From Gigantopelta aegis (lineage: Eukaryota > Mollusca > Gastropoda > Neomphalida > Peltospiridae): a stretch of 64,000 nucleotides of DNA. The notes below the pieces were generated by a model. The model ran no database searches. It worked only from the letters and a program-made list of their open reading frames with translations, and was not told where the DNA came from. How positions within the stretch are numbered: position 1 is the stretch's first letter; the number at the start of each line of letters is the position of its first letter. Where the stretch lies: the NCBI RefSeq assembly GCF_016097555.1, contig NC_054713.1:8140845-8204844 (forward strand). Direction: 5' to 3'. The translations under genes and the position numbers were made by a program. Positions 1 to 64,000 of this stretch are shown piece after piece.

Positions 1-615
1 TCAAGATAGTAAGTCGATCGATCTAGATAGTAAGTCGATCCATCGATATAGCAAGTCGATCGATCGAGATAGCAAGTTGATCGATCGAGATAGCAAGTTG
101 ATCAGTCGACATAACTAGTTGATCGATCGAGATAGTAAGTTGATCGATCGACAGAGCTAGTTAATCGATCGAGATAGTAAGTCGATTGATCTAGATAGTA
201 AGTCGATCCATCAGGATAGCAAGTCGATCGATCGAGATAGTAAGTCGATCGATCTGGATAGTAAGTCGATCCATCGATATAGCAAGTCGATCGATCAAGA
301 TAGCAAGTTGATCAATCGAGATAACTAGTTGATCGATCGAGATAGTAATTCGAACGATCTAGATAGTAAGTGGATCCATCAGGATAGCAAGTCGATCGAT
401 CGTGATAGTAAGTCCATCGATCTAGATAGTAAGTCGATCCATCGATATAGCAAGTCGATCGATCGAGATAGTAAGTCAATCGATCGAGATAGCAAGTTGA
501 TCGATCAAGATAGCAAGTTGATCGATCAAGATAACTAGTTGATCGATCGAGATAGTAATTCGAACGATCTAGATAGTAAGTTGATCCATCGAGATAGTAA
601 GTCAATCGAGAAAGA
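1..615. repeat. 21-bp satellite, block 1
   Basis: Tandem copies of a 21-bp unit of the form AAGTCGATCGATCGAGATAG(T), with frequent CGATCCATCGATATAGC variants. Because 21 is a multiple of 3 and the unit lacks stops in some frames, both strands show heptad-repeat open frames (STYYLDR-like on minus, SIDRDSK-like on plus); these are not genes. The array starts before the window. Confidence 0.95.
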
Positions 616-894
616 AAAATAATTTGATGTGATGTCCTTTCCCAATCACCATAGGTTTCTCATCCATGTTGCAACTGAGGAAACAAAGTTTGTTCTCCAA
701 TTTGCGAAAAACAAATATATAACCTGTACATGTGGTCACTGTGGTGGCCTGTATTTATGTGTTGAATGATTACCTAGATGAATGTCATAGTTTGGTTGAT
801 ATATTGCATATAGTGCTTTTAACTACAAAGTTTAATTCTGTTGCCTATGGGATTTTATTTGGTGTAGTATAATCAATAACGGTATCCAAGTCGC
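616..894. repeat. Spacer between satellite blocks, partly duplicated
   Basis: The first ~85 bases (616-697) recur nearly unchanged at 1360-1438. No gene seen in the rest. Confidence 0.7.
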
Positions 895-1370
895 CTATCT
901 TGATCGAAAGCCTCGATTTCGAAAGTCGATTGATCGAGATAGCTAGTTGATCGATCAAGATAGTAAGTCGATCGATCTAGATAGTAAGTCGATCCATCAG
1001 GATAGCAAGTCGATCGATCGAGATAGTAAGTTGATCGATATAGATAGTAAGTCGATCCATCGATATAGCAAGTCGATCGATCGAGATAGTAAGTCAATCG
1101 ATCGAGATAGCAAGTCGATCCATCGAGATAGTTAGTCACTCGATCGAGATAGCAAGTCGATCGATAGAGATAGTAAGTTGATCGATCTAGATAGTAAGTC
1201 GATCCATCGATATAGCAAGTCGATCGATCGAGATAGTAAGTCAATCGATCGAGATAGCAAGTCGATCGATAGAGATAGCAAGTTGATCGATCAAGATAGT
1301 AAGTCGAACGATCTAGATAGTAAGTCGATCCATCGAGATAGTAAGTCAATAGAGCAAGAAAAATAATTTG
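895..1370. repeat. 21-bp satellite, block 2
   Basis: Same 21-bp unit as at 1-615. It is followed by the same flank (AATTTGATGTGATGTCC) seen after block 1: the flanks start at 621 and 1365, 744 bp apart. Satellite plus flank therefore forms a larger duplicated unit. Confidence 0.93.
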
Positions 1371-1433
1371 ATGTGATGTCCTTTCCCAGCCACCATAGGT
1401 TTCTCATCCATGTTGCAACTGAGGAAACAAAGT

Positions 1434-1826
1434 TTGTTTTATTTAACGACGCCACTAGAACACATTGCTTTTTTTATCTTATCATCGGCTATTGGATGTC
1501 AAACATATGGTCATTCTGACACTGTTTTTTTTTTATAGAGGAAACCCGCTGTCGCCACATAGGCTGCTCTTTTACGACAGGCAGCAAGGGATCTTTTAGT
1601 TGCTCTTCTCACAGGCAGGATAGCACAAACCATGGCCTTTGTTGAACCAGTTATGGATCATTGGTCAGTGCAAGTGGTTTACACCTACCTATTGAGCCTT
1701 GCGTAGCACTCACTCAGGGTTTGGAGTCGGTATCTGGATTAAAAATCCCATGCCTCGACTGGGATCCGAGCCCAGTACCTACCAGCCTGTAGACCGATGG
1801 CCTAACCACGACGCCACCGAGGCCGG
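1434..1826 (-). mobile_element. SINE, type B head with type A-like tail
   Basis: The minus strand starts with the tRNA-like head ACCGGCCTCGGTGGCGTCG and the B box near 1765-1780, runs through the shared core around 1600-1660, and ends with a tail resembling type A (GGCTATTGGATGTCAAACAT on plus). It interrupts the second copy of the satellite flank. Confidence 0.8.
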
Positions 1827-1933
1827 TCCATTCCGTTTGATACTTGTGTGAAAATCTTCATTTGATTCACCAGTAGTCTTCAGCTGCGGAGCTCAACAAG
1901 ACACGTCCACCCTGAGCAAGATCCAAGCCAAGA

Positions 1934-1985
1934 GGGATTATTATTATTATTATTAATATTATTATTATTATTATTATTATTATTA
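1934..1985. repeat. (ATT)n microsatellite
   Basis: About 17 ATT repeats with one interruption. Confidence 0.9.
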
Positions 1986-2459
1986 GTGAAAAACATTTTT
2001 TTTATTTTTTTATTTTTTTTACAAAATATTTTAAAGGAATACGGTAAAATAACATTTTGAAAGTGCAATAAATCATCCATTGTCTTGGTATTTTCCAATA
2101 ATGTTAAAAGGGGCCAAATGCAGGTTAGTTGTTGAGAGGGGTCAGGGGGGCGATAGCCTTTCGCCGACTCGGTATTTTCCTCTTCACAAGCAGTGCTACT
2201 CAACTAGTATTCTTAGTCGTGGTATGTACTGTCCTGTATGGGAAAGTTAAAATGTTTTGCAATTGGATGTCACCCCTCCCCCCAAAAAAACCCAAACAAA
2301 CAAACAAACAACAGCAACAATAACACTCAATGCAGTATAACACGAGATGATAATAAACAGAAAAACTGTTTTGTTGTAGAAAACACATATCCTGGTCAAA
2401 TCTTAGATCTTAGACTGAAACAAAACCTACCGTAAATAGCTACAGAAGCTAACGAGCTT

Positions 2460-2712
2460 CGTTTATACACACAGAAACATGCACACACATGCATACATGC
2501 ACACACACATGCATGTACACACACACCCAAAAAAAACAAAAACACGCGTGCACACACACACTACATACACACACAGACACACACACACACTACACACACA
2601 CACTACACACACACACACTACACACTACACACACACACTACACACACACACACTACACACTACACACACACACACACACGCACACACACGCATACCCACA
2701 TACACACGCATT
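2460..2712. repeat. (CA)n-rich simple repeat
   Basis: Runs of ACAC mixed with ACTACAC units. Long open frames on plus (HTHT peptides) are low-complexity artefacts. Confidence 0.9.
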
Positions 2713-2965
2713 GACTTATTAATCATCTGCTATTGGATGACACACATTTAGTAATTTTGACATATATTCTTAGAAAGGAAACCCACTAAATGTTTCCATC
2801 CCAGACAGGATAGCACATACCACGTCCTTTGTATACATATACCTATACGTATACGTATACGTATACGTATATATATATATCTGTGTGGTCCATATGTTGG
2901 ACGCCATATAACCATAAATAAAATGTGTTGAGTGCATCGTTAAATAAAATATTTCCTTTCTTCCT
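2713..2965. mobile_element. SINE fragments
   Basis: 2713-2830 is a minus-strand type A fragment (tail and core). 2880-2965 is a plus-strand type B tail ending in GTGCATCGTTAAATAAAATA. A (TATACG)n patch lies between them. Confidence 0.7.
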
Positions 2966-3400
2966 AATCCGCAGTAATACTAGGTCTTTATTTCACATAG
3001 TTGCCCCATCACTCCCCCACCCCCACCCCCCCACAATACTGTATTACCTGGAACTGGATGGAACTGGCCTACAGGTGAAAAAGATTAATCAACGTATCAT
3101 TCCAATGTCAATAAGCTTATAGGGGATATAAAACGTTTCTTTTAGATTATATTTCGAACTGCGTGTTTTATGTTTCATATAGGCTATTTAATACGGTTTA
3201 GAACAATTAATTATATATTAATAAATATAAAATTTTATTTTAGCGACAATTAAGAATATTAATAATAAAAAACAATCATTCAGGGTTAACTTTACTTGAT
3301 TAATATAATAAACGATATAATTCATTCTAAATTGATTTTCGTGCTTCCATCCTGCTACGGTTCAAGCACGCTGTCCTGGGCACACTGCAACCATCTGGAC
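2966..3400. other. Intergenic, nothing recognised
   Basis: AT-rich sequence with no convincing gene or repeat. The short C-terminal motif GTGTCCAGGACA near 3400 resembles SINE type D tails but is too short to call. Confidence 0.5.
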
Positions 3401-3414
3401 AGTGTCCAGGACAA

Positions 3415-5432
3415 TGGGATAATAAGAGTCACCGCATGGTTCGTGAGAGAGAAATAACAATGGCCACCCCTATCCCCATTTAGCCATTATCACTCAATGG
3501 GTTAATAAGAGTTACTGCATGGTTAGTGAGAGAGAAATAACAATGACCATACCCATCCCCATTTAGCCATTATCACTCAATGGGTTAATAAGAGTCACTG
3601 CATGGTTAGTGAGAGAGACAAATAACAATGACCATACCCATACCAAACCCCATTTAGCCATTATCACTCAATGGGTTAATAAGAGTTACTGCATGGTTAG
3701 TGAGAGAGAAATAACAATGACCATACCCATCCCCATTTAGCCATTATCACTCAATGGATTAATAAGAGTTACTGCATGGTTAGTGAGAGAGAAATAACAA
3801 TGACCACCCCCATTCCCATTTAGCCATTATCACTCAATGGGATAATAAGAGTCACTGCATGGTTAGTGAGAGAGAAATAACAATGGCCACCCCCATCCCC
3901 ATTTAGCCATTATCACTCAATGGGTTAATAAGAGTTACTGCATGGTTAGTAAGAGAGAAATAACAATGGCCATACCCATACCCATTTAGCCATTATCACT
4001 CAATGGGTTAATAAGAGTCACCGCATGGTTAGTGAGAGAGAAATAACAATGACCATACCCATACCCATCCCCATTAACCATTATCACTCAATGGGTTAAT
4101 AAGAGTTACTGCATGGTTGGTGAGAGAGAAATAACAATGACCATACCCATCCCCATTTAGCCATTATCACTTAATGGGTTAATAAGAGTTACCGCATGGT
4201 TAGTGAGAGAGCAATAACAATGGCCACAACCATCCCCATTTAGCCATTATCACTCAATGGGTTAATAAGAGTTACTGCATGGTTGGTGAGAGAGAGAAAT
4301 AACAATGACCATACCCATCCCCATTTAGCCATTATCACTCAATGGGTTAATAAGAGTTACCGCATGGTTAGTGAGAGAGAAATAACAATGGCCACAACCA
4401 TCCCCATTTAGCCATTATCACTCAATGGGTTAATAAGAGTTACTGCATGGTTGGTGAGAGAGAGAAATAACAATGGCCATACCCATCCCCATTTAGCCAT
4501 TATCACTCAATGGGTTAATAAGAGTCACCGCATGGTTAGTGAGAGAGAAATAACAATGACCATACCCATACCCATCCCCATTTAGCCATTATCACTCAAT
4601 GGGTTAATAAGAGTTACTGCATGGTTGGTGAGAGAGAAATAACAATGACCATACCCATCCCCATTTAGCCATTATCACTCAATGGGTTAATAAGAGTTAC
4701 CGCATGGTTAGTGAGAGAGAAATAACAATGGCCACAACCATCCCCATTTAGCCATTATCACTCAATGGGTTAATAAGAGTTACTGCATGGTTGGTGAGAG
4801 AGAGAAATAACAATGGCCACAACCATCCCCATTTAGCCATTATCACTCAATGGGTTAATAAGAGTCACTGCATGGTTAGTAAGAGAGACATAACAATTGA
4901 CACCCCCATCCCCATTTAGCCATTATCACTCAATGGGTTAATAAGAGTCACTGCATGGTTAGTGAGAGAGACATAACAATTGACACCCCCATCCCCATTT
5001 AGCCATTATCACTCAATGGGATAATAAGAGTCACCGCATGGTTAGTGAGAGAGAAATAACAATGGCCACCCCCATCGCCATTTAGCCATTATCACTCAAT
5101 GGGATAATAAGAGTCACCGCATGGTTAGTGAGAGAGAAATAACAATGGCCACCCCCATCCCCATTTAGCCATTATCACTCAATGGGATAATAAGAGTCAC
5201 CGCATGGTTAGTGAGAGAGAAATAACAATGGCCACCCCCATCCCCATTTAGCCATTATCACTCAATGGGATAATAAGAGTCACCGCATGGTTAGTGAGAG
5301 AGAAATAACAATGGCCACCCCCATCCCCATTTAGCCATTATCACTCAATGGGATAATAAGAGTCACCGCATGGTTAGTGAGAGAGAAATAACAATGGCCA
5401 CCCCAATCCCCATTTAGCCATTATCACTCACT
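3415..5432. repeat. 82-83-bp minisatellite, ~24 copies
   Basis: Each unit contains AATAAGAGTCACCGCATGGT, GAGAGAGAAATAACAATG and CCATTTAGCCATTATCACTC. Early units (around 3499-3582) are 83 bp; the last units (5101-5432) are 82 bp and nearly identical, so homogenisation is recent at the right end. Units differ mainly in a CCATACCCATCCCC-type stretch that expands and shrinks. Confidence 0.97.
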
Positions 5433-5433
5433 C

Positions 5434-5741
5434 GGGGCGGGACGTAGCCCAGTGGTAAAGCATCCGCGCGGTCGGTTTGGGATCGATTTCCCGTTGGTTG
5501 GCCCATTGGGCTATTTCTCGTTCCAGTCAGTGCACCACAATTGGTATATCAAAGCCTCCAAAGGCAGTGGTTTGTGCTATCGTGTCTGTGGGATGGTGCA
5601 TATAAAATATCCATTGCTACTAATGGAAACAATTTAGCGGGTTTCCTCTCTAAGACTATATGCCAAATGTTCGACATACAATAGTCGATGATTAATAAAT
5701 CAACGAGCTCTAGTAGTGTCGTTGAACAAAAGAAACTTCTT
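5434..5741 (+). mobile_element. SINE type A, full length, with target duplication
   Basis: tRNA-like head GGGGCGGGACGTAGCCCAGT (A box) and GGATCGATTTC (B box), core GTGCATATAAAA-like, tail TGGTGTCGTTAAAC-like. It is flanked by TTATCACTCACTC on the left and TTATTACTCACTC on the right, a 13-bp target duplication made from the end of the minisatellite array. Confidence 0.9.
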
Positions 5742-6411
5742 TTTATTACTCACTCTGGATAAGATCCGGTACCAGGAGGCGAACCCAGTACCTACCATCC
5801 TGAAGTTTGCTGTTGTTTGAAGGAACTCGTAGATAAAATAGGGTTTTTTTTTATAATAATGGTAGGTCTACTGCTGTGCCAAATGTTTGTGCTCATTAAA
5901 TCTTCAAGAATGTTTTTTTGTTGTTGTTTAATGATAAGTCAGTTGTGATACATATTTTACAAAACAATATTACTACCTAATATTTAAACGTTTCAGTTGA
6001 ATGTTATGAAGTAAAATTTTCTGCCGTTAAACCTGTCACAGCGTGTAATATAGTTGTCCAGTTGGAGTGCGATATTAGAAGTGTTCTTAACCAAGCCACT
6101 TTTAACGAAGTTAAACATTTCTAATATTTAACATTTTGATGCCTCCTTGTAAGTAGCCTGTTGATCAGATAATATAACAACGACGTTTAGAAATGTTCGA
6201 CTGTTTCTTCCGAGAATTCCTATATGGAGGTGCGATAACTATTGGAGGAAAGTAACCAATAGCACAATACTAGACTGGAATTCGATTAAACTTTTCAATT
6301 GTGTGTATTTCTCCTCGGCGTAACTAGAAATTATTCCAGTTGAGTTAATAATTAAAGAATGATTCTAGAATTTATTTCGGTAAAAGCATAAATCGGCGAT
6401 TAATTCATTAA
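5742..6411. other. Upstream region of DNAJC16
   Basis: About 670 bases without repeats that I recognise; presumably contains the promoter and 5' UTR. No clear TATA box or initiator could be chosen. Confidence 0.4.
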
Positions 6412-9400
6412 ATGATGAATGGTTTTCAATATATTTTGTGTGCGTCGCTTCTGATTCACATTTATGCATCAGAAGATCTGTACGATGTACTTGACGTCAA
6501 TAAAGATGCGTCTTCTAATGATATCAGACAAGCTTATAAAAGACTTGCAAGGGAATGGTAGGTTATAATTTTAGCCAAATTGAATCAAAATGTTTTGGGG
6601 AAAGTTCTGCTCTTCTCCCTTCCCCACATACATTGTATTATCATTTACACTTTTTTTTTTCCTTCATCATGTTACTAAAGGGGGTAATGGGTGGTATCGT
6701 CCTTTGACTGCTCGAGTTGCCTCCAGCCCTCCTTTTTTGATATTCATATTGGTATGTACTGGAAGGCTAGAGGAAACTCTATGTAATGCTTTGGCAATCA
6801 TCAACTACCAAACCGGTCGTGGTTAGGCCATCGGTCTACAAGCTGGTAGGTACTGGGTTCTGATCCCAGTCGAGACATGGGATTTTTAATCCAGATACAG
6901 ACTCCAAACCCAGAGTGAGTCCAGGGCTGCCAACAATTACGATTTATGCGGAATCATTACGATTTTCCATCTCTTATTACGCCATTACGCCCGTAATCTG
7001 AAAGATTACGGCAAATCCGCGTTTTCCTGTTTTTTTGCGGTTTTTTTTGTAATAACCTACCGCCCCTACGAATCACATAAATTGGACTCACCCAACTAGC
7101 CGCAAATGAGCACGGAAGTTTTTTTGCGCGTGCAACACACTTCGGGATAGACGTAGCTTGTGAAACGATGCCATTTTGTAAAGATGTCGAAAAAACGCAA
7201 ACGATCAGAGCCATATGAACTGTGCAAAGCTCAGAAAAAGCCAAAAGTAGTACAGAAGTATAAACAGGACTACAGCAATGAGTGGCCTGTTTTGAAGGCC
7301 AGTTCTGTTAGTAATACTAGTGCATTTTGTACTTTATGTCGTGTTGATTTTTCTGTTGGCCATGGCGGGAAAAATGATTGCCAAAGGCGCATCAAAATGA
7401 AGAAACACCAGGACATCGTTGAGGCCAGCGATAAAACAATTCATAAAGAAATATCTGGATATTTTATACAGCAAAAGGGTTTATACGACGAGTCACAATT
7501 CACGCGAAAATGATTACTCTTTCCCGTTTTTAAATGTTGGCAGCTATGTGAGTGCTCCACAAAGCTCAATGGGTAGGTGTAAATCACTTGCACCGACCAG
7601 TGGTCCATAACTGGTTCAACAAAGGTCATGGTTTGTGTTATTCTGCCTGTGGGAAGCGCAAATAAAAGATCCCTTGCTGCTAATCAGAAAGAGTAGCCCA
7701 TATAGTGGCGACAGTGGGTTTCCTCTCAAAATCTGTGTGGTCCTTAACCATATGTCTGACGCCATATAACCATAAATAAAATGTGTTGAATGTGTCGTTA
7801 AATAAAACATTTCTTTCTTTTCTTTCATCGACAACCAAATGGTCGCAAGCTACTGTGTCTAAAAGGTACTAGACGTTTTGCCCCCCAGCCAGTTCACCCC
7901 CAGTCAATTCGCCCCCAGTCAGTTCAGTGTTCGAGATAACGGTATCCCGATATCCCAGGGATACCAGAATTTAATTTTGGATACCAGACTTCAAGAACCC
8001 AGTATCCCACCGGGATGCCATATAATACTAAATTCTCAGGTGGGATACCAGATTTTGAAATGTTAGTATCCAACTGGGATACTGGCCAAAAATTTTAATC
8101 TCGAACACTGCAGTTCGCCCCCAAATAGGATGTCAGTTCGCCCCCACATGCATAACCAGTTTGCCCCTACAAAGGTACCAGTTCACCCCCAGTCAGTTCG
8201 GGTCATGTTCCTGGCCTGGAAAGTCATGAAATTTTTATATTGGTCATGGAACGACCTGAGAGTAATAAAGTTCTGTTCTGATATATCCATACGTGTTTGT
8301 TCTGTGTTGAATATGAATGCTAGGCAGGTCAGGTCATAGGGTTTTACATGCATATTCAGAACAAGCTGTTGTTTGCACACCGTCCATGACAGGCCAGGCT
8401 AAGCTGGTCATTCGCGCTTTTATGGCCATTATCACGTGTTAACCTGTTAACTGTAATCAGTCATAGTGTTTTTAGAAGATGATCATCTTTTTTGATGTTC
8501 ATGGTTACTAATTAGTGGCCAAAAGAACCCCCGCAATAATCCCTCAATTGGAATAATGCTCACCAGAAGAGGCCATATCGAATTGCTGTTCAAAGCCCTC
8601 TTAGGTGTTAGCCGAAGATGCATAATCAGCATCAAGGTTATGTAGCTGATTAACCATTGTTTTATTTATTTCTTCTTAAAACAGATCCTATCTGGCAGGA
8701 ATGGATGTTTTAATAAATGTTGATGATGTGGTTTGTGTGAATTTGTGAAAAAATGTCGGTGTCTACGCTTATTCAGCACCCTACGTTTAATTACATCTGA
8801 AAAAAATATAACCCCGTATTACAATTCTCATGATTCATGATCAGTCCAAATTGTGGAAGGACAACAACCCCTCCCCTCTAAGAAAAGAAACACACACAAC
8901 ACACACACACACACACAAACACACTTTAACATCCTCTAAAGAAACAGTACAATAATTGTTTTAAAGTAACAAATAATTGGGGGCGAACTGACTAAAAGTT
9001 GGGGGCGAACTGACTAAAAGTTGGGGGCGAACTGACAAATATTTGGGGGTGAACAGGCGAACTGGTACATGGGGCGAACAGGGCAAACTGACAGGGGGTA
9101 CAAAATGGCTGCACCCGTTATATATAATAGCCGTCACATTTAACCGTTTTATTAATTAACTATACGATTATACTTGTTGATATTAAGCAATAATGTGCAT
9201 TATGTATCGTTGAATATGCACACCAGTCCAAAAGCCTTGCTTTAGCATTCCTTTAATGATAGATGGCAAAAATTAAATTCTGAAATATTGCTTGAATTCT
9301 ACTATTTAATCTTGGTGATTATATATATATATATATTAATATGGCACGATACTGAACAAGATGTTCCCTGCATGATTTAATGTTTTGTACTAATTTCAGG

Positions 9401-12400
9401 CATCCTGACAAGAACAAAGCACCTGATGCTGCTGACAAGTTTACAAAAATAAATGAGGCATACGAGGTAAAGAATCAAACACACAGACCTGTGGGTCTAA
9501 CAGCGTTCGAAATAAGCACTTGTCCATTTGTCCAGTCGTCATGGGTTCCAGCGTGTACATATTAGGAATATTGACGAGTTCCGAATGCCCTACTTGGATC
9601 ACCGAGATCAATACTTTATTTTATTGCCAAATAATATTCAATATTCAGCATCATTTGCATTTAAAAAGAATTTTAAGAAATATATTTTGGGGATACCTTA
9701 CAAACAAATAACAGCAGGTCATATTTTGCTTCCTATTTCGAGCTTGGTATACAGTCAGTTTAGGATCGATCCCCATCACTGGGTCCATTCGGCTATTTTC
9801 CAGCTATTGGTATATATACTATCTTATCTTTGGGATGAGGGGAGGGATATAACCTAATGATAAAACACTTGCCTTATGTACAGTCAATCTAGGATCGATC
9901 CCCATCGGTGGGTCCATTGGGCTATTTTCCAGCCATTGGTATCTTATCTACATGCAAACGCTAATCGGAAAGAGTAGCCAATTAAGTGGCAGTAACAGGT
10001 TTCGTCTCTAATTATCTGTGTGTCAGATGCCATATAACTGTAATAATAATTAAAATAAAATGTGTCGAGTGCGTCGTTAAATAAAGCATTCTTTTTTTTT
10101 TTTTTTTTTTTTTACCGGCCTCGTTGGCGTCGTGGTTAGGCCATCGGTCTACAGGCTGGTAGGTACTGGGTTCGAATCCCCCAGTCGAGGCATGAGTTTT
10201 TTCATCCAGATACCGACTCCAAACCCTGAGTGAGTGCTACGCAAGGTTCAATGGGTAGGTGTAAACCACTTGCACCAACCAGTGATCCATAACTGGTTCA
10301 ACAAAGGCCATGGTTTGTGCTATCCTGCCTATGGGAAGCGCAAATAAAAGATCCCTTGCTGCTAATCGGAAAGAGTAGCCCATGTAGTGGCGACAGCGGT
10401 TTTCCTCTCAAAATCTGTGTGATCTTTAACCATATGTCTGACGCCATATAACCGTAAATAAAATGTGTTGAGTGCGTCGTTAAATAAAACATTTCTTTCT
10501 TTACCTTTCTTTTGTTTTTCATTGTTTTCTCATGTTTAAGGTGGGTGGTAACCCAGTGGTAAATTGCTCGCTTGATGTACAGTTGGTCTAGATCAGACCC
10601 CATCGGTGAGCCATTGGGCTGTTTTCTCGTTCACGCCGGTGCATCACAACTGGTATATCAATGGCCGTGGTATGTGCTAATCGTTCTGAATTGGTGAAAA
10701 TGAAAGTTCCTTTGCTGCTAATGGAAAAATGTAGCAGGTTTCCTCCTCTCTAAGACTATATGTAAAAAATTATCAAATGTTTAACATCCATTAACCATTG
10801 ATTAATAAATTCGTGTGCTGTAATGGTGTCATTAAACAAAACAAGCTTTAGCTTTCCTCTAAGACTATATTCCAAAATTACTATATTGGTGACACCCAGT
10901 AGCCGATGATTAATAAAGCAATGTGCTGTAGTGGTGTTGTTAAACAAAACAAACTTTAGCTTTCGTCTCTAAGACTATATGTCAAAATCACTATATGGGG
11001 GACATCCATTAGCCGATGATTAATAAATCAATGTGCTCTAGTGGTGCCATTAAACAAAACAAATTTTAACTTTCTTTCTCCTGTTTCCTACAGACCCTGA
11101 GTAACCCAGAGAAGAGATCTGCGTACGACAATTATGGCTACACGTCTCAGAATGGACGACGACAGCCTTTCCATCAGCCGAATGGTTTCTTCCCATTTGA
11201 CGACTTCTTTTCCGGCTCCGGCTTCAATTTTAACTTCGGAAAAGGTTCATCTATTCTTGATAGATACTCCACAACGCTGAGGTAATTATTGTTGTTATGG
11301 GGGATTTTTTTTTCAGAATTATTTTTGGGCTGGCTGTAGGAAATTTTAGTTAGGTGATGGAAATTTATGGTAAATGTATTTAAAATACTGCAGGACGAGT
11401 GTTACAAAATCTTGAATAAATCCCTGCTAAAAAACAAATTCCTCTTCTGTGAATGGTATTGTGTTTGTTCATTCACCCGCAGTGTGATATGACATAACCT
11501 TGATCCTCTTATTGGAGGGGGTGGGAGGTAGGACGTAGCCAGGTGGTAAAGTGCTCGCTTGATGCACAGTGGGCCCAATGGGCTATTTCTCGTTTCAGCC
11601 AGTGCACCACGACTGGTATATCAAAAGCTGTGGTATGTGCTATCCATTTTGTGGGATGGTGCATATAAAAGATTCCTTGCTACTAATGAAAAAAAATGTA
11701 GCGGGTTTCCTCTATAAGACTATATGTCAAATTTACCAAACGTTTGACATCCAATAGCCGATGTGCTCTAGTTAAACGAATCCTCTTTTCTTTCTTTTTT
11801 TCATTAATCAATATATGTCAAATTTACCAAACGTTTGACATCCAGTAGCCGATGTGCTCTAGTTAAACGAATCCTCTTTTCTTTCTTTTTTTTCATTAAT
11901 CAGTATATGTGAGTGTTTTGTATAAATTTTAGGCATTTGTTTCATTAATCAATGTATGTGAGTGTTTTGTGTAAATTTTAGGCATTTGTTTCATTAATCA
12001 ATGTATGTGAGTGTTTTGTATAAATTTTAGGCATTTGTTTCATTAATCAATGTATGTGAGTGTTTTGTATAAATTTTAGGCATTTGTTTCATTAATCAAT
12101 GTATGTGAGTGTTTTGTATAAATTTTAGGCATTTGTTTCATTAATCAATGTATGTGAGTGTTTTGTATTAATTTTAGGCATTTGTTTCATTAATCAATGT
12201 ATGTGAGTGTTTTGTATTAATTTTAGGCATATATTTTTTTCTTGGGGCGGGATGTAGTCCAGTGGTAAAGTGCTTGCTTGATGCGTGGTTGGTTTAAGAT
12301 CGATCGCCGTCGGTGGACCCATTGGGCTATTTCTCGTTCTAGCCAGTGCTCCACAACTGGTGTAACAAAGGCCGTGGTTGTACTATCCTGTCTATGGGAT

Positions 12401-15400
12401 GATGCATATAAAAGATCCCTTGCTGCTAATCGGAAAGAGTAGTCCATGGAGTGGTGACAGCAGGTTTCCTCTCTATATCTGTGTGGTCCTTAACCATTGT
12501 CCTTAACCATATAACTGTAAATAAAATGTGTTACGTGCATCGTTAAATAAAACATTTCTTTCCTTTTTTCTTCTTTTTTTATCCTCTTTTTATTTATTTT
12601 CTTCCATTAATGGGTATTTGTGTGTGTTTGTATTTTAGGCATTTTGAGATGAGATTGTTGCCCGAGAGTCACAAGACCCCATGCTTCATTTACCTTCACA
12701 GCAGTTTCTGTTTCGAGTGTATGCGCATTGAACCATACATTGAGAAGTTTATTGCCGAACTGGAAACAGTCGGTTAGTATTCAGCACGTTAATTGAGTTG
12801 ATTGGTTGTGTGTGGTCAGGCTTTCTTACTGAAAATAGCTTGAGGTTACGTAACAAAGCTAAACCAGACCGTAAGTGTCCTTACTAGGTGGTTATTGGTT
12901 TGAAATGTTTTGAAATTGGATACTGCTTTGCATGTACTTTGCTATTTCTCGTTCCAGCCAGTGCTCCACAACTGGTGTAACAAAGGCTGTGGTATGTGCT
13001 ACCCTGTCTGTGGGATGGCGCATATAAAAGATCCCTTGCTGCTAAACGAAAAAAGTAGCCCACGAAGTGCCAACAACAGGTTTCCTCTCTCAATATCTGT
13101 GTGGTCCTTAACCATATGTCTGACACCATATAACCTTAAATAAAATGTGTTTAGTGAATCGTTAAATAAAACCTTCCTTCCTTCACCATACCACTTGCCC
13201 AGTTGTGATCAGTTAGTACTACATATAACAAGTTACTTCAAACCAATGGGCTATTGAAATACTACAGAGGTTAACCTCTGTGTAATCATCAAAGAAAGAT
13301 GTTCCACAATAAAATGAAGCATATTATAATTATAATGTTAATATGTTGGGTTTTTGTTTTTGTTTTAATTCTGTAGGACTTTGTATTGGAACTGCTCACA
13401 TGGCAGTGAACCGAGGCATTTCTAGTCATCTTCGAATCCACGACGTGCCCGCAATTGTCGGTCTAGTGAACGGCAGACCAACGTTCTTTAGCGGACCTGT
13501 CAACCTGCAGACACTGAGGGAGTTTGTCCGCAACTGGTTTCCCAAGGATACACTTACAAACGTAGGAAAACTTTTAACAGTTTTCGGGTTTTTTGAAACG
13601 TACTGTTCAACTCAACTTTTGCTCTTTGGGTACATTTTGAAACAACTCTTTGTAAGATAAATGATATCTAATGGCTACTCATGAAGTATTTTCTATATAA
13701 ACACCTTGATGTAAGATAAAATATATAATCTAATGGCTACTCATGTAGTATTTATTTCTTCTGTTATTTTTATAACAAAGTAAAGTTAAAACCAGACCAA
13801 AAATATTTTGCCACGTTGCAGCTAATTATTACAAGACGACATTATGTATATTTTCATTCCAATAGATTTTTGATTTTTATAAAAAAAATGTGTTGAAAAT
13901 CCTGCATTAAAATAGCTTTTTGGCTAAAACTACTAAAAGAAAAATGACCAAGAGTTAACTCTCTTGAATATTGACATACTTTGTATGATTTTTTTCTTGA
14001 ATGGTGACAATATCAGGGGTGGGAATTAGTGAACTGTAAAATAAGGGAAGTCTAGAGGGGTCCCAGAAATTCTTGAAATCTTAGGTTAAAATCTGTGCCA
14101 TCTGACACATTTTGGAGGAAAGGACTATTAAAATGCGAGGAAACGCAATGTTCCATGGGAGGAAAATAGCTGATCTGAGGAGAATTCCCACCCCTGTGAC
14201 ATACATGCAATTTGTATGATTTATCCCATGTGCTGTATAGTGTACATACTGAAAACGTTAAAATTACATCGGGAGTACTTAAGGTGTCCATGTTTTCAGA
14301 TAAATTTGGAACGTTTAGCATAGGTATTTCATAAGACGCTTTGAAGCGCTTACAAGAAAGCAAAAACAGGAATAAAACACTGTACTAGTTATTGTGAATA
14401 CATATACAGTAAAATAAAATTTAAACTGTACAGCTCATAATTTTATTACAAAGCAGGGCTTCTCGAATTTTTATAAATTCCACTTGCCATCAAATCAGTG
14501 ATTTAAAAAAAATTACTACCGTAGTCACAAATTTTAGTAATTCACTAGTCCTATTTTGCTTTAAGTTAATACAATTTTACTAAATAATAGTAATAATTGG
14601 ATATGCCACCTAAAGATGGAGATATATCTTTAAAGTTTGGGGGTGGATATTAATTATTTGCAAAATAGACTTAACTGCAACATTTGACACATTGTTTCCA
14701 CTAGCCGTCGGGCAAGGCAATAGTAGTTATCTTTCTAGCCCAACACTGAATATCACTAGCCATTGGAGTGGGGCTACCATAATCTAGAAGCCCTGTCTGG
14801 CATGGCAATTGTAGTTATTTCCTAGCCCAACACTGAATATCACTAGCCATGGGGGTGGGGCTACCATAATCTAGAAGCCCTGTCGGGCATGGCAATAGTA
14901 GTTATTTTTCTAGCCCAACACTGAATATCACTAGCCATTGGAGTGGGGCTACCATAATCTAGAAGCCCTGTCTGGCATGGCAATAGTAGTTATCTTTCTA
15001 GCCCAACACTGAATATCACTAGCCATTGGAGTGGGGCTACCATAATCTAGAAGCCCTGTCTGGCATGGCAATAGTAGTTATTTACTAGCCCAACACTGAA
15101 TATCACTAGCCATGGGAGTGGGGCTACTATAATCTAGAAGCCCTGTCTGGCATGGCAATAGTAGTTATCTTTCTAGCCCAACACTGAATATCACTAGCCA
15201 TTGGAGTGGGGCTACCATAATCTAGAAGCCCTGTCTGGCATGGCAATAGTTGTTATTTACTAGCCCAACATTTAATATCACTAGCCATGGGAGTGGGGCT
15301 ACTATAATCTAGAAGCCCTGTCTGGCATGGCAATAGTAGTTATCTTTCTAGCCCAACACTGAATATCACTAGCCATTGGAGTGGGGCTACCATAATCTAG

Positions 15401-18400
15401 AAACCCTGCAAATTTAACCTTTGTATGAATATTCCGTTTATCAGGTTGATGACAACAACTACGAGACATTCATCAGTGGATGGAGAGACAACCACGTGCG
15501 AGCGATTTTCTTCAGTCACCGAGATCGGCCTTCAACGCGGTTCTTAGCGCCGGCGTTTCTCTACCGAGACTATGTGACGTTCGGCTACGTAAACATGAAG
15601 TCTGAATCTATCACAAATCTGATGAAGAGGTTTGGCGTAAATCAAAATCACGAGTCACTGCTACTGTTCAATGAGGAATCCGTTCCTGTGGCAACTATCA
15701 GTGTAAGAAAACATCCATTCTCTTTGCTATGTCTTAACCTTACTCTGTGTTAACTTTTTTCTTACTGTGGAATTTACTACAAGTGATTTATTTCTTAGCT
15801 GATTGATTTCTAATTTATACACAAAAATTAAATATTTTTAGCTATTTTCAAAACACTTTTACTTTTCATCTTACGTCAAACCAAATTGAAATTATTTGCA
15901 AAAAAAAAACATTTTTGTAGGAGGATTTGACGAACTATATGTAATAACATCGGGTATTGGCCTTACTCTGTGATGGTAAAAATGGGGAATTTCTGTCTGG
16001 CTTGAACAGGATAAAACTGATAGCCTATGTTATTATCTGGTTATTATCTCTTTATCGTGTACTCCCAATAAACAGGGGGCGAGACGTAACCCAGTGGTAA
16101 AGCGCTTGCTTGACACGCAGTCGGTTTGGGATCGATCCCTGTCAGTGAGCCCATTGGGCTATTTCTCGCTCCAGCCAGTGCACCACGACTGGTATATCAA
16201 AGGCTGTGTTTCGTTTTCTCGTGCAAATTTGCACCGATGTTTGTGTGCACTTGTGCAATTGCAAGCAATTTTGGCAATCCACGTTTAAGCAGTGCCCACA
16301 AGATAAATTTACTTCCGGGTTTCGTTTCTCGTACCGATCTTCACGTGCACCGATACAATTTCAGAACATCCGAGTTTTAGCAGCGTCAACTAGATGTGTG
16401 CATGTATGTTTACTACAATAATCATCTGGCACACATGTAAGGGTGTTAAAAGTAGTAGTAACAGGAATTCAATTCTAACTTTCATATAGTTGTGGTAACC
16501 TATAGGTTACCAAGCTATATTTGTGGGAACCTATAAATGGCTTACCAGACACAATGCTTATTTCGATGCCTGCAGGTGAATGGTTTTTTGACATACATGT
16601 AGATGTAATGTACACATGTATGTGATGTACATGTGTATGAGACATTGTAAATGATATCTTGCTATGTAGCAGGTTATGTCTTTGTTGTATCCAGTCATCA
16701 TAATCTGTCAATGCAAACAGTTATTGCAGAAAAAAACACCTTTAATGGTTAATTTTTGTAATAAAATAACGTTAAAACCGGACAAAAAATTGTTTGGCAT
16801 GATATTGTCAAATATCAGGAGATGACGTTACACATGTTTTCAAGAAAAGCTGTGTCAATTTCATTAAAACGATATGCAATGTGATGAAAATCTATGGATG
16901 CAATTATCTTTGACACTGAATAATGTTACGATAGGTGATGTTATTTAATTCTACAGAATGCTTATAATTAGTAAATGAAGTAATAGTTATATTATGGTGA
17001 ATCGAGATGGTGACTTCAGTGTAATATTTTATTTTGTCACAGATGAAACAGTTACAGAGGAAAACACTGGATGAGGTGATTGAACAAAATCGCTTCCTCA
17101 TTCTGCCGAGACTGTCATCACAGAAACATTTTGATGAACTCTGTCCCGTGCAGCCGAAAGTTGCTAGACGAAGGTAAGCGTAGAAAAGAGAGGAATGTTA
17201 CAGTGACTATCTGTCACGGGGATCCTATAATACCCGTAACTGAATAAAACACGATTATCCAAATCTCTCTCCTAACTGTATATCTATTAGATCTCTCTGT
17301 ATCGGGCCGTGTATACCCGAGTAGCTTGGCTCTAGGTATAAACAGAGATATGATCTTATATAAAGTATATATAATATAGCCCGTTAGTTCACTAGAAAAC
17401 ACAACAAAACACAATACACTTTGGAATCTGTATTAACATTACGCTGACAAATATATTTGCCGCAGTTAATTACTTACAACAATAATAATAATAACAACCC
17501 GGAACTAATCACTTAATTAGTTAATCACTAGGTGTCTAGTTTACACAATATTCTAATCACTTCACCGTGATGCAACACACACACGTGTGATAATTGAGAA
17601 ACGCTTCCAGGGGAACTTAATTAATAAAGGACTTACAACTCTATTCCTACTTGGTTAATTTTTAATTAACCCTTAACTACTCATTCAGTAACCTTGTAAT
17701 ACAGAATTAATACTGGTACCTATCACAATAAAGACACTAACCTACTGTTTAACTATGTCCTCTAGGATGACTAGCTAAGCTTTAATAATTTTAGCACAGT
17801 GAAGCCTACAATTTACTTCGTCAGTTTACCGGAAACACTGTCTAAATAATATGGGTATAATACAGTATTAAAATATTTAAAGTCACATCAATCACATCAA
17901 GGTTATACAACAGAGCAGAAATATATATTTACCAGTCCAAACGGACTAACATTCCCTGGAAGCCTTCCAATATGTTTCTCCCCGATATCTCTAAAATCCG
18001 AATATTGCCGGGGGGCACAACGCGGAACCTCACCTATCATGTGAATTTGCCCCAACTCCCAGAGACGGTATTTTTCCGTAGATAGCCAGACTTACTGTCG
18101 CCTAGTTTGCCAAAAATCACGGTCTTAAAACCGCACTATCGTAGGTATTACATAACTACTGGCCACATGGCCTCCACACCTGGTCTAAGTGTGTATAAGG
18201 GGGTACGGTCGTGCGGAGGTATTATGTAACCAAGTGCACACAGCCCTCTGAAACAATTAACATCGCCACAGGCGAAAGAAAAATAAGAGCATGTTCCGTC
18301 ACACTATCCCAATGGAAAAATGCAGCCGGTTACCTATCTATAACTGTGTAAAAATGACCATATGCAGGGGACAATATTTCGAAATCTGAGGTAACCGGAA

Positions 18401-21400
18401 GTCGGTTCACGTGGTTTTTACCTAGGTAACCAATTGTTCGGTTACGTGAATTATGTGTGCGTAATCTGTGGATTACCTGATCGGTTACCTCAAAGTTACG
18501 CTGAAATTATATTTTAAATACATAATGTTTAGCTCAAACATAAAGTTAAAACAAAATACAAAAGAAAACGTTTTATAAAACAGTTTCTGTAATGCTTGCA
18601 AATCGAAAGAAGTAACTTGTAGATGTTTCTTTTGTTTTCGTACGATCGTAGCGTTGTAGATTTATTATTGTTATTATTATTATTATTATTATTCACCACT
18701 TGCCATCGGGATCGCAAAAAGTAATTTTTAGTTGCCCAAATCTAAAAACCACTGTCCTCGGGCATCGGGCCACCGTATTCTAGAACCTCTGTGCAGCTTG
18801 CTGAAGTTAACACTATTAGCCCAGTACTGAAACAAAATAGATACATTTGGAGGGAAAATGTCGATTCCCTGGTTCCTCTGAAGTATAATGCAAAACACTC
18901 AGTCACTCACTGGTGCATGATTTGACTAATATTTTTTTATATAAATAACAAATAACGGCTACCATTTGTCACTGATAATATGTAAAATTTAGTATACAGC
19001 AGATTTTTAAAAACCCACCAAAAAACCCAAACAACAGATGTCCAGTTCCTCTGAATTATAAAACAGGCTACTCATTGGTGCATGATTAGATTAATAAAAC
19101 TAAATCTTATAATAACATAAAAAGAAAGACCACAATTTGACACTGATATTTTGCAGTGGTGATGCTATATTCACTTTATTGCTGGTACTTCTATACTACA
19201 GTGACGTTCCAAATGTTTATTTAAAGCACATTATGCGATGTTAGTATTTTTCAGCTTTTGTGACATTTTTGCATTTTTGTTTAAGTTAAAACCGTTTTGA
19301 ACCTTTGTAAAATTATGGGCAATCCAATATTATGTCTACATATATTCCTTTAGAAATAGAATAGCAGCAGATAATTTAGACACCTTAGCGGTGCATGCAC
19401 ATATCTTTAAAACTTTGGCTCGACTCTATACTGAGCCTTCGGTCGCAAGTTACAACAGTTGCAATATACCGTTGTCTACTGGTTTGCCGCGCATCAAGTA
19501 CTAAAAATCAATCTAAAACATTTGCCGGAATACTAGTAGTATGTCTGCATGAATAAATTTCCTGTAATCGTAAAGTTTGGTAGTTTTAATTTGTGAACAT
19601 CTACAGGTCACGACGTAACCGATTTGCGGTTCGCATAAATTTAATTTTGCGTAACCAACACGCGAAGAGAACGGCGGTTCGCGTGAAATATTGTGCCCGG
19701 ATATGTTTCAAATCCAATAGCCTGTTATTAATAAATCAATGTCATCTAGTGTCTTCATTAAATAGAAACAAATTTGTTTAGTGTTTATTTCTAAATAATA
19801 ACTCCTTTTTAATGACTAAATTTTACAGTTTATTGTTTAGAAAATCAAGTTTCTGAATATCCAATGTGTTTTTGTATAATTAGAAATTATATATTTTGGG
19901 AATTTTTATTCTAAATATTGAGAATTTTCAGTGCCACTGACAAGGGGCCTATTTTTTGGACCCACAGAATGTCTGGATGAATTTCTGTTTCCATAAACAG
20001 GACAATACATACCACAGCCAATGATGTACCAGTTTTGAGGGCATCGATTGGCATGATCAATCCAGCAACCCTTTGCACCTCAGGTCTGAACTCTACCACT
20101 ACATCCTGGCCAAATTTATAACAAACTTTATTATCTTTCTCTTCTTTGTTTTTTTAGTTTCTGTATCGTCTTGGTGACGAAGGAGTCTGAGGATCACGAC
20201 TACCACCGGTCGACGTTCCGCGACTTCGCTCAGTCATCACGGACTCCGCCGAGTCGTGTGAAATATGTGTATATCTACGAGGAGAAACAGTCCAATTTCA
20301 TCGGTGCACTACTCAAGGGCAACAAGACGAGGCAAGAGAGTGTTTTGGAGGTAAAGTTAAAGTTTGTTTTAACAACACCACCAGAGCACATTAATTTATT
20401 AATCATCGGCTGTTGGACGTCAAATATTTGGTAATTTAGACATTATAGTCTAAGAGAGGAAACATGTTACATTGTTCCATTAGTAGCAAAGGATCTTTTA
20501 TATACACCATCCCACAGACAGGATAGCACATACCACAGCCTTTTATATACACCATCCCACAGACAGGATAGTACATACCACAGCCTTTTATATACACCAT
20601 CCCACAGACAGGATAGTACATACCACAGCCTTTTATATACACCATCCCACAGAAATAGCACATAGCACAGCCTTTTATATACACCATCCCACAGACAGGA
20701 TTACATACCACAGCGGCTATTGGGTGTCCAAACAGTTTGGAACAAAAAAATAGAGCACATTGATTTATTAATCATCGGCTGTTGGGTGTCAAACATTTGG
20801 TAATTTAAGACATAATACTAATAATCTCAGAGAGGAAATCCACATACCACGGCCTTTGAAATACATGTACCAGTCGTGGTGAGCTGGCTGGAACAAGAAA
20901 TAGGATTTAGAGGTGTATGCGTGTCACTGTTAGGTGTAAATTCAAGATAGGGCCTCAGAGTACCATGTTCATACCTTGTCATTTCAGGGGAGCTATCACA
21001 GGCCTGGAAATACATTTTCAATGGTGCCTGACGAAATGACCTGTGTCAATCGATTTGAGCCTGTCTAAATTAAACTGTGCCTGTCAACCAAATGTTGAAA
21101 CGATGTTACTATTGTCCTTTATTAATCATGTACTATTACATATACTCGAAGAAATACTTTTCATGATGTAGTGAAAAGATGCATAGCTTGTTTGAGCCAT
21201 TTGGAACATATCAGATGATCGGGCTTACTCGAGTATGTTCCGGACAAATGCGATGGCATTCTAGCAACAGTGCCATAAGCACGTGCATGCTGCATGATAT
21301 GGTCAAAATATTATCTTAGATCTACATTTTAAAACATACAGCAGATCAAACTTCTTCACGACAGAAATACTTCAGACAAAATGACCACTAATATTAAATT

Positions 21401-24400
21401 TGTGACTGTCAAGGCTTGACAAATGACATATTTGTATCAGACAACATCCGTGACTGGCCACTTATTTCCATGCTTGCTAACACTCCACTAATTCAAGGAG
21501 AGATATTACTTTTTAAAAAAAGAGGGGAGTGAGTAGTGCGGTAGAGGGTGTCTATCTAACTGATGTTTCTTGATTTAAAAAAACTAAACAAATTAGTTCA
21601 TTATGTTTTACTTGGATTTAAAAATGACAAAATACCTTTACCCATGCAACAGGTTGCTATAATATGGAGAGTTGACAAGAAGAAGGTGAATTACGAATTC
21701 CTAGAAGATGGGTGGAGCTCGGACACACACTTGAACAGCATTAGTCGGAAACGGCTGGAGGAGAGACTAACAAGTCTGCTAACCAGCGACCACCTCCTAC
21801 CATACAGAGTGACATACCCGGAACTGTACAACGAACACGCACTGGTGAATTTTTGTTTTTTCAACCTCTGAACATGTATCTATTAATTTCCAAGATTTTA
21901 CAGTAAGTACTTTTACTGGCAAAGATAACTAGAATTCACTTCTCGTGTTTTTGTATATGAAAAATATCAACCTCATCAAGTTAATCAGTATTTGTCTTGG
22001 CGGATCCTCGGTTTATATTTTCTATATTAAAAAAAAACCCACTTGCGGTGAACCCAGCACTAGTTTTACACGTAAACCTACGACTAAACTACAATTCTTA
22101 TTACTACTAATAGAACACTAATATAGCTTGAAGTACACATAGTACATTTTCTTTTCACCTTAAGATGCTGCATCTTTCACAATGATGTAATTTTCAGCGT
22201 GAAATACATGCCAAACACATGTAAACCTATGACGGGTATAACTGCTGGTCACAGACGTAAGCTTAGGATACTTTGTGAAATGGGCTCCAGAATTACATAA
22301 ACCCAATATTATTTCCTTGTAGGGGCTGCTGACAAGAATATTGTACAGGCTGCTAGACTGGGCTGACAGAGCTTATATGTACGCACTAGGGTAAGTAATA
22401 TACTTTAGAAACAGGGCTGACAGGGCTTATATGTACGCACTAGGGTAAGTAATATACTTTAGAAACAGGGCTGACAGAGCTTATATGTATGCACTAGGGT
22501 AAGTAATATACTTTAGAAACAGGGCTGACAGAGCTTATATGTACGCACTAGGGAAAGTAATATACTTTAGAAACAGGGCTGACAGAGCTTATATGTATGC
22601 ACTAGGGTAAGTAATATACTTTAGAAACAGGGCTGACAGAGCTTATATGTATGCACTAGGGTAAGTAATATACTTTAGAAACAGGGCTGACAGAGCTTAT
22701 ATGTACGCACTAGGGTAAGTAATATACTTTAGAAACAGGGCTGACAGGGCTTATATGTACGCACTAGGGTAAGTAATATACTTTAGAAACAGGGCTGACA
22801 GAGCTTATATGTACGCACTAGGGTAAGTAATATACTTTAGAAACAGGGCTGACAGAGCTTATATGTACGCACTAGGGTAAGTAATATACTTTAGAAACAG
22901 GGCTGACAGAGCTTATATGTACGTACTAAGGTAAGTAATATACTTTAGAAACAGGGCTGACAGAGCTTATATGTACGCACTAAGGTAAGTAATATACTTT
23001 AGAAACAGGGCTTATATGTACGCACTAAGGTAAGTAATATACTTTAGAAACAGGGCTGACAGGGCTTATATGTACGCACTAAGGTAAGTAATATACTTTA
23101 GAAACAGGGTTGACAGAATTTACATGTAGTACATATTTTAGAAACAGGGTTGACAGAATTTACATGTAGTACATATTTTAGAAACAGGGTTGACAGAATT
23201 TACATGTAGTACATGCAGTACATATTTTAGAAACAGGGTTGACAGAATTTACATGTAGTACATATAGAAACGGTTGACAGAATTTACATGTAGTACATAT
23301 TATAGAAACAGGGTTGACAGAATTTACATGTAGTACATATTATAGAAACAGGGCTGACAGAATTTACATGTAGTACATATTATAGAAACAGGGCTGACAG
23401 AATTTACATGTAGTACATATTTTAGAAACAGGGCTGACAGAATTTACATGTAGTACATATTATAGAAACGGGGCTGACAGAATTTACATGTAGTACATAT
23501 TATAGAAACAGGGTTGACAGAATTTACTTGAGACTGTTTGTTAAGTCTTATACAGACATGGCATAAGCAAGTCGACATGGGGGTAGAGGGGCTGACTGAA
23601 ATTGAGACTGTTTGTTAAGTCTTATACAGACATGGTATAAGCAGGTCAACATGGGGGTAGAGGGGCTGACTGAAATTAAGACTGTTCGTTAAGTCTTATA
23701 CAGACACGTCATAAGCAAGTCGACATGGGGGTAGGGGGCTGACTGAAATTGAGACTGTTTCGTTAAGACTTATACAGACACGTCATAAGCAAGTCGACAT
23801 GGGGGTAGACTGACTGAAATTTTTCGTTAAGTCTTATACAGACACGGCATAAGCAAGTCGACATGGGGGTAGAGGGGCTGACTGAAATTGAGACTGTTTG
23901 TTAAGTCTTATACAGACATGGTATAAGCAGGTCAACATGGGGGTAGAGGGGCTGACTGAAATTGAGACTGTTCGTTAAGTCTTATACAGACACGGCATAA
24001 GCAAGTCGACATGGGTGTAGGGGGGCTGACTGAAATTAAGACTGTTCGTTAAGTCTTATACAGACACGGCATAAGCAAGTCGACATGGGGGTAGAGGGGC
24101 TGACTGAAATTGAGACTGTTCGTTAAGTCTTATACAGACACGTCATAAGCAAGTCGACATGGGGGTAGGGGGCTGACTGAAATTGAGACTGTTTCGTTAA
24201 GTCTTATACAGACACGTCATAAGCAAGTCGACATGGGGGTAGGGGGCTGACTGAAATTGAGACTGTTTCGTTAAGTCTTATACAGACACGGCATAAGCAA
24301 GTCGACATGGGGGTAGAGGGGCTGACTGAAATTGAGACTGTTTGTTAAGTCTTATACAGACATGGTATAAGCAGGTCAACATGGGGGTAGAGGGGCTGAC

Positions 24401-27400
24401 TGAAATTGAGACTGAAGTCTTATACAGACACGGCATAAGCAAGTCGACATGGGTGTAGGGGGGCTGACTGAAATTGAGACTGTTTCGTTAAGTCTTATAC
24501 AGACACGTCATAAGCAAGTCGACATGGGGGTAGAGGGGCTGACTGAAATTGAGACTGTTTGTTAAGTCTTATACAGACATGGTATAAGCAAGTCGACATG
24601 GGTGTAGGGGGGCTGACTGAAATTGAGACTGTTTCGTTAAGTCTTATACAGACATGGTATAAGCAGGTCAACATGGGGGTAGAGGGGCTGACTGAAATTG
24701 AGACTGTTCGTTAAGTCTTATACAGACACGGCATAAGCAAGTCGACATGGGTGTAGGGGGGCTGACTGAAATTGAGACTGTTTCGTTAAGTCTTATACAG
24801 ACATGGTATAAGCAGGTCAACATGGGGGTAGAGGGGCTGACTGAAATTGAGACTGTTCGTTAAGTCTTATACAGACATGGTATAAGCAAGTCGACATGGG
24901 GCTGGGGGGGGGGGGTGTGACTGAAATTGAGGGTGCAAAGCACATTTTCTAAGGGGTTCAGGGGTATGCTCCTCCGTAAAATTTTAAAAACAAAATGTCC
25001 TGGAATGCAAGTTCCTGCATTCATCTCTGCCTTAAGAGTTACTACCAGTAATATTTTTAATTCAGAATTATCTTTGCTCCTACATGCATGTTTTGGGTTT
25101 TTTTTTTAATTTTATCCCATTGCCCCCTTTCCTTTCTCATTTCTTCCCGATCTGGCAACTCCTCCTCCTTTCAACTTCTTTTGCTGTCCACCTCCACATT
25201 CCAGTCCTTGGTCATGCCTGTTATTAATGTCAGTGACCAGCAAACGTTTTGTGAGCACTGGGATCTTGGGCTCATCCAAAAACTGGATGTTGATTTTTAA
25301 AATGTTTTTTCAGTTATGACACGACTGTGTATCTGACTGTCCTCATGTCCGTGTTTCTGGTTGTGGTCATGGGATTGTTCATGCATCACCTAGCAACCAT
25401 CGAAGAACAGCAGGTCCAGCAGACGAGAGCTGCGGCGAGGGATATGAAACGACCCCAGAGGTCAGTGTTATAGATTAACAGCCTTTCACAGTATGTAAAA
25501 ATTATAGTTAAATACTCAGTGATAGATTAACAGCCTTTCACAATATGTAACAATAATAGTTAAAGCAAGGCTTCTAGAATTTTTATAAAATCCACTAGCC
25601 ATGGGATCAGTGGTTTTAAAAATTTACTAGCCATGATTAAAATTCACTAGCCCAACTTTACTTTAAGTTAATATAATTTTACTAAATAATAATAATAATT
25701 GGATGTGTCACCCAAAGAGTGAGATAGAACCATAAAACACTAACATTGGGGGGTGGGGGCATGATATTAATATTTATAAAATAGACTTAACTGCAACATT
25801 TGACAAAATATTTTCACTAGCCGTCTGGCATGGCAATAGTAGATATTTACTAGCCTAACATTGAATATCACTAGATCACAGAATCTAGAAGCCTTGGTTA
25901 AAAGCACAAAACGACCCCAGAGGTCAGTGTTACAGATTAACAGCCTTTCACAGCATGTAATAATAATACTGTTAATTGTTAAAGACATAATCATACTACA
26001 AAAAATATTACTATTTGCAAAACACAGTAATGTGGTATTTTAATACAGATGTACAGGAATTGAATTTTGGGATTTTGTTTTATTATTAACCTTTTTACTA
26101 AGATCTCACCGGAGTCTTTAAAATGATGAAATATGGATATTTTGGTATTTCATCTTAAGACTTATAATCTTGCACTTCCGACCCAGAATCTGAGATTCAC
26201 GAAAGCACATAGTTTTGCTAAATTTGCAGCTTGTGTGTGTGTGTGTCAGCTGATTTGAATTCAGTTCAGATCTTGTTGATATTTTTAAAATTCTTTAACA
26301 GCTACAGTATAACTGTGAGGAATTAGTACTATGGTCCTATAACCCACACTGAGCCAATTAAATACAACCTGGGTAAAAGCTTGTATAGGGATGTAACTCC
26401 AGTATCTACCAGCCTTTTTGCTGAATTGAATTCCGTATTTAACAAAACCACATTATAAAAAAGTATTGACTGTTGGTGGTCAACACAAAAATTCAAGAAT
26501 TATCAATAAAACTGTGTAAACAGCTGTGAAAGAGTCAGATGTTTGAAAGACAATGACGCATATCACCATATCATACTGCTGTGTACCAACAGTGAAATAT
26601 CATGGCTAAAACACTAAACTACTGATGCTTCTTAAGAACATTACCTTTACTTTTACTTTTACGTCATAATAAATTAAACGCCATATTTTTTATTTAAATA
26701 TTCTTTAAAATTTGGAGGAAGGGGTGAGGTGAAATTTGATTTGATATTTTCAGCATATTTGAAATACAGGACATGCATTACATATTATATGTTTAAAGAA
26801 CAAAGAATTTTCTTTAATTTTTGTGAAAGTGAAAAGAAGAAAAATGGTGGTGAGCCATTATCCTTGCATGAATGGGGATGAAAATTTTGAAATTTAATTT
26901 ATTGTGGTCTCATGAATTGTTCTTTGTTTTGCAGTGTTTTCCAAGACTCTAAGCTTCACTTGTACGAGCTGAAGTTTGAGACGTACGTGAACCTGGTGAA
27001 AGAAGCTGACACGGGACTGACGATCGTCGTGTTTGTTGGCGAGACGTCGCGAGAACCGCTCTGTACCAAGTTCGCAGCACTGATGTACCCATACGCAAGG
27101 TACTAGTATTTACTAAGCTTCTTCATGTAAAGTTTATAGGAAGGGTCACTATGGTATGTGCTGTCCTATATATGGGAAAGTGCATGTGAAAGATTGCCTG
27201 CTGCTTATGTGGTGGCAGAAGATTTCCGTTCTTTCGACAAAGTATAAAAATATATAATGTAAATAGAACAAATTTAGCATGCATAAAATATTAGCGAATT
27301 TATTGAGGCTATAGTTTGTTTTGTTTTGTTTAACGACACCACTAGAGCACATCAATTTATGAATCATCAGCTATTGAATGTCAAACATTTGGTAATTTTG

Positions 27401-28195
27401 ACATATAGTCTTAGAGAGGAAACATGCTACATTTTTCCATTAGTAGCAAAGGATCTTTTATATGCACTATCCCACAGACAGAATAGCACATACCACGGCC
27501 TTTGATATACCAGGCGTGGTGCACTGGCTGGAACAAGAAATAGCCCAATGGGCCAGATCGATCCCAAACCAACTGCATCAAGCTATGTCCCACCTTAATG
27601 AGGTTATAAAAACACTAATATCATATTACTACAATTTTCTATTGCATAATGTTGACATATATTAAAGTATTCTTTCAGCCGATTTTACAACTTAAGCTTA
27701 TTTGTTTAATGTCATATCTATAATTACAAATTAAAGTGTGTTTTTTTATATTTCTATAAGGCCTGTCAAAACAAATTTAGGTTTTTTTACCAACAAAACT
27801 ACATTTTTCTCCCCCACAGATACAGTGCCCTGACGTTTGCGTTCCTACGACTGGAGTACTACATCAGCTGGTACCAACATCTCCTGGAGGAGAGCCTCGA
27901 CTTCAAACTCAAACTCGACAACATCAACATCCGCAACTGTCTCGGCACCGTACTGGCAATCAATGGCTACCGAAAGTACTTCTACATCTACCACCCGAAA
28001 AACACACTGCCGTGGATGCGCAAACACAGCAACATTTCAAAGTCTATCGGTTTCTTTGACGACGATTCAGACCCGGAGATGGAGGACAAACCTGTGGAAC
28101 ATCTCCTCGATGGTTTGTGTCTGTGGGTCGATAAGATGTTCGATGGATCGGTGAAAAAGATCAGGATACCTTACTGGCCGGACATGTTTTCTTGA
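6412..28195 (+). CDS. DNAJC16: DnaJ homolog subfamily C member 16, complete, 13 exons
   Basis: J-domain co-chaperone, in vertebrates a single-pass membrane protein of the ER/secretory system. My exons: 6412-6557, 9400-9466, 11094-11281, 12639-12772, 13377-13561, 15445-15702, 17043-17173, 20158-20350, 21653-21844, 22323-22390, 25314-25460, 26935-27099, 27820-28195. They total 2250 nt (749 aa plus stop) and keep frame across 12 GT-AG introns; human DNAJC16 is about 780 aa. Seen: hydrophobic N-terminal signal (residues 1-20), J domain with HPD at 50-52, thioredoxin-like site CFEC at 158-161 (CFSC in human, as I recall it), further thioredoxin-like segments, one membrane span at about 526-546, and C-terminus IPYWPDMFS matching the family ending IPSWPELD. 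Two ATGs are adjacent at 6412 and 6415; I took the first. Converges with LSG1. Exons 4, 10, 11 and 13 have edges copied into tandem repeats (separate entries). Confidence 0.95.
6815..7825 (+). mobile_element. SINE type B, split by a hAT-like insertion
   Basis: Left part 6815-6921: head with GGTTAGGCCATCGG and B-box GGTTCTGATCC. Right part ~7549-7825: AGTGCTCCACAAAGCTC, core, and tail GTCGTTAAATAAAACATTTC. The break lies in the middle of the normally continuous GAGTGAGTGCTCC stretch, so the SINE is older than the insertion. Confidence 0.85.
6922..7548 (+). mobile_element. hAT-like deletion derivative with a zinc-finger ORF
   Basis: Ends CAGGGCTGCCAACA and TGTTGGCAGCTATG are inverted repeats (12 of 14 match). 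Inside, ATG at 7184 opens 109 codons to 7513: a basic N-terminus (MSKKRKR), then a C-x2-C pair in FCTLCRVDF, then KKH, resembling the N-terminal zinc finger of hAT-type transposase-like proteins. The catalytic RNase H-like part is absent, so the element cannot move by itself. It is inserted in a type B SINE; flanks (AGTGAGTC / TGAGTGCT) are imperfect target duplications. Confidence 0.7.
7925..8110. mobile_element. 186-bp MITE nested in the left end of the larger element
   Basis: Perfect inverted ends CAGTGTTCGAGAT and ATCTCGAACACTG. The interior repeats GGGATACCAG / GTATCCC motifs in both directions, so it should fold into a long hairpin. CAGTT flanks both sides. Confidence 0.75.
8884..8926. 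repeat. (CA)n microsatellite
   Basis: Short (CA)n run inside the 7871-9108 element. Confidence 0.8.
9757..10100 (+). mobile_element. SINE fragments, mosaic A head / B tail
   Basis: 9757-9830 is a partial head with GGATCGATCCCCATC. 9838-10100 is a second copy with a degenerate type A head and a type B tail (AATGTGTCGAGTGCGTCG). It ends in a T-rich tract. Confidence 0.7.
10115..10505 (+). mobile_element. SINE type B, full length
   Basis: Head CCGGCCTCGTTGGCGTCG, A box GTGGTTAGGCC, B box GGTTCGAATCC, core with CAAATAAAAGATCCCTTGC, tail CGTTAAATAAAACATTTC. A good reference copy of this type. Confidence 0.92.
10540..11075 (+). mobile_element. SINE type A with tail repeated three times
   Basis: Head and core 10540-10740, then the 3' part (CTAAGACTATAT through TTAAACAAAACAA) occurs three times in tandem, ending about 10855, 10950 and 11070. 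The last copy ends about 20 bases before the DNAJC16 exon 3 acceptor at 11093. Confidence 0.85.
11525..11880 (+). mobile_element. SINE type A, head deleted inside, tail duplicated
   Basis: The A box TAGCCAGGTGGTAAAG is present but the B-box part is lost. The tail (ATGTCAAATTTACCAAACG to CGAATCCTC) is present twice, at ~11726-11790 and ~11815-11880. Confidence 0.8.
11885..12232 (+). repeat. 49-bp minisatellite made of the exon 4 splice-acceptor region
   Basis: Seven TTTTAGGCAT sites at exact 49-bp spacing (A of AG at 11931, 11980, 12029, 12078, 12127, 12176, 12225). The unit (CATTAATCAATGTATGTGAG, then TTTTGTATAAATTTTAGGCA) resembles the real exon 4 acceptor at 12600-12645, which reads CATTAATGGGTAT, then TTTGTATTTTAGGCATTTT. 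A SINE now separates array and exon. Confidence 0.9.
12243..12565 (+). mobile_element. SINE, type A head with type B tail
   Basis: Starts GGGGCGGGATGTAGTCC (type A head), has GATCGATCGCC at the B box, then core and a type B tail (GTCCTTAACCAT, ATCGTTAAATAAAACATT). It lies between the acceptor-like array and the true exon 4 acceptor of DNAJC16. Confidence 0.88.
12940..13187 (+). mobile_element. SINE A/B chimera, head missing
   Basis: Starts in CTATTTCTCGTTCCAGCC and runs to a type B tail TCGTTAAATAAAACC. Same mosaic as 12243-12565. Confidence 0.8.
13562..14453. other. DNAJC16 intron 5, left part
   Basis: Unique AT-rich intron, except a short imperfect duplication (ATCTAATGGCTACTCATG at ~13669 and ~13729), a motif also seen near 42465 and 52270. 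Confidence 0.5.
14454..14795. mobile_element. MITE of the CAGGGCTTCTAGA family, copy 1
   Basis: Inverted ends CAGGGCTTCTCGAA and CTAGAAGCCCTG, ~340 bp, no ORF. Two other full copies lie at 25566-25896 and 52495-52808 (inverted). The right part is the seed of the 87-bp array that follows. Confidence 0.8.
14705..15410 (+). repeat. 87-bp array derived from the MITE end, ~8 copies
   Basis: Units contain GGCATGGCAATAGTAGTTAT, CTAGCCCAACACTGAATATC and end CCATAATCTAGAAGCCCTG, the same order as the MITE right end. Period is 87 at 14787-14874. The array stops ~35 bases before the exon 6 acceptor of DNAJC16 (15444). Confidence 0.92.
15703..16076. other. DNAJC16 intron 6, left part
   Basis: AT-rich, nothing recognised. 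Confidence 0.4.
16077..16210 (+). mobile_element. SINE type A, 5' half only
   Basis: Head GGGGCGAGACGTAACCCAG, B box GGGATCGATCCC, ends after GGTATATCAAAGGCTGTG. Core and tail absent. Confidence 0.85.
16211..17042. other. DNAJC16 intron 6, right part
   Basis: No gene. 16495-16515 contains a perfect palindrome, GGTAACCTATAGGTTACC. A GTTAAAACC-GGACAAAAA stretch near 16770 resembles 13785-13810, so a weak dispersed repeat is likely. Confidence 0.4.
17212..18303. mobile_element. Solo LTR, 1092 bp, in DNAJC16 intron 7
   Basis: Starts TGTCACGG and ends CCGTCACA (short inverted repeat, TG...CA ends). Flanked by an exact 5-bp target duplication CTATC at 17207-17211 and 18304-18308. No internal retroelement genes lie next to it, so it is what remains after LTR-LTR recombination. 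A TATA-like stretch on minus near 17360 suggests reverse orientation. LTR superfamily not assigned; the intact duplication suggests modest age. Confidence 0.8.
18304..19595. other. DNAJC16 intron 7, middle
   Basis: 18312-18350 resembles a SINE A tail. 18663-18695 is an (ATT)n run. 18690-18790 is a diverged partial copy of the CTAGAAGCC MITE. The rest is not recognised. Confidence 0.5.
19690..19775 (+). mobile_element. SINE type A tail fragment
   Basis: CAAATCCAATAGCC, TTAATAAATCAATGT and CATTAAATAGAAACAAA match the last ~80 bases of type A. Confidence 0.6.
20368..20715 (-). mobile_element. SINE type A with internal 45-bp tandem
   Basis: The tail (plus: ACAACACCACCAGAGCACAT) begins ~20 bases after the exon 8 donor. 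The core segment (ATATACACCATCCCACAG to CCACAGCC) is repeated five times with a 45-bp period. Since 45 is 15 codons, the minus strand shows a repeated open frame (LWYVLSCLWDGVYKR-like); this is not a gene. Confidence 0.88.
20750..20907 (-). mobile_element. SINE type A fragment
   Basis: Tail (GAGCACATTGATTTATTAAT) and GTCGTGGTGAGCTGGCTGG; part of the core is missing. Confidence 0.75.
20997..21476. mobile_element. Possible hAT-type MITE
   Basis: Left CAGGCCTGGAAATA and right TATTTCCATGCTTG are inverted repeats, 12 of 14 matching. No ORF inside. Target duplication not clean. Confidence 0.4.
22375..23100 (+). repeat. 54-bp minisatellite made of the exon 10 donor region
   Basis: Unit: GGGCTGACAGAGCTTATATG, then TACGCACTAGG and GTAAGTAATATACTTTAGAA, then ACA. 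The first unit overlaps DNAJC16 exon 10 and supplies its donor at 22391. GTAAGT recurs at 22445, 22499, 22607, 22661, 22715, 22769, 22823, 22877, 22931, 22985, 23030 and 23084; at 22553 the GT is lost. Each unit carries the last 10 codons of the exon (ADRAYMYALG). Confidence 0.95.
23101..23530 (+). repeat. 40-bp minisatellite
   Basis: Unit TAGAAACAGGGTTGACAGAA, then TTTACATGTAGTACATATTA. The first half matches the TTTAGAAACAGGGCTGACAG part of the 54-bp array next door, so it probably arose from that array. About 10 copies. Confidence 0.93.
23530..24915 (+). repeat. 74-bp minisatellite, ~19 copies
   Basis: Unit contains GAGACTGTTTGTTAAGTCTT, ATACAGACATGG, AAGCAAGTCGACATGG and GGGGCTGACTGAAATT. 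Two sub-variants (ACATGGTATAAGCAGGTCAA and ACACGGCATAAGCAAGTCGA) alternate, a sign of higher-order amplification. Lies in DNAJC16 intron 10. Confidence 0.95.
25447..25930 (+). repeat. Duplicated exon 11 donor region, split by a MITE
   Basis: The end of DNAJC16 exon 11 and its donor (AACGACCCCAGAG with GTCAGTGTTA, 25448-25470) recur at 25909-25932, followed in both places by GATTAACAGCCTTTCACAG. A third partial copy (GATTAACAGCCTTTCACA, ~25523) lacks the exon part. The second donor would be at 25923. Confidence 0.9.
25566..25896. mobile_element. MITE of the CAGGGCTTCTAGA family, copy 2
   Basis: Inverted ends CAAGGCTTCTAGAAT and ATCTAGAAGCCTTG. Flanks GTTAAAG and GTTAAAAG look like a 7-8-bp target duplication, which would fit the hAT superfamily. 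It landed between two copies of the duplicated exon 11 donor region. Confidence 0.82.
25933..26934. other. DNAJC16 intron 11, right part
   Basis: AT-rich; a short (GT)n at ~26231. No gene or clear repeat. Confidence 0.5.
27133..27225 (+). mobile_element. SINE core fragment
   Basis: GGTATGTGCTGTCCTATATA with AAGTGCATGTGAAAGATTGCC matches the core shared by SINE types A and B. Confidence 0.55.
27313..27597 (-). mobile_element. SINE type A, nearly full length
   Basis: On plus: GTTTAACGACACCACTAGAG (tail), core ~27450-27500, CAGATCGATCCCAAACC (B box), ends in the A box CAAGCTATGTCCCACC. In DNAJC16 intron 12. Confidence 0.9.
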
Positions 28196-29130
28196 TAAAT
28201 GTCTGTTTATTCATAGAGAGAGAGGAGAGTGGCTGTGTGTTTTGCAAGATGTCAATTGGATGTCGATTAGAATTTGTCTTCGAACATTTATCGGTGAATA
28301 AAATGTTTTATGGATCAGTGAAAAAGATCTGGATACCTTATTGGCCAGACATGTTTTCTTGATAAATTCTGTTTATTCACAGAGAGAGAGAGGAGAGTGG
28401 CTGTGTGTTTTGCAAAGATGTCAATTGGATGTTGATTAGAATTTGTCTTCAATCTCTTATCAGTGAATAAAATGTTTTATGGATTGGTGAAAAAGATCTG
28501 GATACCTTATTGGCCGGACATGTTTTATGGATGTTTCAGTGACTGTGTTTTGCAGGGAGTCAGCTGACAATACAATAATAAGAAGTCATCTTTGATCTCT
28601 ACAGGAGAATAAAATGTTTATGAATCAGAGAAAGAAAAAACAGAAGCATTATACATTATTGGCAAGATATGTTTTCTTGATAAATTTTGTTTATTCAGAG
28701 AAAGAGGCGAGTGGCTGTGTGTTTTGTCAGATGTCAATTGGATGTCTGGATTAGAAATCGTCTTTGATCTCCATCAGTGAATAAAATGTTACATTGAACA
28801 GCAGTATACATACCTTTTTTGATCATGTGTTTTCTTGATCTTCCTTTGTTATTAGAAACAAGAGGCTGGCTGTGTGTTTTGCAAGGAGTTAATTGACTAT
28901 ATTGATATGAAGTCATGTTTGATCTCAATAGGAGAATAAAATGTTGATGAATCGGAGAAAGAATAAAAAGCATTATACCTTATTGGCCAGACATGTTTTC
29001 TTGATAATGTTTTCTTTTATTCCATGAAAGAAGATAGTGTTTTGCAAGATGTCGATTGTATCTGTCTTGATTAGAAATCGTTTTCAATCTCTATCCGTGA
29101 ATACAATGTTTTATAGATCAGTGATAAAAC
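28140..29130 (+). repeat. Tandem decayed copies of the DNAJC16 last-exon tail and 3' UTR
   Basis: The stretch coding the C-terminus (GTGAAAAAGATCAGGATACC to TTTTCTTGATAAAT) plus the next ~130 bases is repeated with a ~170-bp period, starting at ~28151, ~28317, ~28487, ~28635 and ~28960. The 3' UTR motif GTGGCTGTGTGTTTTGCA recurs alongside. Each repeat carries AATAAA (28297, 28466, 28608, 28780, 28935). Later copies are increasingly diverged. Confidence 0.9.
28297..28302 (+). promoter_or_regulatory. First candidate polyadenylation signal of DNAJC16
   Basis: AATAAA 102 bases after the stop codon. Four more copies (28466, 28608, 28780, 28935) lie in the tandem repeats and could give alternative 3' ends. 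Confidence 0.5.
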
Positions 29131-29640
29131 AAACAGCAGTTAAATACGAGTGTTCATCACCTAATTTCCACATATTTCTGTTTACAAATGTCTAAAATTG
29201 TCCACAATAAGTGGTGTTTTGTTTTTTGAGGATGTCATCAGCATACGAGGGATATGCAAGCATTACAAATATGTTTTCATTAGTTTATGTGGTGTTTTCT
29301 TTGTTTAGTCTGAGTGCAGTTGATCAGTAAATTAGAAAACTGCTATTAATAATAGTGCATGAGATGCCTACATTCCTTTACTTTATTATTATAATCAAAC
29401 CTTTCAACCTTTGTCACATAGGTTGTCTAAAATACAAAAAGGTTTCCACTTCTGCTGAATGTTTATTCTGTTGGCAATTCTGAGCATGCCTACAACAGTT
29501 GTCAACAAGAAACTTTGTACCAAACAAGCGAATGACAATCAAGCCCATGTTTTAGTTGAGAGTTACGAATTTCTTTGATGTTTGCAATGTCTTTGAAGTT
29601 TGCAATGTCTTTGATGTTTGCAATGTCTTCCTGCATAATT
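29131..29640. other. Region between the converging genes, left
   Basis: AT-rich. 29575-29635 holds three imperfect copies of a TTTGCAATGTCTTTGAAG-type ~18-bp unit. No gene seen. Confidence 0.5.
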
Positions 29641-29644
29641 ATAA

Positions 29645-30047
29645 CTGGGGCAGAATGTAGCCCAGTGGAAAATACTCCTTGATGTGCAGTCAGTTCAGGA
29701 TCGATCCCCGTCAGAGGGCTCATTAAACTATTTCTTGTTTCTGCCAGGCAGTGTAACATGACTGGTATATCAAGGGCACTGGTATATGCCATCCTGTCTA
29801 GGGTGGTGCATATAAAAGATCCCTTGCTAATAATGGAAAAATGTAGCAGGTTTCTTCTCACACTGTTTTTCAAAATTAACAAATGTGTCGGATGGTGCAT
29901 ATAAAAGATCCCTTGCTACTAATGGAAAAATGTAGTGTTTTTTCCTCTCACACTGTTTTTCAAAATTAACAAATGTTTGGCATCTATTACGCAATGATAA
30001 ATCAATCGGTGTGCTTCAGTGGTGTTAAACAAAACAAACTTTAACAA
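29645..30047 (+). mobile_element. SINE type A with duplicated core-tail segment
   Basis: Head GGGGCAGAATGTAGCCCAG, B box GGATCGATCCCC, tail TTAAACAAAACAAACTTTAA. The GGTGCATATAAAAGATCCC to CAAAATTAACAAATG segment occurs twice (29815, 29892). Confidence 0.88.
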
Positions 30048-30417
30048 CTTTCTTTGATGGTTGCAATGTTTTCCTGCATAATTATGACTAATGCATACCA
30101 GTATTTACTTTGGTGCACTGCATGCATTTTTAGGCTTGTCCATAACCTGAAATAAACATATCTTATTCCAGACAGGATTTTCTTCCTTTCAACCTATTAT
30201 TAGTATTAATTTTGTAAACATCATACGGTTTAAGTGTCGTTTGTTTTCAATTTTATTTGGTCACAAATTGTGATGTGTTAACATGAAATATTTTTATTAA
30301 TGTTGATTTAAAAACATTTTTTATTCCTTTCCTCATTGCAGGTATATTGAACAAATTAAAGCAATGATTCCTTTTCATACCAACCAAGCAGTTTTGTAGT
30401 TGTATGCTTGGCTCAGA

Positions 30418-30589
30418 CTCAGGGGTGTAGCATGATCTGGACCTAGGGGGGTTCGAATATGAACCAAGTGGACCTTTTTCTATTTTGTTTTTGCACCACC
30501 AGAAACTCCATATGTATAAACCTGTATGTTTTAGTTCTGAAAGCGGACCATTTGCTTCAGTCCGAACCCCCCTAGCCTATGCCTCTGAG
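30418..30589. mobile_element. 172-bp MITE
   Basis: Left CTCAGGGGTGTAGC with CTAGGGGGGTTCG, right CGAACCCCCCTAG with GCCTATGCCTCTGAG: long imperfect inverted ends. No ORF. Confidence 0.7.
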
Positions 30590-30869
30590 ACTACCAACTG
30601 CCAGCAGAAAGTAAGCAAACTTTCTGCAATCACAACTGTCCAGTTGCTAGTCTGAGCGCTCTTACAACTCTATATTTGTCGTATACTGGTACGACTTTAC
30701 AACCTTTTAGTTGTTAATCTTGAGCGCACCCATCCTAAGTTAGGATTTGGGAAAATAACAATGCAACCATTGAGTTGGCCAATTTCATTGTGACAATTGA
30801 CAGTCTGAGCCTAGTGTTATGATCGAGCAGTTTTGTGGGATTGCCATTTGGTAACATTACATTCATCGC

Positions 30870-31254
30870 TTAAAGGGACAGTCCTGAGTTTGCTGCAATT
30901 TTTAAGATGTTATCGACTAACAGAGACTTTTTAACGATTGTAATTACATATCAAATATATTTTTCTAAATAAAATATTAGTGGCTGTATATTAAATGTGT
31001 TTCTGATTGTTCTAATATTTGTACTAGTTTAAATTTCGTTTCATTTCCTAAAATATTTTTTGTATGTATGAAATTATTAGAAGACAAAATCCAGTTTGGG
31101 CTTCTTACAAATATTAAGACGACCAGAAACACATTGAATATACAGACTGATATTCTAAACAAGAAAATATATTTAATATGCTTGTTTAATCGTAGAAATA
31201 TTTTATTAGTCAGAAACATCTTACAATGCAGCAAACTCAGGAATGTCCCTTTAA
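30870..31254. mobile_element. TTAA-flanked MITE, copy 1 (385 bp)
   Basis: Inverted ends TTAAAGGGACAGTCCTGAG and CTCAGGAATGTCCCTTTAA extend inward (GTTTGCTGCA / TGCAGCAAAC). TTAA at both ends suggests piggyBac-type target choice. Between the 3' ends of DNAJC16 and LSG1. Confidence 0.85.
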
Positions 31255-31264
31255 GTATATAATA

Positions 31265-31404
31265 TACCCTAAAGTGGCATTGTTATTATGCGATTAGTTG
31301 CACCGATTTGTGGGCCCTACAAAAATTGGAACTTGTATGATTCAATCACATGCAACAAGTCGGTGTCATATGCCTAATCACATAGTGAGAACGTCCCTTT
31401 AATA
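31265..31404. mobile_element. Short MITE between the two TTAA elements
   Basis: TATGCGATTAGTTGCACCGA and, in reverse at the other end, TATGTGATTAGGCATATGAC with ACCGACTTGT: imperfect inverted repeat over ~45 bases each side. Ends in CGTCCCTTTA. Confidence 0.5.
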
Positions 31405-31657
31405 AATATACAATCTTGAGTGGTTCATTGTTCTGTAATTATGCAACTTGTTTTTTAAGTTGTTTACTTAATGATTGTTGTTTCATTCATGTTAATAATA
31501 CTTTTTTTTTTTTTTTTTTTAATCTTTATACATTTGTTTTGAGCAATATTTCAACAGTTTTGTTGACTTGATTTAATACTCAGGAATGTTTTGTGTATGT
31601 TTGTACAAAATTTGTTAGCATGGAAGTCGGATTGGTTTCTCCAAGGCCCGCTTTTCA

Positions 31658-31991
31658 TTAAAGGAACATTCCCGAGTGCTGCAATTTTTTAGATGATATT
31701 GACTAACAGACTTTATAACAATTCTAATTATATATCAAATATATTTTTCTGCATAATATATTAGCGGCCGATTATTGAACGTGTTTCTGATCGTTCTAAT
31801 ATTTGTACTAGGTTACATTTCATTTTATTTCATACGTACGAAATTATTTGAAGACAACATCCAGTTTTGGCTTCTAACAAATACATGTTGAATATACAGA
31901 AAATATATTTAAAATGCAAGTATAATCGTAGAACTATTTTATTAAGTCAGAAACATGTTACAATGCAGCAAACTCGGGAATGTTCCTTTAA
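31658..31991. mobile_element. TTAA-flanked MITE, copy 2 (334 bp)
   Basis: TTAAAGGAACATTCCCGAG ... CTCGGGAATGTTCCTTTAA, same family and orientation as 30870-31254 but shorter inside. Confidence 0.85.
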
Positions 31992-32571
31992 CGTGATTCT
32001 GTGTATGGAAATGCACTTTTGCATATCTACGTTTTTTTGTAAGTGGATTACATTACAAAATTTTGACGTCATTGAAGTGTACTTTTAAGTTAAAAGTAAA
32101 TACTTCACCAGTGTTTTTCTTCAAGAAAGAAATGTTTCGGTATGGCGCTAAATTGAAATTGAATGCAATCAGAGTCAACAGTGGGTATAGGTCGAGTTTA
32201 AGGTTAGGGTTAAGAAAATCATACAGTAATGATAAAGAGTCGTTAATTTTGTCAAAAGTTTAACTTAAAACTAGTCTATCAATCAACATTTTTTCAGCAC
32301 GCCAATTGCCCACCCTCATAATCGCATATACAGAAAAGTGCACAAAATCATATTAATGGAAAGACTAGTCTAATCGGTATCAATATGTAGTTAATACAAC
32401 GCGACGTTTTTTCGATTTTGTTTTTAAAAGTACTTTTATCTAGAACAAATGTATTGTGTGTATATGTGTATTTCACTATTTATTATTAAAGAACTACTAT
32501 TTAAGGAAATATTTTGTGTTGTTTTGTTTATGACGTCATTTGACACGAACACAATAATTCCCATTTTTTTG
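31992..32571. other. Region after the LSG1 3' end
   Basis: AT-rich; 32070-32280 shares a GGTTAGGGTTAAGAAAATCA and TACAGTAATGAT stretch with 51728-51785, so a dispersed repeat is present. No gene. Confidence 0.45.
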
Positions 32572-32577
32572 TTTATT
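32572..32577 (-). promoter_or_regulatory. Candidate polyadenylation signal of LSG1
   Basis: AATAAA on minus, ~126 bases after the LSG1 stop codon; the first consensus signal on that strand. Confidence 0.5.
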
Positions 32578-32702
32578 ACATATTTCACATAATAAGGGCT
32601 GAATTTACAAAGCATATTTTTCTTAACACCAGTGTTCAAGCGTTTTAAATATATGCAGTGACATATGTGTAAGACATAAATAGTCTTCGTTCCTAAATGT
32701 TT

Positions 32703-35700
32703 TTAACAGATGTCCATATCGGAATGAATACGTCGGAGTTTTTCTTTCTTTCTCCGATTGTTGTGTTTCTTCCATGGTTTTTCGTTGAGCGACGACTGAC
32801 TGCTAACAGCACTCGTAGAGTTTTCCGACACGCTTGCCATCGGTCCACACCCGCCCCTAATGTACTCGTCTACACCATGCACTCCTCTCGAGTGAGCCTT
32901 GCAAACGGGCTGAAAGAAAAGAAAAGAAATGTTTTAGTTAACGACACACTCAACACATTTTATTTACGGTTTGTGGCGTCGGACATATGGTTATGGACCA
33001 CATAGATTTTGAGAGGAAATCCGCTTTCGCCACTACATGGGCTACTCTTTCCGATTGGATCTTTTATTTGCACTTCCCACAGGCAGGATAGCACAAACCA
33101 TGGCCTTTGTTGAACCAGTTATGGATCACTGGTCAGTGCAAGTGGTTTACACCTACCCATTGAGCCTTGCGGAGCACTCACTCTGGGTTTGGAGTTGGTA
33201 TCTGGATTAAAAATCCCATGCCTCGACTGGGATCCGAACCCAGTACGTACCAGCCTAGAAAGAAAGAAGACGATCATGTGAGTTCTGCTTTGGCAACAAA
33301 CTGATTTGTCTCTGTAGCATCAATGAAGCTCACATTCATGATGGATTTTCTACATGGTTTTATTTAATTTAGTAAGAAGATGCTAACAACTGGAGGAGAT
33401 GGTTATAACATATTTATTACCCCCACCGGTCCAACAGTAGGGGACAATAGGTTTCATTCTTCGTCCTGTTTGTCCACATGTAGTTTTCAAGACTTTTACT
33501 CCCCCCACAATACCTCGAGAGACTGAGCTGACATTGTACTGTTACAGATCAAGTTTCATTTTGACTTTCATGACAACTTATCAATTGTATTTCACAGAGT
33601 TTTATATGGCTAGGTTTCATTCTTCGTCCTGTTTGTCCACATGTAGTTTTCAAGACTTTTTTCCCCCCCACAATACCTCAAGAGACTGAGCTGACATTGT
33701 ACTGTTACAGATCAAGTTTCATTTTGACTTTCATGACAACTTATCAATTGTATTTCACAGAGAGTTATATGGCTTGGTTTCATTCTTCGTCCTGTTTGTC
33801 CACATGTAGTTTTCAAGACTTTTTTCCCCCCCCACACAATACCTCAAGAGACTGAGCTGACATTGTACTGTTACAGATCAAGTTTCATTTTGACTTTCAT
33901 GACAACTTATCAATTGTATTTCACAGAGAGTTATATGGCCCTTGAACGTAGGAGGTACAAACATTTTTTGGCCCGGTAGGGAACGTGTAGTTGGGGAGAT
34001 TTGGCTCAATGGGCAGAGCATTCGCCTGTAATGTTTGGTTCAACGGATGAATCCTAATCATCGGACCCACTGGGTTTCCTCCGTTCCAACCAGTGCCCAA
34101 TGACTGGTATATCAAAGACATTTATTATAAATATGAGCCTGGGGTGTCATGATTGTATTCAATACTGAGCTGACATTTTGTGCATAGCTTTATCATGTAC
34201 TTTACAGATCAAGTTTTGACTTTCATGGCAACTTACCAATTTTCACAGAGAGTTGTGGCCCTGGAACTTGGGTGATACAAAAAAAAATTGGGCCGGATAG
34301 GGAACATGTAATTGAGGTGATTTGGCTCAATGGGTAGAGGATTCGTCTGAAATGTCTGGGTTGTAGGATCAATCCATCCAGTGCCCAATGACTGGTATAT
34401 CAAAGACATTTATTATAAATACGCTGGGGGGTGATGATTATATTCTTTACTTTCCTTACCACAACTGACCTTTCAGTTTTATAAACCATGTTTCCGTATA
34501 TCTACCATGGAAGGAAGGAAGAAATATTTTATTTAATGAACAAAACCGATTTTATTTTTGGATATACGGCGTCTGTCATCAATGAGAATGGAAATCTGCT
34601 GCTGCTGCCGCCACTCGATTGGCTAGTGATATGGGATCTTTTATATGCACCATACAACAAACAGGATGGTACATATCACAACCTATTACACCAGTTGGTG
34701 GCGGGGCCCCAGTGACATGAGGTGGAATGCCAAGGGAACTCTGGGGGATGTTTGGAGGGGATCGTAAAAAAAAAATGAAAATTAAGATATAATAAAATTA
34801 TAACTATCGCAAAATTTAGGGGGGGTGGTGGGGGTTAGATCCACCTCTGCCAGTTGTGGAGCACTGATGGGAATGATAACTACTCAAATGAGCCCACTTT
34901 TAGGGACAAGGAAGAAACATAATATTACATACCTGTAAGCATTTACATTCATTATTGATTTTAATCCCCAACAATATTAGTTTGAACATTTGAAAATTCC
35001 ATCTCTGAATTTCAAATCAAATTACTATGTGATCATAAATGTTCTCCAAAATGTTTCTTCAATCATACTAACCTTTCTGAAAAATTCTCGGTCAAGACTT
35101 GTCACATGTTTATTTTCACCAAAACTCTGAGAAAAAAAAAGCAAAGAAAGACAATAAATAACTAGTCAAAATAAGATACAATGCAAGTCTAGCAGAATAG
35201 GCAGATATGATAGCCATTTACTATTATATTGGAATAAAGATAATTTTCACTGCATTTTAGATGAAATCATGTCTGGCTTTTTATTTTATACAAAAAAGAA
35301 AATCTGAAATTTGACAAAATGCTGCAAATTTACATTCTGATATCTCCTCTAGTTTAAGGTATATTTCCCTAGGTTCACTGGCTCTGTTACAGATCCCCTG
35401 CTTTACCTTTCAAAAGAACCTGGAATTTATTTGAAATGATCAATAGTTACCAGGCCCATTAGTCTTAAATGACTGGTAAGTAATAGTTTGAGACTTCACG
35501 CCTTACAAATTACATGCATGTGAAATTATTAAAAGATTTTAAGAGTAGATTCTAAAGTTTTCTAAATACAGGCCAGAGGGAGTTGTTAATTATCAATCTC
35601 CACCAAATATATAATTATAATTATTTAACTAAACGATTAGAGAAATGATGCAACCACCGAGATATCAGGTCAGGAGACAATTTGTTACTATAGATTATAC

Positions 35701-38700
35701 TAAATTTTGAATTTTTATACCCTATTCCGTTATTTCTTAACAGATACAATGTAACCACAAAAAACATAAAATCAGGAGATAAGGTAGTTGGCAATGAGAC
35801 TGAAACAATTTGTTACCAAGAAAAGAAATTATGTAATCAGATTTCTGTTAACACCAGAGTTCAAACTTTTACACCCTACGCTGATATTTCTTAACAGATA
35901 TAATGTAACCATCAAAAGATCAAATCAGGAGATAAGGTAGTCGGCACTGAAAAATAAAACAATGTCACCGAGAAAAGAAACAATGAAATCAGATTTTTAA
36001 TTATACCAGATTTTGAATTGTTACTTCCAAACAGATACACTGTAACCAAATACACAAAAGAAAAAAAAAGAAAGATTAGGAGATACGGTTTTTGGAACTG
36101 CGACCAAAACAATTTATTACAAAGAAAAGAAACTAAATACTGTAAATCATGTAATTAATACGTCATGATATTACTGCGTCTGTACATGAGTGAACAAAAA
36201 TGCGTATTTTTATTAATGGGTCGGGTAAAAGTCCACATCACATAAAAACCAGTTGTGTTGTTGTTATATTGTTTGGGCTTCTTCTTTCATGTTAAAAGAA
36301 GTCAGTAGTTGTTTTCACAGCTACTACATAACCTGAAGCTAATCGCATGGTGGTCGACCAAGAAGCCCTAATTACTTAAAGTTGTGTAATTAGTATAACT
36401 ACACCTTATTGTTAAGGGTATTGCTCGCACTTTTGGGTGGTGATCGCTTCTAATTAATCCACCAGTAGGAATAAAAGGTAAATGGGTCGCTATTACAGGG
36501 CACAATATTTCACGCGAATGCAGACTTATTATTCTAACAAATGTTTTAGACTGATTTTATACACTTGATGCGCAGCACAGGAATAGGCGTTAACAAATGC
36601 GATATATTGCAACAGTGACAACTTGCGACCAGTCTAACTTAAATGCCAAGTATAGAGTCGAGCCAAATGGTTTGAAGAAATACGCACGGATTGTTGGTTA
36701 CGGTTATATAATTTTCTACTGTTTCATTTTTAAAGGAATATATTTAGTAATAAAATTTGTTGATTATAATTTTACAAATGTTCAAAACAGTTTAAATGTA
36801 TACAGTAATCCAGAAGTGTAAGAAAATTTGAAAAATACTCGCATCGCAAAATGAGCTTTTTAAAAACAAAACATTTGGAATATCACTGTATTATATAACC
36901 GCTATGATATTCCAGGAAAGTGAAAATAGAATGGTAACATCGAAAGGAAAGAAAGATTCTTGAAGTATTCACAAAAAGACGTTTAACAAAAATTGTTTTT
37001 GTATTTTGTTTCATCTTTATATTATAAAAGTTTTATTTTATTTAGAAGTATTATAGTAAAATCCTGCACATTTTTTGTATTGGGAATGAGACTAAACAAA
37101 ATGCATCAAGTTATTATTGCGTCGATGTGTTTACCGCATTTTTCGCATTAATTACTTGCTCGCATTAATTACTTGCTCGCATTAATTTCATGATTTACAG
37201 TAATCAGATTTCTGATTTTAAATTTTTATGCTCAGCTCCATTACTCCCTGTTGGACACTTCACCTACCTGCTTGGCGTCCTGTTTGTCTCGTTTTCTCTG
37301 TTTCACCACCACAGGTTCTCTGGCTGACTGAAAATCCTCCTCACTGATACCAGGGGGTGGATGACAGTATAAAAGACGACCCTGTCGAAATAAAATTAAA
37401 GTTTTATTTGTATGAATGTTTTGTTTAGAACACACAGATTAATTAGTCACTGACAACTGGATGTGTAACGTATTCTGACACACAGAATTCTGATATGAAA
37501 CCAGAGGTATATCCACCCACCTCCCACCACCTACCTGCAGCAGCAAGACATCTTTTATATGCAGTTCCCATGGACAGCACAGCACATACCACATCTTTTG
37601 ATAAACCAGTTATAAGACATGCAGTGGTTAAGCCATCGGACTACAGGCTGGTAGGTACAGGGTTCGTAGCCCGGTACTGGATCCAACCCAGAGCAAGTTG
37701 TTAAGGGCTCAGTGGATAGGACCACTACACCCTCTTCTCTCTCACTAACCCACTAACCAACTAACCCACTGTCCTGAACCTTAATTGGATATAAGCACGA
37801 AAATAAGTTGAAATGAAATAAAATTGGGTGATTCTGACATACAGTCTTACAGAAGAAACCTACTACATTTTCCATTAGTAGCAAGGGATATTTTATATGC
37901 ACCATCCCGCAGGCAGGACAGCACATACCACGGCCTTTGATATACCAGTCGTGGTGTGCTGGGTGGAATGAGAAATAGCTTGATGGTCCCAGATGTACAA
38001 GGTATATTATGTACAAGTCACTGTATGGAATTTATTTAAACAGACAAGGTTGTAGGAGTTAAGGTTGTCTTCATGACCTGTACCAGTAGTTTACTTACAT
38101 TGACAAAGTCTTTCAAGATATATCGCGAAGACCGTGGCCCATCTGGGAGACCCTTTGATGTCATGAAACCTCTCGTACCTAAATGAAGAAAACTGGACAG
38201 TGAGCAACAAATTGCGAAATAGTCAGCAACAAAGCACTGTGTAAATTATACACTATGATATGTATAGTAATACAAGAAAATCATATCACATTATATCGCG
38301 ATACAAAAATTCTCAAAACAATCATACCTAACATTAAATAACACATGAGTTTCAGACTTTCTTCTACTTACATCCATATATATTTAAACTGAGAAACTCA
38401 TATTAAGATGTTGAGTTTTCTAGAACTTAGTACAAGTAACTTATGAACTGTTGCTTTTTCAGAAAACAGGGACATCCATATATACATTGAGTAATTCACG
38501 AGGTATTTACATGTACATCTGCTTACACTGAGCAAGACAAGAGTTGTTTAATTTATTAGAATGTACATCCCTATCCATTGAGTAATATATGAGTGGTTGG
38601 TTTACTAGATCTTACATTCGTATACATTGCTCACAAGTTTTTGGTTTACTCAGGGTTCTTACACTTGAAAAAAAACACCCAAAAAATGGAAATTTCCAGG

Positions 38701-41700
38701 ACATTTTTAAAGTTTTCCAGGACATGAAATGCTCAATCAATGAAAGTTTCTTTTATAAAAAATGATTGTCTAAATTAGTGGTTATGAGGACAACAAAGTA
38801 AAAATCCAAACAAAAAAAAACACACCAAATTTTTGGCCTAGATTTCCAGGACACAATAAAATTTAATGGGGTTTTTTCCAGGATATTCCAGGGCCTTTTA
38901 AAAACACAAAATTCAAGGATATTCCAGGATTTCCAGGAAGCGTAAAAATCCTGTTTACTGGTACAATGGAATTCCTCAACTCTGGTCCCCATTAAACCGG
39001 AATTCTCTGAAAACTGGATGTTTTTCATGGTAGCGTGGATTATGCAATTGTTTTACACTAAAGTTTGGTCTATTACTACAACATACATCCATATACAGTA
39101 ACTCAATGGCTGGTTTACTAAAACTTACCTCCTTATACATTGAGTAACCCATGAACTGTTAATTTATTAAAACTCACATCCGTAGACATTGAGTAACTTA
39201 TGAACTGTTGATTTATTAAAACTTACATCTGTATACATTGAGTAACATACAAACTGTTAATTGAATAAAACTCACATATTACATTGAGTAATCCATGAAC
39301 TGTTAATTTAATAAAACTTACATCCATATACATTGAATGTAATTCATGAGCTGTTGGTTTGATAAAATTTACATCGATATACATTGAGCATCTCAGGAGC
39401 TGTTAATTTACTAGAACTTACATCCGTATACATTGAGTAATTCATGAGCTGTTGGTTTGATGTTTTCATCGTCACACTCTTCAGGTAAAGGCAGGTTGAT
39501 GTTGTACACCAATTTGAGAATGTGACGAGGTATCAGATCACAAACTTAAGGCAGTCAAGGAAATAATAAGAAGTTTGTTTTGTTTAACGACACAACTAGA
39601 GCACATTGATTTATTTTAATCATCAGTTATTGGATGTCAAACATTTGGTAACTCTGACAGTCTTAGAGAAGAAACCCGCTACATTTTTCCATTAGTAGCA
39701 AGGGATCTTTTATATGCACTTTCCCACAGACAGGATAGCACGTACCACAGCCTTTGATATACCAGTCGTGGTGCACTGGCTGGAACAAGAAATAGCCCAA
39801 TAGGCCCACCGACGGGGATCGATCCTACACCGACAGTGCATCAAGCAAACACTTTACCATTGGGAATAAATGAATGAATGTTTAACGACACCCCAGCACA
39901 AAAAATACATCGGCTATTGGGTGTCAAACTATGGTAATGCAAATAAATAAAGTGATGATCAACATCAATATAAAAATTCAAGTGTAAAGAACTGTGCAAA
40001 AATACAAATATCACAAATAGATACTGACTTTTACTCAAAATTTCAATTGTATCTCGAAGAAAACAAGGGGATTTGTGTTGTATTGGCCATTCTCAAAGAG
40101 AATGTTACATCCCTGCACCACGGTGAGGTTACAGCACGTGCAGAGGTTTACCATTGGGCTACATCCCGCACCAATATCCATATGTAACGTTTAATTGGCA
40201 CTCGGCAATGCAATGGAGATTGCACTGAGATTTTAATTCTTCAATACATGTTTTTGCATTGGACTATATCAACAAAAACATTTCAACATTGGACTATATC
40301 CAAAAACATTTCAACATTGGACTATATCCAAAAACATTTCAACATTGGACTATATCCAAAAACATTTCAACAGCGTATTTTATGATGTAGATGTTTTCTT
40401 ACTTGCAGAGGATGACATACCAGCATCAATCACAACATTAAAGTTGATAAAAAATTTAAAAATCACTAGAGCACATCTATTTATTAACCATTGGATGGAA
40501 GGAAGGATATGTTTTATTTAACGACACACTCAACACATTTTATTTACAGTTATATGGCGTCAGACATATGGTTAAGGACCACACAGATACTGAGGGAGGA
40601 AACCCGCTGTCGCCACATCATGGGCTACACTTTTCAATTAGTAGCAAGAAATCTTTTATATGCACCATCCCATAGACAGGATAGTACATACCACGGCCTT
40701 TGATGTACCAGTTGTGGAGCACTGGCTAACCAACATCAAACATTTAATTCTGATATGCAATCTTCACAGAAAAGCTGCTTCATTTTCTCATTAGCTGCAA
40801 GAGATTTTTCATGTGCACTATCCAAGACAAAGACTCCACAAACCACAGCCTTTGATGCACATGTACCAGTCAAAGGGCATAGAATGGGACAGGACAGAAT
40901 ATAGTAAGTCCTCTGAAGAGGTTCGATCCTACATCCCGAACACCTCAGGTGAGCTATTTACTGACAGAGTTAGATCCCCTACCCAACCCTCAATGGCTGC
41001 ATGGTTAGGTAATCAGTGTCTGGGCCCAATCTCACAAAACACTGTAAGCCGAGTTTCGCACATAAACGTAAATCTACGATTAAATCACAATTCTTATTAC
41101 TATTATAGTTCAACACAAATAGTTAGAAGAACACATATTTCATTTTCTTTTGTCTTTAAATATTTCAACTTCCGTAATGATTAAATTTTTTACGTGAAAT
41201 TGATGCCAAACATGTGTAAACGCACGACCGGTATAACTGCTAGTAGCAAACTTATGATGTTTAGTAATATGGGCCGCTGGACTGGCAGGTACCAGTTCCA
41301 AACTGACATAAGTGCATAGATTACCCCTACCCCCATCCTTTTCCTGTCCTGGACGGAGGAGCTAGGAGAAGTCGACTCATGCGCCCATGACAGGCGTGCG
41401 CTACTACAGCTTGTTCTGAATGTGCACGTTAAAACCCATGACCTGACCAGACCTAATTATAATTGTCACTGTGAACATTACAGAAAGGATATGAGTGAAA
41501 CGGGTGGTATGTGCTCTCTCATCTGATCGACAGGCAGGATCCCACTGATGACGAGCTGCGCTTTAGTCGACACGAACGATGGGAACACGAGACCCGGACA
41601 GTCACACAGCATCAGGTCAGAGTCCAAGTACAGGGTCTGAAAAACATACACGGAGGAGTTATTACATTTATTATCCATATGGTTTAACATAACCGAGTTA

Positions 41701-43496
41701 ATAATAATCATACAAAGCACACGTGCAATAACAAGTGTAATGACGTAATTTTGGGAAGGACTGCATTTGAAATATGACATCATTTCGTCATCTCCTAGTT
41801 GTGGCTGAAACATTTTGAGTCGGGTCTTGTTATTTATAAAGAAAACAACAATAATAATATGGATAATAAAGAAATGATTATACTAGCGTGTGAGTGGTAC
41901 TGATTTTACGAAACTTGTGTCAGGATTCATGTATTAGCCTTGCTCTCACTCGGGCAATACAAAAATCCACACACTCGTTTCGTAAAATCAGTATGACACA
42001 TAAGCTCGTATAATAATCTTAATTTCTTACACACCCGTTGGTGAGAACACCATGAGTTATTTTTGGTTACACATGGTTGTTAACACACATACATTTCAAG
42101 ACATACGACTGGATGCTCCTAGGTGATAACCAGATAACCAGGTCACCAGTGCTATACATCCAATGAAAAACTCACAATGGAAAACAATTACACTGTGACG
42201 TATAGTTAACCTGACATTCGTGTGTCTATAACGCATAAGTCAGCTACATGTACAAGTGCAATGGCAGTAAATAACTTTTAGTCGAAAAAGATGTTAAAAT
42301 TTGCTTAAAACCTGGTTTTTGAGGATATGTTAGAAATTGAATAATGCATTCGTGTCCGTTTGATACCATTTATCTCACAACTCATTGTTTAAAAATGTAT
42401 CAAACTCGCTTTCACTCGTTAGATACATTTTAAAACAACTCGTTGTGAGATAAATGGTATCTAACAGCCACTCATTTAGTATTTTCTATAAAATACCTAA
42501 ACAATGTGGGTATATGACAAGAAAAAGAAAGAAATGTTTTTTTATTTAACAACGCACCCAACACAGTTTATTTTACGAAATTACACATGTATATGGCGTC
42601 AGACATATGGTTAAGGACCATACAGATTTGGAGAGGAAACCCGCTGTCACCACTACATGGGCTACTCTTTCCGATTAAAAGCAAGGGATCTTTTATTTGC
42701 ACTTCCATAGCACAAACCATGGCCTTTGTTGAACCTGTTATGGATCACTGGTCGGTGCAAGTGGTTTACACCTACCCATTGAGCCTTGCGGAGCACTCAC
42801 TCAGTGTTTGGAGTCGGTATCTGGATGAAAAATCCCATGCCTCGACTGGGATCCGAACCCAGTACCTACCAGCCTGTAGACCGATGGCCTAACCACGACG
42901 CCACCGAGGCCGGTATATATGACAAGAAGTACATGGAGTTAAATGTCTTGCCTACCATAAACGCAGGCTCAAATTAAGAATTTGTCTCCCATGAAAATTC
43001 TGTTTTAAGATTGCCATGGGTGAAATAACGCACCGACAGCAATTGCGACCCTGCCTACAGCAATTGTTTTAAAAAGTGATTATTTTGCTATATGTAGACA
43101 TGTTTCAAACATACAAATGTTATACACTGGCAGATAATGCACACCGGGTGTATACATTTTGCTATTGTTGAGGAGCTTTACCGTCGGCACTTTTGTGCTG
43201 TCGGTGATTCTCCTGGCCTGGTGCTTATAAAATGTTTAGAGTTTAGACTCGAGACTCTAATAGAGTCTGAGACAGTAATGTCATGACAACGCCATACAAA
43301 TTGTCTGCATATGACGTCATTAGAGATTGAGTCTGGACTCTTTAAGTTTTATAAGCATGGGCCCTGACCTACGGCAATTTATATCTCAATGATGGCAATA
43401 GCCGTCGGTGCCATTGTTAAGTTCGAGCCCTGTAAATGTATTCAATGTTTCTGACAATTGCATCCATAGATATTCACTTCAATTTAGGTGGGGAGG

Positions 43497-43536
<40 letters not shown>

Positions 43537-46500
43537 CAACAATTTCAATTAAAAACATTCAATTCAAATTTTAACTCTCTTTTTTTTCACATGCATACTG
43601 ATGAACATCTATCTATTAGTGTAACAATAAACCAGGTTTTGCTGATCTAGGACTGTTTGCGAGAAATGAAGATACATGTATATGTGAAACCTTAAAGTTG
43701 AGCTAAATAGAAAAGTTGAGGCAACAAAACTGTTAGAAGTGTAATTTAGGCAAATAGTATATAAAGTAGGTCTACCTTATATAAGTTTATTTTACCTGAA
43801 AATGTTTCGTCCTTCCTGGGGTGGCTGAAACTGGTACTTTCTTCTCTTTCAAGATTGCATTAATCGTAGAACTCTTTCCAACATTGGGATAGCCAACCTA
43901 AAATATATAATGAAATTTTAGTGGAATAATTTTGATATAATCAAAATTTCTGTAGGCCCAGTTATTTCACTTTTTGTTTGGTGATTGGAAATAAAAAAAA
44001 ATAAAACCCAAACCCACGGTGATATAGAAGCATGGAATCTTTAATATGTCATTTTCTATAAACAGGACAGTACATACCATGGCATTTGATGTACCAGTTA
44101 TAAATAAAAAATTGACTGGGATGGGGAAACCCCACAAGACTATAAATACAATTCATCCTGTGAGCCATTACAACTGACAGGAACGCTCTACTGGCCATGA
44201 CATACGTGTATTGATGTGTATTTTTGTACTGGGGTGTCTTTGTCACTCACCTCATTTATTTCATCCCATTCATTCATTCTAATCAATTTCATTCATTTAA
44301 TTTCCTTCCATCTCATTCATTCCATTTCCTTTCATCCCATTCATTTCATTTCCTTCCATCCCATTTGATTCCATTCCAATCCATCCCATTTGATTCCATT
44401 CCAATCCATCCCATTTGATTCTATTCCAATCCATCCAATTTGATTCCATTCATTCATTCCAATCCATTCATTCCATTACCTTCCACCCCATTCATTCCAT
44501 CCCATTCATTTGATTTCCTTCCATCCCATTCATTCCATTTCCTTCCATCCCATTTATTCCATTTCCTTCCATCCCATTCATTCCATTTCCTTCCATCCAA
44601 TTTGATTCCATTCATTCATTCTATTTATTTATTCTATTCATTCATTTCTGCTCTTAAAATGGGTAAAATGCACGTAAGACGAGTCGGGTTCCATATGAAA
44701 ACAATTGAAGGTCTTAAATTCTTACCATACCAATGGTTGTTACATTATCCAGTACTGTCGGGCCTTTGTGGATATTCCGCAACAGTGATACCAATTCAGC
44801 ACTCGTTAGAACTTTAGGAGAATTCAGTATGTCAGTCCCATCACCTGAAGAGTTATCTCCCCTACATGTTTCTTTAACCTCGGAGGAAGAATTCTCAACC
44901 CTGTCAATATCCATAACCTCTGCTGAGTCTGTTTTAGAAATATCACTGTTGAATTCTTTAGCATCGACATTCATTTTTGCCAGAGGAATATCACATTCGG
45001 TCTTGTCCGAATCATTAACATTTTCTTGAGACCTCCCTTCTGTGACCAGCACAGTGTTCTTGGCATTGTCATTGACCTTGGAATATTTCTCAATGTCACA
45101 AGTTTTGTCCTCAGTGTCTTTCTCAAGGTCATTAACATCTGATGAAAGAGAATCTTTTCCATTCTTCTTTTCCTCGGTGACAGATTTCTGTTCCGTTTCA
45201 GTCTCAATGCTTTCTTCGTCCTTACCTACACTGGTTTCTTGAAGTGCCGACCAAAATGCCACCTTCACTCCAAAAAAGGTGAAATAGTCAGCCCAGGTTT
45301 CTCTAAAAAGAAAAACAAATACTGTAAATCAAGTAATTAATACGTCATGATATTATTGCGTCCGTACATGAGTGAACAAAAATGCATATTTTTATTAATG
45401 CGTCGGGCAAAAGTCCATATCACATAAAAACCACAGTTCTGTTGTTATTATATTGTTTGGGCTTCTTCTTTCATGTTAAAAGAAGTCAGTAGTTGTTTTG
45501 ACAGCTACTACATAATCTGAAGCTAATCGCATGGTGGGTCAACCAGGAAGCCCTAATTACTTAAAGTAGTGTAATTAGTATAACTACACCTTATTGTTAA
45601 GGGTATGTCTCGCACTTTTGTGTGGTGATCGCTTCTAATTAATCCACCAGTAGGAATAAAAGGTAAACGGGTCGCTATTATAGGGCACAATATTTCATGC
45701 GAACGCAGACGTATTATTCTAACAAATGTTTTAGACTGATTTTATACACTTGATGCGCAGTACAGGAATAGACGTTAACAAATGCGATATATTGCAACAG
45801 TGACAACTTGCGACCAGTCTAACTTAAATGACATGTATAGAGTCGAGCCAAATGGTTTGAAGAAATATGCACGGATTGTTGGTTGCGGTTATATAATTTT
45901 CTACTGTTTCATTTTTAAAGGAATATATTTAGTAATACAATTTGTTGATTATAATTTTACAAATGTTCAAAACAGTTTAAATGTATACAGTAATCCAGAA
46001 GTGTAAGAAAATTTGAAAAATACTCGCATCGCAAAATGAGCTTTTTAAAAACAAAACATTTGGAACATCACTGCATTATATAACCGCTATGATATTCCAG
46101 GAAAGTGAAAATAGAATGGCAACATCGAAATGAAAGAAAGATTCTTGAAGTATTCACAAAAAGACATTTAACAAAAATTGTTTTTGTATTTTGTTTCATC
46201 TTTATATTATAAAAGTTTTATTTTATTTATAAGTATTATAGTAAAATCCTGCACATTTTTTGTATTGGGAATGAGACTAAACAAAATGCGTCAAGTTATT
46301 ATTGCGTCGATGTGTTCGCCTCATTTTTCGTATTAATTACTTGAATTTCATGATTTACAGTATATCCAATATGAGAAAAAAAAATTCTTAATCATGCAAT
46401 CATTATGTACACACTCGATAAAATTATTAACACTTTCAAATTCAATTGTTATCCCTTTAAATCAAAACTGATTATCCACAGAGTTAAAAAAATTGAAAAT

Positions 46501-49500
46501 CCAACAAAGAAAACCTCAACAGATATGTGTTTATTTTTCTTAACCTTCTAGATACTAGCAGACAAAATATCTTGCCAGTTGACATACTGTACACTGTATA
46601 CAGTGCACACAGCACTCACAGGAAATAATAATAGAACAGGAAACAGTTTAGTTCAGATTATGGTGGCTTTAGTTTTTCATTTTTCAATGCAAATTACCTG
46701 GGAATTTCGAGTTAAAAAAAAGGTTTTCAACAGGTATTTTTGCTTGACAATAATGGCGGAACCTCGCCCCTTACTTTTCGCATAAGTACTCACCTCTGTT
46801 CATCAGTGAGGAAGTCGGCCTTGTTGATGAGCAGAAGATTCAGTTTGTGATCACCAACCTCCTTCACATATTTCTCAAGATCCTCACTGCGGAATAATAG
46901 TGGGTTTCTCGCGTCAACTATCTGAACAACGATGTCACTGTAAAAACAAAATAAACAAATATTATTGATTAAAGCGATCTTTGTAATAAGGTGATTGTTG
47001 AGAAAGAAAGTCTCCCAATTACACATGCACAAACCACACAATTTGCACACAGACACAAGAGTTCACACACAGACCTCACAGACACTCACACACAGACCTC
47101 ACAGACACTCACACACAGTAACACATACAGACACTCACACACAGTAACAGACAGACAGACAGACACACACACACACACACACACAAATGACAATAACAAA
47201 AAAAGAGAAAAAGAGGTATTGTTGTTATAAAATAGAACCAAAAAATCTGTAACACCACAAACTATAGTTGTGTAATATTTACAATTTAAGAAAAACAATT
47301 TTAAGCGTGGTTTTCTCCAGAAGTTGAAGGGGGAGGTTAATAGTGATAATAAATTGTCCATTACTATATTCAGAATAACAGTAAAACATTGTGATGATAC
47401 ATTTGCACTTTAATACCATTCCGACTGAAGTCACGGAACTTGGGAATTCATAAGTTACAATTTATTTTGTTTAACAACACCACTAGAGCATATTAACAAT
47501 TATCAATCACTGGATGTTAAATGCATGTATTTGGTAATTCTGACATTTAGTTTTCAGGGAAAAACTGCTGCATTTTCTTTTAGCTGCAAGGTATTTTCAT
47601 ATGCACTTTCGAAGACAGGACAGCATATACCACACATTTAATATACTAGTTGTGGGGCACTGGATGAGATTCACACACACCACACAATAGAAAGCTGAAG
47701 TTTGTTCTGTTTAAGGACACCACTAGAGCATATTGATTTATTAATCATCGGATATTGACATCAAACATTTGGTTATTTTGACATAGTTATGGAGGACACA
47801 TGCTACATTTTCCATTAGTAGCAAGGGATCTGTTATATGCTCCATCCCACAGACAATTTAGCAAATACCATGGCCTTTAAATAATGTAGTATGTGCTATA
47901 TTGTTTTTAAATACCAGTTGTGAAAGAAAGAAAGAAAGAAAGAAGTGTTTTATTTAACGACGCACTCAACACATTTTATTTACGGTTATATGGCGTCAGA
48001 CACCACACAGATTTTGAGAGGAAACCCACCGTCGCCACTAATGGGCTACTCTTCCGATTGGCAGCAAGGGATCTTTTATTTGCACTTACCACAGGCAGCA
48101 TAGCACAAACCATGGCCTTTGTTGAACCAGTTATGGATCACTGGCCGGTGCAAGTGGTTTACACCTCTACCCATTGAGCCTTGCGGAGCACTCACTCAGG
48201 GTTTGGAGTCGGTATCTGGATTAAAAATACCATGCCTCTACTGGGATCCGAACCCAGTACCTACCAGCCTGTAGACCGATGGCCTGCCACGCCGCCACCG
48301 AGGCCGGTATACCAGTTGTGGTGCACTGGCTGAAATGAAAAATTAGCCCCATGGTCCTAGACCGACTGTGCATCAAGCAAGCTGAAATGTTTCCTACGAT
48401 GTCACAACATACAACACAACACTCAATAGAGGATACTTTGTTTGACCTTGTCACAAGTCAAGGGTAATCTGATTTTAATTGTATGAAAGAGAATATGTGG
48501 TTATATATTTTATAACATTTTTTATCATTTATACGGTATTTTAATTTATACGAATGAGAGAAGCATGAAGTATGAGTCATAGCTTGTATCTCACACGTGA
48601 AGCTGTCTTTAATTAGCAAGGTAGCAATTTGTATTATTGTAGCTTGTGGTATGGGTGAGTGATAGATGAGTGATAAGCTGACTGGGTGAATATAGTGTGG
48701 AACTGGGCTATTGAGTGGATGATTTGTCATTAATCGCTGAGAGAGAATCATTGAACATTCAATTTGGGAAAGACTTGGTAGAAGTGTAAGAGACTTTGTG
48801 GAAGTTCGGGTTATTGTTTAACCGTAAGTAAATTAAATATTTTACACATGTATTGTGTTACAGAGGTGTGACATTTGAATGTTATTTTGGTCTGTATTTA
48901 GTTTGCTATATTAAATGTATATATTTAGCAAATGCTCAGTGTAACTTGTGAAATGCGGACATTGTGTAAAGTAATGAAATTGTTTGCTATATGTATTTAT
49001 GTGTTTATTAAATGTATAATGTGAATTGAATTATGCACATGAAGTAAGTTGTACGTGTTATTAACGTATACGTTGTGAAACCTGTATAATGTGGACATGT
49101 GTGAAATGATGAAAATGATTGATGTATGAAGGATATTTAATATTGAGGTTTTGCATGATAGTAATGGAGTGTATATTGTTTACAGCAGCTTGTGTGGTAT
49201 CTGTTGAGACCAACAACGGGATGAGCAGCAAGGGGCAATGTTAGAGTTTGACCAGGTGATTGGGCTGCGGAATTATGTGAAGAAGGGACGAGGAAACTGA
49301 CGTTGATGTTAATTCATGGAAGTTGGGTACAGCTGAAGTGGAAATTGAAGTTCCACATGTGGGCTACTTATTAGCCATGATGTTGTGGTGGTGAATAACA
49401 AGTGTATTGTTATCGTGCAGCATCTCGGTGAATAACAAGTGTATTGTTATTGTGCAGCAGAAACATATTGTGTAAATATGGCTGTAGTATTTAGAGCTGA

Positions 49501-52500
49501 TTTGAAATGGAGGGTGCTAACTAATGTTAGTACATAATTTAGTTAGAACAAAATATGTATATAAAAGTTGATCACGAGGAAGTGAATCATAAGGATTGTG
49601 GTATGAACTGAAACATTTTATATTGAACTGTGTGGTTTTAGTATATTATTTTGTGTGTTGTGATACGTGATATTTTTATATGAAATTATGTGTAAAGTGG
49701 TGATAATGTATGTTTATAATATATGAGAAGTGTGAGTGTTGAGGGAGTGCTGGTGATTAGTGGTATGTGATAGGGATATAATTAGGGTTAGTAAGTAGGA
49801 GTGGAGAATGAATGTGATTGTTATTTGTGTGCTGTAAATAAATGTAATATAATTTATTTGGATTAGTGTTGTTTCTTTTAGTTATTCAATCACTTGTGAC
49901 AGACCTGTTCCATCCAGAGAGGGATCTAGGGGGGGTTTAGGGGCCCGGGCCCCCCATTAAATTTTGTGACAATCATAATTTTATTATATATTAATTTTCT
50001 TTTTTTTCACGATCCCCCTCTAAACCTTCCCCAAAATTCCCTTGGCATTCTGCCTCATGTCATTGGGCCCCCCTAAATGGATTTTCTGGATCCACCACTG
50101 CCATCTAAAACTTGAACTCTTATCTTAAAAGCATTTATGTAGAGTTGATAAAAGTTGCTTAATTGTAAATAAAATAGCCAACAAATCACATTCAAATTTC
50201 ATAACACCGCCATTTTTGTGTACGTCATTGCCAAGTAATGTTAACTCAGTATCGTAAAGGAAACAAATGATTGCAGTAACTAAGAGTAACCTTTCTTATT
50301 GATGAATGAATGAATGAATGAATGAATGTTTAACGACACCCCAGCACAAAAATACACATCGGCTATTGGCTGTCACAAATGGTAAGTATATGAAAATATT
50401 AAAATATTTCCTGCTAAATTAATGACTGATAAAAATGCATTCGCATGCAATGCATAGTCACCAAACATGTTTGATTCACAGCACTGCTAAAATGACACAG
50501 ATGCCGCTTTCCACGTAAAGCGATAAGCGACGTAAATGTTGTTCTTCACGTTGAAGGGTTAACACCAGGAACTCCAGCAACTGAGCAACATCCTAAATTC
50601 ATCTGCAACACAATTGACACCTACCTTCTTTCAATTACTCTCCATAACTGTCTCCAGAAATCTAGATTTTTCTCATATGGAGTCATGACAATGTGTTCAA
50701 CCTCCTGCAGCCTGGTGAAAGACAGAAAATTATTGAATTAATACACTAAATTGAATATCATTACAACTTACTTCTTCCACCTAATGTTCCATACAGAGAG
50801 AGAGAGAGAGAGACAGAGAGAGACAACTGACATAGCTACCCATCACCAACCATCATCTATAGATATGGCTTCATCTAACACATGAGGGACTTGCCCACTG
50901 TTCCATGTCAACTTACTGTGCTAACTGTCTTACTGAGCTAACTGTCTACTTACTGTGCTAACTGTCTCCTCCATTGTAGAAATGCGTCTCGTTCTCGAAG
51001 GTCCAGCTCGTCTCGTGTGGTTGTTTCATCCCACGGAGGTCTGTGTTAGATCAACAAACATAACACATCACAGAGAAAATACTAGTGGAGTGTCCTTTAC
51101 ATACAATTTATCTTACAATGATTTCGCTTAAAATTAATCTAATGAACAGCAATGAGTTTAATCGACTTTAACCTGTTTTAAAATAAATGGTATCTAATGA
51201 CACAGCTCGAAATAGTCGCCTGCAAAAAGTAGATCATTTTGTAGACCTAGCAGATAAAATAAAAATTCCCATGTTAACACCCCCATCCCCATATATATAT
51301 ATATGTACATGTAAGATTATCTCATCTTTTGTTTATGTTATATTTTAATTCTATAATTCTCTAAAATACATCTCAGATGATCCTCTCTTAAAAGAAATTT
51401 GAAGCACGAATAATGTTTGAATTGTTAACAACAAATCCTGCATTAGGTAACTAGAATTGCACTACCCTGAATTTCAAGGAGTTTTCAATCTCAGTGTTTC
51501 TGCCAGAAATATTTGGGTACGGCGCTATGGAATTGAATGCAACCACAGTGAACAGGGGTATGAGGTATACGTGTTAACAATTTCAAGACATATGACTGGC
51601 TGCTCCTAGGTGATGACCTGGTCACCAATGCCATACATCCAATGAAAAAAACAGCACGATCAAAATCGATTACACTGTGACATATAGTTAACCTGACAAT
51701 CATTTGGCATCCCCCCTTAAAAAAAGGTTATGTTTAGGGTTAGGGTTAAGAAAATCATACAGTAACGATGAGTAATTAATTTTGTCAAAAAGGTAACCTA
51801 AAAAAAAAAAAATCTGCCAAAACATTTGGGTATGGCGCCAACCCTGTCAATGAGATCCCTAAGGAGTTGGGGAGGACAGATCTACAGATGAGGGGAGTGA
51901 CCTCACCTTCTTGGAATACAGAGTAAGTTTCTGTTTTCCTCCTGTGCTTCTGCGATCTTCTGCTTCTCATCGCTAGTCAACAGCCCCGTGTTTTTTACAG
52001 GGTCCACGAACGTGATGTTCAGTTTCTCTGAAAACACATAATATTCTTACACATCCGTTGGTGAGAATATCATTCAATATTTTTGATAACACATACTTGT
52101 TTACACATGTACATGTGTTAACAATGTTAAGACATATGACTGTCTGTTCCTAGGTGATGACCAGGTCACCAATGCCATACATCCAATGAAAAAACAGCAC
52201 AATCAAAATTAATTTACACTGTGACATATGGTTAATCTGGCAATCATTTGTCTGTAACATCAATGGTACCTAACAGCCACTCATGTAGTATTCTCTATTT
52301 ATATTATAATGAAAAGGGATTAAAGCATAATCCTCCTGTGTTTCTCAATAACTATTTAATATTTGTTTTCACATACACATGAAAACAAACACCAACCCAC
52401 ACCTACATGTATCTACATCAATTTCATGATTTAAACTGGATGTGCAATTACAGTTAACGTTTTCCTCCACAATCAACTATCAATTATTATAATTCAGGGC

Positions 52501-55241
52501 TTCTAGATTATGGTAGCCCCACTCCCATGGCTAGTGATATTCAATGTTGGGATAGTAAATAACTACAATTGCCATATCCGACAGCTAGTGAAAACTAAAT
52601 TGTCAAATGTTGCAGTTAAGTCTATTTTGTAAATATGAATATTCTGACCCCACCACAACCCCCAATGTTAAGTGTTTTTAAGCTTTATCTCTCTCTTTAG
52701 ATGACATATCCAATTATTACTATTATTTAGCAAATTTGTATTAACTTAAAGTATGGCTAGTGAATTTTTAATTGTGACCAGTAAATTAAAAAAAATGTAT
52801 AAGCCCTGTAATTGAATTTCCATTGATAGGATCATTGGATCATCACTACACAAACTGGGGTTGTTTATATGTAAATGTCCTCATGAGATGAGACCGGCCT
52901 CAGTGGTGTCGTGGTTAAGCCATCATACTACAGGCTGGTAGGTACAGGGTTCGCAGCCTGGTACCGGCTCCAACCCAGAGCGAGTTCTTAAGGGCTCAAT
53001 GGGTAGGTGTAAGACCACTACACCCTCTTCTTTGTCACTAACGACTAATAACTAACCCACTTTCCTTGACAGACAACCCAGATAGCTGATGTGCGTGCTC
53101 AGGACAGCATGCTTGAACCTTAATTGGATATAAGCACGAAAATAAGTTGAAATGAATATGAAATGAGAGTGCAGGTTTTACTCCAGTTACCTGCAGTAAA
53201 CTCAGTTCCCGCGAGTTGAGCTGTCGTCAGGAAGTCATCCAGGTTACTCTGTTCTGTAACCGACTGTAGATTTAGTCTTCCCCAGTCATAGCCATCATTT
53301 AACTCACTCGTGTGAAGCTAAAATATAAAGATAATAAAAATAACAAACATTCATTACAGAGTGTGCTGTAATGATGATGAAGATTACAATTTAATAGAGG
53401 TGAACTGTTGAAGTAACAGGGTTTGAATTTTACCATGGTACTTTATATTTTAGTTGTGTTCCTTACTTTCCGATGTGCCCCAAAAACCATATGTTGTCAA
53501 CAGTAAGACAAATTATGTGGTGTTCTTCTGAAAATGCCACTATGAATCTGGTGAGTGGCAGAGCGAACCCTGATAATCGCTAATGGGAGAGGACACAAAC
53601 CAGAAAGATTTAGATAAATAGGCAAGACTTCCAAACGTTTCAGCATTCAGGCTAAGAATTAGAGTTAGGGATAGTGATAGTATTAGCATGCATGCTGGAA
53701 TGTTTGTAAATCTTTCCAATCAAGATTAAAATACACCAGGTGCGAAACTACCCGGATAAAGGGTGAAATGACTCTTGATGCGAATTTGTTTTGGGGAGAA
53801 ATGACCCGGATTCAGCTATAATCTGAACGACTGTCGTCGACCTCAGTCCACATCGTTATTCAACTTAATGGGTTTTTTTCCCCCATTAACTGATTGGAAT
53901 TTAGGCCTATTGACTACTTCATGTACTGTAACTGAAAAATATAGAATATTATTTCCGTAAGTCGTAAGTATTCTATTTGTGTTTTTGTCGTCAGCCGAAC
54001 ACAGTCTGGGATGCCAATGCATCATGGTACACGACTATAATCATTATAATCACTATAATGACGGTGACTATTGATTACTCCGGATATCGTCAACGTCCCT
54101 AACTGCGTTATGCTTCAAATTCTGTTCACTTTGTTTTCTCGTGCACGGTTCGCGCAATCAACATCCGATTTGTCGTCATCGGCATGTCGTTCATTTATGA
54201 GGGTTTTTTTCACAGTTCAGGAACATTTTCATAAACAATAAAGTTCAGAAAAGTAAGTATCTAAATACAAAACTTTACAAATCCCTAAAACCATTAATTT
54301 TACTAAGTCGTTTTTATTTATTCCTTAAAATTACCGATATCAAGTTCACATGACTCGCAGAAATTGACTTAAAATGGAGAAAGATGAATTAACATTCGGT
54401 GCGTGTCACATGACCTCACACGTGCCAGATCAACAAGACCAAAGCATTTAATTTTTAACGATTTTTAAGACCCCTGTTGTTAGAATTTGTTTTCAATTAT
54501 TACATTCGATCTGCAAAAGGTATGCTACATTTTTGTGCCTCTATTGTAGTGAATAGTATTCATAATCCATTCATAATAATTGTAAATAATTTTCAGTGTA
54601 TAAATTGTGTTAATTATGAATCAATTCATTTTTAAAAAATGATATTTTACAAACTATTCACTGGTATAATTTATAAACGTAATGCCTATCAGTATCAACA
54701 TCCAGTGTTAGCAATGTGTGTTGATAAAATGCGGACCGAACCAGAACGCTTGACAAATTGAATTTTTCCTTTTAAAAAAATATTAAACTAAGACTTCGTC
54801 AACTGTGCTAGTTAAGAAACATATATTTTTTCAGGTAGTGGCCTTAAAAATTAAAAATGACGAACCGCACATGCGTGTTACAATACTTTTTGCAAACGCA
54901 GTTAGAAACGTCGCACTCTTTCCAGTTTACCGGAGGGTGTTTCACTTTTGTTTACTAGAATGGATTTATTTTACATCCACATTGTTGATTTGTTTACGTT
55001 AATTGATTGCAATCTATTTTGTTTCACATATCGTAGCTGAAAATGTAGAATAATATTTCCGTAAATATCGTATTCGTGTTTTTGTCGTTAGGTGAACCGT
55101 GAACGCAGTTTGGGACGTCGATGGGCGGATGGTACTCACAAAACTATTTGCTCCTTGACTTCGAATTAGTTTTCCATGTCCAAAACGATCCCTAACTAAG
55201 CTACGACCCACAGCTGTAGCGTTGGACTTCTTTTTACCCAT
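32703..55241 (-). CDS. LSG1: Large subunit GTPase 1 homologue, complete, 14 exons
   Basis: Cytoplasmic circularly permuted GTPase that releases NMD3 from pre-60S ribosomes. Exons, 5' to 3' on the minus strand: 55140-55241, 53191-53317, 51907-52027, 50954-51040, 50625-50711, 46794-46937, 44726-45302, 43796-43897, 41493-41636, 39422-39545, 38099-38178, 37268-37381, 35073-35126, 32703-32909. Sum 2070 nt, 689 aa plus stop, all in frame; human is 658 aa. Motifs appear in permuted order: G4 NKAD at 213-216, G5-like FWSA at 239-242, an acidic low-complexity insert (about 245-380, exon 7), P-loop GYPNVGKSS at 417-425, DCPG at 461-464. The tail has KPWKKH and a basic stretch, as in the family. Intron 9 looks U12-type with AT-AA ends; the others are GT-AG. 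Start ATG at 55241 gives MGKKK, like MGRRR of human LSG1. Confidence 0.95.
32913..33256 (-). mobile_element. SINE type B, head truncated
   Basis: Plus strand shows GAAATGTTTTAGTTAACGAC (tail), core ~33055-33120, and GGGATCCGAACCCAGTACG (B box). The tail starts only 3-4 bases upstream of the LSG1 exon 14 acceptor, so its TTTCTTTTCTTTTC end supplies the polypyrimidine tract. Confidence 0.85.
33440..33940. repeat. 163-bp tandem repeat, three copies plus a partial
   Basis: Unit starts GGTTTCATTCTTCGTCCTGT (33450, 33613, 33776) and includes GACTGAGCTGACATTGTACT and AGATCAAGTTTCATTTTGAC. A diverged partial copy is at ~34160-34265. In LSG1 intron 13. Confidence 0.92.
33985..34420 (+). mobile_element. 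Two copies of a third tRNA-like SINE head (type D)
   Basis: 33993-34125 and 34315-34420: AGATTTGGCTCAATGGGCAG / GTGATTTGGCTCAATGGG (A box) with GGATGAATCC / GGATCAATCC (B box), then CCAGTGCCCAATGACTGGTA. The first stretch ATTTGGCTCAATGGG differs from types A and B. Confidence 0.7.
34505..34700 (-). mobile_element. Degenerate SINE, type A/B core
   Basis: AAATATTTTATTTAATGAAC and GGATCTTTTATATGCACCAT on plus are tail and core of the common SINEs. Confidence 0.6.
34700..34856. mobile_element. G-rich MITE-like repeat, copy 1
   Basis: GGCCCCAGTGACATGAGGTG, GAATGCCAAGGGAACT and GGTTAGATCCACCTCTGCC match, in reverse, the repeat at 49915-50102. Confidence 0.65.
35630..36110. repeat. ~150-bp degenerate tandem repeat, three copies
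   Basis: Each copy has ATTTCTTAACAGATACAATG, AACC, then ATCAGGAGATAAGGTAGT and AGAAAAGAAA. The 36140-37200 transposon sits at its right edge, and ATCAGATTTCTG resumes after it at 37203. Confidence 0.75.
36140..37200. mobile_element. 1.06-kb TIR element, copy 1 (TA target)
   Basis: Begins CTGTAAATCATGTAATTAAT and ends ATTAATTTCATGATTTACAG, inverted ends, with TA on both sides. A near-identical copy is at 45322-46360. Both hold the same 74-codon ORF (here 36597-36821, MRYIATVTTCDQSNLN...), which resembles no transposase I know. Probably non-autonomous, mariner/Tc1-like by its TA target only. Confidence 0.85.
37525..37605 (-). mobile_element. SINE core fragment
   Basis: AGACATCTTTTATATGCAGT and CATACCACATCTTTTGATA resemble the shared core. 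Confidence 0.55.
37612..37832 (+). mobile_element. SINE type with AAATAAGTTGAAATGAAAT tail (type E)
   Basis: B-like head (GTGGTTAAGCCATCGG, GGGTTCGTAGCCC) followed by a different body: CACTAACCCACTAACC, CTTAATTGGATATAAGCACG and AAATAAGTTGAAATGAAAT. Other copies: 52892-53165, 60680-60835, 60836-61010. Confidence 0.8.
37830..37990 (-). mobile_element. SINE type A fragment
   Basis: Core GGGATATTTTATATGCACCA and GATATACCAGTCGTGGTG; tail end and head missing. Confidence 0.8.
38340..38640 (-). repeat. Far, decayed copies of the LSG1 exon 10 donor repeat
   Basis: CTTACATCCATATATA (~38365) and CTTACATTCGTATACATTG (~38612) with TTGAGTAAT stretches match the 49-bp unit at 39100-39480, from which they are now separated by a MITE. 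Confidence 0.6.
38651..38953. mobile_element. hAT-like MITE in the LSG1 exon 10 repeat
   Basis: Left CAGGGTTCTTACACTT and right AAGCGTAAAAATCCTG are inverted repeats. The interior has several TTCCAGGA motifs on both strands. TTTACT flanks both sides, part of an 8-bp target duplication. Confidence 0.75.
39100..39480 (-). repeat. ~49-bp minisatellite made of the LSG1 exon 10 donor region
   Basis: Read on minus, each unit has CATGAATTACTCAATGTATA, CGGAT, then GTAAGT. The real exon 10 ends at 39422 with donor GTAAGT at 39421-39416. Further copies of GTAAGT occur around 39321, 39226 and 39128; other units have decayed donors. About 7-8 units, more diverged than the DNAJC16 array. Confidence 0.85.
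39546..39562 (-). other. U12-type branch site and 3' end of LSG1 intron 9
   Basis: Read on minus: TTCCTTGAC (a perfect U12 branch site), then TGCCTTAA, then exon 10 starting GTTTGTGATC at 39545. In frame this gives VSL|VCDLIPRH, matching human VSLVCQNIPRH. The intron would end in AA. An AG one base later would shift frame into a stop. Confidence 0.7.
39572..39862 (-). mobile_element. SINE type A, nearly full length
   Basis: Plus shows GTTTTGTTTAACGACACAAC (tail), core, GGGGATCGATCCTACACCG (B box), ends near the A box. It begins just upstream of the U12-type branch site of LSG1 intron 9 (39550-39560). Confidence 0.9.
39866..40172 (-). mobile_element. SINE type F (TGAATGAATG tail)
   Basis: ATGAATGAATGTTTAACGAC, ACCCCAGCACAAAA, CATCGGCTATTGGGTGTCAA at one end and ACCATTGGGCTACATCCCGC (A-box side) at the other. 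A partial copy is at 50304-50382. Confidence 0.65.
40240..40375. repeat. ~29-bp tandem repeat, ~5 copies
   Basis: Unit ATTGGACTATATCCAAAAAC ATTTCAAC. Confidence 0.9.
40502..40880 (-). mobile_element. SINE B-tail/A-core mosaic and a second fragment
   Basis: 40502-40735: type B tail (TTTATTTAACGACACACTCA) with type A-like core. 40736-40880: a degenerate type A fragment (CATTAGCTGCAAGAG, CTTTGATGCACATGTACCAG). Confidence 0.75.
41488..41492 (-). other. U12-type 5' splice site, LSG1 intron 9
   Basis: Read on minus, exon 9 ends at 41493 after codons for PPVSL and the intron starts ATATCCTTT (41492-41484), the exact U12 AT-type donor. No GT donor in the region keeps frame with exon 10. Confidence 0.8.
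41850..42530. repeat. Dispersed repeat with inner hairpin
   Basis: 41895-42010 is a hairpin (GTACTGATTTTACGAAAC / GTTTCGTAAAATCAGTATGA). 42030-42270 (GTTGGTGAGAACACC, GACTGGATGCTCCTAGGTGA, CATACATCCAATGAAAAA-like) recurs at 51590-51700 and 52045-52300. Unclassified. Confidence 0.6.
42532..42913 (-). mobile_element. SINE type B, full length
   Basis: Plus: GAAATGTTTTTTTATTTAAC (tail) to GACGCCACCGAGGCCGGT (head), with B box GGGATCCGAACCC. In LSG1 intron 8. Confidence 0.92.
42914..43795. other. LSG1 intron 8, right part
   Basis: 43230-43355 has an inverted pair (TTATAAAATG..GACTC / GAGTC..TTTTATAAGC) that may be a small MITE. 43499-43534 is an A tract of ~36. No gene. Confidence 0.5.
44040..44125 (-). 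mobile_element. SINE core fragment
   Basis: ACAGGACAGTACATACCATG and TTTGATGTACCAGTTATAA. Confidence 0.5.
44250..44650. repeat. Pentamer-based simple repeat (CATTC/CATCC-rich)
   Basis: ATCCCATTCATTCCATTTCC-type units; the minus strand of the LSG1 intron reads GGAATGAATGGGATGG. Open frames rich in FHFLPSHS are artefacts. Confidence 0.9.
45322..46360. mobile_element. 1.04-kb TIR element, copy 2 (TA target)
   Basis: CTGTAAATCAAGTAATTAAT ... ATTTCATGATTTACAG, flanked by TA. Same element and same 74-codon ORF (45782-46006) as 36140-37200, differing at scattered sites and missing one ATTACTTGCTCGC repeat. Its end is only 19 bases from the LSG1 exon 7 acceptor. Confidence 0.87.
46361..46793. other. 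LSG1 intron 6, right part
   Basis: AT-rich, nothing recognised; a short palindrome ACTGTACACTGTATACAGTG-like at ~46586. Confidence 0.4.
47050..47185. repeat. (CA)n / CACACAGACCTCACAGACACT simple repeat
   Basis: Imperfect ~26-bp units ending in pure (CA)n. Confidence 0.85.
47458..47665 (-). mobile_element. SINE type A, degenerate
   Basis: TTTGTTTAACAACACCACTA tail; core much diverged. Confidence 0.65.
47695..48390 (-). mobile_element. SINE type A split by a type B SINE
   Basis: Left part 47695-47920 (tail, core), right part 48307-48390 (GTATACCAGTTGTGGTGCAC, head with CTAGACCGACTGTGC). The break has ATACCAGTTGTG on both sides (47909, 48309), the target duplication of the inserted SINE. Confidence 0.85.
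47922..48306 (-). mobile_element. SINE type B inserted in a type A SINE
   Basis: (GAAA)n tail then GTTTTATTTAACGACGCACT, through the core, to the head CCGCCACCGAGGCCGG. Younger than the type A copy it splits. Confidence 0.88.
48449..49901. mobile_element. Solo LTR, 1453 bp, in LSG1 intron 5
   Basis: TGTCACAAGT ... ACTTGTGACA ends, with an exact 5-bp target duplication GACCT at 48444-48448 and 49902-49906. AATAAA near the right end (~49838) suggests plus orientation, opposite to LSG1. No internal region remains next to it. TG-rich composition unlike its neighbours. Superfamily not assigned; intact duplication suggests modest age. Confidence 0.8.
49915..50102. mobile_element. G-rich MITE-like repeat, copy 2
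   Basis: GGATCTAGGGGGGGTTTAGG at the left; at the right GGGCCCCCCTAAATGG and TGGATCCACCACTGCC, inverted relative to each other. Matches 34700-34856. Confidence 0.65.
50304..50382 (-). mobile_element. SINE type F tail, with (GAAT)n
   Basis: (TGAA)n then TGTTTAACGACACCCCAGCA and ATCGGCTATTGGCTGTCA. Confidence 0.7.
50793..50824. repeat. (GA)n microsatellite
   Basis: Short (GA)n in LSG1 intron 4. Confidence 0.8.
50905..50980 (-). repeat. LSG1 exon 4 donor present three times
   Basis: Read on minus: GACAGTTAGCACA then GTAAGT (real donor, 50953-50948), then GACAGTTAGCTCA and GTAAGA (50933), then ACAGTTAGCACA and GTAAGT (50916). The exon's last ~13 bases plus the donor form the unit (17-20 bp). 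Confidence 0.88.
51480..51790. repeat. Dispersed repeat, partial copy
   Basis: TATGACTGGCTGCTCCTAGG and GCCATACATCCAATGAAAAA as in 42100-42180 and 52130-52195; GGTTAGGGTTAAGAAAATCA as in 32200. Confidence 0.6.
52045..52310. repeat. Dispersed repeat, third copy
   Basis: CATCCGTTGGTGAGAATATC to CCACTCATGTAGTATTCTCT, related to 42030-42490. Confidence 0.6.
52495..52808. mobile_element. MITE of the CAGGGCTTCTAGA family, copy 3 (inverted)
   Basis: CAGGGCTTCTAGATTATGGT ... ATAAGCCCTG. Relative to copies 1 and 2 it lies in reverse; GGTAGCCCCACTCCCATGG is the reverse of the 87-bp array motif. Confidence 0.82.
52892..53165 (+). mobile_element. SINE type E, full length
   Basis: Head CCGGCCTCAGTGGTGTCGTG, B box GGGTTCGCAGCC, body with GGACAGCATGCTTGAACC, tail ATAAGTTGAAATGAA. 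In LSG1 intron 2, 26 bases from exon 2. Confidence 0.88.
53925..54045 (+). repeat. Diverged copy of the intron flank of LSG1 exon 1
   Basis: TAGAATATTATTTCCGTAAG, TTTGTGTTTTTGTCGTCAG and GAACACAGTCTGGGATG match 55046-55135 (TAGAATAATATTTCCGTAAA, GTGTTTTTGTCGTTAG, GAACGCAGTTTGGGACG). The original stops at the exon 1 donor; the copy lacks that donor. Spacing ~1.1 kb. Confidence 0.75.
54046..55020. other. LSG1 intron 1, middle
   Basis: AT-rich; no gene, no clear repeat. Confidence 0.5.
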
Positions 55242-56383
55242 TTCTCGAAAAAACTTACTGATATATATATGATATTTTATAATAAAAAGATTACACAAGC
55301 AGATGCGACACTATGGGAGCTGCCATATGCCAGCACCGAAGAGAAAACGTTTGAGCATTTTCATTGGTTAAAATTGTTTGTCGTCATTTGGAACAACTAT
55401 TTCTTTCTTTGTACCTTTCTATTTGTGTGTGTGTTTCTTGTTTCTTTACTTTTGTTTTTTCTTTTTATTGAATTTTACAATAATTTTTGTACAATGTAGG
55501 ATTTGATTTTTTTTTTAATTAGTAATTTTTTTTTAAGGTACAGGGCCCCGTTCTATGCTGAGTAAGATATTGGGTGTTCCCCAACTAAATGTCCGAACAT
55601 GACAAACATGTGTCTTATAAGATGCTTTCTGGTCTATTTGTAGAGTTATATACATTTTATTGTTGTTAAGACATCTTGATAGTTGGACAAGACAGTGTCG
55701 ATGCATTTTGCATTACAAACGTTAAACAAATAATAGTAAGGGGTAGGGATATATGGGGTTTTTTTTTTTTTTATTACTTTTTTTTTTAAATAGGCGAGTA
55801 ACCTATCTTTTTTATTAAATTTTTATTAAGTAGACATGCTAGTAGTCTTTATACAAGATTTGTGGTACTTTTTGAGTGGTGAAAAAATTATATAAGCCAA
55901 TTTTTTTTAATATAATATGAAATTGTAGTTTAAATATATTAAAATAAACCCGCATTTTTGTCAAGAACATACAAACGTTAATGGATATTACGTTGTACCA
56001 AAATACTTTTTATAATGCACACATATACATTAAATTTGACATGTATTTCAATTTAAAAACTTTATTAGGTACATATTAAGGAAAAATTTAATTTTAAGGT
56101 ATTTGTTCACAAAATAGGAGAAAATGACACGACGTTCGAGATGTGTAAAAACAAATCTAGCCCGGTGACACCCCGATTTAAAAAAAAATTCCCCCCTCAG
56201 ATATGTGTTTTGATATGCTTGTAGAATAAATAGGTGAAAACGTAGCACATTTTGAGTGGTAGAAATATTTGTAGCGTATGCTTTTTAAACAAAACAGACT
56301 TTTTCCTTTCCATTTGTGGACAAAACATTATGCATGTAATTATATTTTTCTGAGAGATGATGTTCTAAAACGTTTATATATAT
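55242..56383. other. LSG1 upstream region
   Basis: ~1.1 kb AT-rich between LSG1 and tRNA-Leu. Presumably holds the LSG1 promoter and 5' UTR; no motif strong enough to name. Confidence 0.45.
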
Positions 56384-56465
56384 GGTAGCGTGGCCGAGCG
56401 GTCTAAGGCGCTGGTTTTAGGCACCAGTCTCTTCGGAGGCGTGGGTTCGAATCCCACCGCTGCCA
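56384..56465 (+). tRNA. tRNA-Leu (anticodon TAG)
   Basis: An 82-nt cloverleaf with a long variable arm, typical of type II tRNA-Leu. The acceptor stem GGTAGCG pairs with CGCTGCC (one T-G pair), followed by discriminator A. Anticodon stem CTGGT/ACCAG closes the loop TTTAGGC, so the anticodon is TAG (reads CTA). The B box is GGTTCGAATCC and the A box begins TGGCCGAGCGG. A run of T begins three bases after the gene at 56468, a good Pol III terminator. No intron and no mismatch was seen, so it is probably functional. It lies about 1.1 kb upstream of LSG1, on the opposite strand. Confidence 0.96.
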
Positions 56466-56629
56466 AGATTTTTTATCGAATACTTTTTAACCCCCCCCCC
56501 CCCCCTCTCCCCCTTACACACACACACACACTTGATTATCTGTGTTTTTGTATATATATGTAATGGGAATTGGTGGATGTTTGTTTGTTTTGTTTTTGTG
56601 TGTATTGATGTGTCTTCGTATCCATGTTG

Positions 56630-56890
56630 GTCTGGGATCAATCCCCGTCGATGGGCTCATTTGGCCATTTCTTGTCCCAGCCAGTGCACCACGACTGGTA
56701 TAACAAAGGCCGTGGTGTGTGCTATCCTATCTGTAGGATGGTGCATATAAACTATCCCTTGCTACAAATGGAAAACAAATCTAGCGGGTTTCCTCTCTAA
56801 GACTATTTGTCAAAATTACCAAATGTTTGACATACAATAGCCATTTGATTAATAAACCGATGTGGTGTTGTTAAACAAAACAAACTAACT
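56630..56890 (+). mobile_element. SINE type A, 5' truncated
   Basis: Starts within the head at GTCTGGGATCAATCCCCG (B box), then core and tail TTGTTAAACAAAACAAAC. Confidence 0.88.
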
Positions 56891-57019
56891 TTTAGCTTTG
56901 GTATCCATGTACATGTGTTTGTGTATGACATTGTTTGTGTTTGTGTGCGTGTGTGCGTGTGTGCCTGTTTGTTTTAGTATGTTAGTGTGTGTCTTTGTGT
57001 GTTAGTGTGCATGTGTGTG

Positions 57020-57450
<431 letters not shown>

Positions 57451-57499
57451 ATGTGTTGCGATTATGCGTCCTCGTTTTGCATGATGATGAAGAAGGAAG

Positions 57500-57738
57500 G
57501 AAGGAAATGTTATTTAACGACGCACTCAACACAATTTATTTACGGTTATATCGCTATTATATGGTTAAGGACTACACATATATATTGAGAGAAAAAATCC
57601 ACTGTCACATCATGGGCTACTCTTTTCGACTAGCAGCAAGGGATCTTTTATATGCACCATCCCATAGACAGGATAGGATAGCACATACCACGGCCTTTGA
57701 TATACCAGTTGTGGTGCACTGGCTCTAGCGAGAAACAC
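57500..57738 (-). mobile_element. SINE A-head/B-tail mosaic
   Basis: TTATTTAACGACGCACTCAA (B tail), core, ATATACCAGTTGTGGTGCAC (A body), ends at CTGGCTCTAGCGAGAAA. Confidence 0.82.
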
Positions 57739-58010
57739 ATGATAATGAGTTGTCCATGTGTAAAGAGATATAATTAGTAAAAAAGAACTAGTTGCACGGA
57801 CACACACACACACACACACACACCCGTCCCCTCCCGGCTCTCCTCCAACTCAATGTTGAGGTGATCAGAATAATCCTAATTATGCTTGCTGGTTAGTTGG
57901 AAGGTAATTAATGCACAGATAAAATACTACCTGACTCAGCCCTGTCAACACGTGAATGTTTCAAGGACAGGTTTAAAGCATTAGGTTATTTATTAATGCA
58001 TAGGTAGCCC

Positions 58011-58140
<130 letters not shown>

Positions 58141-58389
58141 TGATTCTGTGGCAGCAGCGATGGTTTATATTATGGGGGTGGGGGATGGGTGGGTAACAGG
58201 TACAGACCCAGACGTCAAAATACACCAGACATACATAAGTCGTCTTTGCTAGAGTCGCCAGACCCGGTGTGCTTTCGGTCTAGACAGACATTGGGACAGG
58301 TACCACGTTAGATCGCGTGATACCTGTGCAGCTGTTCATCTAGCTCTCTTAACGTGAAAGCTACAAGTAGCACTCTGGAGAATGCATTG

Positions 58390-58545
58390 GCTATTAGATG
58401 TCAAAGATTTTGTAATTACTGACACAGTCTTAAGAGGAAACCCGCTGTTTTATCCCATTTGCGATTCTTTAATACGAACAGGCAGGACTGCACATACCAT
58501 GACCTTTTGTGGGGCACTGATTGGGACGGGAAAAGCCCAATTAGA
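58390..58545 (-). mobile_element. Degenerate SINE type A
   Basis: TTGGCTATTAGATGTCAAAG, AGAGGAAACCCGCTG and GCACATACCATGACC. Confidence 0.65.
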
Positions 58546-58908
58546 TAATGCATAGGAGTAAGAAGCGGGGGTGGGGGCTGGGGAGGGGGGCAAGATCTTT
58601 CTTGGTCCAGTAGCAGCAGCGATTGTTTATTTATGTATATTTTTGCACCTTCCTACGACACTGTAATGGATCCACTGAGGTGGATCGATCCTGCGAAGCA
58701 TGCACCTCAATCGAGCGCACTACCGACTTAAATTTGCTTAGATCCCGCCCTAAATATTTCAAGGCGTGGAATAAACCAAAAAACCTGAGCACGCATATAG
58801 GGGCGAAGGTAAAATGATTTTGTTTTCGGACTGATTATGTAAAAGTTTCTTGGTCAACATTTCTTATATCGTATTTTGACACAAGTTAGTCATACATCTT
58901 TATAAGCA

Positions 58909-59218
58909 GTCGGGGCGAGTCGTAGCCCAGTGGTAAAGCGCTCGCTTGATGCGAGGTCGGTCTAGGATCGATCCCCGTCGGTGGGCCCATTGGGCTATTT
59001 CTCGTTCCAGCCAGTGCACCACGACTGGTCTATAAAAAGACCTTGGTATGTACTGTCCTGTCTGTGGGATCGTGCATATCAAAGATCCCTAGCTACTAAT
59101 GGAAAAAATGTAGCGGGTTTCTTCTCTTCGAAATTACCAAATGTTTGACATGAAATAGCCGATGATTAATAAATCAATGTGCTCTAGTGGTGTCGTTAAA
59201 AAATAAACTTTAAAAAAA
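58909..59218 (+). mobile_element. SINE type A, full length
   Basis: Head GGGGCGAGTCGTAGCCCAGT, B box GGATCGATCCCC, core, tail GTGGTGTCGTTAAAAAATAA. Good reference copy. Confidence 0.93.
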
Positions 59219-59411
59219 CCCTGTGAGCATTCATTTATGACCTAATTATGATGAATATCTTGTATTTGGTGTAAAAAATGTTTTATCGACAAATGGAAAG
59301 GCAAGGAACATCTGTTCAACAACACATCTAGGACGATATATATTTTTAAATATTTACTACTCGATATGTAACATACCGTATAATACGCGTTACTGTTATT
59401 TCGACATGTAT

Positions 59412-59413
<2 letters not shown>

Positions 59414-59507
<94 letters not shown>

Positions 59508-59640
59508 ACACACACACACACAGAGAGAGAGAGGGGGGGGAAGAGAGCGAGAGAAAGAGAGAGGCAGGGAGGGAGAGAGAGAGGGGGGAGGGAAAGATAG
59601 AAACAAAGAGAGACAGATATAAAGAAAGAGAGAGCTAGTT
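59414..59640. repeat. (GA)n microsatellite with GA-rich extension
   Basis: ~90 bp pure (GA)n, (CA)n patch at 59506, then impure GA/GGGA. Confidence 0.95.
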
Positions 59641-60230
59641 GGGCTGAGGGAGAATTACTCCCCCAAGATCTGTTGGACTTCTCTTTATATTCTTAAGACT
59701 GATCGATGCTGGGTTTAGGCGAATGTAATTTAGTTTTTGTATATTGTGGATGTGTGTGTATCGGGGTGGGGGGGGGGGGGGGGTGTCGTCGGTCCTGATA
59801 AATTAATTAATCTTCCTTGTAGAGTATACAGTGCCACAAAATGTATGTATTATATTCCGACCAATACGATATTATTTTCTAAAAATGTTTTAGGGAGGGG
59901 GGGGCATACCCCCTCCCCGCCCCCGCCCTCCACCAAGTGACGTCCATGGTTTACTTTATATTGAAAATAAAATGAAGGTGAATGAATTTGATAGGTCGGC
60001 AGTATGAAATTTATAGATTTTCGAAAGTAAGTAGTGAGTAGAAAGATCATTTCCACCCCACAGCCATTCTAAAGAGTAGCAGGCTAGCCTACTTTCATAT
60101 TTACTCACTTAGAAGTTGGAGCGAAAGGGGAGATGAGGCTGCAGTCACAAAAAGACCAAGAAAGTCCAACCAACCTGCAATTATGGTGGGGAGACTAACT
60201 CCAACCCTCAACCCCTAAAACAAAGAAACG
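59641..60230. other. Intergenic, nothing recognised
   Basis: G and C homopolymer runs at 59766-59782 and 59894-59935; no gene. Confidence 0.5.
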
Positions 60231-60247
60231 CACGCGCACACGCGCAC

Positions 60248-60290
<43 letters not shown>
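60231..60290. repeat. (CA)n microsatellite
   Basis: (CA)n with CG interruptions at the left. Confidence 0.9.
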
Positions 60291-60292
<2 letters not shown>

Positions 60293-60675
60293 AAAAACCT
60301 CCACCATTTTGCTGGAACAAGATATAGAATACAAACGGACTGCATCTAATCGGCAGTAATGAAATGTTGATTGCCAATGGTTTAGTAACCAGGTGATACG
60401 AATGTTAATTCACTATTTATTCTATAAATGATTATTCTATTCAAGCATGTTAACTGTATTAAATTAACAACGGATCTTTCGTATTTAGGCTACTTTTTCC
60501 ATTTCATTTCAACTTATTTTCGTACTTATATCCAAGTATAGTGCTGTTCCAGATATATGATGTATTGAGATATATCAATCAACATACTGTTTATTATAAT
60601 TAGAAAATTAAAAAAATAATAAAAAACCCAAAAAAAACAACCAAGAATAAAACTTGTCATTCAGTGGTAAGCTGT
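60291..60675. other. Intergenic, nothing recognised
   Basis: AT-rich. CATTTCAACTTATTTTCGTA (60507) is a reversed type E tail fragment. Confidence 0.45.
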
Positions 60676-60679
60676 CTTC

Positions 60680-61010
60680 CACGACCCAGAGTTCTCACTA
60701 ACCATTAACCACTAAACGACTAACAACTAACCCACTGTCCTGGACAGACAGCACAGATAGCTGATGTGTGTGCCCAGGACAGAGTGCTTGAACCTTAATT
60801 GGATATAAACACGAAAATAAGTTGAAATGAAATATCGACTCAATGGGTTTTTTAGGTGTACGGCCACTACACTCTCTTTTCTTTCATTAACGACCAACAA
60901 CTAACCCATTGCCCTGGAAAAACAGTCCAGATAGTTGAGGTGTGTGCCCAAGGCAGCGTGCTTGAACCTTAACTGGATATAAGCACGAAAATAAGTTGAA
61001 ATGAAATGAA
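60680..61010 (+). mobile_element. SINE type E body and tail, twice in tandem
   Basis: Two copies of CTTAATTGGATATAAACACG / CTTAACTGGATATAAGCACG, each followed by AAATAAGTTGAAATGAAAT, at ~60795 and ~60967. Heads missing. Confidence 0.8.
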
Positions 61011-61089
61011 TGGGATTTATCGTCATAGTTTTAAGACATTCAAAGCACTTCATAATAAGATCGCTATTAATAGCTTCTCAACTGAAAGG

Positions 61090-61392
61090 GGAGGGATTTA
61101 GCTCAGTCGTTTGAGTGCTCGCTTGAGGTGCTTGCGTCACGGCATTAAAGCACCTCGGTGGATCCATTCAACTGACTGGTGGTTTTTCTCGTTCCAACCA
61201 ATGCACCACAACTGGTCAAAGGCCGTGGTATGTGCTTTCCTGTCTGAGGGAAAGTAAATATAACCGATCCTTAGCTGCATTAGAACAAAATGTAGCGGGT
61301 TACCTCTGATGACTACGTGTCAGAATTACCAAATGTTTCACATCCAATAGCCGATGTGCTCTAGAGGTGTCGTTAAACAAAATAAACTTTTT
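61090..61392 (+). mobile_element. SINE, type D head with type A tail
   Basis: GGATTTAGCTCAGTCGTTTG (A box), then core GCCGTGGTATGTGCTTTCC and type A tail GAGGTGTCGTTAAACAAAAT. Links the D head of 33993 to the A body. Confidence 0.8.
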
Positions 61393-61635
61393 CGACTGAA
61401 AGGCGAGGGTGGAGGCTTCGTATATTAATAATAAATGACAAATCGGTTGCGACCATCCTTTAATAAAGTGTGGGAAAGGGCGCATATTTCTGTTTTGTTC
61501 TGTAGATAAGCATCTACGGATAATGGAGACCATTTATAAGTGTCCTATATGCACTTATTTTTAAAGGTCACAAAATTAAGTCTTATTTCGAAATTAGTGC
61601 CAGTAATTGCCGGTCAAGGCCAAGTCAGATACGAC

Positions 61636-61754
<119 letters not shown>

Positions 61755-61755
<1 letters not shown>

Positions 61756-62050
61756 CGACACCACTAGAGCACCCTGAATTATTAATCATCAGCTATTGGT
61801 TGTCAAACATTTGGCAATTTTGATATATATGTAGTCTTAGAGAGGAAACCCGCTACATTTTTCCATTAGTAGCATGGGGTATTTTATATGCACCATCACA
61901 CATACAGGACAGCACATACCACGGCTCTGATATACCAGTCATGGTGCACTGGCTGGAACGAGAAATAGCTCAATGGGCCCACCGGTGGGGATCGATCCTA
62001 GACCGACAGCGCATCGGGCGGACGCTTTATCACTGGGTTACGTCCCGCCC
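61755..62050 (-). mobile_element. SINE type A, full length
   Basis: ACGACACCACTAGAGCACCC (tail) through core and GGGATCGATCCTAGACCG (B box) to GGGTTACGTCCCGCCC (head end). Confidence 0.92.
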
Positions 62051-62075
62051 AACTTAAATTACAAGACTTCGCTGG

Positions 62076-62202
62076 ATCTAGCTCAGTCGGTAAAACAATC
62101 GCTGAGGTGCTTGGACCGTAGGATCAAATCCCCTCAGTGGATCCATTATCTGACTGGGCTTTCCCCCGATTCAACCAGCACCCTACGACTGGTATATCAA
62201 AT
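62076..62202 (+). mobile_element. SINE type D head fragment
   Basis: GGATCTAGCTCAGTCGGTAA, GGATCAAATCCCC, then CACCCTACGACTGGTATATC. Confidence 0.75.
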
Positions 62203-62349
62203 ATCAGCGAAAGATTTTGTTTAAAAACGCGTATAGACTCTCGAATTCGAATACTTACCTGATTGTGAGGCGTAGGGCTGCCATAAGTCCCTGTTGTTGA
62301 TCTTCGTTATCTGCAATAGACAGAATAAAATTTTAAAAAAGAAAAAGAA

Positions 62350-62548
62350 AAAGTATATCAAATACCGTAGTATGTGCTGTCCTGTGTGTGGGAACGTGCA
62401 TATAAAGGACCCCTTGCGGCTAATGGAGAAATACAGAGTGTTTCCCCATAGACTATATTATGTCAAATGTACCCAAATGAAATTCAATAGCCGAGGATGA
62501 ATTAGTCAGTGTGCACTAGTGGTGTCGTTAAATAAAACTAGCTTTAAA
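62350..62548 (+). mobile_element. SINE type A, core and tail
   Basis: ATATCAAATACCGTAGTATG, GTGCATATAAAGGACCCC, tail GGTGTCGTTAAATAAAAC. Confidence 0.82.
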
Positions 62549-63200
62549 AACTATAAGCACGATAATAGTAGCAATGGGTATTTTATGAATTAATGAATGT
62601 TTAATTTTATATGCACTATGTCTTTGCTTTGGGGATGAGATTGTTTGGTGGTATTTTTCTGTGGCTTGGTGAATTAAACATGGTGAGAACGCATTGCACG
62701 GGCACAACAAACAGAATTTCAGACATGCGTGTGTTGAGACAACCCATTTGTTGGGGTGATAGAAGGTACATGTGTTTGCATAACGTTTACCATTTTGTTG
62801 TGGCCTTTAACCGGAAGTATCAATACTCATATTGAAATCCAAATGCTCTGGGCCTAATCTACGAAGGCCATACATTCCTTATTTCATAATTAGTGTGTTG
62901 GACGGGCATCGTTAACAGGTGTAGTACTGACAACATGAGTGACCCTTCAATAGTGGCGCTGAGTATATTTTTGTAAATCTGTAATACCTCCATAGTAAAA
63001 TCTAAATCCAGTGTCTGGGCACACCATACTTTATTATACTTTACTAAGAGAAAGAAACCCGGAATAAAAGCTTCTAATGTGAAACAACTCAAAATTCTCG
63101 TTCTCTGACCTAACTGACATAAATCGCCAGAATGGATATAATTAACTGGACAAAATGCTAACAATCCAAATTAAATATAGACACATTATATGTAGGCGTG
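62549..63200. other. Upstream region of the 63269 exon
   Basis: No SINE or gene recognised. Short open frames on both strands lack support. Confidence 0.4.
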
Positions 63201-63268
63201 TATGTGTATATAATTGATTCAAGTTCAGTGGACGGACACATTGGTTTTATTCGGACCCAACAAGGACA

Positions 63269-63302
63269 ATGCTTCTGTTTGTTTTGATTTTGGCTGTTTG
63301 CG
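63269..63302 (+). CDS. Probable first coding exon (signal peptide) of a third gene, partial
   Basis: ATG at 63269 with A at -3 opens a short hydrophobic peptide MLLFVLILAVCG, then a strong donor GTGAGT at 63303. This is the usual shape of a signal-peptide exon of a secreted or membrane protein. A TATA-like stretch (GTATATAATT, near 63206) lies about 60 bases upstream. I found no second exon before the window ends, so the product is unknown. The call rests on composition plus the donor; chance cannot be excluded. Confidence 0.5.
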
Positions 63303-63426
63303 GTGAGTATCAGTATTTCATTATAACATTGGGTGTTTTCTCGATGATGGGCGTTACAGTCATGGCTAATATCAGATTTAAAAAAAACACAATTAAATAC
63401 CAGTATTGTTCCAGACCGTAGATAGC

Positions 63427-63453
63427 GGGGGGGGGGGGGGGGGGGGGGGGGGG
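63427..63453. repeat. Poly(G) tract, ~27 bp
   Basis: Pure G run inside the intron after 63302; may form a G-quadruplex. Confidence 0.95.
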
Positions 63454-63581
63454 AGCAGTTGGTATTTTAAAGTTCAGGAGGCGATCACTCATTATACTGA
63501 GTCTTGTGTACCAGAAAAGAAAATTGTAAGTGGTCGACCTCCTGAAAAATTAATCAGTGGTAAGCCCTCTAGTTGGATTTC

Positions 63582-63682
<101 letters not shown>

Positions 63683-63902
63683 AATTTTCTTGGTAGAAGA
63701 ATGAATCTCGGTTAAAGGAGAATGCCAGGGAAATTTTGACCAGCGAATGTTGATTTGCAGTCGGATAATTAGAAGACCTTTGCGTATGTCCGATATTGGT
63801 AACCTTGACCCCGAGGAAAAGCAGAAAGTCTGCACGTAAGCACATCCATAAATCTGGGACCTGATTCACTCAATTCTCGCAATTTCGCAATCTCATTGTG
63901 CA

Positions 63903-64000
63903 AAAAAGAAAGAAATGTTTTATTTAACGACGCACTCAACACATTTTATTTACGGTTATATGGCGTCAGACATATGGTTAAGGACCACACAGATTTTGAG
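63903..64000 (-). mobile_element. SINE type B tail, cut by the window end
   Basis: GAAATGTTTTATTTAACGAC to GGACCACACAGATTTTGAG, the reverse of the type B tail. Confidence 0.9.

Follow-up and report, generated by a model that had tools for sequence, protein, structure and literature searches.

How can a gene keep its protein intact when the end of one of its coding exons, splice donor included, has been copied about 14 times in tandem, and do the copies have a role? The question is raised by a gene of the gastropod Gigantopelta aegis, within a stretch of 64,000 nucleotides of contig NC_054713.1 (the window; all positions are counted from its first letter).

The host gene lies on the plus strand. 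Twelve coding exons lying between 9400 and 28195 can be joined into a single open frame with a stop only at its end, and the start of the J domain is found on a separate upstream exon, ending at 6557 before GTAGGT. Counting this J-domain exon as number 1, the exon at 22323-22390 is exon 10; it joins 21653-21844 and 25314-25460 in an open frame. Residue counts start from the exon at 9400, with 700 residues in the full frame. DNAJC16/ERdj8 is characterized by a J domain, a thioredoxin-like region and a later membrane span. The protein encoded here has a DnaJ domain (E 1.1e-24, above Pfam's cut-off), a weak Thioredoxin match (E 0.0055; 17.1 bits, below the Pfam cut-off of 23.5) and a hydrophobic stretch beginning at residue 478 of 700. 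This domain content agrees with a DNAJC16/ERdj8 identity, and we take the gene to be DNAJC16/ERdj8-like from its domain layout. The name DNAJC16, given in an earlier sequence-only reading of the window, is compatible with these domains. Elsewhere, the minus strand between 41478 and 55238 has several exon-like stretches with likeness to an LSG1-type GTPase, including an NVGKSS motif at about 43885. The parts of the gene that concern the array are the following:

22323 to 22390, plus strand: coding exon 10, 68 nt, encoding GLLTRILYRLLDWADRAYMYAL plus G, with an open frame through the neighbouring exons
22361 to 23107, plus strand: 54-bp minisatellite, 14 units cut at AAACAG, each of 30 exonic-type and 24 intronic-type nucleotides
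22391 to 22396, plus strand: true donor GTAAGT, with a computed U1 duplex energy of -11.6 kcal/mol
25314 to 25460, plus strand: exon after the array, 147 nt, encoding the hydrophobic (membrane-span) stretch; its omission keeps the frame

The end of exon 10 reads CTAGG/GTAAGT, where the slash marks the boundary, and its last 30 nt together with the next 24 nt make up the repeat unit. TRF calls the array at 22360-23128 with a period of 54, 14.4 copies and a 95% match. The intronic 24-mer GTAAGTAATATACTTTAGAAACAG occurs 14 times (13 exact and one with one mismatch, up to three being allowed), and the maximum count in 100 shuffled sequences was 0. Later copies of the donor stand at 22445, 22499, 22553, 22607, 22661, 22715, 22769, 22823, 22877, 22931, 22985, 23030 and 23084; the one at 22553 (unit 4) is broken and reads GAAAGT, leaving 13 intact GTAAGT donors in the array. 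On these points our analysis agrees with the sequence-only reading, which had placed the end of exon 10 at 22390 and described a roughly 14-fold repeat of 54 bp with 13 intact donors. Unit 13 has 45 bp, 9 bp fewer than the other units, and units 11-14 share a G-to-A change at position -2 (AAG/GTAAGT in place of AGG/GTAAGT). Mean identity among the 13 full-length units is 97.3%. Five positions vary over these units, four of the 30 exonic and one of the 24 intronic, and no coding constraint on the exonic parts is visible in this comparison (Fisher p = 0.37, a weak test with five variable sites). The array matches the definition of a mirage, a tandem unit that spans an exon end and the adjoining intron with its splice signal.

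Donor strength was compared by means of computed U1 duplex energies with an 11-nt tail, which are not measured donor strengths. By this score donor 22391 forms the strongest duplex of the 11 gene donors scored, the other 10 ranging from -4.3 to -9.5 kcal/mol, which might hint at selection on the true donor to compete. Among the 12 other intact donors of the array, eight equal the first (-11.6) and four are stronger (-12.2). Predicted RNA folding does not hide the decoys: the mean unpaired fraction is 0.22-0.30 over all 13 intact donors, including the true donor, with no clear difference among them. Of all 14 unit ends, the first alone keeps the 12-exon frame open, which is indirect support for regular splicing. 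When the exon is lengthened to one of the 13 later ends, 12 of which have an intact donor, a stop follows after 472 residues in every case. It had been claimed that retention of a unit gives an immediate stop and that only the first donor keeps the protein, and both statements hold. Where two donors are equally strong, splicing often prefers the intron-proximal one. Combined with decoys that are equal or stronger, this preference would predict much poison splicing, a point against dominant use of the first donor.

The array is followed, in the same intron, by two others:

23108 to 23527, plus strand: 40-bp array, a diverged relative of the 54-bp unit without a donor (blastn matches)
23528 to 24901, plus strand: 74-bp array, in the same intron as the 54-bp array (TRF)

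Intron 10 has 2923 nt, 86% of which is tandem repeat (22391 to 24901). Alignment of the 40-bp and 54-bp units scores 39.5, a value equalled by 2 of 1000 shuffles. Relationship of the 74-bp array to either unit is not supported: its alignment score is reached by 359 of 1000 shuffles for the 54-bp unit and by 213 of 1000 for the 40-bp unit. An internal duplication within exon 10 is weak (22 of 1000 shuffles for the first against the second half, and 56 of 1000 when the whole unit is used), and it is not claimed.

Similar copies of exon boundaries were found elsewhere in the gene by blastn of 11 exons with their flanks against the window; the exon at 17043 was left out, and a few edges are off by some bases.

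11887 to 12230, plus strand: 49-bp minisatellite of 7.0 copies (TRF), resembling the acceptor of exon 12639-12772 (TTTTAG/GCATTT)
25909 to 25975, plus strand: single copy of the last bases of the membrane-span exon with its donor (AGAG/GTCAGT), inside the next intron
28131 to 29053, plus strand: closing part of the final coding exon with its stop, the 3' flank, and copies (TRF, blastn)

The likeness of the 49-bp array to the acceptor of exon 12639 is supported by a best blastn E value of 2e-9, with five more matches at 8e-4, and in two tests none of 1000 shuffles scored as high. The first exon-side bases of its acceptor copies are 11933, 11982, 12031, 12080, 12129, 12178 and 12227. These seven copies score 5.75-7.14 against 12.44 for the true site when that site is itself part of the matrix; left out of it, the true site scores only 5.12, so its copies cannot be dismissed as weak. 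Splicing to any of the seven would stop the frame early. Lying upstream of the true acceptor, the 49-bp array is the mirror image of the donor array. The copy at 25909-25975 is 91% identical over 67 bp by blastn (0 of 1000 shuffles as high), and for the closing part of the final coding exon blastn gives five matches, at 28293-28423, 28467-28532, 28609-28736, 28828-28885 and 28917-29053. An 83-bp minisatellite at 3412-5430 has 24 copies with a 92% match. Another array, at 1-1347 and with a 21-bp unit, contains 24 GTAAGT; no exon was identified there in a non-exhaustive search, though further exons of the gene may lie upstream of 6557.

Local duplication is common in this gene. Between 5600 and 28600, a share of 0.296 of the sequence has a copy within 1 kb (0.322 of the intronic and 0.062 of the exonic part). 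The 24 exon edges considered comprise 12 acceptors, 11 donors and the coding end. Three of them, the coding end among the three, lie in duplications at most 1 kb apart, where about 6.8 would be expected from the 0.284 observed for 3000 random positions, a null that includes simple repeats. The acceptor of exon 12639 was detected by a more sensitive search only, and counting it gives 4 of 24. The idea that amplification of exon edges is favoured is therefore not supported: there is no enrichment at edges. Read most simply, local duplication is frequent here and occasionally catches an exon edge, and the presence of similar copies at several edges without such enrichment suggests that the arrays are by-products of it and not devices. 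The treatment of the donor array as singular in the sequence-only reading is not sustained, given that other exon boundaries of this gene have copies too, that the 40-bp array is related, and that a class of such repeats has been published.

Taking these results together, we think it quite likely that the array is a boundary minisatellite of the mirage kind, removed with intron 10, with the first donor in use and the products of the decoys degraded by decay. A local tandem duplication would by chance have included the boundary at the end of exon 10; the unit would then have multiplied and become homogenised, with slippage or unequal exchange as the presumed mechanism. The passage of the far end of the array into diverged 40-bp units without a donor counts for this account, as do the undisturbed splicing reported for lancelet mirages and the low retention of one unit in human ABCA7. 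Lying inside intron 10, the array would leave with it when donor 22391 is joined to the acceptor before 25314. The first donor is expected to be dominant, with the other 12 intact donors as decoys. A decoy used at low frequency would bring an immediate in-frame stop into the mRNA, ahead of further exon junctions, and should expose it to nonsense-mediated decay; because the decoy-spliced mRNA would be degraded, the protein would be unchanged.

A regulatory role in which the decoys tune output appears unlikely. According to this alternative, the decoys would divert a length-dependent share of the transcripts to stop-containing RNA, or cut the inclusion of the next exon, so that copy number would set the level or the form of the protein. 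The 12 intact decoys with U1 duplexes equal to or stronger than that of the true donor, the stop in all 13 retentions and the in-frame skipping of the membrane-span exon are all consistent with it. So is a VNTR in human CBS that is reportedly linked to reduced enzyme activity, going by the title of Lievers 2001. In human ABCA7, longer alleles of a donor VNTR are associated with lower expression and with more frequent skipping of the exon that follows, yet retention of a unit is independent of length (PMC5954066). Two further points weigh against tuning: mirages in lancelets reportedly leave splicing undisturbed (PMC3087553, PMC3902484), and the donor array bears no sign of constraint in the weak test described above. 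The ABCA7 precedent makes an effect of array length on inclusion of the membrane-span exon the strongest open idea of this kind. In its specific form the array would be a length-dependent switch between an anchored and a soluble chaperone, with more copies causing the membrane-span exon to be skipped more, and by our analysis this is improbable. If it were true, the gene would also make a form without the membrane anchor, of 651 instead of 700 residues.

That an assembler expanded one or a few units into an array is very improbable. One lancelet mirage does look aberrantly assembled in a genome draft (PMC3087553), but the units here differ in an ordered way, through single-base changes and the loss of 9 bp in one unit, and there are many other arrays in the window (70 TRF rows, overlapping ones included).

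The sequence-only reading had also raised, with apt caution, the possibility that single units are spliced in as exons of 30 nt, adding GADRAYMYAL-type blocks of residues before the membrane span. The part of this idea that concerns the frame is correct: from AAACAG to GTAAGT a unit is 30 nt, in phase and without a stop, and inclusion of one unit leaves the frame open in 13 of 13 cases (30 nt in 12 of them, 21 nt for unit 13). Unit 4 is without GT, so 11 of the 30-nt units carry both splice signals. An exonic part divisible by three is expected by chance about one time in three. The part that concerns splicing fares worse. In a matrix built from 12 sites only, the unit acceptor AAACAG scores -0.94 (-0.85 for the last unit) and TTTAG -2.5 to -5.3. 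The 12 true acceptors, each scored with itself kept out of the matrix, reach 1.6 to 9.0; among 1200 other AGs in the range 6600 to 28000, 31% equal or exceed the unit acceptor. Neighbouring units used as exons would leave introns of 24 nt. The shortest human intron encountered as spliced has 43 nt (PMC4463651), and in ciliates introns as short as about 25 bp are spliced (PMC5014332). Between units further apart, introns of at least 78 nt would remain, so length alone is no bar to unit exons, and a hypothetical model of intron gain has a mirage unit recruited to serve as an exon (PMC3087553). With acceptors below all those in use and 24-nt introns between neighbouring units, a role of the array as a splicing device is unlikely, and these in-frame microexons are the least credible of the explanations considered.

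The array is probably real and instructive, and it probably does not represent a new mechanism. If real, its 13 intact and nearly equal donors, of which the first alone is productive, constitute a natural test of how the spliceosome chooses a 5' splice site, and differences in copy number between individuals, should they exist, would supply a dose series.

The donor array belongs to a known kind, the repeats at exon-intron boundaries called mirages in lancelets, which have human counterparts. This particular array does not appear among the literature matches listed, most subscription papers being outside the coverage, and the partial texts of PMC3045353, PMC12783039 and PMC4039745 hold no closer case. 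In lancelets, mirages are described in two globin genes, with Adh3 cited, and either boundary can be hit; regular splicing seems undisturbed by those in Adh3 and the globins (PMC3087553). A further paper argues for a mirage in PGBD5 and cites those in Adh and TnC, without aberrant mRNA (PMC3902484). The mirage units of lancelet Adh3 are 10-72 bp (PMC3087553, PMC3902484), and the unit described here has 54 bp. Of the globins with mirages, BflGb6 and BflGb9, the former has homogenised central units and diverged boundary units; its units are 150-160 bp, and its two haplotypes have six and three of them against 14 here. RNA was examined for the lancelet mirages.

Among the human counterparts, the VNTR of ABCA7 intron 18 resembles the array in that it begins at the donor of the preceding exon and carries donor copies in tandem. 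It differs in its 25-bp unit, which starts with the donor GT, in its polymorphism, with about 12 to 427 units, and in that retention of one unit shifts the frame; such retention amounts to 2 +/- 1% regardless of length, whereas exon 19 is skipped more often in longer alleles (PMC5954066). Internal tandem repeats that lie on exon-intron boundaries within human segmental duplications can also alter splicing, but those cases involve recent human paralogs and novel introns with RNA support (PMC2812944). Judged by its coordinates, the 31-bp VNTR of human CBS, c.1444_1467+7(16_21), extends across an exon end, with 24 exonic and 7 intronic nt, as the unit does here. It has 16-21 copies, and its units differ by single substitutions, again as here; unlike the 54-bp unit, 31 bp is no multiple of three, and its polymorphism is known (PMC2630376). 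In the same gene, c.844_845ins68 duplicates the intron 7/exon 8 junction, and one of the two copies is strongly favoured (PMC2630376).
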